From Haloterrigena salifodinae (GTDB lineage: Archaea > Halobacteriota > Halobacteria > Halobacteriales > Natrialbaceae), in assembly GCF_003977755.1 (NCBI RefSeq), contig NZ_RQWN01000003.1:186001-250000 (forward strand): a DNA stretch of 64,000 bases, written 5' to 3'. A model generated the notes under the pieces. It was not told where the DNA came from. It did not search any database and saw only the letters and a program-made list of their open reading frames with translations. Both the position numbers and the translations under genes were made by a program. Shown here one piece after another: positions 1 to 64,000 of this stretch. The stretch's first letter is position 1; the number at the start of each line of letters is the position of its first letter.

Positions 1-1351
1 CCTTCGAGGACTCCGTGTCGAACTCCCGTTTGACCAGCTTGTTCTCGATGCGGACTTTCTCTTGGCCGTCGGCGAAGGTGACGTGGCGCTCGATGGGCAC
101 CGGGCGCTCCTCGAACTCGATGAGCTTCGACTCGAGGGCCGTCGCGAGCTGTTCGGGGTTGCCGACGGTCGCCGAGAGGTAGACCCACTGGGCACCGCCG
201 TAGTCGTCCCGCCGCTTCGCGCGCTGCTCACAGGTGTACTTGAGCCGCGAGATCAGACCGTCCAGACGGTGGCCCCGTTCCTCCTCCTTTAAGGTGTGAA
301 CCTCGTCGATGACGACGGTCCCGATGTCGCCCATGTCCTTGCCCGTCCGCAGGGCGTGGTCGATCCCCTCGTAGGTGCCGACGATGACGTCGGCGTTCGG
401 GTCGAACTGGTTGCCGTTGTCCGAAATGCGGCTCGCGCCGACCCGGATGGAGACGTCGACGAGGTGGCCGTACTCGTCCTGGAAGTCCTCGTACTTCTGG
501 TTCGCGAGCGCGACGAGGGGCACGAGAAAGAGCATCTTCCCCTTGCCGTTCAGAACGCGGTCGATCCCGGTCATCTCGCCGACCAGCGTCTTCCCGGTCG
601 CTGTCGCCGAGACGACCATCTGGTCGTCGCCGTCGAACAGGCCGTGGTCGACGGCGAGGCTCTGGACCGGCAACAGCGTCTCGAACCGGTCCTCGAGCAG
701 GTTCTGCAGCCCCGGATGCAGGTTCAGCGAGTCCACCCGGACGGGGTCGACCTCGTCGGTCGTCGCCGAGATGGTATCGAACTTCGTCAGATCAGGATCT
801 AGCTGTCCCTGCAGCAGGTTGACGATCCGCTCTAGATCCTGGACCTCGAGCATGAGGTCCTCGAGGCGCTCCTTCGCGGCGCCCGTCACCTCGCCGCTGC
901 CCGAGTAGGTGAGCTGGCGCTCGAGTTCCTGGCGGGCGCAGTCGCGACAGATCCAATCGTTGTCATCCTTGACCGCGGTCTCCGTCGTGATCGGCGAGTA
1001 GCGCCCCGCGGAGGCGCAGTAGCGGCAGGTCCGGACGGCCTTGGTCTTGTCCTCGAGCTGGTAGCCCTCGAGCATCTCCCGCAGTTCGCGGCGCTTCTCG
1101 GGGGCGGTCTGCTCGGAGATGCGGATCCGCCCGGCGCGGCGGGCGAGTTCGACGAACTCGTCGGGCTGGCGGGGCTCCTCGCTCGAGCCCTGCTTCAGCC
1201 GGAACTTCGCGGGTCGGGGGCCCGCAGACGTCTCGGAGAGTCCGAGCTTCGCTCGGAACAGCCGCTGTCCGTCGCGCTCGACGACGACGAGGTAATCGTC
1301 ACCGGTCGCGTGACAAAAGATCGTTTCGACCTCCTGAACCTGCTTCGACAC
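1..1351 (-). CDS. DEAD/DEAH-box helicase, 5' part (partial)
   Basis: This gene enters from the left edge, so only about the first 450 residues are present and its end lies outside the window. The minus-strand reading has an N-terminal haloarchaeal domain, a zinc ribbon with two CxxC pairs (CRYC and, about 25 residues on, CRDC), then a helicase core. The core shows Walker A (ATATGKT), motif Ia-like LVPLVALANQKY, the Walker B box IDEVH and motif III YLSAT. It should be an ATP-dependent nucleic-acid unwinding enzyme related to the Ski2/Hel308 superfamily, but the N-terminal domain is not that of Hel308. I chose the GTG at 1351 because the coding similarity begins there and no ATG lies just upstream in frame. 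The cellular role is not known to me. Confidence 0.85.
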   Translation of the reverse strand, partial: MSKQVQEVETIFCHATGDDYLVVVERDGQRLFRAKLGLSETSAGPRPAKFRLKQGSSEEPRQPDEFVELARRAGRIRISEQTAPEKRRELREMLEGYQLEDKTKAVRTCRYCASAGRYSPITTETAVKDDNDWICRDCARQELERQLTYSGSGEVTGAAKERLEDLMLEVQDLERIVNLLQGQLDPDLTKFDTISATTDEVDPVRVDSLNLHPGLQNLLEDRFETLLPVQSLAVDHGLFDGDDQMVVSATATGKTLVGEMTGIDRVLNGKGKMLFLVPLVALANQKYEDFQDEYGHLVDVSIRVGASRISDNGNQFDPNADVIVGTYEGIDHALRTGKDMGDIGTVVIDEVHTLKEEERGHRLDGLISRLKYTCEQRAKRRDDYGGAQWVYLSATVGNPEQLATALESKLIEFEERPVPIERHVTFADGQEKVRIENKLVKREFDTESSK

Positions 1352-1556
1352 GAGTAGCCGTATGGCGGGACGGTATTTCAGCGGTTCGGACTGCACCGAA
1401 CTCGAGCGCGAGCCGCGGAAGCGATCACTGCTGTCGGTTTCAGTGCGCCCCAGCGGACGGCGACGACGTATTCGTTCGTACCGCCGACGAGCGGACTATA
1501 GCCGTACATATCAATAATAGTGAATTACACATAGGAGAGATTGAATTCCCAATTCG
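1352..1556. other. intergenic region, promoter side of helicase and transducer remnant
   Basis: About 200 bases with no coding signal. The sequence turns AT-rich near 1500-1535, which is likely the old promoter of the transducer pseudogene. Confidence 0.4.
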
Positions 1557-2477
1557 ATGGATTTGAATCCGTTACGGGGAGTTCCGGGCGCTCGAAGCAG
1601 CTACGCACTCCGGTTCGGTGCCGCGCTCTTCGTGGTGTTGCTCGTCGTGGGAGTGTTCGGCGGCGTCATCTACGCACACACAGGCTCCGAACTCGAGGAC
1701 GACGTCGAGTCGCTGTTTCGAGCGGCGATCGCCGACGAAGTTAACGAACTCTCGACGACCGAGGAGATTGCCGCGACCTCCTCGCAGGTGGCCACGCTCG
1801 CGGAACGGACCGCCGCCACGAGCACGGACGCCCGCGAATCGGCTCGCCGGGCGATCGACGGGATGAACGCCATCGAAGCGGAGGCCAACGAGGCCGTCGC
1901 GGAGGTCGGCCGACTCGAGGACGAACTCGAGACGATCGACGATCTGCTGGCGTTCATCGGCGACGTGACCCGGGAGACGAACATGCTCGCGCTCAACGCC
2001 TCGATCGAGGCGGCGACCCAGCAACAGGCCGCTGCGACGTAGGAGGTCGTCTCGATGACCGACGACGTGACGGCGATCAGCGAGGAGACCAGCGCGGAGG
2101 CGGAGACCGTTGCCGCGGCCGCGGAGGAACAGACCTCGTCGCTCATCACGGTGTCACACACCGCGACGTCGCTGTCCGAGCGCGCACAGGACCTCTCCGA
2201 CGCGCTGTCGACCTTCGAGGTGACGGCCGAGCCGGACGCAGAGCTCGAGCCGGCAAACGGCGAGGGAGACGATGCAGTGGCCGCCGACGCGGCCGAATCG
2301 ACGGCCGACGGGACCGACGAGGCGTCGACGGACGGCTCGCAAAAAACTTCCGTAGACTGGACCCCAGTAAGTGGCCGCGATCGACACCGTTTGCCGTCGG
2401 GAGAACCGAAAGTCGGATCCGAAGAGTTCGCGGCGGGCCTCGGGTTCGATACTCGAGAAGTTCCTCGGGCCGTTTAG
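1557..2477 (+). pseudogene. methyl-accepting transducer (Htr/MCP) pseudogene
   Basis: The reading frame starts with one N-terminal membrane segment (about residues 20-43), then jumps directly into the cytoplasmic methylation helix (TTEEIAATSSQVATLAE). It runs to the signalling region NMLALNASIEAA and there jumps again to QQQAAAT, which in intact transducers lies far downstream. The second membrane segment, the sensory part, HAMP and the far arm of the hairpin tip are therefore missing. A TAG at 2040-2042 interrupts the same frame where relatives have the CAG of TQEVV, and the frame continues with EVVSMTDDVTAISEETSAEAE to 2477. The tail overlaps the end of the next, convergent gene by 4 bases. 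This is a dead transducer with two internal deletions and a nonsense mutation. Confidence 0.85.
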
Positions 2478-3577
2478 AAGTCGCCGTTGACGATGTCGCT
2501 GACTTGCTGCGGGTCGAACAGGTCGTCCTCGACGCCGTAGAGCTGCTCGGCCAACCGCTGAGTGGCGACGAGGTTGATGATCGGGCCCTGATAGAACGGG
2601 ACGGTATTGTAGATGTTGCCGTTCTGAGCGGCTGTCAGTTCCCGCCCGACGTTGTGGCTTTGGATCGGTTCGACGATGCTCTGCTGGAATTCCTCCTCGG
2701 AGAGGTATTGCTCGGTGCGAACTAGGATGTATTCCGGATCGACCTCGAGGAGCGTCTCGTAGTCAACCGATCCGCGGCCGCTGTGGAAGTCCTCGACGTC
2801 GGAGGTCGCGAGTGCGTCCTCGACCTGGAGGTCCTGCAGGTGTTTGTAAGTCGTCGACTCGTCGATGAGGTAGGGGAGGAACGAGTCATCCTCCAACTGC
2901 GGGTACAGGACTGCAACCTCTGGTTGGTCGTCCGCGGAGACGACAGTCTCGAGTTCCGACTGGAAGTCCTCGTGTAGCGTCTCGAACTCGTCGTAGCGTT
3001 CCTGTTCCTGGAAGACTTCGGCGAGTTTCTCGAAGGCCTCATACATCGTGAGGTAGTCGTAGTCCTGGTGCCACGGGTAGTCCCGGGAGGTGATCGAGTT
3101 CCCGAAGAACGGCGTCCCCGTCGATTCGACCTGGTCGATGTCGTCGGGGCTCCAGTCAGCCCGCCCCTCGAGGAAGTTCGGGTCCATGACGAAGAGATCC
3201 ACGTCCTCGGCGAGCTCTATGACCTCTTCGCGGGTCAACTCGCTGTCGTCCCAGAGCGAGTCGATCTCGCCGACGCTCACGTCGGGAATGTCGTCGTAAT
3301 AGCCCGTATGGAGGCGCCGGGCGAGATAGAGGGCCGCTGGCGGCTCCTGGCCAAGTGCGATCCCCATGTCGGCCCAATCCCCGGTTCCGGCGGCCCACGC
3401 CTCGGGGACGCCGTCGAATTCGACCTCGCCGACCGGCGGCATCGAAACCGTGTATTCGGCTTCGTCGTCGCCGTCGGACCCAAGGGAGTCGATGCAGCCG
3501 GCCATCGCGCTCACGCCGGCGATCGCTCCGCTCGTTCGAAGGACGTTGCGTCTCGTCCACGTGGACTCGTCGGTCAT
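2474..3577 (-). CDS. iron(III)-siderophore ABC transporter substrate-binding lipoprotein, copy 1
   Basis: 367 residues. The N-terminus has a twin-arginine signal (RR at 9-10) ending in a lipobox with Cys28 (AMAGC), so the protein should be Tat-exported and lipid-anchored outside the membrane. The body has the features of the FepB/FhuD/TroA-like helical-backbone binding proteins, including the late segment resembling DPEYILVR. It should deliver a ferric chelate to the permease and ATPase encoded just upstream on the same strand. It is paralogous to the next gene: both share GEVEFDGVPE..W near the start, the pattern YDxxTxYEAFEKxAE and HLFQ-like ends. Its own operator-like palindrome (3583-3598) lies 5 bases before the ATG, so it is probably transcribed separately. 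The exact ligand cannot be read from sequence. Confidence 0.88.
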   Translation of the reverse strand: MTDESTWTRRNVLRTSGAIAGVSAMAGCIDSLGSDGDDEAEYTVSMPPVGEVEFDGVPEAWAAGTGDWADMGIALGQEPPAALYLARRLHTGYYDDIPDVSVGEIDSLWDDSELTREEVIELAEDVDLFVMDPNFLEGRADWSPDDIDQVESTGTPFFGNSITSRDYPWHQDYDYLTMYEAFEKLAEVFQEQERYDEFETLHEDFQSELETVVSADDQPEVAVLYPQLEDDSFLPYLIDESTTYKHLQDLQVEDALATSDVEDFHSGRGSVDYETLLEVDPEYILVRTEQYLSEEEFQQSIVEPIQSHNVGRELTAAQNGNIYNTVPFYQGPIINLVATQRLAEQLYGVEDDLFDPQQVSDIVNGDF

Positions 3578-3582
3578 CGATC

Positions 3583-3598
3583 TTTAGGTTAGCCTAAA
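3583..3598 (-). promoter_or_regulatory. iron-box-like palindrome before binding-protein copy 1
   Basis: Sequence TTTAGGTTAGCCTAAA, with perfect 6-base inverted arms around a 4-base centre, 5 bases upstream of the start codon at 3577. A TATA-like TTTTGAT lies about 24-30 bases before the ATG on the minus strand. The layout fits a repressor that covers the transcription start of a leaderless mRNA. The motif resembles DtxR/IdeR family boxes; haloarchaeal SirR/Idr proteins belong to that family. Confidence 0.8.
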
Positions 3599-3664
3599 CC
3601 ATCAAAAGTGTTCCGAACTAATACGGCCAGAACTGCGCTCGTCACACGGTACAGGGCTGTCGAG

Positions 3665-4771
3665 TTATGTGTTACCGTCGACAATATCGGCTACGGCTTG
3701 TCGGTCGAACAGGTCCTCGCCACCGAACGTGTCCGGAAAGAGTCCCTGCGCGACTCGCTCGAGCTGAAACAGGTGGATGATCGGCCCTTGGTAAGTCATG
3801 CCCGCGTAGACGACGCGGTCGTTTTGTACGGCCTCGAGTTCGCTCGCGACGTCGTGATCGCGGAGGGAGGAGACGATCCCGTTCTCGAAGTCCTCCTCGG
3901 TGGCCTGACCCTGTTGCCGGACGGCGATCACGTCGGGATCGATCTCGAGCAGCGTCTCGTAGTCGACCGTGCCGCCGCCGGCCTGTGCGTCCTCGATGTC
4001 GTTGGCACCCAGCGCGTCGCGGACGCCGAGATCCGTCCAGTGTTTCGACTGCGTCGCCTCGTCGATGAGGTACGGGTAGAACTCCTCGGGTTCGGCCGAG
4101 GCGGGAACCAGCACCGCGACCGACGGACTCTCGTCCGGCCGCCGCGACTCGAGGTCGGCAATCACCTCGTCGTGCAGCGTCGCGAAAGCCTCGTAGCGCT
4201 CGCGCTCCTGGAACAGTTCGGCCACTTTCTCGAAGGCCTCGTACAGCGTGTAGCGGTCGTAGTCGTGCCAGTCGTAGCTGGCCGAGAAGATCGTGTTCCC
4301 GATGAAGGGTGCGACGGTGTCGGCGATCTCGTCGACCTCGTCCCGACTCCAGCCGAGTCGGTTGATCATGAAGTTGGGGTCGATGAGGTGGACGTCGGCG
4401 TCGAGTTCGTAGAAGACCTCCTGTCCGGTGCCGCCGTCCCAGAGTTCCGTGAGGTCGCTCGCGTCGACCGAGACGCCCGGGAGTTCGTCGTAGTAGTGGG
4501 TGCCGTACAGGTGTGCTTGGCCGATGCCGACCAGCCCGTCCCCCTGACCGAGCGCGACGCCCATGTCGGCGTAATCGGCCGTGTACGGGAGCCACGTCTC
4601 GGGGACGCCGTCGAACTCGACCTCGCCGACCGGTTCCATCGTCACCGAGTTGGTGCTCCCCTCGTTCGACGACCCGGACTCGCCGAGGCAGCCGGCGCCG
4701 ATGCCGAGACCGGCGAGCGCCCCGGTCGTCTTCACCACGGTCCGTCTCGTCGTTCCGTCGTCGGTTGCCAT
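3665..4771 (-). CDS. iron(III)-siderophore ABC transporter substrate-binding lipoprotein, copy 2
   Basis: 368 residues with a Tat signal (RR at 9-10) and a lipobox Cys28 (GAGC), so probably a Tat-exported lipoprotein. It belongs to the same binding-protein family as copy 1 and is clearly its paralogue: both have a GEVEFDGVPE block near residue 50 and comparable lengths. It lies 41 bases downstream of the ATPase gene and 87 bases upstream of copy 1, all on the same strand. It too has a private TTTAGG-N4-CCTAAA palindrome 4 bases before its ATG and a TATA (TATAC) at about -24 to -28. The two copies may bind different ferric chelates while sharing one permease; that is inference. Confidence 0.88.
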   Translation of the reverse strand: MATDDGTTRRTVVKTTGALAGLGIGAGCLGESGSSNEGSTNSVTMEPVGEVEFDGVPETWLPYTADYADMGVALGQGDGLVGIGQAHLYGTHYYDELPGVSVDASDLTELWDGGTGQEVFYELDADVHLIDPNFMINRLGWSRDEVDEIADTVAPFIGNTIFSASYDWHDYDRYTLYEAFEKVAELFQERERYEAFATLHDEVIADLESRRPDESPSVAVLVPASAEPEEFYPYLIDEATQSKHWTDLGVRDALGANDIEDAQAGGGTVDYETLLEIDPDVIAVRQQGQATEEDFENGIVSSLRDHDVASELEAVQNDRVVYAGMTYQGPIIHLFQLERVAQGLFPDTFGGEDLFDRQAVADIVDGNT

Positions 4772-4775
4772 TAGG

Positions 4776-4791
4776 TTTAGGCTGGCCTAAA
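4776..4791 (-). promoter_or_regulatory. iron-box-like palindrome before binding-protein copy 2
   Basis: Sequence TTTAGGCTGGCCTAAA, arms TTTAGG and CCTAAA, ending 4 bases from the ATG at 4771. A TATA-like TATAC follows immediately upstream at the spacing expected for a leaderless transcript. Confidence 0.82.
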
Positions 4792-4812
4792 ACAGTATAG
4801 TTTTTCCGACTT

Positions 4813-5664
4813 TTAGCGCTCGGGTAGCGCTCGACGGGGCAACACCTGCAGTTCGGGCTCGTGCTGAACGGTCGCCTCGACGCCGAAGACGTCGGCCAGC
4901 AACTGCTCGGTCACGACCTCCTCCGGCGGCCCCCAGTCGTACAGTTCCCCGTCGTGCATCGCTACCAGGTAGTCCGCAAAGCGGGCCGCTTGGGCGATGT
5001 CGTGGAGGATGACGGCCACGGTGACCCCCTTCTCCTCGTTCAACTGGCGGATCGTCTCGAGGACGCGGAACTGGTGGTGGACGTCGAGGAACGTCGTCGG
5101 TTCGTCGAGCAGGAGGACGTCCGTATCCTGGGCCAACACCATCGCGATCCAGGCCAGTTGCTTTTGACCGCCGCTCAGTTGGCCGAGTTCGGCGTCCCGT
5201 AGGTCCCCGATTCCCGCCAACTCGAGGGCGCGTTCGACGGCCGCGTGGTCCTCCTCGCTGACGCTGTCGAAGAAACCGCGGTGCGGGTAGCGGCCGTGGT
5301 AGATCAGATCCTCGACGGTGATCGAACCCAGCGAGTCGTTCTCCTGGGAGAGGACGCCCAGTTCGCGGGCCAGTTCCTTCCGGTCGAACGTGTCGAGTTC
5401 CTTGCCGTGGATTCGGACCGTCCCTCGTTCGGGCTCGAGGTGGTTTGAGAGCGACTTCAGCAGCGTACTCTTCCCGCTGCCGTTTGGCCCGACGAGTGCG
5501 GTTACGGCGTTTTGGGGAATGTCCAGCCGGGCGCACTCGACGATCGTCTCCTCGGTCGTCGGGTAGCTCAACGAGAGGTCCTCGCCGACCAGCGCGCTCT
5601 CGACCGCGACGCCGTCACTGTCGGTGATCCGTTCTTGCGTCATCTGCGTCTTGTTCTGTGCCAT
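4813..5664 (-). CDS. ABC transporter ATP-binding protein, iron-chelate uptake (FecE/FepC type)
   Basis: 283 residues. It has Walker A GPNGSGKS at 59-66, the signature LSGGQ at 163-167, Walker B DVLLLDEPT ending near 190, and a switch His in VILHDIAQAARFADY. This is the pattern of FepC/FhuC/BtuD ATPases that drive import of ferric siderophores or cobalamin. Its ATG overlaps the stop of the permease gene by one base (TAATG), so the two are translationally coupled. Together with the permease and the two iron-boxed lipoproteins it makes a complete importer; no separate outer-membrane parts are needed in archaea. Iron is the likely substrate because of the operator-like boxes. Confidence 0.92.
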   Translation of the reverse strand: MAQNKTQMTQERITDSDGVAVESALVGEDLSLSYPTTEETIVECARLDIPQNAVTALVGPNGSGKSTLLKSLSNHLEPERGTVRIHGKELDTFDRKELARELGVLSQENDSLGSITVEDLIYHGRYPHRGFFDSVSEEDHAAVERALELAGIGDLRDAELGQLSGGQKQLAWIAMVLAQDTDVLLLDEPTTFLDVHHQFRVLETIRQLNEEKGVTVAVILHDIAQAARFADYLVAMHDGELYDWGPPEEVVTEQLLADVFGVEATVQHEPELQVLPRRALPER

Positions 5665-6773
5665 TATAGCTCACCCATGGACTGCTGCTTGCGCATCAAA
5701 TAGAGGAAATAGGGACCGCCAACCAGCCCGGTCACGACGCCGACGGGCATCTGCATCCCGCCCAGCGCGAGGCGGGCGCCGACGTCGGCGGTGACCATCA
5801 GTGCCGGACCGGCGAACAGGCAGCCGACCATCAGCTGTCGGTAGTCGCCGCCGACGACGTTCCGGACGATGTGCGGGACGACGAGGCCGAAGAAGCTGAC
5901 GATGCCCGCGACGGCGATCGCGACGCTCGCCGCGAGAATGGCGACCGCCGAGAGGAAAAAGCGGACGCGCTCGACGCGCATCCCCAGCGACTTGGCGGTG
6001 GTCTCGCCGAGCAACAGGACGTTCAACTGTCGCGAGCTGGCGAGCGCGATGGCGATCGCGGCGATGCCCGGAATGAGGGCGATCCGGACCTCTCCCCAAC
6101 CCGTGCCAGTAAACGAGCCCGTGAGCCAGGCGATCGCCGTCTGGGCGACGCCGAGGTCGTCCACGAAGAAGAACAACCCCTGCTGGAGCGACTGGAAGAC
6201 CATGTTGACGATCACGCCCGCGAGCACGAGGCGAACGGGGCTGGTCCCGCCCTTCCAGGCGATCCCGTAGACAACCAGGAAGGCGACGGTCCCGCCGAAC
6301 GCGGCGATCAGCGGAAGGTACGGCGCGAGCCCGGTGAAGACGACGAGCGTCGCCAGCACCGCGAACCCGGCGCCGGAGCTAACCCCGAGCACGAAGGGGC
6401 TGGCTAGCTCGTTTCGCGTTACTGCCTGGAAGATCGCCCCGGAGATCGCCAGCGTCGCGCCGGCGATAATCGCGACGAAGACGCGAGGGAGCCGGAGGTT
6501 CCACACCACGACGCTGTCCGTGCTCATCTCGGGGAGCTCGGTACCGAAGAGAAACGAGGACCAGGCCTCGAGGTTGAAAAGCACCGTGGGCTCGAACACG
6601 GCTGACCACGCCTCCACGAGCGTCATCGAGTACTCTCCGAACGTCACCTGTACGAGTCCGGCGACGACCGTGATGATCGTACTCGCCAAACAGAAGAGCA
6701 CGAGCGTCCCGGTAACCCAACCCTCCCGGTCCCGAGTCGCCGCGTGCTCGCCGACCGACTGCGCTTCTACCAT
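5664..6773 (-). CDS. FecCD-family iron ABC transporter permease
   Basis: 369 residues, strongly hydrophobic with about nine to ten membrane helices, and family hallmarks such as LRLPRVFVAIIAGATLAISG and GIVSFFGLVVPHIVR. It forms the membrane channel of the importer, probably as a homodimer with the ATPase gene that overlaps its stop. It is the first gene of the locus and carries the third TTTAGG-N4-CCTAAA palindrome 5 bases before its ATG. The N-terminal 20 residues (MVEAQSVGEHAATRDREGW) are a short hydrophilic tail before the first helix. Confidence 0.93.
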   Translation of the reverse strand: MVEAQSVGEHAATRDREGWVTGTLVLFCLASTIITVVAGLVQVTFGEYSMTLVEAWSAVFEPTVLFNLEAWSSFLFGTELPEMSTDSVVVWNLRLPRVFVAIIAGATLAISGAIFQAVTRNELASPFVLGVSSGAGFAVLATLVVFTGLAPYLPLIAAFGGTVAFLVVYGIAWKGGTSPVRLVLAGVIVNMVFQSLQQGLFFFVDDLGVAQTAIAWLTGSFTGTGWGEVRIALIPGIAAIAIALASSRQLNVLLLGETTAKSLGMRVERVRFFLSAVAILAASVAIAVAGIVSFFGLVVPHIVRNVVGGDYRQLMVGCLFAGPALMVTADVGARLALGGMQMPVGVVTGLVGGPYFLYLMRKQQSMGEL

Positions 6774-6778
6774 CGAGG

Positions 6779-6794
6779 TTTAGGTTATCCTAAA
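6779..6794 (-). promoter_or_regulatory. iron-box-like palindrome before the permease
   Basis: Sequence TTTAGGTTATCCTAAA, arms TTTAGG/CCTAAA, 5 bases upstream of the ATG at 6773. On the minus strand a TATA-like TAAAC sits about 26-30 bases before the start. It is the third copy of the same architecture within 3.3 kb. Confidence 0.82.
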
Positions 6795-6859
6795 AGACGT
6801 TTAGTACTTGTGGTTGCCGACCGAGTCGGGACGGCACTTCCGTCCGCTCTCCGTGACGG

Positions 6860-7225
6860 TCACTCGAGCAATTCGATCTCGTCGTCGCCGTTCGGGACGG
6901 CGCAGATGAACGCGCCGGGATCGTCGCCTTCGTTGCGGTACCAGTGGACCGTTCCCGCAGGGATGAGCAGCGAATCGCCGGCTTCGACCGCGTACTCCTC
7001 GTCTCCGATGCCCACGGTGTACTCGCCCTCGAGGACGTACTGTTCGTGTTCGACGTCGTTGGTGTGTTTCGGCACCTCGGCGCCGGGCTCGAGGACGAAC
7101 CGACGGATCGCGAAGTGGGGCGCACCGTGGTCGTCGCTGACGAGGACGCCCTTCTCGAGGCCGTCGGCCGCGTCGACCGTCTCGTACTCGATCTCGTCGC
7201 GACGGCGGATCAGCGGGTCGGACAT
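6860..7225 (-). CDS. cupin-domain protein
   Basis: 121 residues starting MSDPLIRRRDE. The cupin barrel is visible: motif 1 PKHTNDVEHEQYVLEGEYTV (two His and Glu as possible metal ligands) and motif 2 DSLLIPAGTVHWYRN (His). It probably binds a divalent metal in a small double-stranded beta-helix; the substrate is unknown. The frame stays open upstream to about 7489, but that part reads like an antisense of other sequence (Arg- and Pro-rich), so I start at the ATG at 7223-7225. Confidence 0.85.
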   Translation of the reverse strand: MSDPLIRRRDEIEYETVDAADGLEKGVLVSDDHGAPHFAIRRFVLEPGAEVPKHTNDVEHEQYVLEGEYTVGIGDEEYAVEAGDSLLIPAGTVHWYRNEGDDPGAFICAVPNGDDEIELLE

Positions 7226-7269
7226 ACCTCGAGTCGGCGCCGAACCCACAAAATGGTCCGGGTCAATCG

Positions 7270-7398
7270 CTACAGCGCGCCGCGCAGTCGTGCGAGGAGA
7301 TACCAGACGCCGCCGAGGGCACCGAGGATGAGCGCGAGGTTGAAGAGGATGATCGAGAGTTCGGGAGCGCCGATTGCAGGGGCGAACGTGAGTGTCGA
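7270..7398 (-). pseudogene. possible disrupted small membrane protein
   Basis: A 42-codon frame with typical GC3 reads TFAPAIGAPELSIILFNLAL and then ILGALGGVWYLLARLRGAL before a TAG at 7270-7272, which is one hydrophobic helix with a basic end. It has no ATG, GTG or TTG at its beginning and is closed by TAG at 7399-7401. An ATG at 7403-7405 with a TATA (CTATAAG, about 7416-7422) lies just upstream but in another frame. A one-base shift would connect them. It may be a recently frameshifted small gene, or my reading may be chance. Confidence 0.3.
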
Positions 7399-7549
7399 CT
7401 ACCATCTTGGGCAAACTTATAGATATCCCAACACGTATGCGCCGATACCACTCCTCCGCAATTGCGATCGGCGACGCAGCCGACGACAACGCCGCGGCTA
7501 GTCGGTGTAAAATACAGTTCTGAAGTGCCGATACCTCCGCGAATTCGCC

Positions 7550-7744
7550 TTACAGGCGCTCGACGTTCGTCGCGCGCGGGCCCTTGGGGGCCTGCTCGAT
7601 GTCGAACTCGAGCTCCTGTCCTTCCTCGAGGTCCGGGCCGCCGATGTCTTCCATGTGGAAGAAGACGTCCTCGTCCGCGTCCTCAGTTTCGATGAATCCG
7701 TAGCCGCCTGTGTCGTTGAAGAAATCAACGGTTCCTTTCGCCAT
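7550..7744 (-). CDS. cold-shock domain protein (CspA family)
   Basis: 64 residues, the usual size for a single OB-fold cold-shock protein. RNP1 reads GYGFIE and RNP2 reads VFFHM, the single-stranded nucleic-acid binding strips. The surface is acidic, as is usual in haloarchaea. A TATA-like CTTTATC lies about 33 bases upstream of the ATG. It likely acts as an RNA chaperone. It stands alone between the cupin and a small membrane protein. Confidence 0.95.
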   Translation of the reverse strand: MAKGTVDFFNDTGGYGFIETEDADEDVFFHMEDIGGPDLEEGQELEFDIEQAPKGPRATNVERL

Positions 7745-7855
7745 TGCTTCTGAAGAGAACGCCGCGACACTGATAAAGCCTGCGGCTCGACTCAGATCTC
7801 GATATCGAAGGTATGGCAGGCTATCGCCCCCGTTTCGTCGAAAATCGGCGTTCGG

Positions 7856-8074
7856 TCACCGTTCGTCGCGGTCCTCGAGTCGATGGACCGTCACCGAGAC
7901 GAAGAAAATCAGGATGAACAGGAAGAAGCCGACGACGAGTCCGCCGAGTTCGATCGCGCCGATATCGCCGGGGCTGATGACCGCCAGAACGACCAGCCCG
8001 CCGAGGAAGACGAGAACCGTGAACAGCCCGACAGCGTAGTAAAACCCCGTATCGGACTCGAGGAACCGTCGCAT
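7856..8074 (-). CDS. small membrane protein, two helices
   Basis: 72 residues starting MRRFLESDTGFYYAVGL. Two hydrophobic stretches (about 11-33 and 40-62) are joined by SPGDIGAIELGG, and a charged C-terminus (HRLEDRDER) follows. I know no function. It lies between the cold-shock gene and the Lrp regulator, which reads away from it. Confidence 0.7.
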   Translation of the reverse strand: MRRFLESDTGFYYAVGLFTVLVFLGGLVVLAVISPGDIGAIELGGLVVGFFLFILIFFVSVTVHRLEDRDER

Positions 8075-8284
8075 GCGAGAGGAATGCGCGTGCGAATAGC
8101 AAAACGGTACCGACGGCGACGACCTCGCCTCCCGAGAACGGTAGCGGCGAGTTCCACAGCGATAGCGGGAATGCGATGACAGCGGTCACGAGCGCCGACA
8201 ACGACGATAGCAAGCCTCCTCGAGCGCACGGCGCGGCGAGTCGGCGTGCGAACGGCGATCCTTGCATTTTGTCAACAGAAGTTC

Positions 8285-8291
8285 CTTATAG
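8285..8291 (+). promoter_or_regulatory. TATA box of the Lrp-family gene
   Basis: CTTATAG centred about 26 bases before the ATG at 8314, the standard spacing for a leaderless haloarchaeal transcript. Confidence 0.6.
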
Positions 8292-8313
8292 CCGTCGCGG
8301 ACAAACGGACCGT

Positions 8314-8778
8314 ATGACGGACTACGATCTCGACGCGGTCGATCGGGAGATTCTCTACGCGCTCCAGGAGGAAGCCCGGAACCTCTCGTCGAGTGAGATC
8401 GCCGAGCGGACCGACGCGTCCTCGAGCACCGTTCGCAAACGCATCCAGCGGTTGGAGTCGGAGGGCGTCATCAAGGGCTACAGCGCCAACATCGACTACA
8501 CGAAGTCGGGGTATCCGATCCGGATGCTCCTCTACTGCACGGCGTCGATTCCGGAGCGAGGCGACTACATCGACGATCTACTGGACATTTCCGGCGTCGT
8601 CTCGGTACAGGAGTTGGTCACGGGCGAGCAGAACCTTCTCGTGACGGCCGTCGTCAAGAACGACCGAGAGATCACGCCGATCGCACAGGAGATCTCGGAC
8701 ATGGGGCTGACGATCACCGACGAAGTGCTCGTGCGGAGCCACCAGTCGACGTCGTTCGACGAATTCTCCTCCCAGTAA
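8314..8778 (+). CDS. Lrp/AsnC-family transcriptional regulator
   Basis: 154 residues. The N-terminal AsnC-type helix-turn-helix reads LDAVDREILYALQEEARNLS, then SEIAERTDASSSTVRKRIQRLESEGVIKGY. The C-terminal half is the ligand-binding RAM/ACT-like domain (GVVSVQELVTGEQNLLVTAVV). The start at 8314 follows a TATA at leaderless spacing; the longer in-frame start at 8176 would add a basic shadow sequence. It lies 304 bases upstream of dabB on the same strand, so it could regulate inorganic-carbon uptake, but that is only positional. Confidence 0.9.
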   Translation: MTDYDLDAVDREILYALQEEARNLSSSEIAERTDASSSTVRKRIQRLESEGVIKGYSANIDYTKSGYPIRMLLYCTASIPERGDYIDDLLDISGVVSVQELVTGEQNLLVTAVVKNDREITPIAQEISDMGLTITDEVLVRSHQSTSFDEFSSQ

Positions 8779-9082
8779 CGCGACGAACTGGCTCCGTTTC
8801 CGGACGGACACCGCGCTGTTCCGCCCGTTCTCGCGTCCTGTTCGGTGCGATTCTCACGAGCGTCGACTGAGACGTTCTCTGACTGAGACATTCGTGATGA
8901 GCACCGTGTTTATCACGATCGTCCACTATAGAGGGAGGGGCGAACATTTTGTTCGAACCAAAGACTATAATAACCAGTCTGTTCGTATATTGGGTGAAGA
9001 CGACCGACCGTGCAAGTGTTGCCGGGACTGGTTCGGCGCGACCCGGCTGCGATCCCGCGCTGGTCGAGCGCGAAATCGAAGC
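8779..9082. other. gap between the Lrp gene and dabB, with promoter-like AT-rich segment
   Basis: No gene seen. An AT-rich stretch at about 8960-8995 contains two TATA-like motifs (ACTATAATAACC and CGTATATTGG), roughly 90-120 bases before dabB. They suggest a leadered dabBA transcript. Confidence 0.45.
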
Positions 9083-10582
9083 ATGACCGACGAAAGTGCA
9101 CCCACATCCGACGACGCCGTCGCACAACTCTCCGAACCGACGCCATCGACCTCGCTCGTTCCGCGAGCGTCGACGCGGACGGTCTGGGCGCTGTTCGCCC
9201 TCAGCGTCGGGGTACTCGCGCTGGCGGCCCGGAACGGAGCCGGCTGGGAGTTTGCGGACGCGCTGCGCGTCGACGGGCTGACCGCGGTGATGTGGGTCGT
9301 GGTCACCTTCTTCAGCGGGATCGTCCACAGCTACTCCCGGCGCTACATGGCTGGAGACCGCCACATCGATCGGTTCTACTACCGCGTTCTCGGGTTCACG
9401 CTCGTCGTCATGACGCTGACCGCGGCCGACCACGTCGCGCTGTTCGCGGCGGCGTGGCTGGCGATGGGGCTGCTCATGGCGTCGCTCATCGGTCACGTTC
9501 GCGAGTGGGAGCAGGCCCGAGCCGCCGCCGCCGTCGCTCGTCGGTACTTCCTCGCCAGCAGCGGCCTGCTGGCCGCCTCGCTGGCCCTCCTCGCCTGGGC
9601 GACGGGTGCGACCACCCTCACCGGTATTTTCGGTGCCCTCGAGGGCGTCTCGCGGACGGTCGGCCTCGTCGCCGCCGGCGGGATCGTCCTCGCGGCGGTC
9701 ATCCAGTCTGCCCTGTTTCCCTTCCACAACTGGCTGCTGTCGTCGATGACAGCGCCGACGCCGGCGTCGGCCCTGATGCACGCCGGGTTCGTCAACGCGG
9801 GTGGGCTCCTGTTGACCAGGTTCGCTCCGGTGGTCGCCGACCACCTCGCCGTCATGTCGTTCGTCGTCCTGCTCGGCGCCGTCAGCGCCCTCCTCGGACA
9901 GGCGATGATCCTCGTCCAGACGGACGTCAAACGCAAGCTCGGCTGCTCGACAATCGCGCAGATGGGCTTTATGATACTACAGTGCGGTCTCGGCTTCTTC
10001 GCCGCGGCGATCGCCCATCTCGTCCTCCACGGCTTCTACAAGGCGTATCTCTTCCTCTCGTCGGGCGCCGCCGTCGAGCAAGCGGTGCCGAAAGACAAGA
10101 AGCAAACTCATCTCGGCTTCTCCGGGGTCGCCGTCAGTCTGCTGACCGCCGTCGGCGGCGGCGTCCTGTTCGGCGTCCTCACCGGAAAGGCGACGAGCCT
10201 CGAGTTGAACAGCGGGACCATCCTGACGCTGGTCGTGGTCCTGACGACGCTGACCGCGGCCCGCGACATCCTCCGGCGGTCGACCCTGCCGGCGTCGGTC
10301 AGGTTCGTCAGCGCCCCGCTGGTCGTCCTGACCGCGATCGGCGGCTACGCCATCGCGTTCAACGCCGTCTCGACGATGCTCTCGGGCGTGCCGATGACCC
10401 ACGTCTCGACGGAGATGACGATCGCTCACTACCTCGCCGTCGCTCTGTTCGTCGGCGCCTACCTCGTGGCCGAACTCGGCTGGTTCCGCTCGAGCAAGCG
10501 CCTCTACGTGACGCTGCTGAACCTCTCCCAACCCGATCCGAACACCGTGCTCACCGACAAGGAGGACTACAATGACGCGTAA
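9083..10582 (+). CDS. dabB: DabB: proton-channel-like subunit of inorganic-carbon transporter (NuoL/MrpA-like)
   Basis: 499 residues with about 12-14 hydrophobic helices and the proton-conducting antiporter core (NuoL/MrpA type): FPFHNWLLSSMTAPTPASALMHAG and LVQTDVKRKLGCSTIAQMGFM contain the conserved Lys and His residues of this family. It is followed, with an 11-base overlap, by a DUF2309 gene, which is the defining gene pair of DAB dissolved-inorganic-carbon accumulation complexes. In characterised bacterial DABs the membrane subunit couples a cation gradient to the hydration of CO2 in DabA. I start at MTDESAPTSDD; an earlier in-frame ATG would add a non-conserved basic leader. No other Nuo or Mrp subunits are nearby, which argues against a respiratory complex. 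Confidence 0.88.
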   Translation: MTDESAPTSDDAVAQLSEPTPSTSLVPRASTRTVWALFALSVGVLALAARNGAGWEFADALRVDGLTAVMWVVVTFFSGIVHSYSRRYMAGDRHIDRFYYRVLGFTLVVMTLTAADHVALFAAAWLAMGLLMASLIGHVREWEQARAAAAVARRYFLASSGLLAASLALLAWATGATTLTGIFGALEGVSRTVGLVAAGGIVLAAVIQSALFPFHNWLLSSMTAPTPASALMHAGFVNAGGLLLTRFAPVVADHLAVMSFVVLLGAVSALLGQAMILVQTDVKRKLGCSTIAQMGFMILQCGLGFFAAAIAHLVLHGFYKAYLFLSSGAAVEQAVPKDKKQTHLGFSGVAVSLLTAVGGGVLFGVLTGKATSLELNSGTILTLVVVLTTLTAARDILRRSTLPASVRFVSAPLVVLTAIGGYAIAFNAVSTMLSGVPMTHVSTEMTIAHYLAVALFVGAYLVAELGWFRSSKRLYVTLLNLSQPDPNTVLTDKEDYNDA

Positions 10583-13097
10583 CGGAACCGACGACCGTCG
10601 TCGCATCGAGGAGCGTATCGACCGCGCCGCCGAGCGCATCGGCTCCGTCTGGCCGCTGCACTCGTTCGTCACGGCCAACCCCCTCTCGGGGTTCGAGGAC
10701 GAGCCGTTCCATCAAGCCGTCGCCGAGGGCGAACGCCTGTTCGGCGGCCGCGGCTACCCGCACCCGTCGGTCTTCCGCCGGGCGTGGGAGACCGGCCGGA
10801 TCGATCCCGACGCGCTTCAGGCGGAACTCGAGGCTCGCGGTATCGACCGGGAGCCCGAGACGCTCCTGGACGAGATGGCCGAAACCGAGGCGGAACGCGG
10901 CTCCGAGACCGACGACACGACGGCGGCCGTCGACCGCGTGCTGACGAAGTGGCTCGCGGCCTTCCTCGATCAGGGGCAGTCGAAGTGGCCGATGCCCAAC
11001 CGCAAGGCGGGATTCTACGCTGCGTGGCGCGAGATGGCACCCCACGACGGGGACGTGTCCGGCTGTGACGACTCCGACGATCTTCCCGAGACGGCGACCG
11101 AGGCCCTCGAGGCGGTGTTGGGCGACTTCCCCGAAGGACGCTGGGAGGACGTCGTCGAGCACCACCTCGCCGCGCTCCCGGGCTGGAGCGGGTTCATCAA
11201 GCAGCGGACCGATGCCGACGCCAACGCGTGGCAGGAGCAGTACCCGATCACGCTGCCGGAGTATCTGGCGGTGCGGCTGACGCTGGCCGACCTGCTGGAC
11301 GCGCCGATCGACCCCGGAGCGGTCGACGACGGCGACGAGGCGAGGACCACCGCCAGTGCGGACGACGTGAGCGACGCGGACGACGGGATCCCCCTGCCCG
11401 AGATCTGGCTGACCGCGTGGGAGCGCAGCTACCGCGAGCGCCTCCTCGAGGGGATCGACGACTCGGTGACGGACCCGTCGGACGACAACGGAGAGCGACC
11501 GGCCGCGCAGCTCGTGTTCTGCATCGACACCCGCTCAGAGGTGATCCGCCGCCACATCGAGGCCCAGGGCCCCTACGATACCCACGGCTACGCGGGCTTC
11601 TTCGGGGTTCCGATGCGCCATCGAGAGTACGACTCGCACGCCGAGAGCGACGCCTGCCCGCCGATCGTCGATCCGCAACACCGCGTCGTCGACCGTCCCG
11701 GGGAGGAAGCCGAGGCGGCGACGGCCCGCGACCGCTGGACCGGTGTGGCGAACGCGGCACGCAAACACTTCACGACGCTCAAGAACAACGTCGTCGCCGC
11801 GTTCACGTTCGTCGAGGGCGCCGGCAGCGCCTACGGTTCGGCGATGGCCGCGCGGACGCTGTCGCCCTCGGCGATCGCGAAACTCGAGCGCGCCGTCGAG
11901 GAGCGCGTGCCGAACTACCACGAAGCCGCCTCCCCGGCGGTCGACTACGACGCGTACGACGACCACGGCCACGCCGACCATGACCTCCCGCAGGGGATGA
12001 CCCTCGAGGAGAAGGTCGAGTACGCCGCGACGGCCTTCGAACTCATGGGATGGACGGCATTCGCTCGCCTGGTCGTCTTCGCGGGCCACGCCAGCGAGAC
12101 GACGAACAACCCCTTCGACTCGAGTCTCGACTGCGGGGCCTGCGCGGGGAACCCGGGCGGCCCGAACGCCCGCGTACTCGCCGAGATCTGCAACGACGAG
12201 GACGTGCGGGCCGAACTGCGCGAGCGCGGGATCGACGTCCCCGAGGACACCGTCTTCCTCGCGGGCGAGCACAACACGACGACCGACGAGATCGAACTGT
12301 TCGACGACCCGGTGCCGGAGAGCCACCACGAGGATCTCGCGTCCCTGCGCGAGGACCTCGAGCGCGCCCGCGCCGGGGCCACAGCAGAGCGCACTGACGA
12401 CGCGACGGGCGGCGATCCGGACGCCGGCGTCGCGGCGGTCGAACGCAAAGCGGCCGACTGGGCCGAGGCCCGTCCTGAGTGGGGGCTGGCCGGCAACGCC
12501 TCGTTCGTCATCGGCCCCCGCGAGCTGACCGCCGACCGGAACCTCGACGGGCGCGCGTTCCTCCACTCCTACGACTGGACGACCGACCCCGAGGGCGAGG
12601 CCCTCGAGGCGATCTTCACCGGGCCGCTAGTCGTCACTCAGTGGATCAACAACCAGTACTACTTCGCGACCGTCGACAACGCGGTCTACGGCAGCGGCTC
12701 GAAGATCACCCAGAACCCCATCGGCAACGTCGGCGTCTTACAGGGCAACGGCGGGGACCTGATGACCGGCCTGCCGCTCCAGTCGCTGAAGGTCGACGAC
12801 GACCGACCGTACCACCAGCCGCTGCGGTTGACGGCCGTGATCCACGCGCCGGTCGATCGCGTGACCGAGATCCTCCGCGAGCACGAGGACGTGCGCACGC
12901 TGCTCGACAACGGCTGGATCGGGGACCTGACGGTCGTCGATCCCGAGCAGGACAACACCGCCTTCCAGTACGCCGGCGACCTCGAGTGGGCGGCCGACGT
13001 CGAACTCGAGGCCGAGGCGACGCCGGAGGTCGAGTACGAGACCGAGTCCGAGGTCGAGAGCGAGACGCCGACCCCGCAGACGGCCGACGACGACTGA
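10572..13097 (+). CDS. dabA: DabA: DUF2309/UPF0753 carbonic-anhydrase-like subunit
   Basis: 841 residues, soluble. The beta-carbonic-anhydrase-like zinc site is intact: CIDTRSE gives Cys317, Asp319 and Arg321, GHAS gives His506, and DCGAC gives Cys521. The 15-residue His-Cys spacing equals that of the characterised DabA (H524/C539). The PLHSFVTANPL start and the block ending in NPIGNVGVLQGNGGDL are family hallmarks. It should bind DabB at the membrane and hydrate CO2 to bicarbonate vectorially. It begins inside the end of dabB (11-base overlap), implying coupled translation. Acidic low-complexity inserts (about 230-255 and the last 40 residues) are halophile traits. Whether the host fixes carbon or only feeds carboxylases is unknown. 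Confidence 0.93.
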   Translation: MTRNGTDDRRRIEERIDRAAERIGSVWPLHSFVTANPLSGFEDEPFHQAVAEGERLFGGRGYPHPSVFRRAWETGRIDPDALQAELEARGIDREPETLLDEMAETEAERGSETDDTTAAVDRVLTKWLAAFLDQGQSKWPMPNRKAGFYAAWREMAPHDGDVSGCDDSDDLPETATEALEAVLGDFPEGRWEDVVEHHLAALPGWSGFIKQRTDADANAWQEQYPITLPEYLAVRLTLADLLDAPIDPGAVDDGDEARTTASADDVSDADDGIPLPEIWLTAWERSYRERLLEGIDDSVTDPSDDNGERPAAQLVFCIDTRSEVIRRHIEAQGPYDTHGYAGFFGVPMRHREYDSHAESDACPPIVDPQHRVVDRPGEEAEAATARDRWTGVANAARKHFTTLKNNVVAAFTFVEGAGSAYGSAMAARTLSPSAIAKLERAVEERVPNYHEAASPAVDYDAYDDHGHADHDLPQGMTLEEKVEYAATAFELMGWTAFARLVVFAGHASETTNNPFDSSLDCGACAGNPGGPNARVLAEICNDEDVRAELRERGIDVPEDTVFLAGEHNTTTDEIELFDDPVPESHHEDLASLREDLERARAGATAERTDDATGGDPDAGVAAVERKAADWAEARPEWGLAGNASFVIGPRELTADRNLDGRAFLHSYDWTTDPEGEALEAIFTGPLVVTQWINNQYYFATVDNAVYGSGSKITQNPIGNVGVLQGNGGDLMTGLPLQSLKVDDDRPYHQPLRLTAVIHAPVDRVTEILREHEDVRTLLDNGWIGDLTVVDPEQDNTAFQYAGDLEWAADVELEAEATPEVEYETESEVESETPTPQTADDD

Positions 13098-13355
13098 GGG
13101 CGCCTTGAGGGCTGATCCGGTCGCCGTCTTTACTGACTCGAGACGATTGCCAAGTGTGGCAGCCGATTTTCGGTCGGGTTTCGCTCGGCATAGCCACGCC
13201 GACCGTTCGGCCCGAATCGAGAAACGGACTTTCCTATTCTTTGGAGAAAGGGTGATTCTACGGCAACACCATATAAGTCAATTTAATATAAAGTATAGTT
13301 ATTTATACTAAGACACATAGAAAAAATTAATCCATCCCATATGTATATTTCATAT
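13098..13355. other. AT-rich leader of the halocin-like islet
   Basis: Composition drops abruptly from GC-rich to AT-rich at about 13230. The part 13270-13345 is almost all A and T with several possible TATA boxes (for example ATATAAAG, TTTATAC). No gene is seen. Confidence 0.5.
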
Positions 13356-14216
13356 ATGTCTGGAGAAAAAGACATTAGTCGACGAAAGATAGTCCAGTCT
13401 CTTGGGATCGGAGTCGGTACTATAGGACTTGCAGGACAGGGGAATGCGAAACCTAGTGAGACGGATGATTATGAATACGAGCGATTAGAACTCACCGGAA
13501 AGCAACAAAACCGGCTTATTGGTAAAGCGAAATCGGACGCGGAGTTCAAATCACTTGAAAGAGACATGGTCTCTCGTGGATATCAGATTAAAGGGAAGCC
13601 ACGAGTCTTTCAAGCAAGAAAACGGTCTGCTTCAGAAATAAAGGTTTTAGCTCAGGGAGTATTATTCTCACTTTCGGCGGATGAGTATGACGCGGGATAC
13701 CTACAGTGGAGAGAAAATAGCGACCCAACCGGAGCTGTTTTTAAGGGGAGCACCCTCTCATCACTCCCAGGGTTAATTAATGCAACTACAGAAGACTGGG
13801 AAGAAATGGAATCAATGCGAATGATATCCGCTAACTCGGATATAGCATTTTTATCCGAGAGTGAAGCGAAAAGAGAAGGATATTCAGCGTCAGAACCGGT
13901 TGTAGTTGATCAACAACATAACTCAGTCATAAACACTGTCGCATCGGTACAAAGCAGTTATGAGGCCTGTATATTAGACTGCGCAGGTCCACTCGGAGAA
14001 GCTTCGGCTTTAATCGGATGCGGAGCTTGTGCTGGTTCCGTAAATCCGTTAGCTTGTTTCGATTGTCTTCTCGGTATTGGAGAAGGGGCCTGCTGTGTAG
14101 GTGCCTGTTCTGATCCAGATGGTACGTTGTGTAATGCTGCTTCCTCGTTGATTTTCTTAGGTGGTATTGCGCTCACAGTCCTTGCCGGGTGTAATAACGA
14201 TGACTGCTCGTTCTAA
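13356..14216 (+). CDS. halocin C8-like microhalocin precursor (Tat-exported, Cys-rich C-terminus)
   Basis: 286 residues if started at the ATG at 13356, which places the twin Arg of SRRKIVQSLGIGVG at 9-10; an ATG 15 bases earlier is also possible. A Tat signal is followed by a polar domain (LTGKQQNRLIGKAKSDAEFK, then EFKSLERDMVSRGYQ) of the kind seen in halocin-like precursors. From Cys205 to the end, 82 residues hold 12 cysteines among small hydrophobic residues (for example CLLGIGEGACCVGAC). Halocin C8 is made from a 283-residue precursor with a 76-residue, 10-Cys C-terminal peptide, so size and layout match closely. In that system the N-terminal part gives immunity. The gene is very AT-rich compared with all neighbours, which points to recent transfer. 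The mature cut site is not visible. Confidence 0.72.
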   Translation: MSGEKDISRRKIVQSLGIGVGTIGLAGQGNAKPSETDDYEYERLELTGKQQNRLIGKAKSDAEFKSLERDMVSRGYQIKGKPRVFQARKRSASEIKVLAQGVLFSLSADEYDAGYLQWRENSDPTGAVFKGSTLSSLPGLINATTEDWEEMESMRMISANSDIAFLSESEAKREGYSASEPVVVDQQHNSVINTVASVQSSYEACILDCAGPLGEASALIGCGACAGSVNPLACFDCLLGIGEGACCVGACSDPDGTLCNAASSLIFLGGIALTVLAGCNNDDCSF

Positions 14217-14294
14217 TATCAACATTAAATAGGAGCTCAGTACCATATTATGGTATGGGGATAGAACTATAGAATTACTACAATAGATTATGAA

Positions 14295-14299
14295 TGGAG
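14295..14299 (+). promoter_or_regulatory. Shine-Dalgarno GGAGG
   Basis: GGAGG lies 5 bases before the ATG at 14305 and decides that start over the ATG at 14290. It is one of few clear ribosome-binding sites here, where most genes look leaderless, and suggests co-transcription with the precursor. Confidence 0.6.
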
Positions 14300-14304
14300 G
14301 CCCC

Positions 14305-14646
14305 ATGGAGATTAAATCAATCGAAGTAAAATACATAACCGGTAATTTATTTCTTGGGATAGTCGTTATTTCACTTATTACTTACTGGCAGTTGTCTGCA
14401 CTTCTCATAGCGACTGTTTCGATTCTTACAGTGATTACCGCGAGCTATGGCTTAAAGCCATTCGGCGATACTATTGCCTATCTTATCTTACAAGCAGCGG
14501 GCTTCTTCGTTTTGGGTATCGTCACCCTGCTCGCTACTGAGAGCACACTTCCGGCACTTGCACTTGTCATCGCTAGTTTAGCTGGTCTGCTGGTCTACGC
14601 TAAGCAGGGGATTCAATGCGGGATTTGGACCCGACGTAATCCGTGA
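14305..14646 (+). CDS. small membrane protein next to the halocin-like precursor
   Basis: 113 residues starting MEIKSIEVKYITGN, with about four hydrophobic helices and a short basic tail (WTRRNP). I do not recognise its family. It shares the low GC of the precursor gene 88 bases upstream and is the last gene of the islet, so it probably came with it. Immunity or a helper in export would fit, but nothing in the sequence proves either. Confidence 0.6.
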   Translation: MEIKSIEVKYITGNLFLGIVVISLITYWQLSALLIATVSILTVITASYGLKPFGDTIAYLILQAAGFFVLGIVTLLATESTLPALALVIASLAGLLVYAKQGIQCGIWTRRNP

Positions 14647-14925
14647 GTCGCGAGGCGCTCGAACCAGTAGCACTCGGTCCCGGTTTCGATCGGTACTCTC
14701 GAGGATGGTGGTCTCTCGGCGGCCGCTCTCCGCAGATGGTCGTTCGCACGAAAGCACCCTCGAAATAGCGGCGCTCGGTAGTATCCCCTACTCGATAACT
14801 TCACAATCGAACTCGTCAGTACTGTCACTAGCGACTGTTCAACGACGATCTCAGCGGGTACGAGTGCTTCTCGTCCCGACAGCGGTATCGAAACGGGAGT
14901 TCATGGACGCAAAACGTCGCACCAG
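14647..14925. other. gap after the halocin-like islet
   Basis: Composition returns to GC-rich within about 50 bases after 14646. No gene, RNA or integrase remnant is recognised, and the flanks show no obvious direct repeat. Confidence 0.4.
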
Positions 14926-15630
14926 CTACCGAGAGAGCAGGCTGCGGGCCGTCGTCTCGTAGCCCTCGGGCACGATATCGGCGAGCGCGTCGGGGCCTGT
15001 CTCGCCGTTGGCGGCGACCAGGTACGTGCGGCCGGGTTCGTCGCCGTAGACGCCCTGAAAGTCGTAGACGAAGCCGTAGACGTCGATGTCGTCGGGGACA
15101 TCCGTGGCGTCGCAAAGCGAGCGCACCTGATAGTCGACGTTGTACTCGACGAGCTGATTGATCACCCGCGCCTCGTCCGCGTCGGTGTCGATCAGTCCGC
15201 TCTCGAGGGCCTCCTCGACGACGGGCACGAGCTGGTCGACCCACTTGTCGACGCCCTGCGGGCCCGGCGGTTCCTCGCCGGTCGCGACGTGGTAGGCCGC
15301 GGTGACGGCGCCGCAGCCGGTGTGGCCGACGACGGCGACGACGTCGGTGCCGGTGTGATGGATTGGGTAGAGGACGCCGCCGTCGACGATCCGCTTGCCG
15401 GCGTCCTCGTCCCAGATCTGGTTGCCGATGTTGCTCGGCGTGAAGACCGCTCCCGGGCGTTCGATGCCCCACATACCCTCGTGAGAGACTCGCGAGTCCG
15501 AACAGCAGATCGCGACGACGGTCGGGTGCTGGCCCGTCTGCACCGCCGCGAAGTAGTCCTCGGGCAACGCCTCGACGTGGCGCTCGTTGCCGGCGAGCAG
15601 GTTCTCGAGCGTGTCCCGATCGGATCCCAT
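14926..15630 (-). CDS. beta-class carbonic anhydrase
   Basis: 234 residues. The zinc and catalytic dyad residues of beta-carbonic anhydrases are all present: CSDSR gives Cys43, Asp45 and Arg47, and HTGCG gives His103 and Cys106. It should interconvert CO2 and bicarbonate in the cytoplasm. The ATG at 15628-15630 gives the family start MGSDRDTLENLLAGN. It lies 1.8 kb from dabA, separated only by the AT-rich islet, so before that insertion the two may have been close neighbours. A free cytoplasmic anhydrase would dissipate a bicarbonate pool made by DAB, so the two may serve different conditions. Confidence 0.93.
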   Translation of the reverse strand: MGSDRDTLENLLAGNERHVEALPEDYFAAVQTGQHPTVVAICCSDSRVSHEGMWGIERPGAVFTPSNIGNQIWDEDAGKRIVDGGVLYPIHHTGTDVVAVVGHTGCGAVTAAYHVATGEEPPGPQGVDKWVDQLVPVVEEALESGLIDTDADEARVINQLVEYNVDYQVRSLCDATDVPDDIDVYGFVYDFQGVYGDEPGRTYLVAANGETGPDALADIVPEGYETTARSLLSR

Positions 15631-15773
15631 AACGAGACGTACACGAACGGCGACCAAAAAGGTTCGACCGCTGCTGGCCGCGGCCGCGCCGACCTCGCGT
15701 CTGGATCGACGGTCGACCGTTCGTCATCTTCCGCGAGCCCAACGTTCACCCGTCGGGGCGCCCTCGTACGCGT

Positions 15774-16790
15774 ATGGCAGAGACCAGACAGTGGCGACTC
15801 GCGAACCGTCCCGTCGGCGAACCGACCCGCGACGACTTCGACCTCGTCACCGTCGACCGTCCCGAACCCGAGAACGGCGAGGTGCTCGTCAAGACGCTCT
15901 ACCAGTCCGTCGATCCGTACATGCGCGGTCGTATGCGCGACGCGGAATCGTACGCCGAACCGTGGGACGTCGGCGATCCGATGAAAGCGAGCGTCGTCGG
16001 CGAAGTCCTCGAGTCCAACGCCGGCCAGTTCTCGGCGGGCGATATCGTCACCGGCGACCTCCTCTGGGCGGAACACGCTGTCGCGGACGCGAACGAACTT
16101 CAGCCGGTCGATCCGGACCACGGGCCGATCTCGACGGCGCTGGGCGTGCTCGGCATGCCCGGTGTGACGGCCTACTGGGGCCTCAACGACGTCGGCGACC
16201 CGAAGCCGGGCGACACCGTCGTCGTCTCCGCGGCCGCGGGCGCGGTCGGCTCCGTCGTCGGCCAGCTCGCTCGTCTCTCGGGCGCCCGCGTGGTCGGTAC
16301 CGCCGGCAGCGAGGCCAAGATCGAGTGGCTTACCGAGGAACTGGGCTTTGACGCCGCGATCAACTACAAGGAGACCGACGACCTCTCGACTGCGGTCGAC
16401 GAGGCCTGTCCCGACGGCGTCGACGTCTACTTCGACAACGTCGGCGGCCCGATCACGGACGCCGTCTGGCCCCGGCTGAACGTCGACGCCCGGGTCGCGG
16501 TCTGCGGCCAGATCGCCCTCTACAACGAGACCGACGTCCCGACCGGCCCGCGAAAGCTCGCCAAGCTCATCGAGACCCGCGCGACGGTCGAGGGCCTGCT
16601 CGTCAGCGACTACCAGCCCCGCTGGGGCGAGGCGCTCGAGCGGCTCTCGCAGTTCGTACAGAACGACCAGATCCGCTACCGCGAGAACGTCGTCGAAGGC
16701 TTCGAGAACGCGCCCGACGCGTTCCTCGGGCTGTTCGAGGGCGAGAACATCGGGAAGCAGTTGGTCAGGGTCGCCGAACGAGACGAGTAG
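15774..16790 (+). CDS. NADP-dependent oxidoreductase, zinc-free MDR family
   Basis: 338 residues, typical of leukotriene B4 12-hydroxydehydrogenase/curcumin reductase-like enzymes. It shows SVDPYMRGRM near the substrate site, the cofactor motif VVVSAAAGAVGSVVGQLARL, and CPDGVDVYFDNVGG. Structural zinc ligands are absent. It should reduce activated double bonds of enones or quinones with NADPH. It is divergently oriented to the carbonic anhydrase gene and stands alone. Confidence 0.9.
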   Translation: MAETRQWRLANRPVGEPTRDDFDLVTVDRPEPENGEVLVKTLYQSVDPYMRGRMRDAESYAEPWDVGDPMKASVVGEVLESNAGQFSAGDIVTGDLLWAEHAVADANELQPVDPDHGPISTALGVLGMPGVTAYWGLNDVGDPKPGDTVVVSAAAGAVGSVVGQLARLSGARVVGTAGSEAKIEWLTEELGFDAAINYKETDDLSTAVDEACPDGVDVYFDNVGGPITDAVWPRLNVDARVAVCGQIALYNETDVPTGPRKLAKLIETRATVEGLLVSDYQPRWGEALERLSQFVQNDQIRYRENVVEGFENAPDAFLGLFEGENIGKQLVRVAERDE

Positions 16791-16902
16791 GCGCCTCGAC
16801 CACCGGCTCGAGGTCGCCGATAGCCGCGAGTAGCCGCCGGCGCATCGGGTCGCTGCCGTGGCTGTCGTAACGTGAATATGTCTGCGACGGGGAGCGTTTC
16901 GC

Positions 16903-17709
16903 ATGGTCGTTTCCGAGCTGGAGTCAATCTCGCTCTCCGACGGACGGACCCTGGCGTTCGCGACGTACGGCGATCCGGACGGCGCGCCCCTGGTCTTCCA
17001 CCACGGAACGCCCGGATCGTCACACCTCGGGGCGGTGCTTTCGGCGTCCGCTTGCAGTCGAGGCGTTCGCGTGATCGCGCCGAGTCGCCCCGGATACGGC
17101 CGTTCCGATCCGCATCCGGACGGAACGTTCGAAACGTGGGCCGAAGACTGTCGAGCGCTCGTCGACGCGCTGGGACTCGAGTCGGTCGCGGTCGCCGGGT
17201 TCTCCGGCGGCGGTCCCTATGCGCTGGCCGTCGCCGCACGTCACGTCGAACGAGTCACCGGCGTCGGCGTAGTCGGCGCTCCGGTTCCGGCACACGACGG
17301 CGGGCCGTTCGGCCCGCTCGTTCGGTTCCCGCATCTCCTGGGCGTCGCGTTCCGATTCGGCGCCGTCGTCGCGCGGCTCCGGAGTGACCAAGCCGTTGTC
17401 GGCCAGTTGACCGACCGATCCGTCGACGACGAGACCGCCCGCATCGTCGGTCGCGACTTCCGCGCGGGACTGTCGTCCGGTCCGTCGGGTGCGGTACGCG
17501 AGAGTCGCACGCTCGCGGCCGACTGGTCGCTGCCGATGCCCGACGGCGACGTGACGGTCTGGCATGGAATCGACGACGAAAACGCCCCGATCGGTCCGGT
17601 CCGAACCACCTACGAGGACCGCCCGTCCGTCACCCGCTGCGAGGTCGACGACGACCACCTGGGAACGCTGTGTTCGGTCCGCAACGAGGTCGTCAGTCTG
17701 GCCGAGTGA
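16903..17709 (+). CDS. alpha/beta hydrolase
   Basis: 268 residues with the oxyanion motif FHHGTPGSSH, the nucleophile elbow GFSGGGPY (Ser) and a late DDDHLG giving the His. The fold and length fit proline-iminopeptidase-like or general esterase alpha/beta hydrolases; substrate unknown. An ATG at 16903 follows a short gap after the oxidoreductase gene on the same strand. Confidence 0.88.
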   Translation: MVVSELESISLSDGRTLAFATYGDPDGAPLVFHHGTPGSSHLGAVLSASACSRGVRVIAPSRPGYGRSDPHPDGTFETWAEDCRALVDALGLESVAVAGFSGGGPYALAVAARHVERVTGVGVVGAPVPAHDGGPFGPLVRFPHLLGVAFRFGAVVARLRSDQAVVGQLTDRSVDDETARIVGRDFRAGLSSGPSGAVRESRTLAADWSLPMPDGDVTVWHGIDDENAPIGPVRTTYEDRPSVTRCEVDDDHLGTLCSVRNEVVSLAE

Positions 17710-17805
17710 TCGCGTCGGGGCGACCACCGACGCGCTCGAGGTCGATTCACGGACGGGGCACGGCCGAATTCGGCGTCGACGCTCCGAGCTGACCGCGTCG
17801 GCGTC

Positions 17806-17961
17806 TCACGGTCCCGCACCGAATCCGTCCATCGTCGCGTGGACGAGTTTTGCCTTCGCCTTTCGCAGGTGTTCGCTCGCCGTCGACGGCGCCCACTCGA
17901 GTTCGGCGATGACGACGCGGGCGACGCTACGCGGCCTGCATAGTCGAATCGTCTCACGTCC
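17806..17961 (-). pseudogene. remnant of an HTH_10 (bacterio-opsin-activator-like) regulator
   Basis: The minus strand holds a 51-codon open stretch without a start codon. It reads VARVVIAELEWAPSTASEHL, RKAKAKLVHATMDGFG and then TGA. ELxWAPSTASEHLRKAxAKLV is the recognition-helix end of the HTH_10 domain that closes many haloarchaeal Bat-like regulators. The rest of the gene is gone: a TGA at 17962-17964 cuts the frame upstream. It is therefore a C-terminal gene remnant inside a 300-base gap. Confidence 0.6.
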
Positions 17962-18008
17962 TCATTCGTACGAAACCGAAGGGTATCGCTCGCGAGGAGA
18001 GTGGTCCG

Positions 18009-18812
18009 TCAGTCGGTCAGTCCGTAGCCGATCTTGAACAGGTAGACGTCGATCGCCAGCACGAGGACGGTGGCCGCCATGAGCACACCGAGTGCGAACA
18101 GCGGCGCGAACTCGGCGTACGGCGCGGGGAGGATACTGACCGCGACCAGGTCCGAGTAGCCCAGCAGGCCGTACCGGACGCTGTCGACCATGTAGACCAT
18201 CGGGTTCACCAGCGAGATCTGTACCTGCCAGGCCTGCTCGAACGTCTCGAGGGAGTAGAAGACGGCGCCGAAGAAGACCAGCGGCCTGAGGATGAACTGG
18301 TTCATCACGGTCAGATCGTCGAAGTCGCGGGCGACGAGGCCGCCGATGATCCCCAAGCCGGCGAACAGCGCCGTGATGACGACCATCGTGGCCACGAGGA
18401 AGAGGCCGTGTTCGATGCTGATCGGCACGAACAGCCGGCCCACGACGGCGATGATGACGCCGACGATGAGCCCCCGCACCGCGCTGGCCGCGACGTAGGC
18501 GACGACCATCTCGGCGTAGGAAAGCGGCGAGGTCAGCGTCTCGTGGATGTACTCGTTCCACCTGCCGTGGAAGATCGAGAACGACGCGTTCTCGAAGGCG
18601 TTCGAGATCGCGCCGAGGACGACCAGCCCGGGGACGATAAAGAGGATGTAATCGAAGCCGGCGATCTGATCGATCCGGCCGCCGAGGATCAACCCGAAGA
18701 CGGCGAAGTAGAGGACGTTCGTGATCGCCGGCGGCATGAACGTGTTCTTCGGACGGCGAACGAACCGCAGCACCTCGCGCCGGAACAGCGCGCGGAAGCC
18801 GACGGACAGCAT
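18009..18812 (-). CDS. ABC-2 type transporter permease
   Basis: 267 residues with six hydrophobic helices and the ABC-2 pattern (RREVLRFVRRPKNTF start, FENASFSIFHGRWNEYI, and NPMVYMVDSVRYG near the end, as in NodJ/DrrB-like exporters). It forms the membrane part of an exporter with the ATPase gene whose stop overlaps this ATG by one base. Possible cargo is a drug, lipid or polysaccharide; the sequence does not tell. Confidence 0.9.
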   Translation of the reverse strand: MLSVGFRALFRREVLRFVRRPKNTFMPPAITNVLYFAVFGLILGGRIDQIAGFDYILFIVPGLVVLGAISNAFENASFSIFHGRWNEYIHETLTSPLSYAEMVVAYVAASAVRGLIVGVIIAVVGRLFVPISIEHGLFLVATMVVITALFAGLGIIGGLVARDFDDLTVMNQFILRPLVFFGAVFYSLETFEQAWQVQISLVNPMVYMVDSVRYGLLGYSDLVAVSILPAPYAEFAPLFALGVLMAATVLVLAIDVYLFKIGYGLTD

Positions 18813-19837
18813 CAGGCGACCCCCTCCTGTTCGCGCTCGCGTTCGTGTCGCTGACTCTCCTCAGTCTCGTCCGCGCTCGAGGCCGACGACCGGGTCACCG
18901 TCCGGTCGTCGCTTCGGGTCAGGTCGACGAAGATCTCCTCGAGGGAGGTTCTGGTGATCTCGAGGTCGGCGATCTCGTGGCCCCGCGCCTCGAGGTCGTT
19001 CAACAGTTGCGGCGCGGTCGAGCCGCCGTCGTCGACGCGGACCTCGAGGCTGTCGCCGCTCGTCGTCACCTCGTGGGCGTACGCGCCGAGGTCGGTCTCG
19101 AGATCGGCCGCCGCGATCGCGGAGACGCCGGACTCGAGGCGGACAGAGATGGTGTCGGTACCGCGCTCCTTCAGTTCGTCCGGCGTCGCGACGGTCACCT
19201 TCCGGCCCTCGTTCATGATCGCGACCCGATCGCAGAGGCGCTCGGCCTCCTCGATGTAGTGGGTCGTCAGGAGGATCGTCGTCCCCTCCTCGTTGAGTTC
19301 GGTCACGAGCTCCCAGAGGTCGTGGCGCAACTGGACGTCGACGCCGGCCGTGGGCTCGTCTAAGATGAGCAGGTCGGGATCGGTTACCAGTGCCCGCGCG
19401 AGCAGCAGCCGGCGCTTCATCCCGCCGGAGAGCCAGTCGAAGCGCTCGTCGCGCTTGTCGTAGATCCCGACGCGCTTGAGCACCTCGTCGGCGCGCTCGG
19501 CGGCCTCGTCCTCGGGAACCCCGTGGTATCCCGCCTTGTTCTTCAGAACTTCGTGAATAGAGAAGAATCGGTCGACGTTGAATTCCTGGGGCGCGAGGCC
19601 GATGGCGTCGCGGGCCTGTCGGTAGTCGTCCTCGACGTCGTATCCGAAGACTCGCGCCTCGCCGCCGGACTTGCGGACCAGGCCGACCAGCGTGTTGATA
19701 AAGGTCGTCTTGCCCGCACCGTTGGGACCGAGCAGGCCGAAGAACTCGCCCTCCTCGACGGTCAGCGACAGCTCCTGCAGCGCGCGCAAGTCGCCGTATT
19801 CCTTCACGAGATCGACGGTCTCGATGGCCGGTGGCAT
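18812..19837 (-). CDS. ABC transporter ATP-binding protein (DrrA/NodI type)
   Basis: 341 residues. It has Walker A GPNGAGKT at 37-44, the signature LSGGMKRRLLLARAL, Walker B DLLILDEPTAGVD, and an extra C-terminal domain of about 100 residues as in DrrA-like ATPases. It powers the ABC-2 permease encoded immediately downstream (1-base overlap). A TATA-like CTTAACC lies about 31 bases upstream. The acidic low-complexity tail is probably unstructured. Confidence 0.92.
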   Translation of the reverse strand: MPPAIETVDLVKEYGDLRALQELSLTVEEGEFFGLLGPNGAGKTTFINTLVGLVRKSGGEARVFGYDVEDDYRQARDAIGLAPQEFNVDRFFSIHEVLKNKAGYHGVPEDEAAERADEVLKRVGIYDKRDERFDWLSGGMKRRLLLARALVTDPDLLILDEPTAGVDVQLRHDLWELVTELNEEGTTILLTTHYIEEAERLCDRVAIMNEGRKVTVATPDELKERGTDTISVRLESGVSAIAAADLETDLGAYAHEVTTSGDSLEVRVDDGGSTAPQLLNDLEARGHEIADLEITRTSLEEIFVDLTRSDDRTVTRSSASSADETEESQRHEREREQEGVA

Positions 19838-19993
19838 CGGCGGTGAGTCAGCCCCGACTGCGGTTAAGAATGTTGATTGCGGCGCTCGAGGCGACCGTTA
19901 CGGACGTTTTTGCCGGTTCGTCGATCGACTGTGCCGTCGTCGAGGCGAATGAGTCGGCCGTCGCGGCGGATGGATCGGCCGCCGTCGCACCGA

Positions 19994-21172
19994 TCAGTCC
20001 GCGGTCCGCAGTTGGCTGCTAGGGTTGACCGCGCCGCTTTTCTGGACGATGTCGAAGGCGGTCATCACGTCCGACCGCGAGATCAGGCCGACGAGGTCGC
20101 CGTCTTCGACGACGAGTAGCCGACCGATATCGTTCTCGCGCATTTCCTCGATCGCCGTCATCGCGTCCGAGTCCGGGGCGATCGTCCGCAGGTCGGTCGT
20201 CATCACCTCGTCGACCGTGAACGCGTCGCGTTCGACCGGATCGATCTCGCGAGCGTCGGTCAGCGTCACGAGTCCGACGAGGCGTTCGCCCTCGAACGCG
20301 CTGGTGTCGATGACCGGGTAGCCGGTGTGGCGCTCGGTGAACATCCGCTGGACCAGCGCCGCCACCGTGGTCTCGGGTTCGACCGTGTGAAGATCGCTGG
20401 CGGGCGTCATGATGTCGCCGACAGTGACGTCCTGGAACGCGGCCTTCATTGTCACCTGCTGGGCCTCACTCGAGGCGGCGATGTAGACGAAGAAGGCGAC
20501 GCCGATGAAGATGATGCTGGACTCCATGAGTCCGATCAGGCCCATGAAGACCGCCAGCAGCTTGCCGATGCTGGCAGCCTGCTGGGTAGCCGTCGCGTAG
20601 GGGCGGCTGCGGGCGAGAAACGCGCGGAGAACCCGCCCGCCGTCCATCGGGAACGCGGGGATCATGTTGAAGACCGCGAGCACGACGTTCAGAATAGCGA
20701 GGTAGCCGAGAACGAACCGGGCGCCGTCGAGGCTTTCGGGAACCGCCAGAAAGAGCGCGTACGAACCGACGCCGACGAGCACGGAGACGATCGGACCGGC
20801 GATGGCGATGGTGAGCTCCTGTCGCCAGTCCTCGGGCATCTCCGAGAGCGCGGCGATGCCGCCGAACAGCCAGAGCGTAATCGAGTCGATCGAAAACCCA
20901 TAGCGCTGGGCCGTCAACGAGTGGCCGAGTTCGTGGAGCACGACGCCGACGAACAGCCCGATCGCCGCGGCCAGGCCGAGTAGCCACGGCATCGTCCCGG
21001 CGGTGATAGCGCCGACGTCGATGCCCGCCGCGAGCCCGTCGTTGAGCAGCCCCGCGACGGGTTCGATCTGTTCGCCGATGAGATAGGCGAACAGCGGGAG
21101 CACCAACAGAAACGTGAGATCCAGCTTGATCGGAATCCCGAACAGGGATCCGATTCGAAAACTCCGAGGCAT
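19994..21172 (-). CDS. site-2 protease (M50) with two CBS domains
   Basis: 392 residues. Residues 1-220 carry several membrane helices with the zinc site HELGH (His80, Glu81, His84) and the second motif NMIPAFPMDGGRVLRA supplying the Asp ligand. Residues about 240-385 are a pair of CBS domains (DIMTPASDLHTVEPETTVAA and VDEVMTTDLRTIAPDSDAMT). It is an intramembrane metalloprotease of the Rv2869c/S2P type whose activity is probably tuned by nucleotide binding to the CBS module. The substrate is unknown; membrane-bound regulators are usual targets. Confidence 0.93.
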   Translation of the reverse strand: MPRSFRIGSLFGIPIKLDLTFLLVLPLFAYLIGEQIEPVAGLLNDGLAAGIDVGAITAGTMPWLLGLAAAIGLFVGVVLHELGHSLTAQRYGFSIDSITLWLFGGIAALSEMPEDWRQELTIAIAGPIVSVLVGVGSYALFLAVPESLDGARFVLGYLAILNVVLAVFNMIPAFPMDGGRVLRAFLARSRPYATATQQAASIGKLLAVFMGLIGLMESSIIFIGVAFFVYIAASSEAQQVTMKAAFQDVTVGDIMTPASDLHTVEPETTVAALVQRMFTERHTGYPVIDTSAFEGERLVGLVTLTDAREIDPVERDAFTVDEVMTTDLRTIAPDSDAMTAIEEMRENDIGRLLVVEDGDLVGLISRSDVMTAFDIVQKSGAVNPSSQLRTAD

Positions 21173-21731
21173 GCCTCATGTTACCCGTGGAAAGGACTTA
21201 AAAACGCCGACGGAGGGGGTGGGTCGCCGTTTGTCGCCGGTTCTCGACCCCATCGCGTACTCGCCGGGCGCCTAGCGGGATCGGACTGCCACTAAATCGC
21301 TGTTCGCTCGGCTCGCTCGAATATCGCCGAGATCAGAGCTCGATCCAAAATATACCGGAATCGGCCGATAGGCGGCTCGGGGCTGCCATTGTCGCAGTAT
21401 TGGCCTCTGATATTAATATACCTTATACGCTCTGTCGGTGCCTGATTTCCCGCTACCAATACTGTGATAAAGTGATACACAGTTATTCTGTTTCTAGCTG
21501 TTCCCGGAAACGTTCGCCCAAAGTCATTTTCCAGTTCCAGTACGGTGATTTCTCTCATGAATATCTGACTCGGCTAGAGAGAACCGCTCACACGCGACGA
21601 GTGGATTTTTTGTCTCAGTAGCTACTGTGACATCCGTATTCTAAGGCATATAATGTCACTAGTACTCTTTTCCGAATATGGACTCGGTGTGCAATAACTT
21701 TATACAGATGTTCGTCGATTGTGTAAATACG
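21173..21731. other. 560-base gene-free stretch, AT-rich second half
   Basis: No credible gene. From about 21400 the composition is clearly poorer in GC than the flanks. A pair of 7-base inverted arms, GTGACAT (21627-21633) and ATGTCAC (21653-21659), flanks 19 bases. A TATA (TTTATA, about 21698-21703) lies about 30 bases before the next gene. The segment may be a remnant of transferred DNA. Confidence 0.4.
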
Positions 21732-21962
21732 ATGATGGAACAGACCCACACCGATCCCGAACTCACCGAACTGCCGACCGAACTCAACTCCGCACAGGGG
21801 AAGCTCGTCTACCTCTACCTCGAGGCGACTGACGGGGCAACGGTCGACGAACTGGGGCAGGTGCTTTCCATGCGGAAGATCGATATCCTGAGCGTCTGCA
21901 ACTCCCTCTCGAGCCAGCAGCTGATCGAGAAGTGCGACGGAACGTACGTGCCGACTCGCTGA
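21732..21962 (+). CDS. small winged-helix (MarR/TrmB-like) DNA-binding protein
   Basis: 76 residues starting MMEQTHTDPELTELPTELNS. The body reads AQGKLVYLYLEATDGATVDE followed by LGQVLSMRKIDILSVCNSLS and SQQLIEKCDGTYV, a compact winged helix-turn-helix with wing strands at the end. It resembles the short haloarchaeal MarR/TrmB-like regulators. I chose the ATG pair at 21732/21735 because a TATA sits at leaderless distance; an upstream in-frame ATG at 21678 would precede that promoter. Confidence 0.75.
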   Translation: MMEQTHTDPELTELPTELNSAQGKLVYLYLEATDGATVDELGQVLSMRKIDILSVCNSLSSQQLIEKCDGTYVPTR

Positions 21963-22207
21963 TTTTCCGCACCGACTGTGCCGCGTTGGGCGTGCACCGA
22001 TCGCTCGTCACCGAGCCGTCGGCTCGTCGGGTGTCGTCCGACCCGGCCTCGAGGACGGACTTGCTCGCGTCGGATTCCGAACTGCTGGTCGGATTCAAAT
22101 ACTGCCGACCCGTTCATCCGCGTTCATGGCCGCGGACCCGCATCCAGCGCGTGCTTCGAAGCCTTTATCCGCACGGTAGGCCTCCGTTTTCGTAAGTAAT
22201 CACAACC

Positions 22208-22738
22208 ATGTCCGACAAACCTGCCTCAATGTACCGGGAGATTAGCAAGCCGGCCTACACGCGACGCGAGTACATCACCGGCATCCCGGGCTCCAAGATT
22301 GCACAGCACAAGATGGGCGACATCAGCGCCGATCCCGAGGACTACCCGGTCCAGATTAGCCTCATCACCGAGGAAGAGGTTCAGCTTCGTCACGGAAGCC
22401 TCGAGGCCTCGCGTCTCTCGGCCAATCGCCACATGCTGAAAAACGCCGGTGAGAACAACTACAAGATGATCCTTCGGAAGTTCCCCCACCACGTCATCCG
22501 CGAGAACAAGCAGGCGACGGGTGCGGGTGCGGACCGTGTTTCCGACGGAATGCGCCAGGCCTTCGGGAAGATCGTCGGTACCGCCGCTCGCATGGACGCC
22601 GGCGAGCGCATCTTCACGATCTGGTGTGACGTCGACGACGCCGAGTTCGCCAAGGAGGCGATGCGCCGCGCCTACAACAAGATCTCGCCGCCGTGCCGTA
22701 TCGTCGTCGAGAAGGGCGAAGAGCAGCTTATCGCATAA
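22208..22738 (+). CDS. rpl10e: 50S ribosomal protein L10e (uL16)
   Basis: 176 residues matching archaeal L10e from the start ([19 protein letters not shown]) through [15 protein letters not shown] to the end. L10e/uL16 sits in the large subunit near the peptidyl-transferase and A-site region and is essential. It stands alone here rather than in a ribosomal protein operon, which is common for this gene in archaea. A perfect hairpin follows 17 bases after the stop. Confidence 0.97.
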
Positions 22739-22754
22739 CGAACTTTTCCGCTGC

Positions 22755-22775
22755 GGGTGCGCCTACGGCGCACCC
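22755..22775 (+). terminator. hairpin downstream of rpl10e
   Basis: GGGTGCGCC, loop TAC, GGCGCACCC form a perfect 9-base stem. Flanking TTTTCC and GGAAAA can extend it. Its place just after rpl10e suggests a transcription end or mRNA-stabilising structure; archaeal termination does not require hairpins, so the role is inferred. Confidence 0.45.
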
Positions 22776-23017
22776 TCGGGAAAACTTCGATGAAAAACAC
22801 TCCTCCTTCCGTTCCGAACGCATAGCGTTCTCCACGTTAGTCGTCGGCCCGCTCGCTCGGCCTCCGGCCTCGCTCGCGGTTGTTTTCCGGGTAATAGCCT
22901 GCCCTCCCCCGAGTCGTACGTCTCTCGCGTTTGCTCGAGACGCACTCCCGGCCAGTTGCTTCGGTCGGTTCGCGTGTCTCGAGCACCTTTTTGTCCCTCT
23001 ACTCCCGAGTGCCGACT

Positions 23018-23890
23018 ATGATCGATCTCGCGGTAGCGAACGCGAAACAGACGTTCCGGCGGATGCAAGAGCCGCTGTCCGAGCGGGGAATACGGGTTCA
23101 TCACGTGCCTGTGCGCGAGCGCACGATCGCGCTCGGTGATCCGCCGTGGGACCCCGACGACTTCGACGTGGGGTTCGTCTACCCCGGCCGACTCATGGAG
23201 GGTGGCGTCGCCGACGCCCTGCTCGAGATCCCGTGGCTCAACGACCACGAGACGGTGCTGACCTCGCGGAACAAGGCCGAAGTGATCGCGCGACTCGAGC
23301 GGGCCGACCTGCCGGTTCCGGAGTCTGTCTACGTCTCGAACGACGTCGGCGAAGCGGAGCTGACCGCCGTCTTCGAGCGGTTCGATCCGCCGGTGGTCGT
23401 CAAACCGAACTCGACGACCCGCGGCGTCGGCGTCGCGAAGGCTCACGACCTCGATTCCTTCCTCGGGATCTGTGACTACCTCTCGCTAGTCCACGATTAC
23501 AAGGCGACGGGCGACCAGTCGTTTCTCGTCCAGGAGTACCTCTCCGACGCGACCGACTACCGCGTGATGGTCCTCGAGGGCGAGTACGTCGGCGCCGTCG
23601 AGCGACGACTGCCCGACGCGGCCGTCGTCGAGGGTCAGTGGAAACACAACGTCCACCGCGGCGCGGAGGCGACCGGCGTCGAGTTGCCCGAGGAGTACCG
23701 CGAGCTGGCCGAGCGGGTTGCAGCGGAACTCGAAATCCCGTTCCTCGGCGTCGACTTACTCGAGACCGACGACCGACTGGTGGTCAACGAAACGAACGCG
23801 CGGCCGACGATCGACGACGAAACGAAGTACGAACCGGACTTCTACGATCGGCTCGCGGACGCAATTCGAACGGCTGCCGACCGGCAGTGA
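23018..23890 (+). CDS. ATP-grasp ligase, RimK family
   Basis: 290 residues starting MIDLAVANAKQTFRRMQ. The ATP-grasp core is visible: VVVKPNSTTRGVGVAKA for ATP binding, SFLVQEYLSDATDYRVMV, and the metal-binding end LGVDLLETDDRLVVNETNARP with Asp, Glu and Asn. RimK-family enzymes join glutamate or similar amino acids to a carboxylate on a protein or cofactor (for example ribosomal S6, F420 or lysine-carrier modification). The substrate here cannot be assigned. The upstream in-frame extension to 22931 is not family-like, so I start at 23018. Confidence 0.85.
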   Translation: MIDLAVANAKQTFRRMQEPLSERGIRVHHVPVRERTIALGDPPWDPDDFDVGFVYPGRLMEGGVADALLEIPWLNDHETVLTSRNKAEVIARLERADLPVPESVYVSNDVGEAELTAVFERFDPPVVVKPNSTTRGVGVAKAHDLDSFLGICDYLSLVHDYKATGDQSFLVQEYLSDATDYRVMVLEGEYVGAVERRLPDAAVVEGQWKHNVHRGAEATGVELPEEYRELAERVAAELEIPFLGVDLLETDDRLVVNETNARPTIDDETKYEPDFYDRLADAIRTAADRQ

Positions 23891-23920
23891 AAACGAGGAA
23901 ACCGACCGCGACGGCCCGGA

Positions 23921-24322
23921 TTACTCGAGGCTGATACCCGAAGACTGCTCCGCGGGATCGAAGACGACTTCGAGAACGCCGTTGTTGTAGGTCGCCGAAG
24001 CGGTGTGTTCGTTGACGCGGGTCGGCAGGGAGACGCGCTCGTCGTACTGGCGGTGCTCGCTCTCGGCGGAGATGGTCAGGGTCTTCCCGTCGCACTCGAG
24101 TTCGATGTTATCCTTCTCGACGCCCGGGAGATCGGCGACGACCCGAACCTCGTCGTCGGTCTCGTGGATGTCGACGTGGGTGTCCATGCCGAAGCCGTTA
24201 CCGACGTCGCTCGAGGAGGAGAAGTCGACGTTCGCGTCCGCGCCGTTCATCATTTCGTTCATCATTCGTTCAATTTCGCGGAACAGGTCGTCGAAGGGTT
24301 CGTCGCGGTCGTCTCGGCGCAT
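23921..24322 (-). CDS. Hsp20/alpha-crystallin small heat-shock protein
   Basis: 133 residues. After a Met-rich N-terminus (EIERMMNEMMNG) comes the alpha-crystallin domain: HVDIHETDDEVRVVADLPGV, then KDNIELECDGKTLTISAE, and the typical NNGVLEVVFDP near the end. It should form oligomers that hold unfolding proteins. The C-terminal I-x-I-like anchor is SGISLE. The start at 24322 is the first ATG with family-like sequence; the longer open frame upstream is a shadow. Confidence 0.93.
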   Translation of the reverse strand: MRRDDRDEPFDDLFREIERMMNEMMNGADANVDFSSSSDVGNGFGMDTHVDIHETDDEVRVVADLPGVEKDNIELECDGKTLTISAESEHRQYDERVSLPTRVNEHTASATYNNGVLEVVFDPAEQSSGISLE

Positions 24323-24431
24323 GCGAAACGATAGTGGACCGCGGGCCAAAAACTTTCTGTCGTCACTAGTTGTTTGGGGAGAACGAAACCGACGAACGGC
24401 GAGGACGGGCCGCGGGGAAGCGACGGCGCTG

Positions 24432-25445
24432 CTACAGCCCGATACCCATCGTCTCGTTTGTCGTCTGGATGCTTTCCTCCGCGTCGGCTTCGCCCAGCAC
24501 CGCTCGGATCGCGTCGACGTTCTCGGGGACGACGTCGCTCTCCTGGTGGATTCCCTGGAAGAGGTAGAGGTCGTTGCCGACCGTCGAAACCGACTCCTCC
24601 CAGATGGAGTTCTCCCAGACGTCACCGCGCGGGCGGCCCGCGTCCAGCGCGTATTCCTTGAGCGTGCCGCTGCCGTCGATGTCCATTCGCTCGGGGATCA
24701 GGAAGAGCCGGGACTCCTCGGCGAACAAGTCGCGAACCTCGCTCGCGTCGACTTCCTCCTCGAGGGTAACGTTCAGGCTGTGCATGTGCATCAGCGTTGC
24801 GGGCACCTTCATGCCCAGCGTGTCGATGTCCAGATCGTCGAAGATGGTCTCGACGTCGGGACCGTGGTGGGAGGGGATCGTGACCGGGTTCGGCAGGATG
24901 TCGTTGATCGGGCCGCGGGAGGTCTGGCCGGGGTCACCGCCCCGTCGGACGAGCGTCGCGCGGACCTTCTCGACGCCGTAGGCCTCACGAAGGGGCGCGA
25001 TCACGCGGGAGAGACCAGTCGTGTTACAGGAGACGACGCGGACGTGGTCGGCCCCGGTTGCGTCCTCGAAGTTCGAACGGGCGTTGAAGCTGGTGTCGAC
25101 GAGGTCGGCGTCCTCGCCGCCCTGATAGAGCGCGGGCGTGTCGTACGCCTCGTACATCGACTTGTTCTCGGCGCCGATGCCGGAGGGCGTGGCGTCCACG
25201 ACGACGTCGGCCGCGTCGACGAGGTCTTCGACGGGACCGGCGATCTCGAGGCCGGCTTCCTCGAACTGATCGGCCCGTTCCTCGATGGCGGCGTAGAGCG
25301 GGAATCCCTTGTCGACGGCCGTCTCGGCCTCGAAGTTGGGACGCGTTTTGGCGACGCCGCGAACCTCCATATCGGGCTGTTCGCGGACGGCGTCCGCGAC
25401 GCGTTTGCCGATCGTGCCGTAGCCATTGATCGCGACCTGGATCAT
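24432..25445 (-). CDS. gap: type II glyceraldehyde-3-phosphate dehydrogenase
   Basis: 337 residues. The N-terminal Rossmann motif is [17 protein letters not shown] and the catalytic cysteine is Cys140 in [12 protein letters not shown], the same position as in archaeal type II GAPDHs. It interconverts glyceraldehyde 3-phosphate and 1,3-bisphosphoglycerate with NAD(P). In haloarchaea the archaeal type II enzyme is linked to gluconeogenesis, whereas a bacterial-type GapA serves glycolysis in several species; that assignment is from family knowledge. Confidence 0.95.
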
Positions 25446-25537
25446 GTACCCGGGAGTCCACTACCGAGGGGGATAACCGTTTCGAGGCTTCTCGAGCGAT
25501 TTTAACTCGAAAGAGAGTTTTACGCGGATTTCCGTAG

Positions 25538-25795
25538 CGATTCAGCGAGCCGGAACGGTCGCGGGCGGGGTCGGTCGCGGCCCCCGAATGGGACGACGAC
25601 GAGTGGACGGGGACGGTCAAACCGGGCCGGACGCGCGGCCTCGGATTCGCCAGTCTGACGCCTCCGATCGAGTCGCCGGTCGAAATCGCCGAGGTTTGCC
25701 GAGCGGACAGTGAGGAGACACCCTCGTCGAAGACCGTCCTCGCCGACCTCGAGGAGTGGGCGCCGACGACCGACGTCCTCTCGTGGGGGCTGTGA
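25538..25795 (+). pseudogene. C-terminal remnant of a haloarchaeal protein gene
   Basis: An 85-codon GC3-rich frame without any start, closed upstream by TAG at 25535-25537, reads AAPEWDDDEWTGTVKPGRTR, GLGFASLTPPIESPVEIAEV and ends KTVLADLEEWAPTTDVLSWGL. The sequence looks like a real coding tail. I believe it resembles a haloarchaeal family found beside MinD/ParA genes, but I cannot name it. Its TGA overlaps the GTG of the next remnant. Confidence 0.5.
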
Positions 25796-25830
25796 TCATC
25801 GCGGTAACCGGCGGCAAGGGAGGGGTCGAC
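25792..25830 (+). pseudogene. start of a ParA/MinD ATPase gene, truncated after 13 codons
   Basis: GTG ATC ATC GCG opens MIIAVTGGKGGVD, the first strand and the beginning of a deviant Walker A (GGKGGVGKS) of a ParA/MinD ATPase. After GTC GAC at 25825-25830 the sequence switches to the reverse strand of another ParA gene. The start overlaps the preceding remnant's stop, as in a coupled gene pair. Confidence 0.55.
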
Positions 25831-25926
25831 CGCGAGCGCGGGCGTTCCGACACGACCGAACGCTTCGGCGAGGCCCAGCGTCGTCGTCTTGCCACAGCCA
25901 CCTTTCGCACCGGCGATTGCGATCAT
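25825..25926 (-). pseudogene. N-terminal remnant of a second ParA/MinD ATPase gene
   Basis: On the minus strand an ATG at 25924-25926 begins MIAIAGAKGGCGKTTTLGLA, a complete deviant Walker A with signature Lys, and runs 34 codons to PALAVD. In intact proteins AVDAD would follow; here the reading turns into the antisense of the plus-strand remnant at GTCGAC (25825-25830). The longer open frame beyond is fortuitous. Confidence 0.6.
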
Positions 25927-26425
25927 GCCTCGGTTAGGTTTCCGCTTCCTGTTTGAACGTGCATACGAAGCCGCCGTATACTAGTCCCGCTGCTCGAGAG
26001 CCGTCGCGGACCGATCGAGAGGCGGCTATCGACGCGTCGTACGGGACGAAACCGACTCCGGAGGCGATCCACAGAAACCGTCACGTCAGCGGGACCGTCG
26101 CGTCCCACCGTCCCGTCGGAACCGCGACTGGAGAGAGTGCGGCATCAACGGCGCGGCCGTCGATCGCCCGCGTCGGATCGAAGCGGTCGGGGATGGGAGG
26201 GTGATAGCGGGGCCGCGGGCGATCCGTCTCGATCGCGCCGTCGCGGGCCGCGACCGAGACGCACGCTCGACTACGTTCCACCGAAGAATATAGTCAGCGC
26301 AAGGTGAAACGTCGGTTTGAGTTTATTTCGGTCGCCAAACGCAACGATTACGCTCGAATCGAGTTGCGTCGCTAACACGTGACTGAGGTCGAAACGATTT
26401 TGCGCGCTGGCACGGTACCCCCGGT

Positions 26426-26551
26426 ATGTTCGACTTCATCCCCGACGACCCCGTCATCATCGCCATCGTGGTGATTCTCCTCGCATTGATCTTCTTCTCG
26501 TACCTGCTCGTCCGACGGACCATCCTCGAGTTCCGGGATGGAATGCAGTAA
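26426..26551 (+). CDS. 41-residue single-helix membrane protein
   Basis: The ATG at 26426 opens MFDFIPDDPVIIAIVVILLA and continues LIFFSYLLVRRTILEFRDGMQ to a TAA. It is one strong membrane helix with a short acidic outside end and a basic then mixed inside end. The GC3 pattern is that of a real gene and I believe similar small proteins occur in other haloarchaea. Function unknown. Confidence 0.6.
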   Translation: MFDFIPDDPVIIAIVVILLALIFFSYLLVRRTILEFRDGMQ

Positions 26552-26698
26552 TCGAACGCCTGTCGTCGGAGGCGATGCTGAACGCCGTCCGGTACGCCGC
26601 GACTGCCATTGTTTGATCGAGTCCGATCTGCTGTTTCGATCGAATAGCGACTGCCGACAACCGTTGCGGCCTCGAGACGGTCAGGAGCGTCCGAGACC

Positions 26699-26926
26699 GT
26701 GAGCGACGCCGACTCCGCCCGCCCTCCGCGGTCACCGGCCCGCAAACTCGTTCTCGCGTTGCGCACCGCGGCGTTCGCGCTGCTCGTTCTCGGCTTCAGC
26801 GGCTGGGTGATCGACGAGGGTAGCGAGGTCAGCCTCGAGTCGCCGTTCGTGCTCGCGTTCGGTGCCGGCGTGGGTTGTGCACTCGCGTCGATCTACCTCG
26901 GGATCTTTCTGTCGAACAGGGACTGA
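26699..26926 (+). CDS. small membrane protein, two helices
   Basis: 75 residues with a GTG start. After a polar N-terminus (SDADSARPPRSPARK) come two hydrophobic helices (about 17-38 and 47-71) and a short NRD tail. No known function. It precedes the aminopeptidase gene by 87 bases on the same strand. Confidence 0.65.
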   Translation: MSDADSARPPRSPARKLVLALRTAAFALLVLGFSGWVIDEGSEVSLESPFVLAFGAGVGCALASIYLGIFLSNRD

Positions 26927-27013
26927 GTCGACGGCTCGTTCGACCCGGCGTCGGCCGCCGGAACCGGGTTTCGATGCGAAAACGGTATCCCGTCGGTCGC
27001 AGTCGTCTGTCAC

Positions 27014-28108
27014 ATGGACCCACGTATCCGCGAGCACGCCGAGGTCATCGCGAACCACTCGGTCGACCTGCAGGAAGGCGACAACGTCGTCGTCGACGCC
27101 CACCCCGTCGCCGAGGATCTGGTCGTCGCCCTCCACGAGGTCATCGGCGATCAGGGTGCGAACCCGATGACGGTCAACCAGCGCACTGGCGAGCGCCAGC
27201 AGCGGGCCTTCCTTCGGGCCGGTGATAATGAGTACGAAACGCCCGAGCACGAACTCGCGCTCATCCAGAACACGGACGTCTACATCGCCATCCGCGCCAG
27301 CGACAACGTCACCCAGACCAGCGACGTCGATCCCGAGACACAGGCGGCCTACCAGCAGGCCCACCGCCCGATCCTGGAAGAACGCCTCTCGAAGCGCTGG
27401 TGTCTCACGCAGTATCCCGCGCCGGCCAACGCCCAACTGGCCGAGATGAGCACGGAGGGCTACGAGAACTTCGTCTGGGACGCCGTCAACAAGGACTGGG
27501 AGGAACAGCGCGAACACCAGGAGAACATGGTCGAGATTATGGATCCCGCCGAGGAGATCCGGATCAAAAGCGGCGACACGACCGACGTCACGATGTCGAT
27601 CGCCGGCAACCCAACACTCAACGACCACGGCGAGCACAATCTGCCCGGCGGCGAGGTCTTCACCGCGCCCCAGCCCGACAGCGTCGAGGGTGAGGTGCTG
27701 TTCGACATGCCCCTCTATCATCAGGGCCGAGAGATCACGGACGTCTACCTCGAGTTCGAGGGCGGCGAGGTCGTCGATCACTCGGCGGCGAAGAACGAGG
27801 ACGTCCTGACGGAAGTCCTCAATACGGACGACGGCGCGCGCCGACTCGGCGAACTGGGCATCGGCATGAACCGCGACATCGATCAGTTCACCTACAACAT
27901 GCTGTTCGACGAGAAGATGGGCGATACGGTCCACATGGCCGTCGGCCGGGCCTACGACGACACCGTCGGCGAGGGCAACGAGGCCAACGATTCGGCGGTC
28001 CACGTCGACATGATCGTCGACATGAGTGAGGATTCGGTCATCGAAGTGGACGGTGAGGTCGTTCAGCGGGACGGCACGTTCCGATTCGAGGACGGCTTCG
28101 AACAGTAG
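27014..28108 (+). CDS. M29-family aminopeptidase
   Basis: 364 residues. The C-terminal half carries the metal-binding motifs of thermophilic aminopeptidases of family M29 (AmpS/T type): NLPGGEVFTAP, GELGIGMN, FDEKMGDTVHMAVG and SAVHVDMIVDM, supplying Glu, His and Asp ligands for a two-metal site. It should release N-terminal residues from peptides in the cytoplasm. The length is about 45 residues shorter than many bacterial members (around 410), mostly in the N-terminal domain. Confidence 0.92.
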   Translation: MDPRIREHAEVIANHSVDLQEGDNVVVDAHPVAEDLVVALHEVIGDQGANPMTVNQRTGERQQRAFLRAGDNEYETPEHELALIQNTDVYIAIRASDNVTQTSDVDPETQAAYQQAHRPILEERLSKRWCLTQYPAPANAQLAEMSTEGYENFVWDAVNKDWEEQREHQENMVEIMDPAEEIRIKSGDTTDVTMSIAGNPTLNDHGEHNLPGGEVFTAPQPDSVEGEVLFDMPLYHQGREITDVYLEFEGGEVVDHSAAKNEDVLTEVLNTDDGARRLGELGIGMNRDIDQFTYNMLFDEKMGDTVHMAVGRAYDDTVGEGNEANDSAVHVDMIVDMSEDSVIEVDGEVVQRDGTFRFEDGFEQ

Positions 28109-28332
28109 GACCGCGAGCAAACGCAGTGAGTAAGTAGCCTTCTCGCACCCGGCGGCGCAAGCGGGGGTTCGAAAGCACTGTGTGCGCCTTCGGTAGATTT
28201 TATCGACGGTTTTGCGCCTGCGACGGACGTTTCGAACCTGTGAACAGAGAGCGGTGTGACAGCGCCGGGGAGACCCTGTCACTTCCATAATCCACAAATA
28301 TTTCGCATAACGTATCGACGGACAATACACTG

Positions 28333-29511
28333 ATGTCCGCGCTGTTGCTCGGCGTCGGCGTTCTCGTCGCGCTCTTCGTCGGCTACAACATCGGCGGTTC
28401 GACGACCGGGCCGGCGTTCGGGCCCGCCGTCGGCGCCGACGTGATCGGGAAGGGCGTCGCGGCGGCGCTCATGTCCGTTTGTTTCGCGCTCGGGGCCCTG
28501 ACCGTCGGTCCGGAAGTCGTCCATACGCTCGCGGGCGATCTTCTTCGGGATCAGTCGGTCTTCACGCTTCGCTCGAGCGCCGCCGTCCTGCTAGTGATCG
28601 GCGGATCGCTCTTCCTCGGCAATTACGTGGGCATTCCCACCTCGACCTCGATGACCGCGGTCGGCGCGGTCGCTGCGCTGGGATTCGCGGCCGGCGAACT
28701 CGATCGCTCGGTGCTGAGCGAGATCGTCACGTGGTGGCTCGTCGCGCCGGTCGTCGGCTTCTGGGTCGCAGCCGTCGTCGGCCGGTACTGGTATCCGCGG
28801 CTGCGGGCGTGGCTCGCGCTCGAAGAAAGTCGGCGAGAGCGACCGCTCGTACGAGTGGTTTCGTCGGGAATCACGCCGCGGCCCGTCGTCGAATCGATCG
28901 ACGGACGACGCGAGCTATCGGGTGCGATCGCCGTCGTCGCCGTCGGCTGTCTGATGGCCTACGCCTCAGGAACGAGCAACATCGCCAACGCCGTCGCGCC
29001 GTTGTACGCGACCGGCGAACTGGAACTCGACCCGCTGCTCCTGCTCGGCTCGGCCGCCGTCGCCGTCGGCGCGTTCACGATCGCCCGGCGGACCCTCGAG
29101 ACGCTGGGCAACGATATCACGGCGCTGCCGCTGCCGGCGGCGATCGTCGTCGCCGTTATCAGTTCGGCGATCGTCGTGAGCCTCTCGGCGGTCGGCATCC
29201 CCGCGAGTTTCGTCATCGTGGCGACGATGAGCATCGTCGGACTGGGTTGGGGACGGGCGTCCCGGACGCCGACGCTCTCCGACGTCTCCCGCGGCGAAGA
29301 CGCGCCGACCGTCGTCGGTGCGCTGACCGCCGACGGGGAGCACGATTCGCCGACGTCCAACACGCAGGAGACCGCCGACGCGCCGGAAGCGGCATCGCTG
29401 TTCAATCCCTCGACGACGGCCCGGGTCGTCGTGATGCAGAACGTCGTCCCGCTCATCGCGACGGTCGGGGCGTTCGTGCTATTCGAGTTCGTTCCGCTCT
29501 TCAGGTACTGA
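28333..29511 (+). CDS. inorganic phosphate transporter (PiT family)
   Basis: 392 residues with about ten hydrophobic helices. The duplicated PiT signature is visible twice: GYNIGGSTTGPAFGPAVGAD near the start and YASGTSNIANAVAPLYATGE in the second half; the GNYVGIPTSTSMTAVGAV block is also typical. It imports phosphate, usually with protons or sodium. A polar loop at about 300-355 with Thr and Glu separates the last helix. The UspA gene follows 129 bases later. Confidence 0.92.
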   Translation: MSALLLGVGVLVALFVGYNIGGSTTGPAFGPAVGADVIGKGVAAALMSVCFALGALTVGPEVVHTLAGDLLRDQSVFTLRSSAAVLLVIGGSLFLGNYVGIPTSTSMTAVGAVAALGFAAGELDRSVLSEIVTWWLVAPVVGFWVAAVVGRYWYPRLRAWLALEESRRERPLVRVVSSGITPRPVVESIDGRRELSGAIAVVAVGCLMAYASGTSNIANAVAPLYATGELELDPLLLLGSAAVAVGAFTIARRTLETLGNDITALPLPAAIVVAVISSAIVVSLSAVGIPASFVIVATMSIVGLGWGRASRTPTLSDVSRGEDAPTVVGALTADGEHDSPTSNTQETADAPEAASLFNPSTTARVVVMQNVVPLIATVGAFVLFEFVPLFRY

Positions 29512-29611
29512 GCGCTCCCTTCGATCGATCGGCCCGTTCGACGGCGACGGCCGACGGTTGCTCGAGCGGGCGCCGAGACGCCGCGTTCGATCCCGGGCCC
29601 AGCGGACGGTT

Positions 29612-29619
29612 TATATCAG
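29612..29619 (+). promoter_or_regulatory. TATA box of the UspA gene
   Basis: TTTATATC centred 25 bases before the ATG at 29640, indicating its own leaderless promoter. Confidence 0.6.
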
Positions 29620-29639
29620 CGGACGCGCTATTTGCAACC

Positions 29640-30056
29640 ATGAAAGTCCTCGTCGCATACGACGGCTCCGCGCCCGCACAGAAGGCAGTAGAATACGCGT
29701 TCGACGAGTACGCCGACGAGGAGATCATCCTGTTGCGCGTCGTCGAGCTCGCGGACGGCTACACGGAAGCGAGCATCAGGGCTATTCAGGACTTGCTCGA
29801 CGACCGCGAGGAGGAAGCCGCCGCGAGACTGCGCGAGGACCTGATGGAGCTCGTCGATACGAGCGGCGTCGACTTCCAGATGGACGTCGCCTCCGGCGAT
29901 CCTGCTCGAGAGGTCGTCGAGTACGCCGAGGAGAACGACGTCGACCACATCCTCGTCGGCAGCCACGGTCGACAAGGGGTCTCGCGAATCCTGCTGGGCA
30001 GCGTCGCCGAACGGATCGTCCGGCGCGCCCCGGTCTCGGTCACCCTCGTCCGGTGA
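29640..30056 (+). CDS. universal stress protein (UspA family)
   Basis: 138 residues, one Usp domain. The ATP-binding signature G-2x-G-9x-GS is present in GSHGRQGVSRILLGSVAE, and the first strand KVLVAYDGSAPAQKAVEYA is typical. It probably binds ATP as a dimer. The neighbouring phosphate transporter may only be a positional neighbour. Confidence 0.94.
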   Translation: MKVLVAYDGSAPAQKAVEYAFDEYADEEIILLRVVELADGYTEASIRAIQDLLDDREEEAAARLREDLMELVDTSGVDFQMDVASGDPAREVVEYAEENDVDHILVGSHGRQGVSRILLGSVAERIVRRAPVSVTLVR

Positions 30057-30072
30057 GCGTCCCCTCGAGGGG

Positions 30073-30582
30073 TCAGATGAGTTCGACGGGTCCCTTCTGT
30101 CCCGCCGGCTGGTACTCGCAACGGTAGGTGTCCATCTCGGCGGTCGCCTCGAAGACGAGCGTCTCGCGTTCTCCCTCGACGTCGGTGCCGTCGGTCGAGT
30201 AGTCCTCGACAACGTCGCGGTTCTCGTCCCAGAACGCGAAGTTGTGGTGGATGCCGTCCTTGTTCTCCCACGTGACCTCGTACTCGCGGCCCTCGACGAG
30301 GACAAGCGTCGGGTTCTCGACGCCCTCGATCGCGCTCGGCTCGAGGCCGAGCCACCCCCCGACGTAGCCGTCGAACCGGAGCGACTCGACGTCGCGCCAC
30401 GCCTCGGGGTCGGTGTTGCCCTCGACCGCCGTCGCCTGATCGAGCCCGGGTTCGGGTTCGTCGTCCTCCGAGTCCGCGCCGCCCAGACAGCCGGCGACGG
30501 AGACGGCCGCGACCGCGCCGGCTACCGTCGACAGGACCGCTCGCCTGTCCGTGCCGCGCCGGTCCGCGCCGTTCGGTTCCAT
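30073..30582 (-). CDS. cupredoxin-like Tat lipoprotein with altered copper site
   Basis: 169 residues. A Tat motif (RR at 13-14) and a lipobox Cys32 (SVAGC) anchor it outside. The fold shows plastocyanin/halocyanin features: YEVTWENKDGIHHNFAFWDE with His112/113, and the late TYRCEYQPAGQKG with Cys155. In functional type 1 copper proteins the Cys is followed by a His and then a Met; here those places hold Gln158 and Gln162. It may bind copper weakly, bind another metal, or act without metal. Confidence 0.8.
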   Translation of the reverse strand: MEPNGADRRGTDRRAVLSTVAGAVAAVSVAGCLGGADSEDDEPEPGLDQATAVEGNTDPEAWRDVESLRFDGYVGGWLGLEPSAIEGVENPTLVLVEGREYEVTWENKDGIHHNFAFWDENRDVVEDYSTDGTDVEGERETLVFEATAEMDTYRCEYQPAGQKGPVELI

Positions 30583-30688
30583 ACGCGGACCTACGCCGTT
30601 GAGGTGGATAAGCGCCAGTCACGGTGTCAGTGAGTGTCATTCGCGGCGGAACGTCGGAAGAACGGTTCGGCGAACGGGGGTTTGAGGG

Positions 30689-31354
30689 TCAGTCGTCGAC
30701 GAGGTCCGCGACCATTCCGGAGACGAACTCGAGTTCGTCCTCGTTGACGCCGTGACCCATCCCCTCGTAGAGCCGTTCGGTGACGTCGGCGTTCATGGAC
30801 TCGAGGACGTCGGCCGTCTCGTGGACGCGCTCCTCGGGGATATGGGGGTCGACGTCGCTGCAACCGAGGAAGACCGGCGTCTCCTCGAAGTCGCCCGCCG
30901 CATCGAGGTAGTCGTCGGGATCGACGTCCTCGCCGATGAGGCCGCCGCTCAGGGCGGCGAGGCCACCGTACCGTCGCGGGTCGCGCGCAACGAACTCGCT
31001 GGCGAGGCAGGCCCCCTGCGAGAAGCCCATCAGCATGACGCGCTCGGTCGGGATGCCGGCGTCGTTGGCCTCCGAAATCGCGTCGCCGATCGCCCGCAGT
31101 CCCGACGTTCGGCCGGGCTCGTTGCGCTCGACGGGCTCGAGGAAGGAGTTTGGGTACCACGTCTTCCGGGCCGCCTGCGGCGCGAGGAAGGCGACGCCCT
31201 CCCGATGGACCTTGTTGGCCATCTGGATCATCCCGCGCGCTGTCGCGCCGCGGCCGTGGGTGAGTACCAGCGCGGCCTCGGCGTCCTCGAGGGCGGTGCC
31301 GCCCGTCACGAGGGGCTGGCCCTGATGAGGGCCGTCGACGTCGTCGGCGCTCAT
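30689..31354 (-). CDS. alpha/beta hydrolase (MhqD/carboxylesterase-like)
   Basis: 221 residues of the phospholipase/carboxylesterase type. The nucleophile elbow is GFSQGA, the Asp is in CSDVDPH and the His in GMGHGV, giving a full triad. LVLTHGRGATARGMI supplies the oxyanion region. Its ATG overlaps the stop of the VOC gene by 4 bases (ATGA). In Bacillus the MhqD hydrolase and MhqE/MhqO VOC dioxygenase-like proteins protect against quinones, and the same pair here suggests a like role. Confidence 0.9.
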   Translation of the reverse strand: MSADDVDGPHQGQPLVTGGTALEDAEAALVLTHGRGATARGMIQMANKVHREGVAFLAPQAARKTWYPNSFLEPVERNEPGRTSGLRAIGDAISEANDAGIPTERVMLMGFSQGACLASEFVARDPRRYGGLAALSGGLIGEDVDPDDYLDAAGDFEETPVFLGCSDVDPHIPEERVHETADVLESMNADVTERLYEGMGHGVNEDELEFVSGMVADLVDD

Positions 31355-31971
31355 TCGACACCACCGACGCCGGCGTCGGCGTCGGGCAGGTCGTGTTCGA
31401 CGACCTCGAGGCCCAGGGCCTCGATCGCGCCGCGGAGGTGCTCGTCCTTCGCGTAGTCGGCGCCGTCCTCCTCGCGGAGTTCCTGCGCTTTCGCCAGGAC
31501 CTCACCGCGGCGGTCGTCGGGGATCTCGTACTTGTCCGTCGAGAGTTCGATCACGAGGCCGTTGTTGTCGCGGGTGTAGATCGAGTGGAAGATGCCCCGA
31601 TCGAAGACGTTGTAGCCGTGGCCCGCGTCCTCTAAGGCCTGCATCGTGTCCTCGTACTCGTCGGGGTCGACGCTGAAACAGAGGTGGTGGACGGCGCCGA
31701 CGCCGGCCCGCTGACCGCGGGCGGAGGGCCGATCGTCGCTGACGAAGAAGGTGAGGATGCGCCCGTCTCCGGTGTCGAAGAACAGGTGGGTCTGCGAGGG
31801 GTCGTCGAGGTTCGGCTGGCGGAGCACGAGGGGCATGCCGAGGAGATCGCGATAGAACTCGATCGTATCGGCCTCGTTGCTCCCCCAGATGGTGATGTGG
31901 TCGGTTCCGGTCGTGTGGACGGGGCTGTCGGGCAGTTCGGGCGTGACTGGGTTGGGGTGATCCTGTGACAT
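31351..31971 (-). CDS. VOC-family (glyoxalase/ring-cleavage dioxygenase-like) protein
   Basis: 206 residues. The VOC fold is seen in TGTDHITIWGSNEADTIEFY and GAVHHLCFSVDPDEYEDTM, then GIFHSIYTRDNNGLVIELST, with His and Glu at the usual metal ligand positions. It resembles MhqE/MhqO-like extradiol dioxygenase family members. It lies between the flavoprotein (5-base gap) and the hydrolase (4-base overlap), so the three are one operon. Confidence 0.9.
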   Translation of the reverse strand: MSQDHPNPVTPELPDSPVHTTGTDHITIWGSNEADTIEFYRDLLGMPLVLRQPNLDDPSQTHLFFDTGDGRILTFFVSDDRPSARGQRAGVGAVHHLCFSVDPDEYEDTMQALEDAGHGYNVFDRGIFHSIYTRDNNGLVIELSTDKYEIPDDRRGEVLAKAQELREEDGADYAKDEHLRGAIEALGLEVVEHDLPDADAGVGGVE

Positions 31972-31976
31972 GAGTG

Positions 31977-32747
31977 TTACTCCGCGACCAGTTCGCCGAA
32001 GACGCGCTCGGCGTCCGCGGGAACGTCGAAGTCGTGGTAGTGTTCTCCCCGTTCGCTCGAGAGGATGTTGAGTGCTGCGGCGGCGCCGTCGCCGACGGCG
32101 ATGGCGGCCTGCCACTCCTCGGGGCGGACCATTGCGCCCGTCGCGTAGGCGCCCGGTACGCTGGTCTCCATCTCGACGCCGACGTCGACGACGTCATCTT
32201 CCGTGAACGCACACCCGAGGTCCTCGGCGAGGTCGCGGTTCGCGCCCGTCGCGAGCACGACGTAGTCGGCCTCGTAGGCGTCCGCCTCGTCGACGGCTTC
32301 TTCTCGCGGGCGTTGCCCGCTCGAACGGTCCGCGGAGTCTCGGGAGACGTCGTCTCCCGAAGGTCGGGAACTCTCCGATTTCCCTCGACTTTGCTCCGCG
32401 CTATCGCCGTCTGCTCGTTGCGTCTCCGACGCAACGCTGGTCTCGACCGCGAAGCCGTCGCCAGACTCGGCGACCGCGGTCACTTTCTCGCCCTGCCGGC
32501 GGTCCGCGCCGAAGTCGTCGACCTGCTGGCGGGCCGTCGCCATGAATTCGCTGCCGCCGACCGACCCGATCCCCAGGTAGTTGAACAGGTGCGCCTTGTG
32601 CATCCAGGTCTCGTCCGTGTCGAACACCGTCGTCTCGAGGCCGTTCTTCGCGGTGAAGAGCGCGGCGCTCAGGCCGGCGACACCGCCGCCGACGACGATC
32701 ACAGATGCGTTCCGTTCGGGTTCGTCCGCAGTCGTCTCGTCGCTCAT
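31977..32747 (-). CDS. NAD(P)/FAD-dependent oxidoreductase with in-frame hairpin-rich insertion
   Basis: 256 residues, thioredoxin-reductase-like. The FAD motif is VIVVGGGVAGLSAALFTAKN, the central motif YVVLATGAN and the final FAD motif VPGAYATGAMVRPEEWQAAI. The redox CxxC of thioredoxin reductase is missing, so it must act on another substrate; a quinone fits the neighbours. Residues about 104-157 (Ser-, Arg-, Asp-, Glu-rich) interrupt the fold between two beta strands and are coded by a segment (about 32280-32436) made of perfect hairpins; see the repeat entries. The protein is probably still made, with the insert as a surface loop. First gene of the three-gene operon. Confidence 0.82.
   Translation of the reverse strand: MSDETTADEPERNASVIVVGGGVAGLSAALFTAKNGLETTVFDTDETWMHKAHLFNYLGIGSVGGSEFMATARQQVDDFGADRRQGEKVTAVAESGDGFAVETSVASETQRADGDSAEQSRGKSESSRPSGDDVSRDSADRSSGQRPREEAVDEADAYEADYVVLATGANRDLAEDLGCAFTEDDVVDVGVEMETSVPGAYATGAMVRPEEWQAAIAVGDGAAAALNILSSERGEHYHDFDVPADAERVFGELVAE
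32306..32320. repeat. hairpin 1 of the insertion in the flavoprotein gene
   Basis: GCGGGC, loop GTT, GCCCGC: a perfect 6-base stem within coding sequence. Confidence 0.6.
32341..32359. repeat. hairpin 2 of the insertion in the flavoprotein gene
   Basis: CGGGAGACG and CGTCTCCCG are perfect 9-base inverted arms around a single T. Confidence 0.7.
32416..32436. repeat. hairpin 3 of the insertion in the flavoprotein gene
   Basis: CGTTGCGTC and GACGCAACG are perfect 9-base arms around TCC. Confidence 0.7.
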
Positions 32748-32750
32748 GTA

Positions 32751-32765
32751 GTTACAGAATGTTAC
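32751..32765 (-). promoter_or_regulatory. GTTAC direct repeat at the operon start
   Basis: GTTAC occurs at 32751-32755 and 32761-32765, one helical turn apart and 4 bases before the flavoprotein ATG at 32747. GTTAC is also the half of the palindrome 41 bases further upstream, which suggests half-sites of one regulator. Confidence 0.45.
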
Positions 32766-32805
32766 CGCAGCCGTATGAACCCCGCAGAGACGCCGGATCA
32801 ACTAC

Positions 32806-32821
32806 GTAACACGCGTGTTAC
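32806..32821. promoter_or_regulatory. perfect 16-bp palindrome upstream of the flavoprotein operon
   Basis: GTAACACGCGTGTTAC reads identically on both strands. It lies 59 bases before the first start codon of the minus-strand operon, a typical distance for an operator overlapping or adjoining the promoter. Confidence 0.65.
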
Positions 32822-33154
32822 CGGGCGCGGCGATCGAACGGCGAGCGGACGGTCGCCCCGAAGGTCGACCCGCACCCGCCGATCCGCGATCGACGTATCT
32901 CTCGAGCGGACAAACACTCTCACCACACCGTCCGTATTTTTGCGATAAAAGGCCTGTGCTCACTAATATCGCCCTGGCGTGCGCAGGCTCAACCGGTTCA
33001 AGCAAAACCGGCCAATCCTGACAGTACGGAACAGAACCACCTGGCGCCGGCCCGTGATCCCGTCCCCCCGCGGCCGTCGGCGCCTTCCATCAACCGTGGC
33101 CCGGTGACGGCTTGCTCGAGGGCCACTCGATACCGCAGCCCAACGGAGACATCC

Positions 33155-34246
33155 ATGAACACAAGCCTCGAGGTGGAGTACTGGGTCATCGACAACGACG
33201 GCGACCTGGTTTCACCCGGATCACTGCTCGACTACTCCGAACAGATCGATCCAGAGTTCGTCGAACCGATGCTCGAGATCAAGACGACGCCCTGCTCGTC
33301 GATGGCCGAGCTCCGCGAGGAGTTCCTCGGCCTGATCGAGGAGATAGTCGACGCGGCCCGCGAACGGGACAAGCGACTCGTCCCGCTGGCGACGCCGCTG
33401 CACGCCGCCCCGTCGGAGATCCCCTACCGCGACAAGCGGGGGACCGACCTCCAGCGACGGATCGTCGGCCCGGCGTTCGACGACGCGCGAGTCTGTGCGG
33501 GCACGCACATGCACTTCGAGCAATCGAATGTCGCCGACCAGTTGAATATGCTGACGGCGCTCGATCCCGCCTTCGCGCTCGTGAACAGTTCCTCGCACTA
33601 CCGCGGCGAGCACATTCTCGAGTGCGCCCGGCCGTTCCTCTATCGGCGCTCGTGTTACGAGCCCTGTCCCGACCAGGGCCAGCTCTGGCCCTACGTCGAC
33701 AGCGCTGCCGAGTGGGAGGAAGAACTCGAGACCGCCTACGACTGCTTCCGCGAGCGCGCGCTCGAGCGCGGCGTCGATTCGGCGGCGTTCGACGACGAGT
33801 TCGCCTCTTACGACGCGGTCTGGACGCCAGTCCGACTGCGGAAAGCGATGCCGACCGTCGAGTGGCGCTCGCCCGACACGGCCCTGCCGAGTCAGGTACT
33901 GCGCCTCGCCGAGACGGTCCGCTCGCTCGTCAGCCGCGCCGACGCCCGCGGGACCACGATCGGTGACGGCGATCCGACCGACACCCACGGTAACAACGAG
34001 GGTTCGGTGACCCTCCCGTCGTTCGACACCGTCGAGACGGTCACCGACGCCGCGATCAACGACGGCCTCGAGAACGCGGGCGTCCGGAACTACCTGCAGA
34101 ATCTCGGCTTCGAACCGTCGGCGTACGATCCGCTCGCGAGCCGCCTCCCCGACTCGCGGCTCTCGAAACGCCGCGCGAAGGACCTGCGACTCGAGGCCGC
34201 CCGGGGACTCGAGGCCGACCTCGAGCGACGCCGCGTGCGGGCCTAA
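33155..34246 (+). CDS. glutamate-cysteine ligase family protein (GCS2)
   Basis: 363 residues starting MNTSLEVEYWVIDNDGDLV. Family GCS2 features are LEVEYW at the start, FVEPMLEIKTTPC, GTHMHFEQ (metal and substrate region) and AMPTVEWRSPDTA. It should join glutamate to cysteine to make gamma-glutamylcysteine, the main low-molecular thiol of haloarchaea, or catalyse a related carboxylate-amine ligation. I start at the ATG at 33155 because family members begin with ..SLEVEYW; an ATG 51 bases earlier is possible. A pyridine nucleotide-disulfide reductase at 48 kb could keep the thiol reduced. Confidence 0.85.
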   Translation: MNTSLEVEYWVIDNDGDLVSPGSLLDYSEQIDPEFVEPMLEIKTTPCSSMAELREEFLGLIEEIVDAARERDKRLVPLATPLHAAPSEIPYRDKRGTDLQRRIVGPAFDDARVCAGTHMHFEQSNVADQLNMLTALDPAFALVNSSSHYRGEHILECARPFLYRRSCYEPCPDQGQLWPYVDSAAEWEEELETAYDCFRERALERGVDSAAFDDEFASYDAVWTPVRLRKAMPTVEWRSPDTALPSQVLRLAETVRSLVSRADARGTTIGDGDPTDTHGNNEGSVTLPSFDTVETVTDAAINDGLENAGVRNYLQNLGFEPSAYDPLASRLPDSRLSKRRAKDLRLEAARGLEADLERRRVRA

Positions 34247-34512
34247 AACGTACACGGTGCCAAGACCGAGTCCGGGCACCTCGTCCAGCTATTTCCATTC
34301 GGGCGGGAGAGGGGACCGGCGGTCCCGCGCTGGCGCGAAAACACCCGCAGAAATCGGACGGTTTCTGATGCGCTCGCGAGAACGACCTCGACCGTTCAGT
34401 ACGCGTCTGTCGCGAATGCGAAGTCAGTCGAGACCCACCGAACGAGACGTAGTGATGTCTATCTGACTGAAAATACGCAATTTTAACTGCTTCAGCCCAC
34501 TATCGATTTCCA
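34247..34512. other. gap before the MEDS kinase gene
   Basis: 266 bases without a gene. The last 30 bases before 34513 are AT-rich (AAATACGCAATTTTAACTG), a probable promoter. Confidence 0.4.
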
Positions 34513-36393
34513 ATGAGTGAACGGATCGAGTCCGATTCTCAGTCGGAAGTGGGGTATCCCGAAACCGGGTCTGAGACGTTGACGTATAGCCCGGAGTTGC
34601 GTGGCTCAGCCCCTTCTCTCGATGCCCACGAACACGCTAACGATCACTTTGCGCTTATTTACGAGTCCCAAGAGGAGCAGTTCGCGGCCGCTATCCCGTT
34701 CATCCGCAAAGGACTCAAACGGGACGAGCGGTGCCTGTACATCACGTACGAGAATACCAGAGCGGAGGTCATCGAAGCGATGCGGGCCTACGATATCGAT
34801 GTCGATACGGCCCTCGACTCGGGACAGCTTTCCATTCACGACGAAGAGGAGACCTACCTCCGCAACGAGACGTTCGACGCGGACGAGACGATCGAGTTCA
34901 TCGACGCTGCTATCGAAGACGCCACCGAAGAGTACGAGGCGCTCCGCATGACCGGCGAGATGAGCAGCGTCTTAGAAGAGGATCCCGACGGCGAGGAACT
35001 CGTCAAATGTGAGGCGAAGGCGAACTATCTCTTCGACGATGCGGACGGCATCGCGCTCTGTCAGTACAATCGCGAGCGGTTTCCCGCGGACATAATCCGC
35101 GACGTCATCAGTACTCATCCGCTCCTCATCCACGATAACCGGATCAGTAGCAACGTCTACTACACGCCACCGACGGAATTCTTCGGCCCCGAGAAGGCGG
35201 ACCGCGAGGTCGACCGCCAACTGGGCATGCTCCGAGAGCAAACCGACGTGAAAGACAGACTTTCCCAGCGCGAGCAACGCCTCCGGGAGCTGGCGGAAGA
35301 CCTCCAAGAAAACGAAGAACGACTGCAACTCGCGCTCGAGGCCGGAGAAATGGGCATGTGGGAACTCGACCTGCAGACGAAGGACTCGCCCATCCGATCA
35401 CGTCAGCACGATCTCATCTTCGGCTACGAGGAACCGATCGAGGAGTGGACCTTCGAGACGTTTCTCGATCACGTTCACCCGGACGACCGTGAGAACGTGG
35501 AACGGTCCTTCGAGGAGGCCTTCGAGGCGAGTAAATGGGCGTTCGAGTGTCGGATTATCAGAGCCGACGGTGAGGAGCGCGAAATCTCGGCTCAAGGAGC
35601 GTTCCACTCCGACGACGAAGGGGACCCAGTGCGTGCGGTCGGGGTCGTCCGAGACGTCACGGATCGCAAAGAACGCGAGCGACAGCTCAGGGAGTTAGTC
35701 GGGCGACTGGAGGAGTCGAACGAACGCCTCGAGCAGTTCGCCTATGCGGCCTCGCACGACTTACAGGAGCCGCTGCGGATGGTGTCGAGCTACCTACGGC
35801 TCATCGAGAACCGATACGGCGACGCGTTCGACGAAGACGGCGAGGAGTTTCTCGAGTTCGCGGTCGACGGTGCCGACAGGATGCGGGAGATGATTCAGGG
35901 GCTGCTCGAGTACTCTCGAGTCGAGGCCGAGGGTAAACCCTTTCAGGCGGTCGATCTCGACGTCGTGCTGGAAGACGTCTGCGAGGACCTCCAGCTCCGG
36001 ATCGACGACAGCGGTGGCGAAATCACCAGCGAACGGTTACCCACCGTAGAGGGCGATGCCAACCAGCTTCGACAGGTATTCCAGAACTTACTGTCCAACG
36101 CTATCGAATACAGCGGCCAGGAACCACCGCGAATTCACGTCTCCGCCGAACGCGATGGAGCGGAATGGATACTCTCGGTACGCGACGATGGGATCGGGAT
36201 CGGTCCCGACGATGCCGACCGCATCTTCGAGGTCTTCGAGAGCCTCCACACGAACGACGAACACGCTGGAACCGGAATCGGGCTCGCGCTCTGTGAACGC
36301 ATCGTCGAGCGCCACGAGGGAGACATCTGGGTCGAATCAACACCGGGCGAGGGATCGACGTTCTCTGTTACGTTACCCGGCCCGGAAGCGTAA
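34513..36393 (+). CDS. sensor histidine kinase with MEDS and PAS domains
   Basis: 626 residues, no membrane segment. About 35-210 form a MEDS domain (HANDHFALIYESQEEQFAAA, then FIRKGLKRDERCLYITYEN), 270-395 a PAS/PAC unit, 400-470 the HisKA helices with phospho-acceptor His415 in AASHDLQEPLRM, and about 505-625 the HATPase with NQLRQVFQNLLSNAIEYSG and HAGTGIGLALCERIVERH. It is a soluble sensor kinase; MEDS domains are thought to sense hydrocarbon-derived or redox signals. No response regulator lies nearby. Its transmitter half is very like that of the kinase at 49.5 kb. Confidence 0.92.
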   Translation: MSERIESDSQSEVGYPETGSETLTYSPELRGSAPSLDAHEHANDHFALIYESQEEQFAAAIPFIRKGLKRDERCLYITYENTRAEVIEAMRAYDIDVDTALDSGQLSIHDEEETYLRNETFDADETIEFIDAAIEDATEEYEALRMTGEMSSVLEEDPDGEELVKCEAKANYLFDDADGIALCQYNRERFPADIIRDVISTHPLLIHDNRISSNVYYTPPTEFFGPEKADREVDRQLGMLREQTDVKDRLSQREQRLRELAEDLQENEERLQLALEAGEMGMWELDLQTKDSPIRSRQHDLIFGYEEPIEEWTFETFLDHVHPDDRENVERSFEEAFEASKWAFECRIIRADGEEREISAQGAFHSDDEGDPVRAVGVVRDVTDRKERERQLRELVGRLEESNERLEQFAYAASHDLQEPLRMVSSYLRLIENRYGDAFDEDGEEFLEFAVDGADRMREMIQGLLEYSRVEAEGKPFQAVDLDVVLEDVCEDLQLRIDDSGGEITSERLPTVEGDANQLRQVFQNLLSNAIEYSGQEPPRIHVSAERDGAEWILSVRDDGIGIGPDDADRIFEVFESLHTNDEHAGTGIGLALCERIVERHEGDIWVESTPGEGSTFSVTLPGPEA

Positions 36394-36548
36394 GGGAGTG
36401 TCCACAGCGGATAGTGCTCGCTCCGTTCGATCAGTTTGCGCCTCCTGTTCAACACCACTGGCGGTCGATGACGGGAACACATCGGACTCGTCGCTCGAAC
36501 GAGCGAATAGCAACGGAAACCCGCAATCACGCCGCGACGCAGTGCGAC

Positions 36549-37787
36549 TCAGTGCAAGCGGTCGAGCCACCGCTGGCCGGTCCGGAGGTCGGTCGGAATC
36601 TCGTCGCCGAACGTACAGCGGATGCGCTCGGCCTCGCAGGGATTGCCCATCGCGGCTTCGATCGCCGGCGACCCACCCTCGAAGATGGCGCTGCTCGCGG
36701 TCGTCAACTGTCCGAAGGCGTGGGGTTCGTCTGTCTCGGGCTCGGGATGGCGACAGATCGAGTCGTCCCCTGGGCCGTTCGCGTGGTCCCGCGCGAACCG
36801 CCAGAGGTCCTCGCGGTCCAACTGTTCGTCGCCCTCGAGCAACTCGAGCGCGCGCTGGCGACGTTTCGTCGAACTCTCGGCTTCGGCCGACGCCGAGCAC
36901 ACGAAGTGGTTCGTCCGGGTGACGACGGAGTCGTCGTCGGCGGTGATCCGCTCGGCCGCGGGGTTGACCTCGAGCAGGACCGCGTCGGTGTCGTCGGCCA
37001 GAAACAGCGTCTGGCCCATCAAGCGACGCGTGGGCCGGGACTCGAGGAACTCGCGGGCGCCCTCGATGGTCGCACACTCCTCGAGCAGCATGCGGATGAC
37101 GGTGCCGTTTCGTAGTCGGGTTTCGGGGGTGACGTCCTCGCCCTCGCCTTCGCAGTCGATGTACGTGTTCGCCGCGACCAGCCCCTGATCGTTGACGCCC
37201 TTGAACATCGAGACCGTCCCGCAGGTGTCGATCGTGAGGAGCCCGTAGTAGTCGTCGACCGGCGGCTGCTCGACGATCGACTTCGGGCGCGTGCCTCGGC
37301 CGGCGATGTCGCGGTTCTTGAGCACCAGCGGGCCGGTGGTACCGGTGTCGGCGCCCGTATCGATCCCGCCGTCTGACTCGACTCGCGGCGGCGCGACGAG
37401 CGCGTTCGTACACCCCTCTCCGATTTCGCTACCGACCCCTTTCGGATGCTTCTCCGAGCGACCCTCTCCCTCGGCCAGTTCCTCGCACAGCTCGGAATAG
37501 GCGAAGACGTATACCTCGTAGACTGCCGGATCGACGTCGAACACGTCGGCCATCGCCTCGTAGGCTCGCCGGTGGCGATCCGGCAAGCTCTCCTGGCTGC
37601 GACGGCCGTACTCGAGCAGCGGCTCGAGGTCGATGCCCTGCTCGTCGATGATCGACTCGAGTTCGTCGATCGCCCACTCGACGGCCTCGCGCTCGGTTTC
37701 GGCGCGCCGTTGTGCGTGCTCGGCGAACGAGTCGACGCCGGCGATCGAATCGTCGTACGCGGTGGTGTCGACGGCCGTGTCGTCCAT
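36549..37787 (-). CDS. C45-family autoproteolytic acyltransferase/hydrolase
   Basis: 412 residues. Related to isopenicillin-N acyltransferase: these Ntn-hydrolases cleave themselves before a catalytic cysteine, here most likely Cys126 in GEGCTNALVAPP. Supporting motifs are LVLKNRDIAG, GLLTIDTCGTVSMFKGVNDQ, GLVAANTYIDC and a late DDSICRHPE. The N-terminal 125 residues would be the small subunit. The substrate is unknown. It ends 156 bases from the kinase gene, convergently. Confidence 0.87.
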   Translation of the reverse strand: MDDTAVDTTAYDDSIAGVDSFAEHAQRRAETEREAVEWAIDELESIIDEQGIDLEPLLEYGRRSQESLPDRHRRAYEAMADVFDVDPAVYEVYVFAYSELCEELAEGEGRSEKHPKGVGSEIGEGCTNALVAPPRVESDGGIDTGADTGTTGPLVLKNRDIAGRGTRPKSIVEQPPVDDYYGLLTIDTCGTVSMFKGVNDQGLVAANTYIDCEGEGEDVTPETRLRNGTVIRMLLEECATIEGAREFLESRPTRRLMGQTLFLADDTDAVLLEVNPAAERITADDDSVVTRTNHFVCSASAEAESSTKRRQRALELLEGDEQLDREDLWRFARDHANGPGDDSICRHPEPETDEPHAFGQLTTASSAIFEGGSPAIEAAMGNPCEAERIRCTFGDEIPTDLRTGQRWLDRLH

Positions 37788-38205
37788 ATCGGAAGCTAGG
37801 GCTCGAGGGGGTTGTATCGCCGGCCTGAATTAGCCTCGAGCCAAGTACGGCAGTCGTTCGGCGATCAGTGCAGGTGAGTGACGGGAGCGAATCGGCTGGG
37901 GAGGATGTGGCGATTCCCTGTTGCCGCGGTAACGGATCGCTTCCTCTCATCACTCTCCTCCTCGAGTGCACTGATCACTACGCGAGCGGACTCGAGGCAC
38001 AAATAGGTACTAAACTAAAGGGTGTACGCGCGTCGGCAGCGGGGATTGGTGATCGTCGCGCGTGGCGATGATCGATGTCTTTCCCCCCGATCCCCACTGT
38101 GATGCCGGTGTCCGGCACTGCCGACATTCTATTTAACGTTAGTGGCCGGCATTAGTGTATCGGAAACATTCAACTATCCTTGTTGAGAAAGCGAGTACCC
38201 CGCTA
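37788..38205. other. gap of about 420 bases
   Basis: No gene seen. AT-rich motifs CTATTTAACG (about 38129-38138) and the region 38155-38180 may be promoter elements of the following pseudogene. Confidence 0.35.
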
Positions 38206-38627
38206 ATGCGAGCCCGGCGCAACCTGCTGACGACGTCCGCTATCGTCGGTACCGCCGGCTGTCTCGAACCGCCGGTGACCGGATCGCCACCGTCCCGTCC
38301 GCAGAGGAGTTTCGGGTTTGACGTCCGAACGGTCGACGGTGCCGAACTAGTCCGAATCACGACGACGAACGTCAGCGGTAATCTATCGGGTCCCAGGGTT
38401 CGGATCGGCGATACGGTCGCCTACACTGACGCCGATATGGCGAGGCGTACACCGCCAGCCGCGAGTACGTCAACGAGTGGGACGACGGGATCGACTCGGA
38501 CGATGTCCTCGAGTTGACGACCGGTAACGCGCTCCCCGAAAAGCGGCTCCGTATCGACGTCGAACGCGACGAGCGCGACGAATACGTCAGCATCGGGGAG
38601 ACAGACTTGACCGTCGCCGACCCCTGA
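38206..38627 (+). pseudogene. frameshifted lipoprotein
   Basis: The ATG at 38206 opens MRARRNLLTTSAIVGTAGCL, a lipoprotein signal with Cys19, and reads sensibly to VRIGDTVAYTDADM near 38440. There the frame shifts: the sensible continuation YGEAYTASREYVNEWDDGID and KRLRIDVERDERDEYVSIGE runs in the next frame to a TGA at 38625-38627. The total length is not a multiple of three, so one base was lost or gained. The C-terminal beta-rich part with VRITTTNVSGNLSGPRVRIG recalls the immunoglobulin-like domain of archaeal pilin-type proteins, but this is weak. Confidence 0.65.
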
Positions 38628-38789
38628 CGGAGTGAAATTCCTCGAAGAAAACTACTGTCGCTCACGGATTAGTCGCGACAGAAGCGGGCGCGATGGGATT
38701 TGAACGACGCCGTCGGCTCGCTACCGCTCGCCGCCGTCTACTTCAAATCCCACGTGCCGGTTCGCTCGTCACTGCGTTCCTCGCTGCAC
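38628..38789. other. gap with tRNA 3'-end duplicate and inverted copy
   Basis: Holds the repeat 38685-38705 and, at about 38743-38752, TTCAAATCCC, an inverted copy of part of it. No gene. Confidence 0.5.
38685..38705 (-). repeat. duplicate of the tRNA-Arg 3' end (att-like)
   Basis: These 21 bases, including GGGCGCGATGGGATTTGAAC, repeat exactly 38789-38809, the 3' end of tRNA-Arg with its discriminator. The copy lies 104 bases downstream of the gene's 3' end. Direct copies of tRNA 3' ends are the usual scar of integrase-borne elements. Confidence 0.7.
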
Positions 38790-38863
38790 GGGCGCGATGG
38801 GATTTGAACCCACGACCGTCGGATTAGAAGTCCGACGCTCTTTCCGGACTGAGCTACGCGCCC
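38790..38863 (-). tRNA. tRNA-Arg (anticodon TCT)
   Basis: The minus strand folds as a 74-base cloverleaf: acceptor GGGCGCG/CGCGCCC, D arm TAGCTCAGTCCGGAAAGAGC, anticodon stem TCGGA/TCCGA with loop CTTCTAA, and T arm GTGGG/CCCAT with loop TTCAAAT. The anticodon TCT reads arginine AGA/AGG. There is no intron and no encoded CCA; the discriminator is G. Confidence 0.95.
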
Positions 38864-39202
38864 TCGAGTAGGAATCCATGTCGGATCGGTATAAGCGGTG
38901 TGGATTCTCCGTAGCTTCCCGCGAAACCGGTACAGCGAGGTGACGAAGGCAACCGGTCGACCAGCCAGATCGCCACCGAATGGCCGACGGTCGTCGCCGC
39001 GAAGAGGGCCGCGAGGGTGGCCGGAAGAAACTCAGCCACCAGCCGACAAGAAGCACTGCGCTCGAGTCAGCAGGAGTACTGGCCGCGAGCCAACTCCGGA
39101 CGGGACCGCTGAGCGGAGACGGACCGCACGCTGTCGGTACGGTCCGAGACAACCGCGAAAAAAGCCGAGAGATGGCGACCGTCTTCCGTTCTAATAGTGA
39201 TT
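38864..39202. other. gap upstream of tRNA-Arg
   Basis: About 340 bases. A minus-strand frame reading AEFLPATLAALFAATTVGHS then VAIWLVDRLPSS (about 39039 downwards) looks like a membrane helix but runs into the tRNA and has only a GTG start; it may be a remnant of a membrane protein gene. Nothing else is seen. Confidence 0.35.
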
Positions 39203-39586
39203 CTAGCCGGAGATGTTGCTTTCCGCGTCCGACTCGTTGTCCTCGGTACTGGCGTTGTCGCTGAACGGATTGTCCGATTCGGTTTCGCCGGCGCCGGACT
39301 CGTTTTCGACGCCCGCGGAGTCGTTCTCGTCCGCGCTCGGACCGGACATGCCGCCGTCTTCGGAGTCGTTCGCGCCCGTACCCGGTGCGGCGTCGCCGTT
39401 TTCGCCGGTGCCGGACTCGTCGCCCGTCTCGTTCGCGGCGGGGTCGCTCCCGTCGGAGGACCCGCCGTCCTCGCCGTTGGATTCGTTCTCCTCGGACCCG
39501 AGGTCACTGCAGCCGGCGAGGGCAGCGATCGCGCCGGCACCAACTGTCGCGGCGAACCGTCGTCGGTCGAGTTTCGGAGCTGTCAT
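39203..39586 (-). CDS. acidic low-complexity Tat lipoprotein
   Basis: 127 residues. RRRF at 8-11 and a lipobox Cys26 (LAGC) mark a Tat lipoprotein; the rest is nearly all Glu, Asp, Asn, Ser and Gly. It is probably a flexible, negatively charged surface protein. The family and function are not recognisable. Confidence 0.65.
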   Translation of the reverse strand: MTAPKLDRRRFAATVGAGAIAALAGCSDLGSEENESNGEDGGSSDGSDPAANETGDESGTGENGDAAPGTGANDSEDGGMSGPSADENDSAGVENESGAGETESDNPFSDNASTEDNESDAESNISG

Positions 39587-39949
39587 AGCGTGCAGTCGAC
39601 GGCGATGATCGACTGCTAAATAACGGCGACAGTCGGTTCGAATTGTTAGTCCGGCTTGTATCGAATTATCCGTCGTAACGCGAGCCGAGTGAACGGTTGC
39701 ACTCGTCGCCGCCGTTGCACACCGGACAAGGTGGAGGGTACGACCGCCACGCGTCCGGTCGCGGGTGCAGACGTGAGCACGGCGACGACCTGCTTCGAGC
39801 GGGGCGCGTCGCGCACCGTGAGCGAGTCGGATACCCGTGACCGACGGACGTTTGCTGATCGCAATCCAACCGTTTCGTCCGCCGCAATCTCGGTGGGCTC
39901 GAGCGACGAACAACAGCGCTTATGCACGTCTCGCCGATACGTTTCTCCG
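39587..39949. other. gap of 363 bases
   Basis: No supported gene. A TATA-like CTTATG at about 39918-39923 lies some 28 bases before the next ATG. A minus-strand fragment PPPCPVCNGGDECNRSLGSR near 39660-39730 hints at a lost zinc-ribbon gene but is too short to call. Confidence 0.35.
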
Positions 39950-40546
39950 ATGCACGTCATCGGAACGGTGGGACTGCCCGGCAGCGGGAAGGGCGAGGCC
40001 GCGACCGTCGCGCGCGAACACGGCATCCCGGTGGTGACGATGGGCGACGTCGTCCGCCAGGAGACGACCGACCGGGGACTCGACCCGACGAAGGACCACG
40101 GGAAGGTCGCGCAGGCGCTGCGCGACGAGAACGGACCGACCGCGATCGCCGAGCGATCGCTCCCGATGATCGAGGACCGTCTCGAGGACCACGACACCGT
40201 CCTCGTCGACGGTATTCGGTCGGACACCGAGGTCGACGTCTTCGAGGAGCGGTTCGGCGAGGCGTTCACGCTGGTCAGCATCGAGGCGCCGTTCGAACTG
40301 CGGGCCGAGCGCATCGACGCCCGCGGCCGGGACGCCGGCGAGAGCGACGGCGGCGAGGGGTTGGCCGCCCGCGACGAGCGCGAGCGCGGCTTCGGGATGG
40401 ACAACGCGATGGACCGGGCCGACGTCGTCATCGAAAACACGGACTCGCTCGAGACCTTCCACGAGCGCGTCGAGGCGATCATCCGCGAGGGCCCCGGCTC
40501 CGAATCGGAACCGACACCCGACTCCGTCTCGAAGACCGACCCATGA
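39950..40546 (+). CDS. UPF0200 P-loop nucleotide kinase-like protein
   Basis: 198 residues. The P-loop is GTVGLPGSGKGEAATVA, and DTVLVDGIRSDTEVDVFEER is the second conserved block. These UPF0200 proteins look like adenylate or dephospho-CoA kinases; the physiological substrate is not known to me. Its TGA overlaps the ATG of the UPF0201 gene (ATGA), so the two are coupled. I start at MHVIGTVGLPGSGK because upstream sequence has no family match. Confidence 0.85.
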   Translation: MHVIGTVGLPGSGKGEAATVAREHGIPVVTMGDVVRQETTDRGLDPTKDHGKVAQALRDENGPTAIAERSLPMIEDRLEDHDTVLVDGIRSDTEVDVFEERFGEAFTLVSIEAPFELRAERIDARGRDAGESDGGEGLAARDERERGFGMDNAMDRADVVIENTDSLETFHERVEAIIREGPGSESEPTPDSVSKTDP

Positions 40547-40956
40547 CCGACATCTACCGCGTCGACGTCGAGATCACGGCGCCGATCTACGACACCGAAG
40601 TCACGAGTCGGGTCGTCGACGCCGTGGCCAACGTCTTCCCCAATGCCGACCTCGAGGAGGAGTTCGGCGAGGTCAGGGCCGAAGCGCACGCGATGGACCA
40701 CTTCTCCGATCTGCTCCACCGACAGGAGATCCTCGATACCGCCCGCGGCGAGTTCTTCGCGAACCGCGAGGGCGATACGTTCAGCTTCGCGCTGAAGAAG
40801 CAGGCGGCCTTCGAGGATCGGATCAATTTCTCGGTCGGCGAACCGGACGAACTCGGCGAAATCAGCGTCCGCGTCCGCGTCGAGGATCCTACCGTCGAGG
40901 AGTACATCGATCACATCGCGCCGCCGACCGAGGACGGCCGCCCGGTCGACGCCTAA
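40543..40956 (+). CDS. UPF0201 RNA-binding-domain protein
   Basis: 137 residues of the archaeal UPF0201 family, with the start IYRVDVEITAPIYDTEVTSR and the block HFSDLLHRQEILDTARGEFF. The fold is thought to resemble RNA-binding ribosomal protein L5-like domains. It is translationally coupled to the UPF0200 gene, an arrangement that suggests a joint function. Confidence 0.85.
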   Translation: MTDIYRVDVEITAPIYDTEVTSRVVDAVANVFPNADLEEEFGEVRAEAHAMDHFSDLLHRQEILDTARGEFFANREGDTFSFALKKQAAFEDRINFSVGEPDELGEISVRVRVEDPTVEEYIDHIAPPTEDGRPVDA

Positions 40957-41020
40957 GTCACGTGCGGCGGTCTCGAGTCGCCAACCCATCGATGTCGAGT
41001 CGACGGTGGTCGACTGCGAC

Positions 41021-41371
41021 TCACCCAGTTCTGACGAACCGGAAGCAATAGTACACCGAGCAGGTCCCGAGTCCAGCGGAGACGGCCGCGTATTCGGCCG
41101 TTCCGGAGACGGCGAACGCGATCCCGACGAAGAGCGCGACACCACCGGCGAAGGCGAATTTCTGCCCGTCGCGGTCGGTAAGCCCGCGACTGACGGCGAT
41201 CATCGCGACGACGATCGCGTAACAGACTCCGAGACTGATGCTCACGTCCGCGAGCGATCCGTCTCGAACCGCACTCGAGAGCATCACGAGATTGACGAGA
41301 AGGAGCACGCCGAGTCCCCCGACTGCCGGATCGCGCCAGTCGAGCCAGGTTGCGGTCGTGGATCGAGACAT
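41021..41371 (-). CDS. four-helix membrane protein
   Basis: 116 residues starting MSRSTTATWLDWRDPAVGGL, with four hydrophobic helices and a short basic end. I know no function. A palindrome containing its TATA (41391-41405) lies 26 bases upstream of the ATG. Confidence 0.7.
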   Translation of the reverse strand: MSRSTTATWLDWRDPAVGGLGVLLLVNLVMLSSAVRDGSLADVSISLGVCYAIVVAMIAVSRGLTDRDGQKFAFAGGVALFVGIAFAVSGTAEYAAVSAGLGTCSVYYCFRFVRTG

Positions 41372-41390
41372 ATTCCGAACGAAGCTCGCC

Positions 41391-41405
41391 TGCAATATAA
41401 TTGCA
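41391..41405. promoter_or_regulatory. palindromic TATA region
   Basis: TGCAAT-ATA-ATTGCA is a perfect inverted repeat spanning a TATA-like ATATAAT, centred 26 bases before the minus-strand ATG at 41371. A second palindrome, ATTCCA-AC-TGGAAT at 41409-41422, lies beside it. Confidence 0.5.
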
Positions 41406-41485
41406 TGTATTCCAACTGGAATCCAATCGCCAACGAGCGAACGACGGGCGGGGAGTGAAAAGCCACCGACACGTACGTCGAGAGG

Positions 41486-42418
41486 ATGCACGACACGATC
41501 ACCGTCTCGGAGATCATGGTCACCGACGTCGTCACCGCCCCGCCGGACGCCACCGCCTCTCGCGCCGCGACGCTGTTGCGCGACGAGGGCGTCAGTTCGG
41601 TCGTCGTCGTCCGCGACGGCGCGCCGATCGGCATCGTAACCGAAGGCGACTTCCTCGAACACCTCTGTGAACGCACCGACCTCGGCAGCGTCGAACTGAC
41701 CGACGTGCTGTCGGCGCCCCTCGAGACGATCGCGCCCGACACGTCAATCGTCGACGCCGTGGCCGTCCTGCGCGAGTCCGGCTTCGAACACCTCCCGGTC
41801 GTCGACGGCGACGGGGGCGGCGACCTCGTCGGTATCCTCACCACGACGGAACTCAGCTACTACGTCCCGCACCTCGCCCGTCGGACGGGGGGACTCGGGG
41901 CCGATCGCCCGCGACAACGGGTGCGAACCGACACCCAGTACGAGCGCGACAACTGGACGTTCGAGTACCGCGCCGACAACGAGTCGACCGTCGACGTCGG
42001 CGACGTCGCCCGGTTCTCGAAGGTGATCTCGGAGAGCGACGTCGAGGCGTTCGCCGAGATCAGCGGCGACACGAACCGGCTGCATCTGGACGCGGCCTAC
42101 GCGGCCGAAACCAGATTCGGCGAGCGGATCGTCCACGGCGTCCTCGCCACCGGACTGATCAGCGCCGCGCTCGCCCGCCTGCCGGGGCTGACGATCTATC
42201 TGTCACAAGAGAGCAGTTTCCTCGCGCCGGTGCCGATCGACGACCGCGTGATGGCCGTCTGCGAGGTCGTTGACGATCTGGGCGGCTCGAAGTACCGGAT
42301 CGAGACGACCGTCACCGACGGCGACGGAACGACCGTGCTCGACGGCGACGCGGTCGTCCTCGTCGACGACCTCCCGCCGGAAGCGGCGGCCGAAGACGAA
42401 CCGGTGGCCCACGATTGA
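41486..42418 (+). CDS. CBS-domain and MaoC-like dehydratase fusion
   Basis: 310 residues. About 1-130 are two CBS domains (VSEIMVTDVVTAPPDATASR and LTDVLSAPLETIAPDTSIVD). About 165-300 are an R-specific enoyl-CoA hydratase/MaoC hot-dog domain with the catalytic region FAEISGDTNRLHLDAAYAA (Asp and His) and RIVHGVLATG. The enzyme half should add water to trans-2-enoyl-CoA; the CBS half may let adenine nucleotides control it. No polyhydroxyalkanoate or fatty-acid genes are adjacent. Confidence 0.9.
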   Translation: MHDTITVSEIMVTDVVTAPPDATASRAATLLRDEGVSSVVVVRDGAPIGIVTEGDFLEHLCERTDLGSVELTDVLSAPLETIAPDTSIVDAVAVLRESGFEHLPVVDGDGGGDLVGILTTTELSYYVPHLARRTGGLGADRPRQRVRTDTQYERDNWTFEYRADNESTVDVGDVARFSKVISESDVEAFAEISGDTNRLHLDAAYAAETRFGERIVHGVLATGLISAALARLPGLTIYLSQESSFLAPVPIDDRVMAVCEVVDDLGGSKYRIETTVTDGDGTTVLDGDAVVLVDDLPPEAAAEDEPVAHD

Positions 42419-42558
42419 CGACGCAACGGGAACGCTCTCAGTAGCGGCAACGCTGAACCGGGTCCACTAACTCGAGGCGATTGCGGATCGGCAATTCGAG
42501 TCGATTGCGGACCGTCGGTCCAAGCCGTTGCGAATCGCCGATCCGATCGATTGCGCGG

Positions 42559-43572
42559 TTATGTACAGTTACGAGCGTCTTCGAGCGCCTGTTCGCCCGC
42601 TTCCTTGTGATTTTGAGCCGCGAAACGATCGCCGTCGGACGCGGCGATCGCCCACTCCTCGAAGGACCCCGCGGCGTCAGCCAGGTGTTCGCTCTGGCAG
42701 GTCGCCGTTTCGACGTGCTCGGCGATCCCGCTCGGCGGCTCCTCGTCTTCCTCGAAGGTCGTCGTCGCCGTCTCGAGGGTCGACTCGGCGTTCCCGAAGG
42801 CGGTTTCCGCCTTCCCGTACTCCCGATTCTCCATGTGCTCGCGGCCCGTCTGCAGGCCCTCGTAGCCGCCGAGCAGCGACTCGAGTCCGTCGCCGAGGGT
42901 CACGAGCGACGCGACCGCGTCGCCGAGCGCCGCGACGCCGTCCGCGAGTTCCGCGGGATCGATCCGAACCAGGCGCTCGAACGCCTCGTCGAACGACTCG
43001 ACGTCGGCGGCCGCCTCCGCGTGCTTCGTCTCGGCGACCGCGAACTCGCCCGTTCGCTCGTCGATCGTCTCGGACGCCGCCTCGAGGTCGTCGTTATCGT
43101 CGGCCGCGGTATCGTCACCGCCGCTCTCGTCGTCATCGCCCCCGATCGCTTCGAAGACGGCCTCGAGGTCCTCCTCGAGCGTCTCGTCGGTGACCGTCTC
43201 GGTCACGTCGACCAGTCGCTCGAGGACGGCGGCGTACGTCCGGAGGAGTTCGATCTCGGACTCGCGGTCGTCGCCCAGTTCGTCCGCCGCCGTCTCGAGG
43301 TGCGTGCGGGCGCTCTCGATCCGTTCGGTCGGTTCGTCCGGATCGAACTCGACGTCGGTGGGCGCCTCGAAGTCGTCCGCGGCGAACAGGGCGAGGGCGG
43401 CCTCGTTCAACTCGCCGACGGCGCGGTCGAGTTCGCGGTCGCCGGTCCGATCGGCGACCGCGACGGAGTTGCCACTCGAAGCGCTACCGGGGAGATCGTC
43501 GAGACAACCGGCCGTTGCGACCAGCGTGGCGAGGGGGATACCAGTGCGCGTGAGATACTGCCGACGGTTCAT
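42559..43572 (-). CDS. helical lipoprotein
   Basis: 337 residues. The signal MNRRQYLTRTGIPLATLVAT ends in the lipobox AGC (Cys23). The rest is acidic and mostly helical, with TPR-like spacing at the end (EHMENREYGKAETAFGNAES). It is probably an exported, lipid-anchored protein; function unknown. An open frame on the other strand over the same bases is a shadow. Confidence 0.72.
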   Translation of the reverse strand: MNRRQYLTRTGIPLATLVATAGCLDDLPGSASSGNSVAVADRTGDRELDRAVGELNEAALALFAADDFEAPTDVEFDPDEPTERIESARTHLETAADELGDDRESEIELLRTYAAVLERLVDVTETVTDETLEEDLEAVFEAIGGDDDESGGDDTAADDNDDLEAASETIDERTGEFAVAETKHAEAAADVESFDEAFERLVRIDPAELADGVAALGDAVASLVTLGDGLESLLGGYEGLQTGREHMENREYGKAETAFGNAESTLETATTTFEEDEEPPSGIAEHVETATCQSEHLADAAGSFEEWAIAASDGDRFAAQNHKEAGEQALEDARNCT

Positions 43573-43699
43573 CGACTCGAGGATACGTCTAGAGGAACAT
43601 GAACGTAGTGGCAGCCGACAATACGTGTCTCGAGTCCGAAACGAACACGCTAGAGGGGAGAATTGATCGGCGGTGAGTTGAGTGAGGATCGCGTCGCGA

Positions 43700-45091
43700 T
43701 CAGCCGAACGGCCCCATTCCGCCCATTCCGCCGCCGCCACCGCCGCCCTGCTGCATCTGTTTCATCATGCGCTGCATCTCCTGTTCGGAGCCCATGCCCT
43801 GGAACTGCTTGATGGTCTTCTCCATCATCTTGTACTGCTGGAGCAGTTCCCGAACTTCCTCCTCGGTCGTACCCGAGCCGCGGGCGATGCGCTCGATCTG
43901 GCTGGCGCCGATGGCCTTCGGGTACTCCTTTTCGGCCTCGGTCATCGAGTCCATGATTACCGAGAACGTGCGCATCCGGTCCTGGGTGACGTCCATCGCG
44001 TCGTCGGGAAGCTGGTCCTTGATCCCGCCGCCGAAGCCGGGGATCATGTCCATCACCTGGTCCAGCGGCCCCATGTTGTTCATCGCCTCCATCTGTTTTT
44101 GCATGTCGTGGAGGGTGAACGAGCCCTGGAGCATGTCTTCGGGGTCCCAGTCCTCTTCTTCCATCTCGGTCTGCTCCATGGCGCGCTCGACGCGCTCGGC
44201 GAGCTGGCCGAGATCGCCCATACCGAGCAGCCGCGAGATGAAGCCGTCGGGCTCGAAGCGCTCGATGTCCTGGACTTCCTCGCCGGTCCCGAGGAACGCG
44301 ATCGACGAATCGGTCTGGTCGACTGCGGTCAGGGCGCCGCCACCCTTCGCGGTCCCGTCGATCTTCGTGATGACGACGCCGTCGATCCCGATCGACTCGT
44401 CGAACTGCTGGGCCTGATCCTTCGCACCCTGCCCGATCGCCGCGTCGAGGACGAGCAGCGACGTGTCGGGGTCGGCGACGTCCTCGATCTCTTCGATCTC
44501 GTCGATCAGTTCGTCCTCGAGCGCGTGGCGACCCGCCGTGTCCACGATGTGGACGTCGGCCTCGCTGGTCTCCTCGAGGCCCTTGCGGGCGATTTCGACG
44601 GGATCGTCGTTGTCCGGGTTGCCGTAGAAGTCGACCTCCGCGCGCTGGGTCATCTCCTTTGCCTGCTCGTAGGCGCCGGGGCGGAAGGTGTCGGTCTGGA
44701 TCACGGCGGGCCGGAGTCCCTTCGTCGAGAACCACCACGCCATCTTCGCGGCGGAGGTAGTCTTACCGGACCCCTGCAGCCCCGCGAGCAGGATGGTCTG
44801 TTCCTCGAGGGGCAACTCGGTGGAGTCGCCGATGAGATCGACCAGTTCCTCGTAGACGATGCGGAGGACGAAGTCCCGCGCCGGCGTCCCGGCCGGCGGT
44901 TCTTCCTCGAGCGCTCGCTCCTTGATGTTGTCCGACAGCTCCATCACGAGCGAGACGTCGACGTCGGCGGAGAGCAAGGAGCGCTGAATCTCCTTGACGA
45001 TCTCCTCGATGTCCTCCTCGCTGATGCGTGACTTCCCGCGGAGTTTATCTAAGGTGCCCCGCAGAGAACTCCCGAGATCGTCGAGTACCAT
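43700..45091 (-). CDS. ffh: signal recognition particle protein SRP54
   Basis: 463 residues. N domain (1-90), G domain with [29 protein letters not shown] and [14 protein letters not shown], and a Met-rich M domain from about 300 ending in a Gly/Met tail ([17 protein letters not shown]). It binds signal sequences of nascent proteins and 7S RNA, and docks with FtsY for membrane targeting. The 7S RNA gene is not in this window. Confidence 0.97.
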
Positions 45092-45237
45092 TTGCTCAGT
45101 CTACGGGGCGATGGCGTTAAAGGCTTTTTCTACTCTACACGGCGCGAACGGAATCCCGAGACGAGATCACGGTCGATACGAGACGAACCCGAGGCGGCGT
45201 CGGTGAGTATTTCACCCGACCGGAACAACGTCCGCGT

Positions 45238-45459
45238 ATGAGTTCCGACGCGGACGCCGATCCCAGCGAGTACGAGGCGCTCGAGGACGCCGACGTCACG
45301 ATGCGCGAAACCGAACACGGCCTCCACATCGCCGACGACGAGGTCACCGGCGTCTCGAGCCAGGGCCAGACGCCGGAGGAAGCCGTCCGGAACCTCGCGG
45401 AAGCGGTGCGATCCTATCGGGAGGCGACGGACGACGATACAGGCGACGATTGGCTGTAA
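45238..45459 (+). CDS. HicB-like antitoxin-family protein, orphan
   Basis: 73 residues. The sequence TEHGLHIADDEVTGVSSQGQ followed by TPEEAVRNLAEAVRSYREAT is the partial RNase-H-like fold of small HicB proteins. HicB normally neutralises the mRNA interferase HicA, encoded next to it, but no HicA-like frame is visible on either side within 300 bases. It may act on a HicA elsewhere or have a different role. Confidence 0.7.
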   Translation: MSSDADADPSEYEALEDADVTMRETEHGLHIADDEVTGVSSQGQTPEEAVRNLAEAVRSYREATDDDTGDDWL

Positions 45460-45623
45460 GTGTGGCAGTGATAGCCGGATAGGGTCGTCAGTGGAATCGT
45501 GTTGCCAACCAGCACCAACACACATAGCGTCGACAATAAGAACCGTTCTCCGCGCACAGCAATTCTTTCGATAGACGCACCAGAGTAACTATCCCCCCCT
45601 GCGGTGAACGAGTCTATTGTCGC

Positions 45624-46178
45624 ATGGACCAGACACGATCCGATTCACCGCGCGGAAGCGACTCGACGACCGACTCGGCGATGGCGCGCCGGCGCGTGCT
45701 TCGAGGCGGAACGGGGCTGGCGGCGACGGCCCTCGGTATCGCGACGCTCGGCGGCCAGGCCGCCGCGCACTTCCCGACCGATCTCGAGATCGACGTCAAG
45801 CCGGGCACCGAGCGAGCGCCGATCAACCCGAACAGTTGCGGCGTGATCCCGGTCGCCGTCCTGCGGACCGACGAGTTCGATCCGACGAGCGAGGACGTCC
45901 GGTACCGGTTCGGTGCCCCCGACGTCGTGGAAGGCGGCGACGGCGCGCGACCGATGCACGGCGGCCACGCGGTCGACATGAACGGCGACGGACGGGACGA
46001 TCTCCTGTTGCTGTTCCCAGCCCCCGACGCCGGGTTCGACGGCGACGAATCGACCGCCCGCCTCGAGTGGGAGCGAAGCGAGGACGGCGCGCACGGACTC
46101 GCGGGAACGGCGCCGATCAGGATCGTCGGACGACGCGGCCGAAAACAGGGTCGAGGGCACGCCAGTAGCTCGCAGTAA
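45624..46178 (+). CDS. Tat-exported protein with calcium-binding-like repeat
   Basis: 184 residues. A Tat signal (ARRRVLRGGTGLAATALG) is cut after QAAAH. The mature part starts LEIDVKPGTERAPINPNSCG and has GVIPVAVLRTDEFDPTSEDV and DMNGDGRDDLLLLF. This domain (IDVKPGS..INPxSxGVIPVAIL followed by a D-x-D-x-D loop) is found in many secreted bacterial proteins and probably binds calcium. Function unknown. Confidence 0.75.
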   Translation: MDQTRSDSPRGSDSTTDSAMARRRVLRGGTGLAATALGIATLGGQAAAHFPTDLEIDVKPGTERAPINPNSCGVIPVAVLRTDEFDPTSEDVRYRFGAPDVVEGGDGARPMHGGHAVDMNGDGRDDLLLLFPAPDAGFDGDESTARLEWERSEDGAHGLAGTAPIRIVGRRGRKQGRGHASSSQ

Positions 46179-46320
46179 CGACGACCGCCGGAAGCCCGCG
46201 GTGACGACGCGTCCCGCACGCGGGCATAATCATCATATTTCCTATACCAGTGGATGGTAATACGGTTTCTTTATTCAGTGTGGTTCGTGAAAATCGTGTT
46301 CAGTATAGGTGGTGTGTGTA

Positions 46321-47079
46321 TCACTCGGGACTGACTCGGTTGGTACTGGCCGCAGGCAACTGACTCTCATTGAAGACCTGTTCAGTCATCCATTGCTCTG
46401 CGCGACGGAGCCGGTACCGGAGCGTCGACTTCGGAATATCGAGGGCATCCGCTACCTCGCCGAGCGAGGCGGCTCGTGGCATCTCGTAGTAGCCGAGATC
46501 GATGGCCATCTCGATTGCACGGCGCTGGTCGTGCGAGAGCGTCGACGTCGGGACATCGACTGTCGACCATGACGACGGTGTCCCGACCTGTTTCAGCGAC
46601 AGGTTGACGCCATCAGGCAGTCCATCTTGGAGACGGTCGAATACTTCCCCGCCAGCAGCCTCCCCGGGGAGGAGAACGCGCCACTCGTAGACGTTCCCAC
46701 GTCGCCGAGCATCGAATAGTGGCCCTTCGCCGAGCGTCCGAGCAACGAGGTGCGGGACGGAGTGACAGTAGCGTCCGCCGGTGGTGTACGCGTAGACGAG
46801 GCGACTCTCGGAGCCGTCCTCAACCACCTCGTACTCGCTCTCGTAGCTACAGTTCGGATGCACTCCGAGACATTCGTTGCACACTGTGGGGTCGGTCACG
46901 ACCGCTTCCAAGCGCTCCAACGCTTCGCTCGGACCGGTGAATCGGTCGACGCGCCACAACCCCGCGTCGGATACTGAGACGCGCAGTGCCCGACCGACGA
47001 GGTCCTGATTGTCGATGAACACATCCATTAACGGGTCGGCCCCGCGCTTGTACTCGGCGGCGAAGATATATTCGCGCAT
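46321..47079 (-). CDS. HTH_10-type (Bat-like) transcriptional regulator
   Basis: 252 residues starting MREYIFAAEYKRGADPLMDV. The N-terminal 170 residues form a sensor-like domain with a Cys cluster (CNECLGVHPNC and YCH) that may bind metal. The C-terminal HTH_10 domain reads AIEMAIDLGYYEMPRAASLG and EVADALDIPKSTLRYRLRRA. It is divergent to the thioesterase gene. A GCGCATACGCAA motif covers its own start codon and recurs upstream of the thioesterase, so it probably represses both. Base composition is somewhat less GC-rich than usual here. Confidence 0.85.
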   Translation of the reverse strand: MREYIFAAEYKRGADPLMDVFIDNQDLVGRALRVSVSDAGLWRVDRFTGPSEALERLEAVVTDPTVCNECLGVHPNCSYESEYEVVEDGSESRLVYAYTTGGRYCHSVPHLVARTLGEGPLFDARRRGNVYEWRVLLPGEAAGGEVFDRLQDGLPDGVNLSLKQVGTPSSWSTVDVPTSTLSHDQRRAIEMAIDLGYYEMPRAASLGEVADALDIPKSTLRYRLRRAEQWMTEQVFNESQLPAASTNRVSPE

Positions 47080-47085
47080 ACGCAA
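47074..47085. promoter_or_regulatory. operator-like motif over the regulator start codon
   Basis: GCGCATACGCAA, identical to 47147-47158, covers the ATG of the minus-strand regulator. The two copies are 73 bases apart, close to seven helical turns. Confidence 0.6.
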
Positions 47086-47143
47086 TATCAAACGCCGAGT
47101 ATTCAAACAGCTTTCGCGCTATTCCAGATGGAGAGCGCAGAGA

Positions 47144-47159
47144 GTTGCGCATACGCAAC
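47144..47159. promoter_or_regulatory. palindromic operator-like site upstream of the thioesterase
   Basis: GTTGCG-CATA-CGCAAC, perfect 6-base arms. It lies between the divergent regulator and thioesterase genes, 37 bases before the GTG at 47196. Confidence 0.65.
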
Positions 47160-47195
47160 CATAGAGTTACCTCCCATCTGAACAATCCCATCGGT

Positions 47196-47783
47196 GTGCA
47201 CAACGCTGACACCCACTCGGTGACGGTCGAATTGCCTGCCGACGTATACGAACGACTGGATGACGAGAACGGCACGACAGCATCCGAATCACTCGCATCC
47301 CTCGCCGAAGAGTACGCCCGACAGCGAGACTCTATCGAGATGTACACGAACCGAGATAGTGAGATGCGCTCACCGATGACAAAGCCGACGGAGACCAACC
47401 CGCCCATCGCGGAACTAATCGGGTTCGACGTGGCCGACGTCGGCGACGGTGAGGCGGTGATGACGTTCGAGGCTGGCCCGCAGCACGCCAATCCGATGGG
47501 GACGCTCCACGGTGGAGTCCTCTGTGACGTGGGAGATGCGGCAATGGGGTACGCGTACGCAAGCACGCTCGAATCAGACGAGTCGTTCACAACGCTGGAA
47601 CTGAAGGTGAATTACCTCCGTCCAGTATGGGACGCGACGCTAACGGCGACAGGACGCGTTGTTTCGGGAGGTCGGACCGTTGGACTCGTTGAATGCGACA
47701 TCCATGACGAGGAGGATCGGCTGGTGGCCCGCCTTTCCAGTACCTGTCTCACGCTGCGTGGCGATCAGGCCAGTGGTCGCTAA
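47196..47783 (+). CDS. PaaI-like hot-dog thioesterase with ribbon-helix-helix-like N-terminus
   Basis: 195 residues from the GTG at 47196. From about residue 65 it is a hot-dog acyl-CoA thioesterase of the PaaI/YbgC-like type: NPMGTLHGGVLCDVGDAAMG carries the helix with the catalytic Asp or Glu region, and FTTLELKVNYLRPVWD and GRVVSGGRTVGLVECDI follow. The first 50 residues (SVTVELPADVYERLDDENGT then ASESLASLAEEYARQ) resemble a ribbon-helix-helix DNA-binding fold. The start is uncertain: an ATG at 47340 would give the enzyme alone. Paired divergently with the HTH_10 regulator. Confidence 0.78.
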   Translation: MHNADTHSVTVELPADVYERLDDENGTTASESLASLAEEYARQRDSIEMYTNRDSEMRSPMTKPTETNPPIAELIGFDVADVGDGEAVMTFEAGPQHANPMGTLHGGVLCDVGDAAMGYAYASTLESDESFTTLELKVNYLRPVWDATLTATGRVVSGGRTVGLVECDIHDEEDRLVARLSSTCLTLRGDQASGR

Positions 47784-48080
47784 CCGCTCCGGTTCACTGA
47801 TACATTCGCATCCGTACGTAGTGAATTATCTGATTCAGTTCAGACGATGTTCTGGATAAAGAAACCGCATTATATCTACTGATACGCTCCAGGACTTCTC
47901 CGGGAAGCACGAACGCTCACCGAAACCGGCTCGTGCCCGTGCTGCGGGCGATCGTCCGCGAACTCACGGTCGAGGGCGTGACGTTCGCGGCCGGTTCAAT
48001 CGCGCACAACGGCTCCGAGGGACGGATGCCCTCGAGTCGCAGGGCTCGGTTTTACGCCTGCATCCGTGGTCGACACACGT
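47784..48080. other. gap before the disulfide reductase gene
   Basis: About 300 bases. An AT-richer part lies at 47810-47890 (ATTATCTG, ATTATATCTACTG). No gene is seen. Confidence 0.4.
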
Positions 48081-49520
48081 ATGGACGAGTACGATCTGGT
48101 CGTGATCGGCGGCGGTTCGGGCAGTCAGGTCGCGACGGCGGCCGCTGAACGGGGCCTCGAGGCGGCCGTGATCGAGCGCGGCCCGCTCGGCGGCGCCTGT
48201 ATCACGCGGGGCTGTGTCCCCTCGAAGGCGCTGATCCACCGCGCAGATATCGCGGAGTCGGCCCGCCGCGCCGAGTCATTCGGGGTCGAGGCCGTGCTCG
48301 AGGGCGTCGACTACGACGAGATGACGGCGGCGATCCACGACACGGTCTACGAGAAGGCCGACCACCAGAAAGCGAGCCTCGAGGAGGCCGAGAACGTCGC
48401 GCTCTACCGCGGCGAGGGCCGGTTCGTCGACGAGCGGACGCTCGAGGTCGATCTGAACGACGGCGGCGACGCCGAGGTCCGGGGTGACAGCGTCGTCCTC
48501 GCAGTCGGGAGTCGACCGATGATCCCGCCGATCGACGGTCTCGAGGACGTGGATTTCCTCACGAGCGATGACGCGCTCTTCCTGGACAAACAGCCCGATT
48601 CGCTGGTTGTCGTCGGCGGTGGCTACATCGGCGCCGAACTGGGCTACTTCTTCGCCGCGGTAGGAACGGACGTTTCTATCGTCGGGCGCAGCGAGGGCCT
48701 CGTTCCGCGGGAGGACGAGGCGGTCGGCGAGGTCGTGACGGAGTCGCTCGAGCGCTACTGCGATGTCTACACCGGCTACGAGGCGGCCCAAATCAGGGAG
48801 AACGATTCGGGCGTCGTCGTAACCGCCGAACCGAGCGAGGACGGTGGTGACGGTGACGGCGACAGCGTCGACCTTGAGGCCGACGACCTGCTGCTCGCGA
48901 CGGGACGACGACCGAACACGGACACGCTGAACCTCGAGGCGACCGGCGTCGAGACCGACGACGGCGAGTACGTCGTCGTCGACGACCGGCTCGAGACGAC
49001 CTGCGACGGCGTCTGGGCGCTGGGCGATATCGTCGGCGAGCAACCGTTCAAACACGCGGCGGACTACGAGGCGAAGACCGTTTCGGCGAACCTCCTCGAA
49101 GACGCCGACCGGGCGGTCGATTACGGCGCGATGCCCCACGCCGTCTTCACCGAGCCGCAGGTCGCCAGCGTGGGTCGAACGGAGGGCGAACTCAAGGACA
49201 ACGGTCGGGAGTACGAGTCGACGACGGTCCCCTTCGACGCCGCGCCGCTTGGGATGATTATGAACGCCGACGACGGGTTCGTAAAGGTGCTCGCAGCGCC
49301 CGACGGCGAGATTCTGGGCAGTCACATCGTCGGCCCGCAGGCCTCGACGCTGATCCAGGAGGTCGTCACCGCGATGGACGGCGGGGGAACCGTCGACGAC
49401 ATCGCCGAGCCCGTTCACGTCCACCCGGCGCTCACCGAGGTCGTCTACGCCGCGTTCGACGACCTCTCCTCGAGCGAATTCTCGACGGCGCCGGACTGGC
49501 GGGACGTCAGTGACGGGTAG
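48081..49520 (+). CDS. class I pyridine nucleotide-disulfide oxidoreductase
   Basis: 479 residues. FAD motif DLVVIGGGSGSQVATAAAER, redox-active disulfide Cys40/Cys45 in GGACITRGCVPSK, NAD(P) motif VVVGGGYIGAELGYFFA, second FAD motif VWALGDIVG and the C-terminal catalytic His in HVHPALTEVVYAAF. This family includes dihydrolipoyl dehydrogenase, mercuric reductase and the haloarchaeal bis-gamma-glutamylcystine reductase. No 2-oxoacid dehydrogenase genes are adjacent and no extra Cys pair of MerA is present, so I favour a low-molecular-thiol reductase, in keeping with the GCS2 ligase at 33 kb. This remains inference. Confidence 0.88.
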   Translation: MDEYDLVVIGGGSGSQVATAAAERGLEAAVIERGPLGGACITRGCVPSKALIHRADIAESARRAESFGVEAVLEGVDYDEMTAAIHDTVYEKADHQKASLEEAENVALYRGEGRFVDERTLEVDLNDGGDAEVRGDSVVLAVGSRPMIPPIDGLEDVDFLTSDDALFLDKQPDSLVVVGGGYIGAELGYFFAAVGTDVSIVGRSEGLVPREDEAVGEVVTESLERYCDVYTGYEAAQIRENDSGVVVTAEPSEDGGDGDGDSVDLEADDLLLATGRRPNTDTLNLEATGVETDDGEYVVVDDRLETTCDGVWALGDIVGEQPFKHAADYEAKTVSANLLEDADRAVDYGAMPHAVFTEPQVASVGRTEGELKDNGREYESTTVPFDAAPLGMIMNADDGFVKVLAAPDGEILGSHIVGPQASTLIQEVVTAMDGGGTVDDIAEPVHVHPALTEVVYAAFDDLSSSEFSTAPDWRDVSDG

Positions 49521-49551
49521 CTTATACGGGATCATCGCGTTCTAGCCACAG

Positions 49552-51117
49552 ATGGGCGACCGATCAGAACCGACGGAACCGCACGACGGCGACGCGTCCG
49601 CTGCCTACGAGCGGATCGCCGACGCCGTGTTCGCACTCGACGAAGAGTGGCGGTTCTCCTTTCTGAACGACCGAGCCGAGCGACTGCTCGAGCGGTCCGA
49701 GAGCGAACTGCTCGGGACGGTCGTCTGGGACGACTACGCCGACGCGTTCGAGTCGTCCCGACGAGCGTTCGAGCGCTCGTTCGAGACGCAGGAACCGGTC
49801 TCCTTCGACGCGTTCTCCCCGCCCTTCGGCGCGAGACTCGAGGGCCGCATACACCCCTCGGAGACGGGGATCACGGTCTGCGTGCGCGAGGTGAGCGACC
49901 GCAACGGTCGAGAAAGAGGGACCCGGGAGCGCGAACGTGCGCTCAGGGACGCCTACGAGGTCATCGCGGACCCGGAGCGACCGTTCGACGACCAGCTCGA
50001 GGCGCTGCTGGGCGTCGTTCGACGGACGATCGGCACGGAGTACGCGGCGCTGTCGTGCGTCCACGAAGACGCCAACGAATACATCTTCGAGGCCATCGAC
50101 GCGCCGCCGGACGCCGATCTCGAGGCGGGAGACACCGCTCCGCTCGATGCGACCAACTGCGAACGAGTCGTCAGTACCGAGCGAACGCTCGTCCTCGAGG
50201 ACGTCGACGAAGACGCGCCGGAGCTGGCCGATCGCGCGGGCAACGCCGAGTGGGGGATCTCCTGTTATCTCGGGACGCCGGTCTCCGTCGATGACGAGGT
50301 CTACGGGACGTTCTGCTTCTACGATCTGGACGCCAGAACCGAGGAGTTCTCCGACTGGGAGGTCACCTTCGTCGAGCTGCTCGGCAACTGGGTGAGCGCC
50401 GAACTCGAGCGCCGCCGGTACGAGCGGGAACTCGAGGAATCGAACGAGCGGCTCGAACAGTTCGCCTACACCGCCAGCCACGACCTTCAGGAACCGCTCC
50501 GGATGGTCACGAACTACCTGTCGCTGATCGATCGACGGTACGGTGACGAACTCGACGACGACGCCGAGGAGTTCATCGAGTTCGCCGTCGACGGCGCCGA
50601 GCGCATGCGAGACATGATCGACGGGTTGCTCGCGTACTCCCGCGTCGAAACGCGAGGGAATCCCTTCCAATCGGTCGACCTCGACGCCGTCCTCGAGGAC
50701 GTACGGAGCGATCTGGAACTCAGGTTCGAGGAGACCGACGCGGTTATCTCGAGCGAGTCGCTGCCCCGCGTCGAGGGAGATCCCGGCCAGTTGCGGCAGG
50801 TGTTCCAGAATCTCCTCTCGAACGCCGTCGAGTACAGCGACGGCCCGCCGCGGGTCCAAATAAGTGCCGAGCGTCGCGGCGACGAGTGGGAGATTTCGGT
50901 CAGCGACGAGGGCATCGGCATCGATCCCGACGATCAGGAGCGGATCTTCGAGGTGTTCGAACGCCTGCACAGCCACGAAGAACACGACGGGACGGGGATC
51001 GGTCTGGCACTCTGCCGACGCATCGTCGAGCGCCACGGCGGCGAGATCCGGGTCGACACCGAACCCGACGAAGGGGCGACGTTCCGGTTCACGCTTCCGG
51101 CGGCTCGAGACTCGTGA
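49552..51117 (+). CDS. sensor histidine kinase with PAS and GAF domains
   Basis: 521 residues, soluble. About 15-110 are a PAS domain (RIADAVFALDEEWRFSFLND), 125-285 a GAF domain (EYAALSCVHEDANEYIFEAI, ISCYLGTPVSVDDEVYGTFC), then a HisKA with His310 in TASHDLQEPLRM and an HATPase with GQLRQVFQNLLSNAVEYSD and HDGTGIGLALCRRIVERHGG. It should autophosphorylate on His310 in response to a small ligand or redox cue. No response regulator is adjacent. The transmitter part is a close paralogue of that in the MEDS kinase at 34.5 kb. Confidence 0.92.
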   Translation: MGDRSEPTEPHDGDASAAYERIADAVFALDEEWRFSFLNDRAERLLERSESELLGTVVWDDYADAFESSRRAFERSFETQEPVSFDAFSPPFGARLEGRIHPSETGITVCVREVSDRNGRERGTRERERALRDAYEVIADPERPFDDQLEALLGVVRRTIGTEYAALSCVHEDANEYIFEAIDAPPDADLEAGDTAPLDATNCERVVSTERTLVLEDVDEDAPELADRAGNAEWGISCYLGTPVSVDDEVYGTFCFYDLDARTEEFSDWEVTFVELLGNWVSAELERRRYERELEESNERLEQFAYTASHDLQEPLRMVTNYLSLIDRRYGDELDDDAEEFIEFAVDGAERMRDMIDGLLAYSRVETRGNPFQSVDLDAVLEDVRSDLELRFEETDAVISSESLPRVEGDPGQLRQVFQNLLSNAVEYSDGPPRVQISAERRGDEWEISVSDEGIGIDPDDQERIFEVFERLHSHEEHDGTGIGLALCRRIVERHGGEIRVDTEPDEGATFRFTLPAARDS

Positions 51118-51177
51118 CCGCCGCGGCTCGAGCCGAACGGCGCAGCGACGGGGACGACGAGCGACGCAACGACGGTG

Positions 51178-53046
51178 TTAGACGACCGCGTTCTGCTCGT
51201 CGATGAAGGAGTGGTACCAGGCGACGTAGGTGAGGATCATCCAGAGCGTTCGACCGACCGACTCCTCGCCGCGGCGGTGGGCGTCCCGGAGCGCCGTGGC
51301 TCGGTTCGCGTCGACGTACGGCGTCTGTCGGAGTTTCTCCCGCGTGAACCAGGTCTCGATCGAGTCGTGTTCCTCCTCGAACCAGTCCTCGACGGGCGGG
51401 CGCATTCCCATCTTCTCGCGCTCGAGGATCTGATCGGGGAGGAGGTCGCTAACGGCGGTCTTGAGTACTCGTTTGACGTCGTCGTCGTTGACCTTGAGTT
51501 CGGCCGGCAGCGAGTGGGCGAACTCGACCATCTCCGTCGAGAGGAAGGGGACGCGAAGCTCGAGCGACTGGGCCATGCTCATGTGGTCGGCCTTGTAGAG
51601 GTGGTAGTCGGGCAGCGTGTAGCCCGTCTCGTAGGTCGACATGTGCTGCTCTAAGGACGGATCCGCGACCTCCGCGGTGACCTCGCCGACGTTCGCCCGC
51701 AGGCCGGAGGTCGCGGCGGACTCCCCCGTCCGGAGGAACTCGTCCGGTTCGGGCCGGAAGGTCGTGAAGCCACAGACGTGGTTGAGCAGCATTTCCTCGT
51801 TGTTCTTCAGCCCGGAGAAGTACCGGAGGTGTTTGTTCCCGACCGGCGCCACCTGCGCGACGGCACCGGCGACGTCGTGGGTGAACTCCGGCATGAAGTC
51901 GACCTTACGCTTGTGTTCGGGGACGTGCTGGTACCAGGGATAGCCCGCGAACAGTTCGTCGGCGCCCTCACCGGCCAGCGCGACCTTGACGTCCTGGCTG
52001 GCCCGCTCGGAGAGGGCGTACATCGGTAGCATCTGCAGGTGGCCCGTCGGCTCGCCGAGGTACTGCATCATCTCGCCGAACAGGTCCATCGACGAGAGGT
52101 CGATAGGGACTTCGGTGTGGTCGGTGCCGAAGTGGTCCGCGACGAGTCGTGCCTCGTCGCTCTCGTCGAGGCGGTCGTCGGTGAACGAGACGGAATAGGT
52201 CTTCAAGGGCTCGTCCTTCAGTTGCGAGGCGATCCCGGTGACGGCGGAGGAGTCCAGCCCGCCCGAGAGGAACGCCCCGACCGGCACGTCCGCCATCAGG
52301 CGCTTCTCGACGGAGCGTTCGAGCAGGGTCCGCAGTCGGTCGGCCGCCGCCGCCATCGACGTCGTTCGCGTCCCGGTCTCGAGGTCAAGCAGGTCCCAGT
52401 ACTTCCGTGTCTCGACGCCGTCGTCGGTGATCGTCACCGACTGCCCCGGTTCAACCTTCCAGACGTCCTCCAGCAGGGTCTGGGGCGCCGGCGTGTACTC
52501 GAGCGAGAAGTGGTTGTAGACGGCCGCGGGATCGATCGTCCGGTTGACGCCGCCGATCAGCAGCGCCGGGAGTTCGCTCCCCCAGACGTACCCCCGGTCG
52601 TTCGTCCCGAAGTACAGCGGCTTGATACCGAACCGGTCGCGAGCGAGGAAGACGGTCTCCGCCTCGCGGTCCCAGATGGAGAACGCGAACATGCCCTCGA
52701 GACGGGAGACCATCTCCTCGCCGTACTCCTCCCAGAGGTGGACCAGGACTTCGGTGTCGCACTCGCTCTCGAACTGGTGGCCCTCGCGGGAGAGTCGGTC
52801 GCGCAACTCGCCGTGGTTGTAGATCTCGCCGTTGAAGACCACGCCGACCGTCTCGTCCTCGTTCCACTTCGGTTGGGAGCCGCCCTCGAGGTCGACGATC
52901 GAGAGGCGGCGCGCCCCCATCATGAGTCCCGCGTCGCGGTCGAGATACGACCCCTCTTCGTCGGGGCCGCGATGTTCGATCCAGTCGAGCATCGACGAGA
53001 GCGTCTCGTCGTGGGTCCACCCGTACGCACCAACGATGCCGCACAT
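51178..53046 (-). CDS. asnB: asparagine synthase (glutamine-hydrolysing)
   Basis: 622 residues. The N-terminal glutamine amidotransferase domain starts MCGIVGAYGW with catalytic Cys2, and has FNGEIYNH and the D-TEVL segment. The synthetase domain has the PP-loop SGGLDSSAV and VALAGEGADELFAGYPW. It makes asparagine from aspartate, glutamine and ATP. AsnB-like paralogues also act in surface-glycan synthesis; no glycan genes flank this one. Confidence 0.94.
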   Translation of the reverse strand: MCGIVGAYGWTHDETLSSMLDWIEHRGPDEEGSYLDRDAGLMMGARRLSIVDLEGGSQPKWNEDETVGVVFNGEIYNHGELRDRLSREGHQFESECDTEVLVHLWEEYGEEMVSRLEGMFAFSIWDREAETVFLARDRFGIKPLYFGTNDRGYVWGSELPALLIGGVNRTIDPAAVYNHFSLEYTPAPQTLLEDVWKVEPGQSVTITDDGVETRKYWDLLDLETGTRTTSMAAAADRLRTLLERSVEKRLMADVPVGAFLSGGLDSSAVTGIASQLKDEPLKTYSVSFTDDRLDESDEARLVADHFGTDHTEVPIDLSSMDLFGEMMQYLGEPTGHLQMLPMYALSERASQDVKVALAGEGADELFAGYPWYQHVPEHKRKVDFMPEFTHDVAGAVAQVAPVGNKHLRYFSGLKNNEEMLLNHVCGFTTFRPEPDEFLRTGESAATSGLRANVGEVTAEVADPSLEQHMSTYETGYTLPDYHLYKADHMSMAQSLELRVPFLSTEMVEFAHSLPAELKVNDDDVKRVLKTAVSDLLPDQILEREKMGMRPPVEDWFEEEHDSIETWFTREKLRQTPYVDANRATALRDAHRRGEESVGRTLWMILTYVAWYHSFIDEQNAVV

Positions 53047-53465
53047 ACCCGATCAACCGAGAATATCGGCCCTTGTAATAGAGGCCTTGCAGCCCGGTAA
53101 GCGGCCAGTTACTGTTGGATGATCTACAATAACCGCATTCGATGCGAGTATCGCGATAGTCGACCGGTTTCGTCCGTAGCGCTAACCGGACGAATCAATG
53201 AGTAATAGTCAGAGCGAACGGTACCGTATGCCGCTCCTAGAACGGGCCGTCAACCAGGTGGCAGCAGCCGGCCCAACGCGAACGGAATCTGCTGATCGAT
53301 TCGACTCGAGCGTTTCTCGAGGAGCGCATCGGTCTCGGCTTCGCCGCGCTCCGCGGGTCGGCTACGCCTCCCCGCTCCGTCTCGAGGTCGAGTTCGCTTC
53401 GCTCACTCGACCTCGCCTGCTCGCGGGTCACGTTCGTTCCCCGCTCGCTTTCTCGAGGCCTCGTT
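53047..53465. other. gap with repetitive Ser/Arg-like GC sequence
   Basis: 419 bases without a supported gene. The half next to the rhodanese gene (53300-53465) is built of TCGCTC/CTCGAG-type short motifs of the kind that fill haloarchaeal gene ends and looks like decayed imperfect repeats. Confidence 0.4.
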
Positions 53466-54260
53466 TCACTCGGCCTCGCCGCTCTCTACCTCCCCGTCGT
53501 TCGCCACCCACTCCGTCAGACTCCCCTCGTAGAAGGAGACGTTCTCGTAGCCAAGCGCCCGAAGCACGACGTAGGTGTGGCTGATCCGCCGGGCGGTGTT
53601 GCAGTAGAGCACGATCTCGCGGTCGGGCGTGATCCCGTACTCGGCCAGCAGTTCCTCGAGTTCGTCCGCGGGTTTCAGTCGGCGCGTCTCGTCGTCGACG
53701 ACCTCGCGCCAGTCGAACCGGACCGCGCCGGGCAGGCGGGTCTCCTCGAACTCGTGGGCCTCGCGCGTGTCGACGAACAGCGCGCCGCGCTCGAGGGCCG
53801 CCTCGACGGCGTCGTAGTCGACCAGCGGGCTCTCCTCGGGCGCCAGCGGATCGGGGTCGTACTCGGTCGACTCGACGTCGGGGACCTCGCTCGAGGTCTC
53901 GTACTCCTGGTTCCAGGCGCTGTAATCCCCGTCGAGCAGGCGCACGTCATCGTGTCCGTACTCGAGGGCCGTGAGCACGAATCGGGCGGCGAAGACGCCG
54001 TGAGTGTCGTCGTAGGCGACGATCGTGTTCTCGGGTGTGATGCCGGCCTCGGAAAGAAGGTCGGCAAAGGCCTCGGCGCCGGGGAGGGTCCCGCGGTCGA
54101 CGTCGCTCTCGTCGCGGTAGCTGTCGAACGGGATGCTGACGGCACCGGGAACGTGACCGATGCCGTCGTACTCCCAGGCGTCCCTGACGTCGACGATTCG
54201 TACCTGCGGATCCTCCCGGTGCGCTGCGAGCCAGTCCGGCGTGACGACGGAGTCGTTCAT
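53466..54260 (-). CDS. rhodanese-type sulfurtransferase, two domains
   Basis: 264 residues. Two rhodanese domains: the first (VRIVDVRDAWEYDGIGHVPG) is inactive-like and ends without Cys, the second has the persulfide cysteine in IVLYCNTARRISHT. Such enzymes move sulfane sulfur from thiosulfate or mercaptopyruvate to an acceptor. The loop CNTARR differs from the CRxGxRS thiosulfate type. It is divergent to the next sulfurtransferase; I start at MNDSVVTPDWL. Confidence 0.9.
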   Translation of the reverse strand: MNDSVVTPDWLAAHREDPQVRIVDVRDAWEYDGIGHVPGAVSIPFDSYRDESDVDRGTLPGAEAFADLLSEAGITPENTIVAYDDTHGVFAARFVLTALEYGHDDVRLLDGDYSAWNQEYETSSEVPDVESTEYDPDPLAPEESPLVDYDAVEAALERGALFVDTREAHEFEETRLPGAVRFDWREVVDDETRRLKPADELEELLAEYGITPDREIVLYCNTARRISHTYVVLRALGYENVSFYEGSLTEWVANDGEVESGEAE

Positions 54261-54541
54261 TACGCGGTCACTAGAAGCGAAGCTCCGAGAACGCACCGGT
54301 TTGGACGTGAACGATAGGATACCGGGACAGTGGCAACTATTGCTGGTGTCAGCCGAGGAAACGTATCGCTAACTTGGCGCGTTCGCCGAAATTACCGCCC
54401 TTCAGCTTCTTTCAACGGCTGTGGACGGAGACGAACGGCGCGGGCGCGCAAAGTGGTGGCAAGTATTTCCGCCACAGTCGATCGGTGTCCGAATTAACCG
54501 GTTAAGTAGTCCCTTTGTGTGTCGCCGTTGAACGGGCGTGT

Positions 54542-55399
54542 ATGGCAACCGACTACGCCAACGACGTACTCGTGTCCGCCGACTGGGTCGAGGAGCGCCT
54601 CGACGACTTCCAGGACGACGACTCCGACCTCCGACTGGTCGAAGTCGACGTCGACACGGAAGCCTACGAGGAAGAGCACGCCCCCGGTGCGATCGGGTTC
54701 AACTGGGAGACCCAGCTCCAGGATCAGACCCAGCGAGACATCCTCGAGAAGGAGGACTTCGAGGAACTGCTCGGCAGTCACGGCATCAGCGAGGACGACA
54801 CGGTCGTCCTCTACGGCGACAACTCCAACTGGTTCGCCGCCTACGCCTACTGGCAGTTCAAGTACTACGGCCACGACGACGTCAAGCTTCTCGACGGCGG
54901 CCGCGAGTACTGGCTCGAGAACGACTACACGACCACCGACGAGGAGCCCGACTTCTCTGAGACCGAGTACGACGCGGCCGGCCCGCGCGAGAGCATCCGC
55001 GCCTACCGAGAGGACGTCGAGAACGCGATCGAGCGCGGCGTTCCGCTCGTCGACGTTCGCTCGCCCGAGGAGTACTCCGGCGAGGTCCTCGCGCCCCCGG
55101 GACTCCAGGAGACCGCCCAGCGCGGCGGCCACATCCCCGGCGCCAGCAACATCTCGTGGGCAGCCGTCACCAACGACGACGGTACCTTCAAGGACCGCGA
55201 CGAGCTCGAGGAGCTCTACGGCGAGGAAGGTATCACCGGCGACGAGACGACCGTCGCCTACTGCCGCATCGGCGAGCGATCCTCCGTCGCCTGGTTCGCC
55301 CTGCACGAACTGCTCGGCTACGACGACGCCGTCAACTACGACGGCTCCTGGACCGAGTGGGGCAACCTGGTCAACGCGCCCATCGAAAAGGGCAACTGA
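54542..55399 (+). CDS. thiosulfate sulfurtransferase, two rhodanese domains
   Basis: 285 residues. The catalytic loop is YCRIGERSS, the CRxGxRS/T form of thiosulfate sulfurtransferases, in the second rhodanese domain; the first domain (LVEVDVDTEAYEEEHAPGAI) lacks a Cys. The segment APPGLQETAQRGGHIPGASN is typical of archaeal and bacterial TST proteins of this length. It is divergent to the other two-domain rhodanese 281 bases away. A GC-poor stretch at about 54495-54520 may be its promoter. Confidence 0.92.
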   Translation: MATDYANDVLVSADWVEERLDDFQDDDSDLRLVEVDVDTEAYEEEHAPGAIGFNWETQLQDQTQRDILEKEDFEELLGSHGISEDDTVVLYGDNSNWFAAYAYWQFKYYGHDDVKLLDGGREYWLENDYTTTDEEPDFSETEYDAAGPRESIRAYREDVENAIERGVPLVDVRSPEEYSGEVLAPPGLQETAQRGGHIPGASNISWAAVTNDDGTFKDRDELEELYGEEGITGDETTVAYCRIGERSSVAWFALHELLGYDDAVNYDGSWTEWGNLVNAPIEKGN

Positions 55400-55503
55400 G
55401 CGACGCGTAACGAACTCCGATTTTCCGTTTTTCTCCGACTCGAGTAGCGACCGCGCTATCGTCCCAGTCGGCGACGAACCGAAAAACCGGCTACGCGGAC
55501 CGA

Positions 55504-55950
55504 CTACTTCGAGAAAACGCTGTCCGCCGTCGCGGCGCCGACGATGCTGAACACGGAGCCGATGCTGACGGCCTTGAGCGTCGTCCACGCTACGTCGACC
55601 GTCGTTCCGGGCTCCTGAATCAACGTGGCGGGCGCATTAAATAGGAGCGCGAGGATCAGTACCGACCCGAACGAGACGAGCAACAGCGAGATAAAGCGGA
55701 TCGGCACGCCGGCGACCTCCTGTTCGACGTCCGGATCGCGAGTCGTATCGGCCGTGTACAGCGCACCGTAGCCGATCGCCGAGACGACGACGATCGTCAG
55801 CACCGCCTGGACCGCGCTCATGCTACCCGCGAGGGTCCAGACCTCCTCGGTCACGACGAACGGACCGGCGAGCAGGAAGCCGCCGACGGTCTGCTGTGCC
55901 GAGTCGGCCCAGCGGAACTGGCGTGGGCGTCGCGGCCGTCGGATTTTCAT
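55504..55950 (-). CDS. DUF2391-like membrane protein
   Basis: 148 residues starting MKIRRPRRPRQFRWADSAQQ, with four hydrophobic helices (from about 22, 43, 84 and 124). The pattern with FLLAGPFVVTEEVWTLAGSM resembles DUF2391 integral membrane proteins, a guess from memory. Function unknown. Confidence 0.7.
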   Translation of the reverse strand: MKIRRPRRPRQFRWADSAQQTVGGFLLAGPFVVTEEVWTLAGSMSAVQAVLTIVVVSAIGYGALYTADTTRDPDVEQEVAGVPIRFISLLLVSFGSVLILALLFNAPATLIQEPGTTVDVAWTTLKAVSIGSVFSIVGAATADSVFSK

Positions 55951-56087
55951 GGGCCTCCTTTTCCGCTCATCCGTGAAATACCGACCGATCGGCACGTCAA
56001 ACGACCCGGCCGCTGCAATCGCAATCGCCGTCGCTCGCGGACGATAACTGCGAGAAAAAACGACCGGTCTACTGCCGGAATACGACG

Positions 56088-57284
56088 TTATTCGTGCAGG
56101 TAGTCCGACGCGAGGTCCGCAGGCGTGATGACCTCGAGATCGCCGTTCGATTTGAGGTCGGCGACCAGTTCGAGCGTCGCGTCGAGGTTCTCGAGTTCGC
56201 GGAACGAGATCGTCGTGATCGTCCGCTGGTCGGCGGTCCACTCGAGGAGCGTCTCGGCCTCCTCGGCGTCGGGGTTGGTCGCGCGGGGCACCATGGCGGG
56301 GTTGGTCACGTAGCCATGGCCGGGGAAGCCGCCGACGAACCCGAGGTCGTGGTGCTCCGCGACCAGTTCGAGGGTGGTGTCGTCGTACCGGTTGAGCGGG
56401 TACGAGAAGTACTCGGCGTCGAACCCGTGGTCCTCGAGCCACGAGGCGGCGCTGGTGATCTCGGCTTTCTGACTCTCCGCGTCGAGCGCGGTGAGATCGG
56501 TGCCGGTCGCGCCCTCGCTGGCGATCGTCCAGCCGTCCTCCTGGAGCGACTCGAGCTCGTCCACCGAGGGGTAGCCGGACCCGCCCACGTAGTCGGTGCG
56601 GACGAACGCGGTCGCGGGGAGGTCGTGCTCCGCGAGCGCCGAGGCGGCCTCGACGGCGGCCGACCCGTCGGGGAACTCGAGCAGCACTTTCCCGGTGTCG
56701 GGTCGCTTGACGAAGTGGTAGTCGTCGACCCACAGGGACATCTCTCGGTCGCCGGCCCAGAACGAGACCTTGGTGTGAGCGATCGAACTCAGGTCCGGGT
56801 CGCCGACGGTCTTCTTGTAACCGAGGTCGTGACGGGCGAACGAGCCGTCGGCCTCGACCGCACACTGGAGCAGTAGTCGGTTGCCGTCGGTGTCCGAGAG
56901 CTGGATGACTGGATTGACCTCGCGATCGCTCGCGAACGCCAGCGCGGGGAGTTCGTCGGAGAGGTCGCGCGGCGAGTCGAACTCGCGTTTGATCATGACG
57001 CGCGTGTCGGACTCGCCGGCGTCCATTCGGGCGGACTGGGAGCCGACGTGCGTGCGCTCCTTGTCGGCGCTCATCGAGCCCTCCATCACCGTCCACTTCG
57101 AGAGGTCCTCGAACTCGTCGAATGAGCCCGGATCCTCGTTGATCGGGTCCGACGATCCGTTCTCGTCGCCGGTTTCGTTCCCGTTCTCGTCGCCGTTTTC
57201 TTCGTCGGTCTCCGAGCCGCTCAGGGCGGAACAACCGGCGAACAGCGTCGCACCGGCCGTCGCGAGATACACTCGTCGTTTCAT
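56088..57284 (-). CDS. NodB-like (polysaccharide deacetylase fold) lipoprotein with degenerate site
   Basis: 398 residues. The signal ends in Cys18 (LFAGC) and is followed by an Asn/Glu-rich linker. About 55-200 look like a beta-sandwich, carbohydrate-binding-like part (WTVMEGSMSADKERTHVGSQ; MSLWVDDYHFVKR). About 205-398 have the layout of a NodB deacetylase barrel (GYPSVDELESLQEDGWTIAS, SYPLNRYDD). The metal motifs are lost: TFDDG reads EFPDG and the HxxxH motif reads EGATGTD. It probably binds rather than cleaves glycans. Confidence 0.75.
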   Translation of the reverse strand: MKRRVYLATAGATLFAGCSALSGSETDEENGDENGNETGDENGSSDPINEDPGSFDEFEDLSKWTVMEGSMSADKERTHVGSQSARMDAGESDTRVMIKREFDSPRDLSDELPALAFASDREVNPVIQLSDTDGNRLLLQCAVEADGSFARHDLGYKKTVGDPDLSSIAHTKVSFWAGDREMSLWVDDYHFVKRPDTGKVLLEFPDGSAAVEAASALAEHDLPATAFVRTDYVGGSGYPSVDELESLQEDGWTIASEGATGTDLTALDAESQKAEITSAASWLEDHGFDAEYFSYPLNRYDDTTLELVAEHHDLGFVGGFPGHGYVTNPAMVPRATNPDAEEAETLLEWTADQRTITTISFRELENLDATLELVADLKSNGDLEVITPADLASDYLHE

Positions 57285-57470
57285 TCCGATCGAGGAAATT
57301 CGATATAGGGTGATTGTTATAGCTCGGCTATCGTCAGGAACGGCAGTATTAACCGGCGGCTGATAGTCGGAATGGGCCGGCTACTCCCCCGATCGGCTCT
57401 CGACCGCGCCCCGACGAGCCGCAAGCGCTATCGCGACAGACCTAACTCGAGGCCCGTCGAAGGGGCCGGT

Positions 57471-58106
57471 ATGACAGCTGCCGAGGCGTTCGTCGAAGCC
57501 GTTGAGGAGGACAACCAGACCGCGCTCTCCCGACTCGGGTCCTCGAAGTCGCTGTACGCCGACACCGACGGCGACATCGACACCGAACCCGTCCTCCGGG
57601 CGACCGCCAACGCCGAACACGCCGCCTGGCAGACGTTCCTCGAGTGGGCCGACGACGAGAGCCACGAGGCGGCCCGCGAGGCCTTCGAGACCACCGCCGA
57701 GGAGGAGCAAGGTCACTACGAGACCGTCCTCGACCACCTCGGTGACGAAGCGTACGAACCGCAGGAAGTGCCCGCGCTCCACGAGTACCTGCGCGGCCTC
57801 GAGTCGACCGTCGAGCGCGTCGGCGCCTTCGTCGGCCGGATCCTCGCGAGCCAGCGCTCGAAGGACCAGGTCGTCGGCTACTTCGTCGGCGACGCCGACC
57901 CCCAGACCGCGAGCGTCTTCCGCGAGTTCGGCGACGATCTGGACGCCCAGCTCGAGCGCGCGACGGACCTCCTCGAGGACGTCTGCGAGGACGAAGACGA
58001 CCGCGAGCGCGCCCACGAGGCCGCCGACGGGGCGATCGAGGCCGCCTACGACGAGTACGTCGAGAGCCTCGAGGCGATGGGCGCGAATCCCAAGCCCGTC
58101 TGCTGA
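57471..58106 (+). CDS. rubrerythrin-like ferritin-fold protein
   Basis: 211 residues. Four-helix bundle with two ExxH-type iron motifs visible (NAEHAAW and EEEQGHYETVL) and further carboxylates in helices three and four. There is no rubredoxin domain at the end, so it is an erythrin-type di-iron protein rather than a full rubrerythrin. It may scavenge peroxide. I start at MTAAEAFVEAVEED; upstream sequence is basic and unlike the family. Confidence 0.8.
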   Translation: MTAAEAFVEAVEEDNQTALSRLGSSKSLYADTDGDIDTEPVLRATANAEHAAWQTFLEWADDESHEAAREAFETTAEEEQGHYETVLDHLGDEAYEPQEVPALHEYLRGLESTVERVGAFVGRILASQRSKDQVVGYFVGDADPQTASVFREFGDDLDAQLERATDLLEDVCEDEDDRERAHEAADGAIEAAYDEYVESLEAMGANPKPVC

Positions 58107-58177
58107 TCGCGACCGGACGCTGATCGTGACCGGGTACTGGCCGCAAAACAAGTAGTTCCGCGCTGTTTCGAGCGCGT

Positions 58178-58450
58178 TCAGACGCCTTCGACCGTCTCCC
58201 GGAACGCCCGGACCGACTCGAGGGCGTCGGCGACCTGGTCGGCGACCTCGCCGCCTTCTTCGTCGGCGATATCGGAGAGGATGTGCTCGTGACGGGCCAG
58301 TTTGCCGTGGTCGGGGCCGCGATCGGCCTCGGCGAGGGTGGCGAACTCGTCGGCCTGATTCTCGAGGCGCTCACGGGTCTCGTCGTCGGAGGTGGCGTCC
58401 GCGGCGTCTCGGAGCGTCGCTGCTGCGTCTTCGAGGTTTTCTCGTGCCAT
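58178..58450 (-). CDS. small conserved-type helical protein
   Basis: 90 residues starting MARENLEDAAATLRDAADAT, two to three amphipathic helices with the segment KLARHEHILSDIADEEGGEV. It resembles a short haloarchaeal protein family of unknown function. It precedes thiM by 74 bases, but in the downstream direction of thiE-thiM. Confidence 0.7.
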   Translation of the reverse strand: MARENLEDAAATLRDAADATSDDETRERLENQADEFATLAEADRGPDHGKLARHEHILSDIADEEGGEVADQVADALESVRAFRETVEGV

Positions 58451-58524
58451 ACGATGACGTTCACCCGGGGCGGTTAAAACGGTTTCAATCGCTCCCGCGA
58501 GGTGGCCCCTCTCGAAAACCGTCG

Positions 58525-59364
58525 TCAGTCGACGCGCTCGAGTCGCCCTGCGAGGTCCAGTTCGGCCGCCGTCTCCGGATCGAAGCCAGCGACGGCGTCG
58601 TGGAAGTTCGTCCGGAAGCTGGCTGGCCCCTCATGAGGCATCTCGGCCGCGCGTTCGCCGGCGATGCCGAAGGCGAGCGCGCCGTGGACGGCGGCCGTCG
58701 GCGCGTCATCGACGGCGCCGCGGAAGGCCGCGAGCGTGGCCCCGAGCATGCAGCCCGTGCCGACGACCTCGGAGAGCCGTTCGTGGCCGGCCGCGAGCCG
58801 GACCGCGCTGTCGCCGGTCGCGACGACGTCCTCGACGCCCGAGGCGACGACCGTCGCGTCCGTCGAGTCCGCCAGCGACCGGGCCGCGTCCTCGATCTCG
58901 TCGTACTCACCGACTGACTCGACGCCCTTCACCTCGGCTTCGACGCCCGCGAGCGCGCTGATCTCGCCGTAGTTGCCCTTGATGATCGAAAAGTCCAGGT
59001 CCTCGAGCAGTGCCTCGGCGACCGCCTCCCGCGTAGGCGTGGCCCCGACGCCGACGGGGTCGAGCACGACCGGGATGTCGCGCTCGGCGGCGGTCGCCCC
59101 GGCACCGTGCATGGCCTCGACTTTCCCCTCGGGCACCTGTCCGGTGTTGAGCAGGATCGCGGCGGCGCCGGCGGCCATCTCGCCGGCGTCGCCCGGCGAG
59201 TCGGCCATCACCGGGAGCGCATCCCAGTGGAGGGTGAGGTTGGCCACGTCGTTCATCGTCACTTCGTTGGTCAGGTGTTGGACGAGCGGCGACCCCCGGT
59301 CGATCGCGCGCAGCGAGTCCGCGAGCTCGTCGCCGGTAATACCATCGGGTAGTAAATCACTCAT
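58525..59364 (-). CDS. thiM: hydroxyethylthiazole kinase
   Basis: 279 residues. Ribokinase-like fold with the ThiM hallmarks PLVQHLTNEVTMNDVANLTL, VLDPVGVGATPTRE, IIKGNYGEISALAG and VVGTGCMLGATLAAF near the catalytic Cys/Asp. It phosphorylates the thiazole moiety for thiamine salvage. It overlaps the end of thiE by 8 bases, so the two form one unit. Confidence 0.95.
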   Translation of the reverse strand: MSDLLPDGITGDELADSLRAIDRGSPLVQHLTNEVTMNDVANLTLHWDALPVMADSPGDAGEMAAGAAAILLNTGQVPEGKVEAMHGAGATAAERDIPVVLDPVGVGATPTREAVAEALLEDLDFSIIKGNYGEISALAGVEAEVKGVESVGEYDEIEDAARSLADSTDATVVASGVEDVVATGDSAVRLAAGHERLSEVVGTGCMLGATLAAFRGAVDDAPTAAVHGALAFGIAGERAAEMPHEGPASFRTNFHDAVAGFDPETAAELDLAGRLERVD

Positions 59365-60025
59365 CGGCTACCGATGCGTCCCCGACTCCCTTCGCAGTTT
59401 CGACGGCGTCCGCGAGCGCCGCGGTCGCGGCCCGCGGATCGTCGGCCGCGGCGATCTCGGAGATGACGGCCACGCCGGTCGCGCCGGCCTCGACGACCGG
59501 GCCCGCGTTGTCGGCCGTGACGCCGCCGATGCCGACGACCGGAATCGAGACCGCGTCGACGATCTCCGCGATCCGCTCCGGGCCGACACCGTTCTTGTAC
59601 CGGTCGACGTCCTTCGAGGTCGTCCCGTAGACGGTTCCGACGCCGAGGTAGTCCGCCCCTGCGGCCTCGGCCTCGAGGGCCTCCTCGACCGTCGCCGTCG
59701 AGCAGCCGACGATCGCCTCAGGACCGAGCAGGTCCCGCGCGACGCCCACTGGGAGGTCCGACTGGCCGACGTGGACGCCGTCGGCGTCGATCGCCTCGGC
59801 GACGTCGACGCGATCGTTGACGATCAGGTCTACGTCCGCCTCGGCGGTCAGTTCACGCAACTCGAGGCCCAGTTCGTACCGCCAGCGGGCGTCGGTGTCC
59901 TTCTCGCGCAGTTGGACGACGTCGACGCCGCCCGCGATGGCGTCTCGGACGACGTCGACCGTCGAACGGTCGCCCGAGATCGACTGCTGGGTGACGAGGT
60001 AGATGCCGTACTCCGATGGATCCAT
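59357..60025 (-). CDS. thiE: thiamine-phosphate synthase
   Basis: 222 residues starting MDPSEYGIYLVTQQ. TIM barrel with VVQLREKDTD, LIVNDRVDVAEAIDADGVHV, HVGQSDLPVGVAR, VGTVYGTTSKD and VVGIGGVTADNAG. It joins the pyrimidine and thiazole phosphates to thiamine phosphate. It is upstream of and overlaps thiM. I saw no thi-box riboswitch in the 158 bases upstream; a TATA-like CTTAGTG lies about 30 bases before the start. Confidence 0.95.
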   Translation of the reverse strand: MDPSEYGIYLVTQQSISGDRSTVDVVRDAIAGGVDVVQLREKDTDARWRYELGLELRELTAEADVDLIVNDRVDVAEAIDADGVHVGQSDLPVGVARDLLGPEAIVGCSTATVEEALEAEAAGADYLGVGTVYGTTSKDVDRYKNGVGPERIAEIVDAVSIPVVGIGGVTADNAGPVVEAGATGVAVISEIAAADDPRAATAALADAVETAKGVGDASVADE

Positions 60026-60183
60026 GGGAGGAACTGGCGTGACAGATCCACTAAGCGACTGTGGTTCCCGCGCACGGGCGCTCGGACCGCGCGACTCCGA
60101 TCCGGGAGCGGCGCTCAGGACTCGAGGACGCCCTCTCGGGTCACATCCGTTCCCCGCTCGCCGTACCGAGACCTTCACTGCGT

Positions 60184-60783
60184 TCAGATTTCGCCGGTCC
60201 GAACCAGCGTGTTCCAATCGGTCTCGTCGAGTCGATCCCGGAGCGCGGGCAGCGGCGTGATCGGCTCCGGATCGGCCGTCTTCTCGGCGATCCCGCGTCG
60301 CCACCAGGCGACGTCGCGCCACTCGCCTTCGGTGTACCCGATCGCCGGGAAGTCGACGCAGCGCTCGAATCCCAGCCGCTCGTGGAACCGCTCGGTCTCG
60401 GGGTTGGGGACCGTCGTCACGGCGTAGGCGTCGCGGACGCCCTGGCGCTCGAGAACCGCGAACAGCGATTCGTAGAGCGAGCGGCCGACGCCCGACCGAC
60501 GGGTGTCGTCGGCGACGTAAACGGAGAGTTCGACCGTCCACTGGTAGGCCCGCCGCTTTCGTAGCCGGCTCGCGTAGGCGTAGCCGACGACCGCGCCGTC
60601 GACCTCGCAGACGAGCCACGGATACGTCTCGAGAGTCGACGCGATTCGGTCGGCCACCTCGGCCTCGGTGGGTGGCGACTCCTCGAACGTGACCGCCGTC
60701 GACTCGCAGAAGGGAGCGTAGATATCGCGGACCGCGGCGGCGTCGTCCGGCGTTGCGACTCGAATCCGCGCGTCGGCAGTCAT
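60184..60783 (-). CDS. GNAT acetyltransferase, phosphinothricin-acetyltransferase-like
   Basis: 199 residues. It reads RIRVATPDDAAAVRDIYAPF at the start, AYASRLRKRRAYQWTVELSV in the middle and the acetyl-CoA motif DDTRRSGVGRSLYESLF, then GFERCVDFPAIGYTEGEWRD. This is the layout of the PAT/MddA N-acetyltransferases that acetylate methionine sulfoximine, phosphinothricin or related amines. The native substrate is unknown. Confidence 0.92.
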   Translation of the reverse strand: MTADARIRVATPDDAAAVRDIYAPFCESTAVTFEESPPTEAEVADRIASTLETYPWLVCEVDGAVVGYAYASRLRKRRAYQWTVELSVYVADDTRRSGVGRSLYESLFAVLERQGVRDAYAVTTVPNPETERFHERLGFERCVDFPAIGYTEGEWRDVAWWRRGIAEKTADPEPITPLPALRDRLDETDWNTLVRTGEI

Positions 60784-60878
60784 ACGGTCGTCTCTTACCG
60801 ACTCGAGAGATAAGTCCCCTGAAACCGGCGGCGCCGAGACCCGGGGCTGGTCAGTTGAGTGCCTCGAGAACGACAGCT

Positions 60879-60917
60879 TCCCGTCGTATCTTCACCTTGT
60901 GACGAGAAGTACTTAAA
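60879..60917 (+). repeat. 39-base repeat, unit 1
   Basis: Includes ACCTTGTGACGAGAAGTACT followed by TAAA. It matches unit 2 at 32 of 39 positions and lies exactly 120 bases before it. The end CTTAAA resembles a TATA box. Confidence 0.55.
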
Positions 60918-60998
60918 TCCAGTCCGCGTTCACCGGGCTGGCTGCCGAGCAAACGATAGTAGCGACTACGCGAAAGTGAACTTCGAAGAACCGCGTTC

Positions 60999-61037
60999 TC
61001 CCGTCATAGCTCTACCTTGTGACCAGAACCACTTAAA
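60999..61037 (+). repeat. 39-base repeat, unit 2
   Basis: Includes ACCTTGTGACCAGAACCACT followed by TAAA; the second copy of the unit that starts at 60879. Confidence 0.55.
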
Positions 61038-61194
61038 GGACGAAGGGGTCGCAACGCCGGAAGGAGCAGTCAGTGCTCCGACCGTAACGTCCATACCAAG
61101 CACTGAGAGTATCATAGCCGTGATGCAGGACACGACTGTGAGGACAACGCGTCCCTCGAGCCGACCGTCTCGCGGGGAAGGTGAGCGCTGACCG

Positions 61195-62154
61195 ATGGCC
61201 GACCTGCTCGGCATCTTCGCCTCGGCGATCGGACCGATCGTCGCGATCGCGGGGGTCGGCTACGTTCTGGCGACCATCAAGCAGATCGATCCGGAGCCGT
61301 TGAACACGGCCGTCGTCTACGTGCTTGCGCCCGCGCTGGTGTTTCACAGTCTCGCCGTCACGAAACTCGCCGCAGCAACGCTCGCGCGAGTGACGGTCGG
61401 CGTCCTCCTCTTTACCGCGGCGATGTGGGGCCTCGCCGAACTGATCGGCCGCGCCACCGGCGAGCGCGAGCCGGCATTGAGCGCCCTGGTCCTCGTCGCA
61501 ATCTTCACCAACTCGGGGAACTTCGGGATCCCCGTCTCCGACTTCGCGTTCGGCGACGTCGGGCGGGAGACGGCTGTCCTCTACCTCTCGATCCAGTCGG
61601 TGCTGATGTACACCCTCGGCGTCTACATCGCCTCCCGGAGCAGCGGCTCCGCCGGACTCGAGGGGGTTCGCCGGGTGTTCTACATCCCGCTGGCCTACGC
61701 GGTCGTCGCCGCGCTGGTCGCCCGGGCGCTGGATCTGGTACCGTCCGCCGACACGGCGGCGATGGAGACGCTGCAACTCGTCGGCGACGCCTCGATCCCG
61801 CTCATGCTGCTCATCCTCGGCATCCAGCTCGCGCGCACCGACACCGCCTCGACGGTCTCCCGCGCCTGGTCCGCGACGGCGCTCAAGATGGTCATCGCAC
61901 CGCTGATCGGTCTCGGCATCGCGCTCCTGGTCGGCTTCGAGAATCAGACCGTCGCGCGCGTGTTCGTCCTCGAGACCGCGATGCCGGCCGCGGTGACGCC
62001 GCTGATCCTCGTCATCGAGTTCGCCGGCGGCGTCCGCTCCGACGGGGTGCTCGTCTCAGAGTACGTCTCGACGTGCGTGTTCCTGACGACGCTGCTGGCG
62101 ATCCCGGTACTCACCGTGTTAATCGCGGTACTGCAGTCCGGCGTCGTGCTGTGA
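61195..62154 (+). CDS. AEC-family transporter (auxin efflux carrier-like)
   Basis: 319 residues with about ten membrane helices in two five-helix halves. Family features are NSGNFGIPVSDFAFG in the first half and the late helix with AMPAAVTPLILVIEFAGG. AEC proteins export or import organic acids and related compounds; the substrate is not clear. Confidence 0.9.
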   Translation: MADLLGIFASAIGPIVAIAGVGYVLATIKQIDPEPLNTAVVYVLAPALVFHSLAVTKLAAATLARVTVGVLLFTAAMWGLAELIGRATGEREPALSALVLVAIFTNSGNFGIPVSDFAFGDVGRETAVLYLSIQSVLMYTLGVYIASRSSGSAGLEGVRRVFYIPLAYAVVAALVARALDLVPSADTAAMETLQLVGDASIPLMLLILGIQLARTDTASTVSRAWSATALKMVIAPLIGLGIALLVGFENQTVARVFVLETAMPAAVTPLILVIEFAGGVRSDGVLVSEYVSTCVFLTTLLAIPVLTVLIAVLQSGVVL

Positions 62155-62173
62155 CAAAAATTCGGGCCGTCAG

Positions 62174-62893
62174 TCACCCTCGAGCGGACGACCGGTCGCG
62201 ACCGCCGCGTACGAACTGCAACCCGCCGAACACGACAAGCGTGGCGACGAAGATCAGGACGGCGTCGATCGCGGCGCCGCTCGTCGCGAGCGCGACGACG
62301 CCGACCGCGACGGCGATCGCGAACGCGACCGTCTGCTGGTCGGTCGGGTAGCGGGCCGTCAGCCGGTTCGCGACCACCAAGAACGTCACGCCGACGGCGA
62401 CCCCGGCGACGACGTCGACGAGATAGTGGACGCCCAGCGCGATCCGCGAGGCGGAAACGAGCGAGACGACCGTCGCCGCCGCGGCGGCCCGCTGGCGGGC
62501 CGTGCCGATCGAGAGCCGCCGGGCGAGGCCGCCGTAGACGACCGTCGTCAGGACGGCGTGTCCGCTCGGGAACCCGTAGCCGTCGGCGGTCCCCGTCGCC
62601 TCGTACAGCGACCGGGCCAGCGGTCCCAGCGCCTCGAGTTCGGCGAGCGGTTGGCCGGGTCGGGGAAGAGCGAAGGCGTATTTCAGGGCGGTCACCAGCG
62701 AGAAGCCGGCCAGCATCAGCCCGACGAGGACGGCGGCGTCCTCGCGGTCGTCCGGCCGAAGCCAGTAGACGACCCCGACGAGGAGGACCAGAAACCAGAC
62801 GTCCCCCAGCTGGGTCAGGAGGGCGACCAGCAACGCCGCCCACTCGGGGACGAGTTCTTGGATCTGCGGGAGGACACCGATTCCCCGTGACAT
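62174..62893 (-). CDS. PAP2-family membrane phosphatase
   Basis: 239 residues, about six helices. The three PAP2 motifs are present: KYAFALPRP, PSGHAVLTT and SRIALGVHYLVDVVAG, giving the catalytic His residues. It should dephosphorylate lipid phosphates, for example isoprenoid pyrophosphate or phosphatidate analogues, at the membrane. The two genes here converge with 19 bases between. Confidence 0.93.
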   Translation of the reverse strand: MSRGIGVLPQIQELVPEWAALLVALLTQLGDVWFLVLLVGVVYWLRPDDREDAAVLVGLMLAGFSLVTALKYAFALPRPGQPLAELEALGPLARSLYEATGTADGYGFPSGHAVLTTVVYGGLARRLSIGTARQRAAAAATVVSLVSASRIALGVHYLVDVVAGVAVGVTFLVVANRLTARYPTDQQTVAFAIAVAVGVVALATSGAAIDAVLIFVATLVVFGGLQFVRGGRDRSSARG

Positions 62894-62998
62894 GACCGCC
62901 GCTACGCCGAGGGTACACTAATTGGTATCGGCTTGCTTCGGCTCGAGTCACGGGTTACGAGGTCGTTTCTGTTCCGCGGAGCTCGTCTCGTAGCGAAC

Positions 62999-63436
62999 AT
63001 GGACGAGCAGGCGCGGCTGACGAAACTGGACGACGAGAACGCGGGACGGCTCGTAGAAACTGTACTCGAGGCCGAGTACGTCGCCCGACTCGAGCGGTAT
63101 CTCGACGCCGAACACGACGAGGCGGTGCCGACCGAGAACCCGCGCGCGTTCAAGCGTGGCGACGGCGTCCGGGCCGTCAGCTTCGAGACCGAAACGACGG
63201 TCGCGGACAGGCCGGCCCTCGCGGTGACGGTCCACGTCGACGACGGGGCGGTCGTGCAGACGACCGCCGAACGGCGCGGCTCGGACGTCGACGGGACGGT
63301 AGAGCTCCTGTTCCCGGCCGAGATCGCTCCCGACCCGGCCGAGGTGGTGAGAAACCTCTTCGAGCCGAGGGGTCAGTCCGTCTCGGTGACCGTCGACGAA
63401 TCGGGCGACGTGACGGCGTACGCGATCGAGGTGTGA
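62999..63436 (+). CDS. uncharacterised acidic protein
   Basis: 145 residues starting MDEQARLTKLDDENAGRLVE. An alpha-beta layout with ENPRAFKRGDGVRAVSFETE and the late GTVELLFPAEIAPDPAEVVR. The GC3 pattern is that of a real gene. I do not recognise the family. Confidence 0.7.
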   Translation: MDEQARLTKLDDENAGRLVETVLEAEYVARLERYLDAEHDEAVPTENPRAFKRGDGVRAVSFETETTVADRPALAVTVHVDDGAVVQTTAERRGSDVDGTVELLFPAEIAPDPAEVVRNLFEPRGQSVSVTVDESGDVTAYAIEV

Positions 63437-63477
63437 ACCGAACGAACGGAAAAGAAACCGACGCGAACCGACTCAGC

Positions 63478-64000
63478 TCAGTGACCCTGGTCGTGCGGGT
63501 TCAGCGCGGTGCCGTAGTTCTCGGCGTGGTCGGTGTAATCGATAAACCGGGGCGCGTCGGGGTCGAAGGGACGCTCGAGGCTCTCGAAGGCCTTCTTCTT
63601 GTCCCAGCCCTGGAGCTTGCCGACCGCCGAGCGGTCCTCGAGATCGTGGTAGTCGAGTTTCGGCTCGGTCATTTCCCAGGCCTTCATTCCCTGATCGGTC
63701 CGGATGATGACACTCGAGTACTCGTCGGAAGAGCCGACGGAGCCGACAGTGATGTCCGAACAGAAGCCGGTGAAGTCGGCACACTCGTCGCAGCCCTTGA
63801 GCGCGGCGTCGTGGAAGTTCTCGATGTCCTCCTCGACGATCATCTCGCCGTCGTGGTCGTAGACCATCATCTTCCCGTTGAGGACGTCCATCTTGCCGAT
63901 CTCCGACGGGGAGATGCCGCGCTTTTCCTCGAGCTGTTCGCCCATGAGGCTGTGGTAGTTGAAGTTCTTCGTACACATCAGCGCGATCGTGTAGTCGACC
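63478..64000 (-). CDS. F420-dependent dehydrogenase beta subunit (FrhB/FdhB C-terminal domain), partial
   Basis: The C-terminal part of a gene that extends past the right edge; the visible end is 173 residues long. It reads VDYTIALMCTKNFNYHSL from the edge, GISPSEIGKMDVLNGKMMVY, KGCDECADFTGFCSDITVGS and VGSSDEYSSVIIRTDQGMKA. The Cys cluster and GSVGS-like segment are typical of the FrhB_FdhB_C domain of coenzyme F420 hydrogenase/dehydrogenase beta subunits, which move electrons between F420 and a partner. Haloarchaea make F420 but lack methanogenesis; the partner reaction is unknown. Confidence 0.85.
   Translation of the reverse strand, partial: VDYTIALMCTKNFNYHSLMGEQLEEKRGISPSEIGKMDVLNGKMMVYDHDGEMIVEEDIENFHDAALKGCDECADFTGFCSDITVGSVGSSDEYSSVIIRTDQGMKAWEMTEPKLDYHDLEDRSAVGKLQGWDKKKAFESLERPFDPDAPRFIDYTDHAENYGTALNPHDQGH

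Follow-up and report, generated by a model that had tools for sequence, protein, structure and literature searches.

A probable divergent halocin-C8-like precursor gene and its small membrane-protein neighbour in an AT-rich segment of a haloarchaeal genome

The window, by which the whole 64-kb stretch of DNA analysed is meant (C3:186001-250000, on contig C3 of a 4.96-Mb genome), contains two adjacent forward-strand open reading frames, ORF1 and ORF2, whose features and neighbours are collected in Table 1. An alternative in-frame ATG upstream of the ORF1 start, at 13341, would lengthen the product to 291 aa. The N-terminus of ORF1 begins ...ISRRKIVQSLGIGVGTIGLAGQGNAKP, with twin arginines followed by a hydrophobic stretch; the Pfam TAT_signal model gave no match to ORF1, and the twin-arginine signal was assigned by inspection only. 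All 12 cysteines are located at residues 205-284 and none elsewhere, so that both the reading frame and the Cys positions bear out the 286-residue Tat-type protein with a Cys-rich end given in a preliminary description of this DNA. The small membrane protein with its own GGAGG, placed after ORF1 in the same description, was confirmed by hydropathy, which gave four membrane segments. No meaningful match to ORF1 or ORF2 was found in NCBIfam and Pfam, those to TraC and PriA being far under cut-off, and no relative of the window proteins was returned by a protein search of viral contigs, the contigs of 84,980 genomes, plasmids and phages.

Table 1. Positions of the genes and sequence features of the locus, numbered from the first letter of the window
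Feature	Position	Strand or side	Basis
dabA-like gene	ends 13097	upstream flank	name by sequence and preliminary description, without family-library test
Upstream AT-rich region	13230..13355	+	composition, sequence reading
TATA-like stretch TTATTTATAC	~13303-13312	+	sequence reading
ORF1, 286-aa Tat-type precursor	13356-14213, stop to 14216	+	ORF reading, N-terminal homology
Predicted twin-arginine signal peptide of ORF1, SRRKIVQSLGIGVGTIGLAG, residues ~1-33	13356..13454	+	inspection of sequence
Conserved N-terminal motif of ORF1, ELTGKQQNRLIGKAKSDAEFKSLERDMVSRGYQI, residues ~44-79	13485..13592	+	profile match to post-signal region of halocin-C8-like precursors
C-terminal 82 residues of ORF1, 12 Cys, no Lys/Arg, presumed mature peptide, core CGAC-x8-CFDC (tandem CxxC)	13968..14213	+	Cys pattern
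GGAGG, ribosome-binding site of ORF2	14296-14300	+	sequence reading; 4 nt before ATG
ORF2, 113-aa membrane protein, ~4 segments	14305-14643, to 14646 with stop	+	ORF reading, hydropathy count
Carbonic-anhydrase-like gene	14926-15657	opposite strand to ORFs, downstream flank	name by sequence and preliminary description

The segment 13201-14600 is the GC minimum among the 1.4-kb stretches of the window (0.435-0.44 versus 0.648 overall), with values of 0.462 for ORF1 and 0.451 for ORF2. The onset of this change lies near 13230, as had been stated, and the return, described as sharp at 14650, was found to be gradual over ~14500-14900. The TATA-like TTATTTATAC upstream of ORF1 is a plausible archaeal promoter. 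No flanking repeats, Rfam RNAs or tRNAs marking a mobile element were detected around the locus, and the two flanking genes were as previously named, their names resting on sequence and on the preliminary description.

The comparison with close relatives suggested there was carried out on five sampled congeners, and the ORF1 precursor was absent from all five. The junction between the dabA-like and carbonic-anhydrase-like genes (13098-14925 in the window; loci L044-L048 in the congeners) is occupied in three of them by a gene for a membrane protein of ~221 aa with normal GC, and in the other two by a response-regulator-like gene and by an NAD-binding-like and winged-helix-regulator-like pair (names by eye). 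Because three congeners hold one different gene and two hold others, the junction is a variable site and not a clean empty site; the cassette lies at the position proposed for it, and its insertion there is putative. On this distribution the cassette is strain- or species-specific.

Searching full-length ORF1 against 125 genomes of the same family returned weak matches (E 6e-6 to 0.009), mostly confined to the N-terminal 90 residues, and inspection identified six of these as precursors of ~290-335 aa with Cys-rich C-termini. Two of the six, L002 and L003, first recruited by N-terminal similarity, score above cut-off with TIGR04449, the model of the halocin C8 domain (33.7 and 47.9 bits, cut-off 24). 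This model was searched over 391 genomes of the class, of which 42 gave a match above cut-off; the window genome is one of these, with two matches. A profile of ~60 post-signal residues was built from 15 TIGR04449-selected precursors, picked without reference to the window and with the window excluded. Applied to the 4.96-Mb genome, this profile placed ORF1 second (E 3.6e-4, profile positions 12-45), behind the genome's own halocin C8 homologue (E 6.8e-16) and ahead of a third match at noise level (E 0.59). The ORF1 score of 24.5 bits was reached by none of 9,416 composition-preserving shuffles (best shuffle 13.8), and hhalign, run with signal peptides removed, aligned the same 42 residues (P 6.5e-7) using an alignment that included L002 and L027, both N-terminally similar to the window protein.

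The common motif is roughly ELTGxxxxxLxxxAxxxxEFxxLxxxxxxxG, and in a single-sequence AF2 model of ORF1, a very poor model of very low confidence (mean pLDDT 38), it spans a helix at 48-57, a loop and a second helix at 61-73. A paper to which PMC11509114 refers, Mei et al. 2008, names in its title a helix-loop-helix at the N terminus of HalI as essential for immunity, and the conserved motif of ORF1 would by analogy be its counterpart. With the wider precursor superfamily ORF1 was found to have in common this conserved post-signal region, detected by a profile built without the window, a twin-arginine signal peptide recognised by inspection, and a Cys-free N-terminal half followed by a Cys-rich end, which measures ~76-100 residues across the superfamily.

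The C-terminal half gave a different result. TIGR04449 (halocin_C8_dom, cut-off 24 bits) did not match ORF1 at E 10 or better, and the search of the Cys-rich end against halocin C8-like proteins proposed in the preliminary description ended without a halocin-family match. The mature peptide of halocin C8 contains 10 cysteines. The spacing of the halocin C8 type (2,7,3,7,13,7,8,8,5) is not kept by ORF1, whose 12 cysteines are spaced 3,12,2,8,2,8,0,3,7,19,4, in agreement with the different Cys pattern noted earlier. By its curated definition, the halocin C8 family does not include ORF1.

Several C-terminal module types occur among the precursors recruited by the N-terminal region or by TIGR04449, and across these precursors the Cys-rich end varies strongly and the N-terminal motif is conserved. 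The tandem-CxxC module, with an invariant core of two CxxC a short loop apart and another Cys before them, was found in 15 other precursors from several genera, and the CGAC-x8-CFDC of ORF1 resembles this core. A tandem-CxxC profile built without the window, from members picked by eye after the window had been seen, matched the ORF1 C-terminus weakly (7.8 bits; 1 of 10,000 shuffles scored as high or higher), and the same profile gave at most 1.6 bits on 20 TIGR04449-type C-termini, all below ORF1. With a first, earlier C-terminal profile, 14 of 3,000 shuffles were at or above the window score. In the window's own genome the tandem-CxxC profile without the window did not recover ORF1 at E 10 or better. 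Given this choice of members and the failed genome-wide recovery, the placing of the ORF1 C-terminus with this second module is suggestive only. Ten precursors that are not of the halocin C8 type, most of them tandem-CxxC, gave no halocin match in NCBIfam, and Pfam gave at most sub-threshold TAT-signal or unrelated matches on eight precursors.

Other architectures were also seen. L011, L060, L064 and L143 have a C-terminal module of another type, which is poor in Cys and in which a hydrophobic, PEPGSTA-like segment is conserved, and in L011, L060 and L143 a 2-segment membrane protein lies downstream of the precursor. A further Cys module (CVSYITEEC..VNWSC..) with a related layout was present in L150, L074 and L129, the last from G023, a congener of the window genome. 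L065 and L069, and also L072, L076 and L078, encode a twin-arginine protein of ~200 aa that has the common N-terminal region and lacks a Cys-rich end; in L065 and L069 a gene for a Gly-rich protein of 175-181 aa with membrane segments begins 2 nt after it, as if leader and effector were split between two genes.

A companion was defined as an ORF of 40-140 aa with at least 2 membrane segments and a start within 130 nt of the precursor stop. Such a gene follows 22 of 55 non-redundant precursors, comprising 7 of 14 of the tandem-CxxC type (window included) and 15 of 41 others. In the controls it was found for 7 of 55 on the convergent strand, which is not empty, and, within the same loci, for 12 of 1,933 random same-strand windows; among the long ORFs of the window the count was 1 of 102. 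The compact two-gene set of the preliminary description is a recurrent design, because companions follow 22 of 55 precursors against a background of about 1%. Within three precursor groups the companions are homologous (L014, L021 and L031 with L020 and L032; L005, L055 and L057; L011, L060 and L143), which is the pattern that would be expected of cognate immunity proteins. ORF2 has no significant homologue among the other companions; its one clear, distant relative is L083 (G003:C2:342101; 34% over 61 residues, E 1e-6), a frameshifted gene in a GC-rich setting that adjoins no precursor.

Low GC relative to the flanks is a common property of the halocin-C8-like precursor superfamily: among 56 precursors the mean offset is -0.084, with 57% at least 0.05 lower than their flanks, and the window precursor, at -0.229, is close to the extreme of -0.24.

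The window genome also contains an intact halocin C8 homologue (L080, G000:C3:535000-539000) of 283 aa, the last 76 residues of which include 10 Cys and score 56.1 bits with TIGR04449. Its identity to a homologue of Haloterrigena salina JCM 13891 is 95%, which places the host with Haloterrigena/Natrinema. A relative in G050 of exactly 283 aa, likewise with 10 Cys in its last 76 residues (TIGR04449 57.6 bits), is 89% identical to it across those residues; these figures equal those for ProC8 and halocin C8, the lengths as in PMC11509114 and the Cys count as in the preliminary description. This bona fide homologue has no membrane gene of the companion kind directly downstream. Elsewhere in the same genome, L079 (G000:C7:37500-40500) is a precursor in a 321-aa frame with 8 C-terminal Cys, and L081 (G000:C2:553000-556500) holds a C-terminal halocin C8-type fragment at C2:554500 in a 134-aa open frame that looks truncated.

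Compared with halocin C8 (halC8; TIGR04449), ORF1 is alike in its hydrophobic Cys-rich C-terminus (82 aa and 12 Cys versus 76 aa and 10 Cys), its Tat-type start and its post-signal N-terminal motif, and differs in its tandem CxxC spacing, in its lack of a TIGR04449 match, in the absence of Lys and Arg from the C-terminal part and in the membrane gene directly downstream. The lengths are also close, 286 aa for ORF1 versus 283 aa for ProC8, from which the 76-aa halocin C8 derives (PMC11509114). The model NF040679 (halocin_of_epi, halocin C8 precursor-like protein) describes a similar overall precursor idea and did not match ORF1; on L002, which is N-terminally similar to ORF1, it scored a weak 19.7 bits (cut-off 200).

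In view of its N-terminal homology and anatomy, together with its distribution and the layout of the two genes, ORF1 is best read as a divergent member of the wider halocin-C8-like precursor superfamily, and the locus probably makes a divergent-class halocin-C8-like (microhalocin-type) bacteriocin, for which export, cleavage, killing and immunity are modelled on halocin C8. Of the diverged microhalocin put forward in the preliminary description, the N-terminal kinship with halocin-C8-type precursors was upheld by profile, hhalign and shuffles; the label 'microhalocin' rests on the N-terminal half and the overall anatomy, because the C-terminal half is without a halocin-family match. In the proposed mechanism, ORF1 would be exported via the Tat pathway, after which a cut would separate the N-terminal half, free of Cys, from the Cys-rich ~80 residues at the C-terminus. 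The latter would fold to a compact, hydrophobic, disulfide-bonded peptide whose target is the cell envelope of competitors among the haloarchaea. The N-terminal half would keep the precursor silent and probably add self-immunity via its conserved helix-loop-helix motif, in the manner reported for HalI in halocin C8. ORF2 is a probable immunity or accessory protein and would most likely add immunity or help processing, its function being the least certain step of the explanation.

ORF1 could instead be an exported Cys-rich protein without an antagonistic role, serving in redox chemistry, metal binding, the envelope or adhesion and having only a general Tat N-terminus in common with halocin precursors. 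CxxC pairs such as those in ORF1 commonly mark redox or metal sites, and the missing halocin match of the C-terminal half would also be explained; the N-terminal match, however, lies outside the signal peptide and is specific within the genome, and a gene that is patchily distributed, AT-rich, highly divergent and followed by a membrane gene is more in keeping with a bacteriocin than with a housekeeping protein, making this reading unlikely. A good deal less probable is a protease-activated precursor whose killing part is an N-terminal helical fragment and not the Cys-rich end. The precedent is HFX_0892 (HmHapP) of Haloferax mediterranei, from which halolysin releases a helical N-terminal 45-residue peptide that lyses haloarchaea (PMC12893001), and ORF1 has a predicted two-helix N-terminal segment, of low confidence. 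By description, HFX_0892 is a secreted haloarchaeal precursor activated by extracellular proteolysis, as ORF1 would be, with the difference that in HFX_0892 the N-terminal 45 residues are active and no Cys-rich module is described (PMC12893001). Against such an arrangement in ORF1, a variable Cys-rich end with a conserved N-terminal motif is the pattern of a constant leader or immunity part with a variable effector, and the active part of halocin C8 is C-terminal (PMC12893001, discussion). That the locus is the remnant of a halocin-like gene, decayed or orphaned and left unexpressed in AT-rich intergenic DNA, is very improbable: its AT-richness and the truncated halocin-domain fragment in the same genome would fit, but ORF1 and ORF2 are both intact with plausible signals and ORF1 shows a structured composition by codon position (GC1/2/3 0.54/0.47/0.37).

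Beyond the divergent bacteriocin precursor favoured here, it is quite possible, if not yet probable, that haloarchaea possess a large, mostly unannotated, cassette-like superfamily in which a constant Tat leader and N-terminal domain is combined with many unrelated Cys-rich effector modules, often accompanied by a small membrane partner that confers cognate immunity; the locus in the window would represent one of these module types, covered by no current family model. Few halocins are known by sequence, and current models detect only the halocin C8-type C-terminal module. The common N-terminal region provides a search handle for precursors with a killing half of no relation to halocin C8, and the frequently following membrane gene is a testable candidate for self-protection; with this handle and this candidate, the extent and the immunity logic of archaeal peptide warfare become directly testable.
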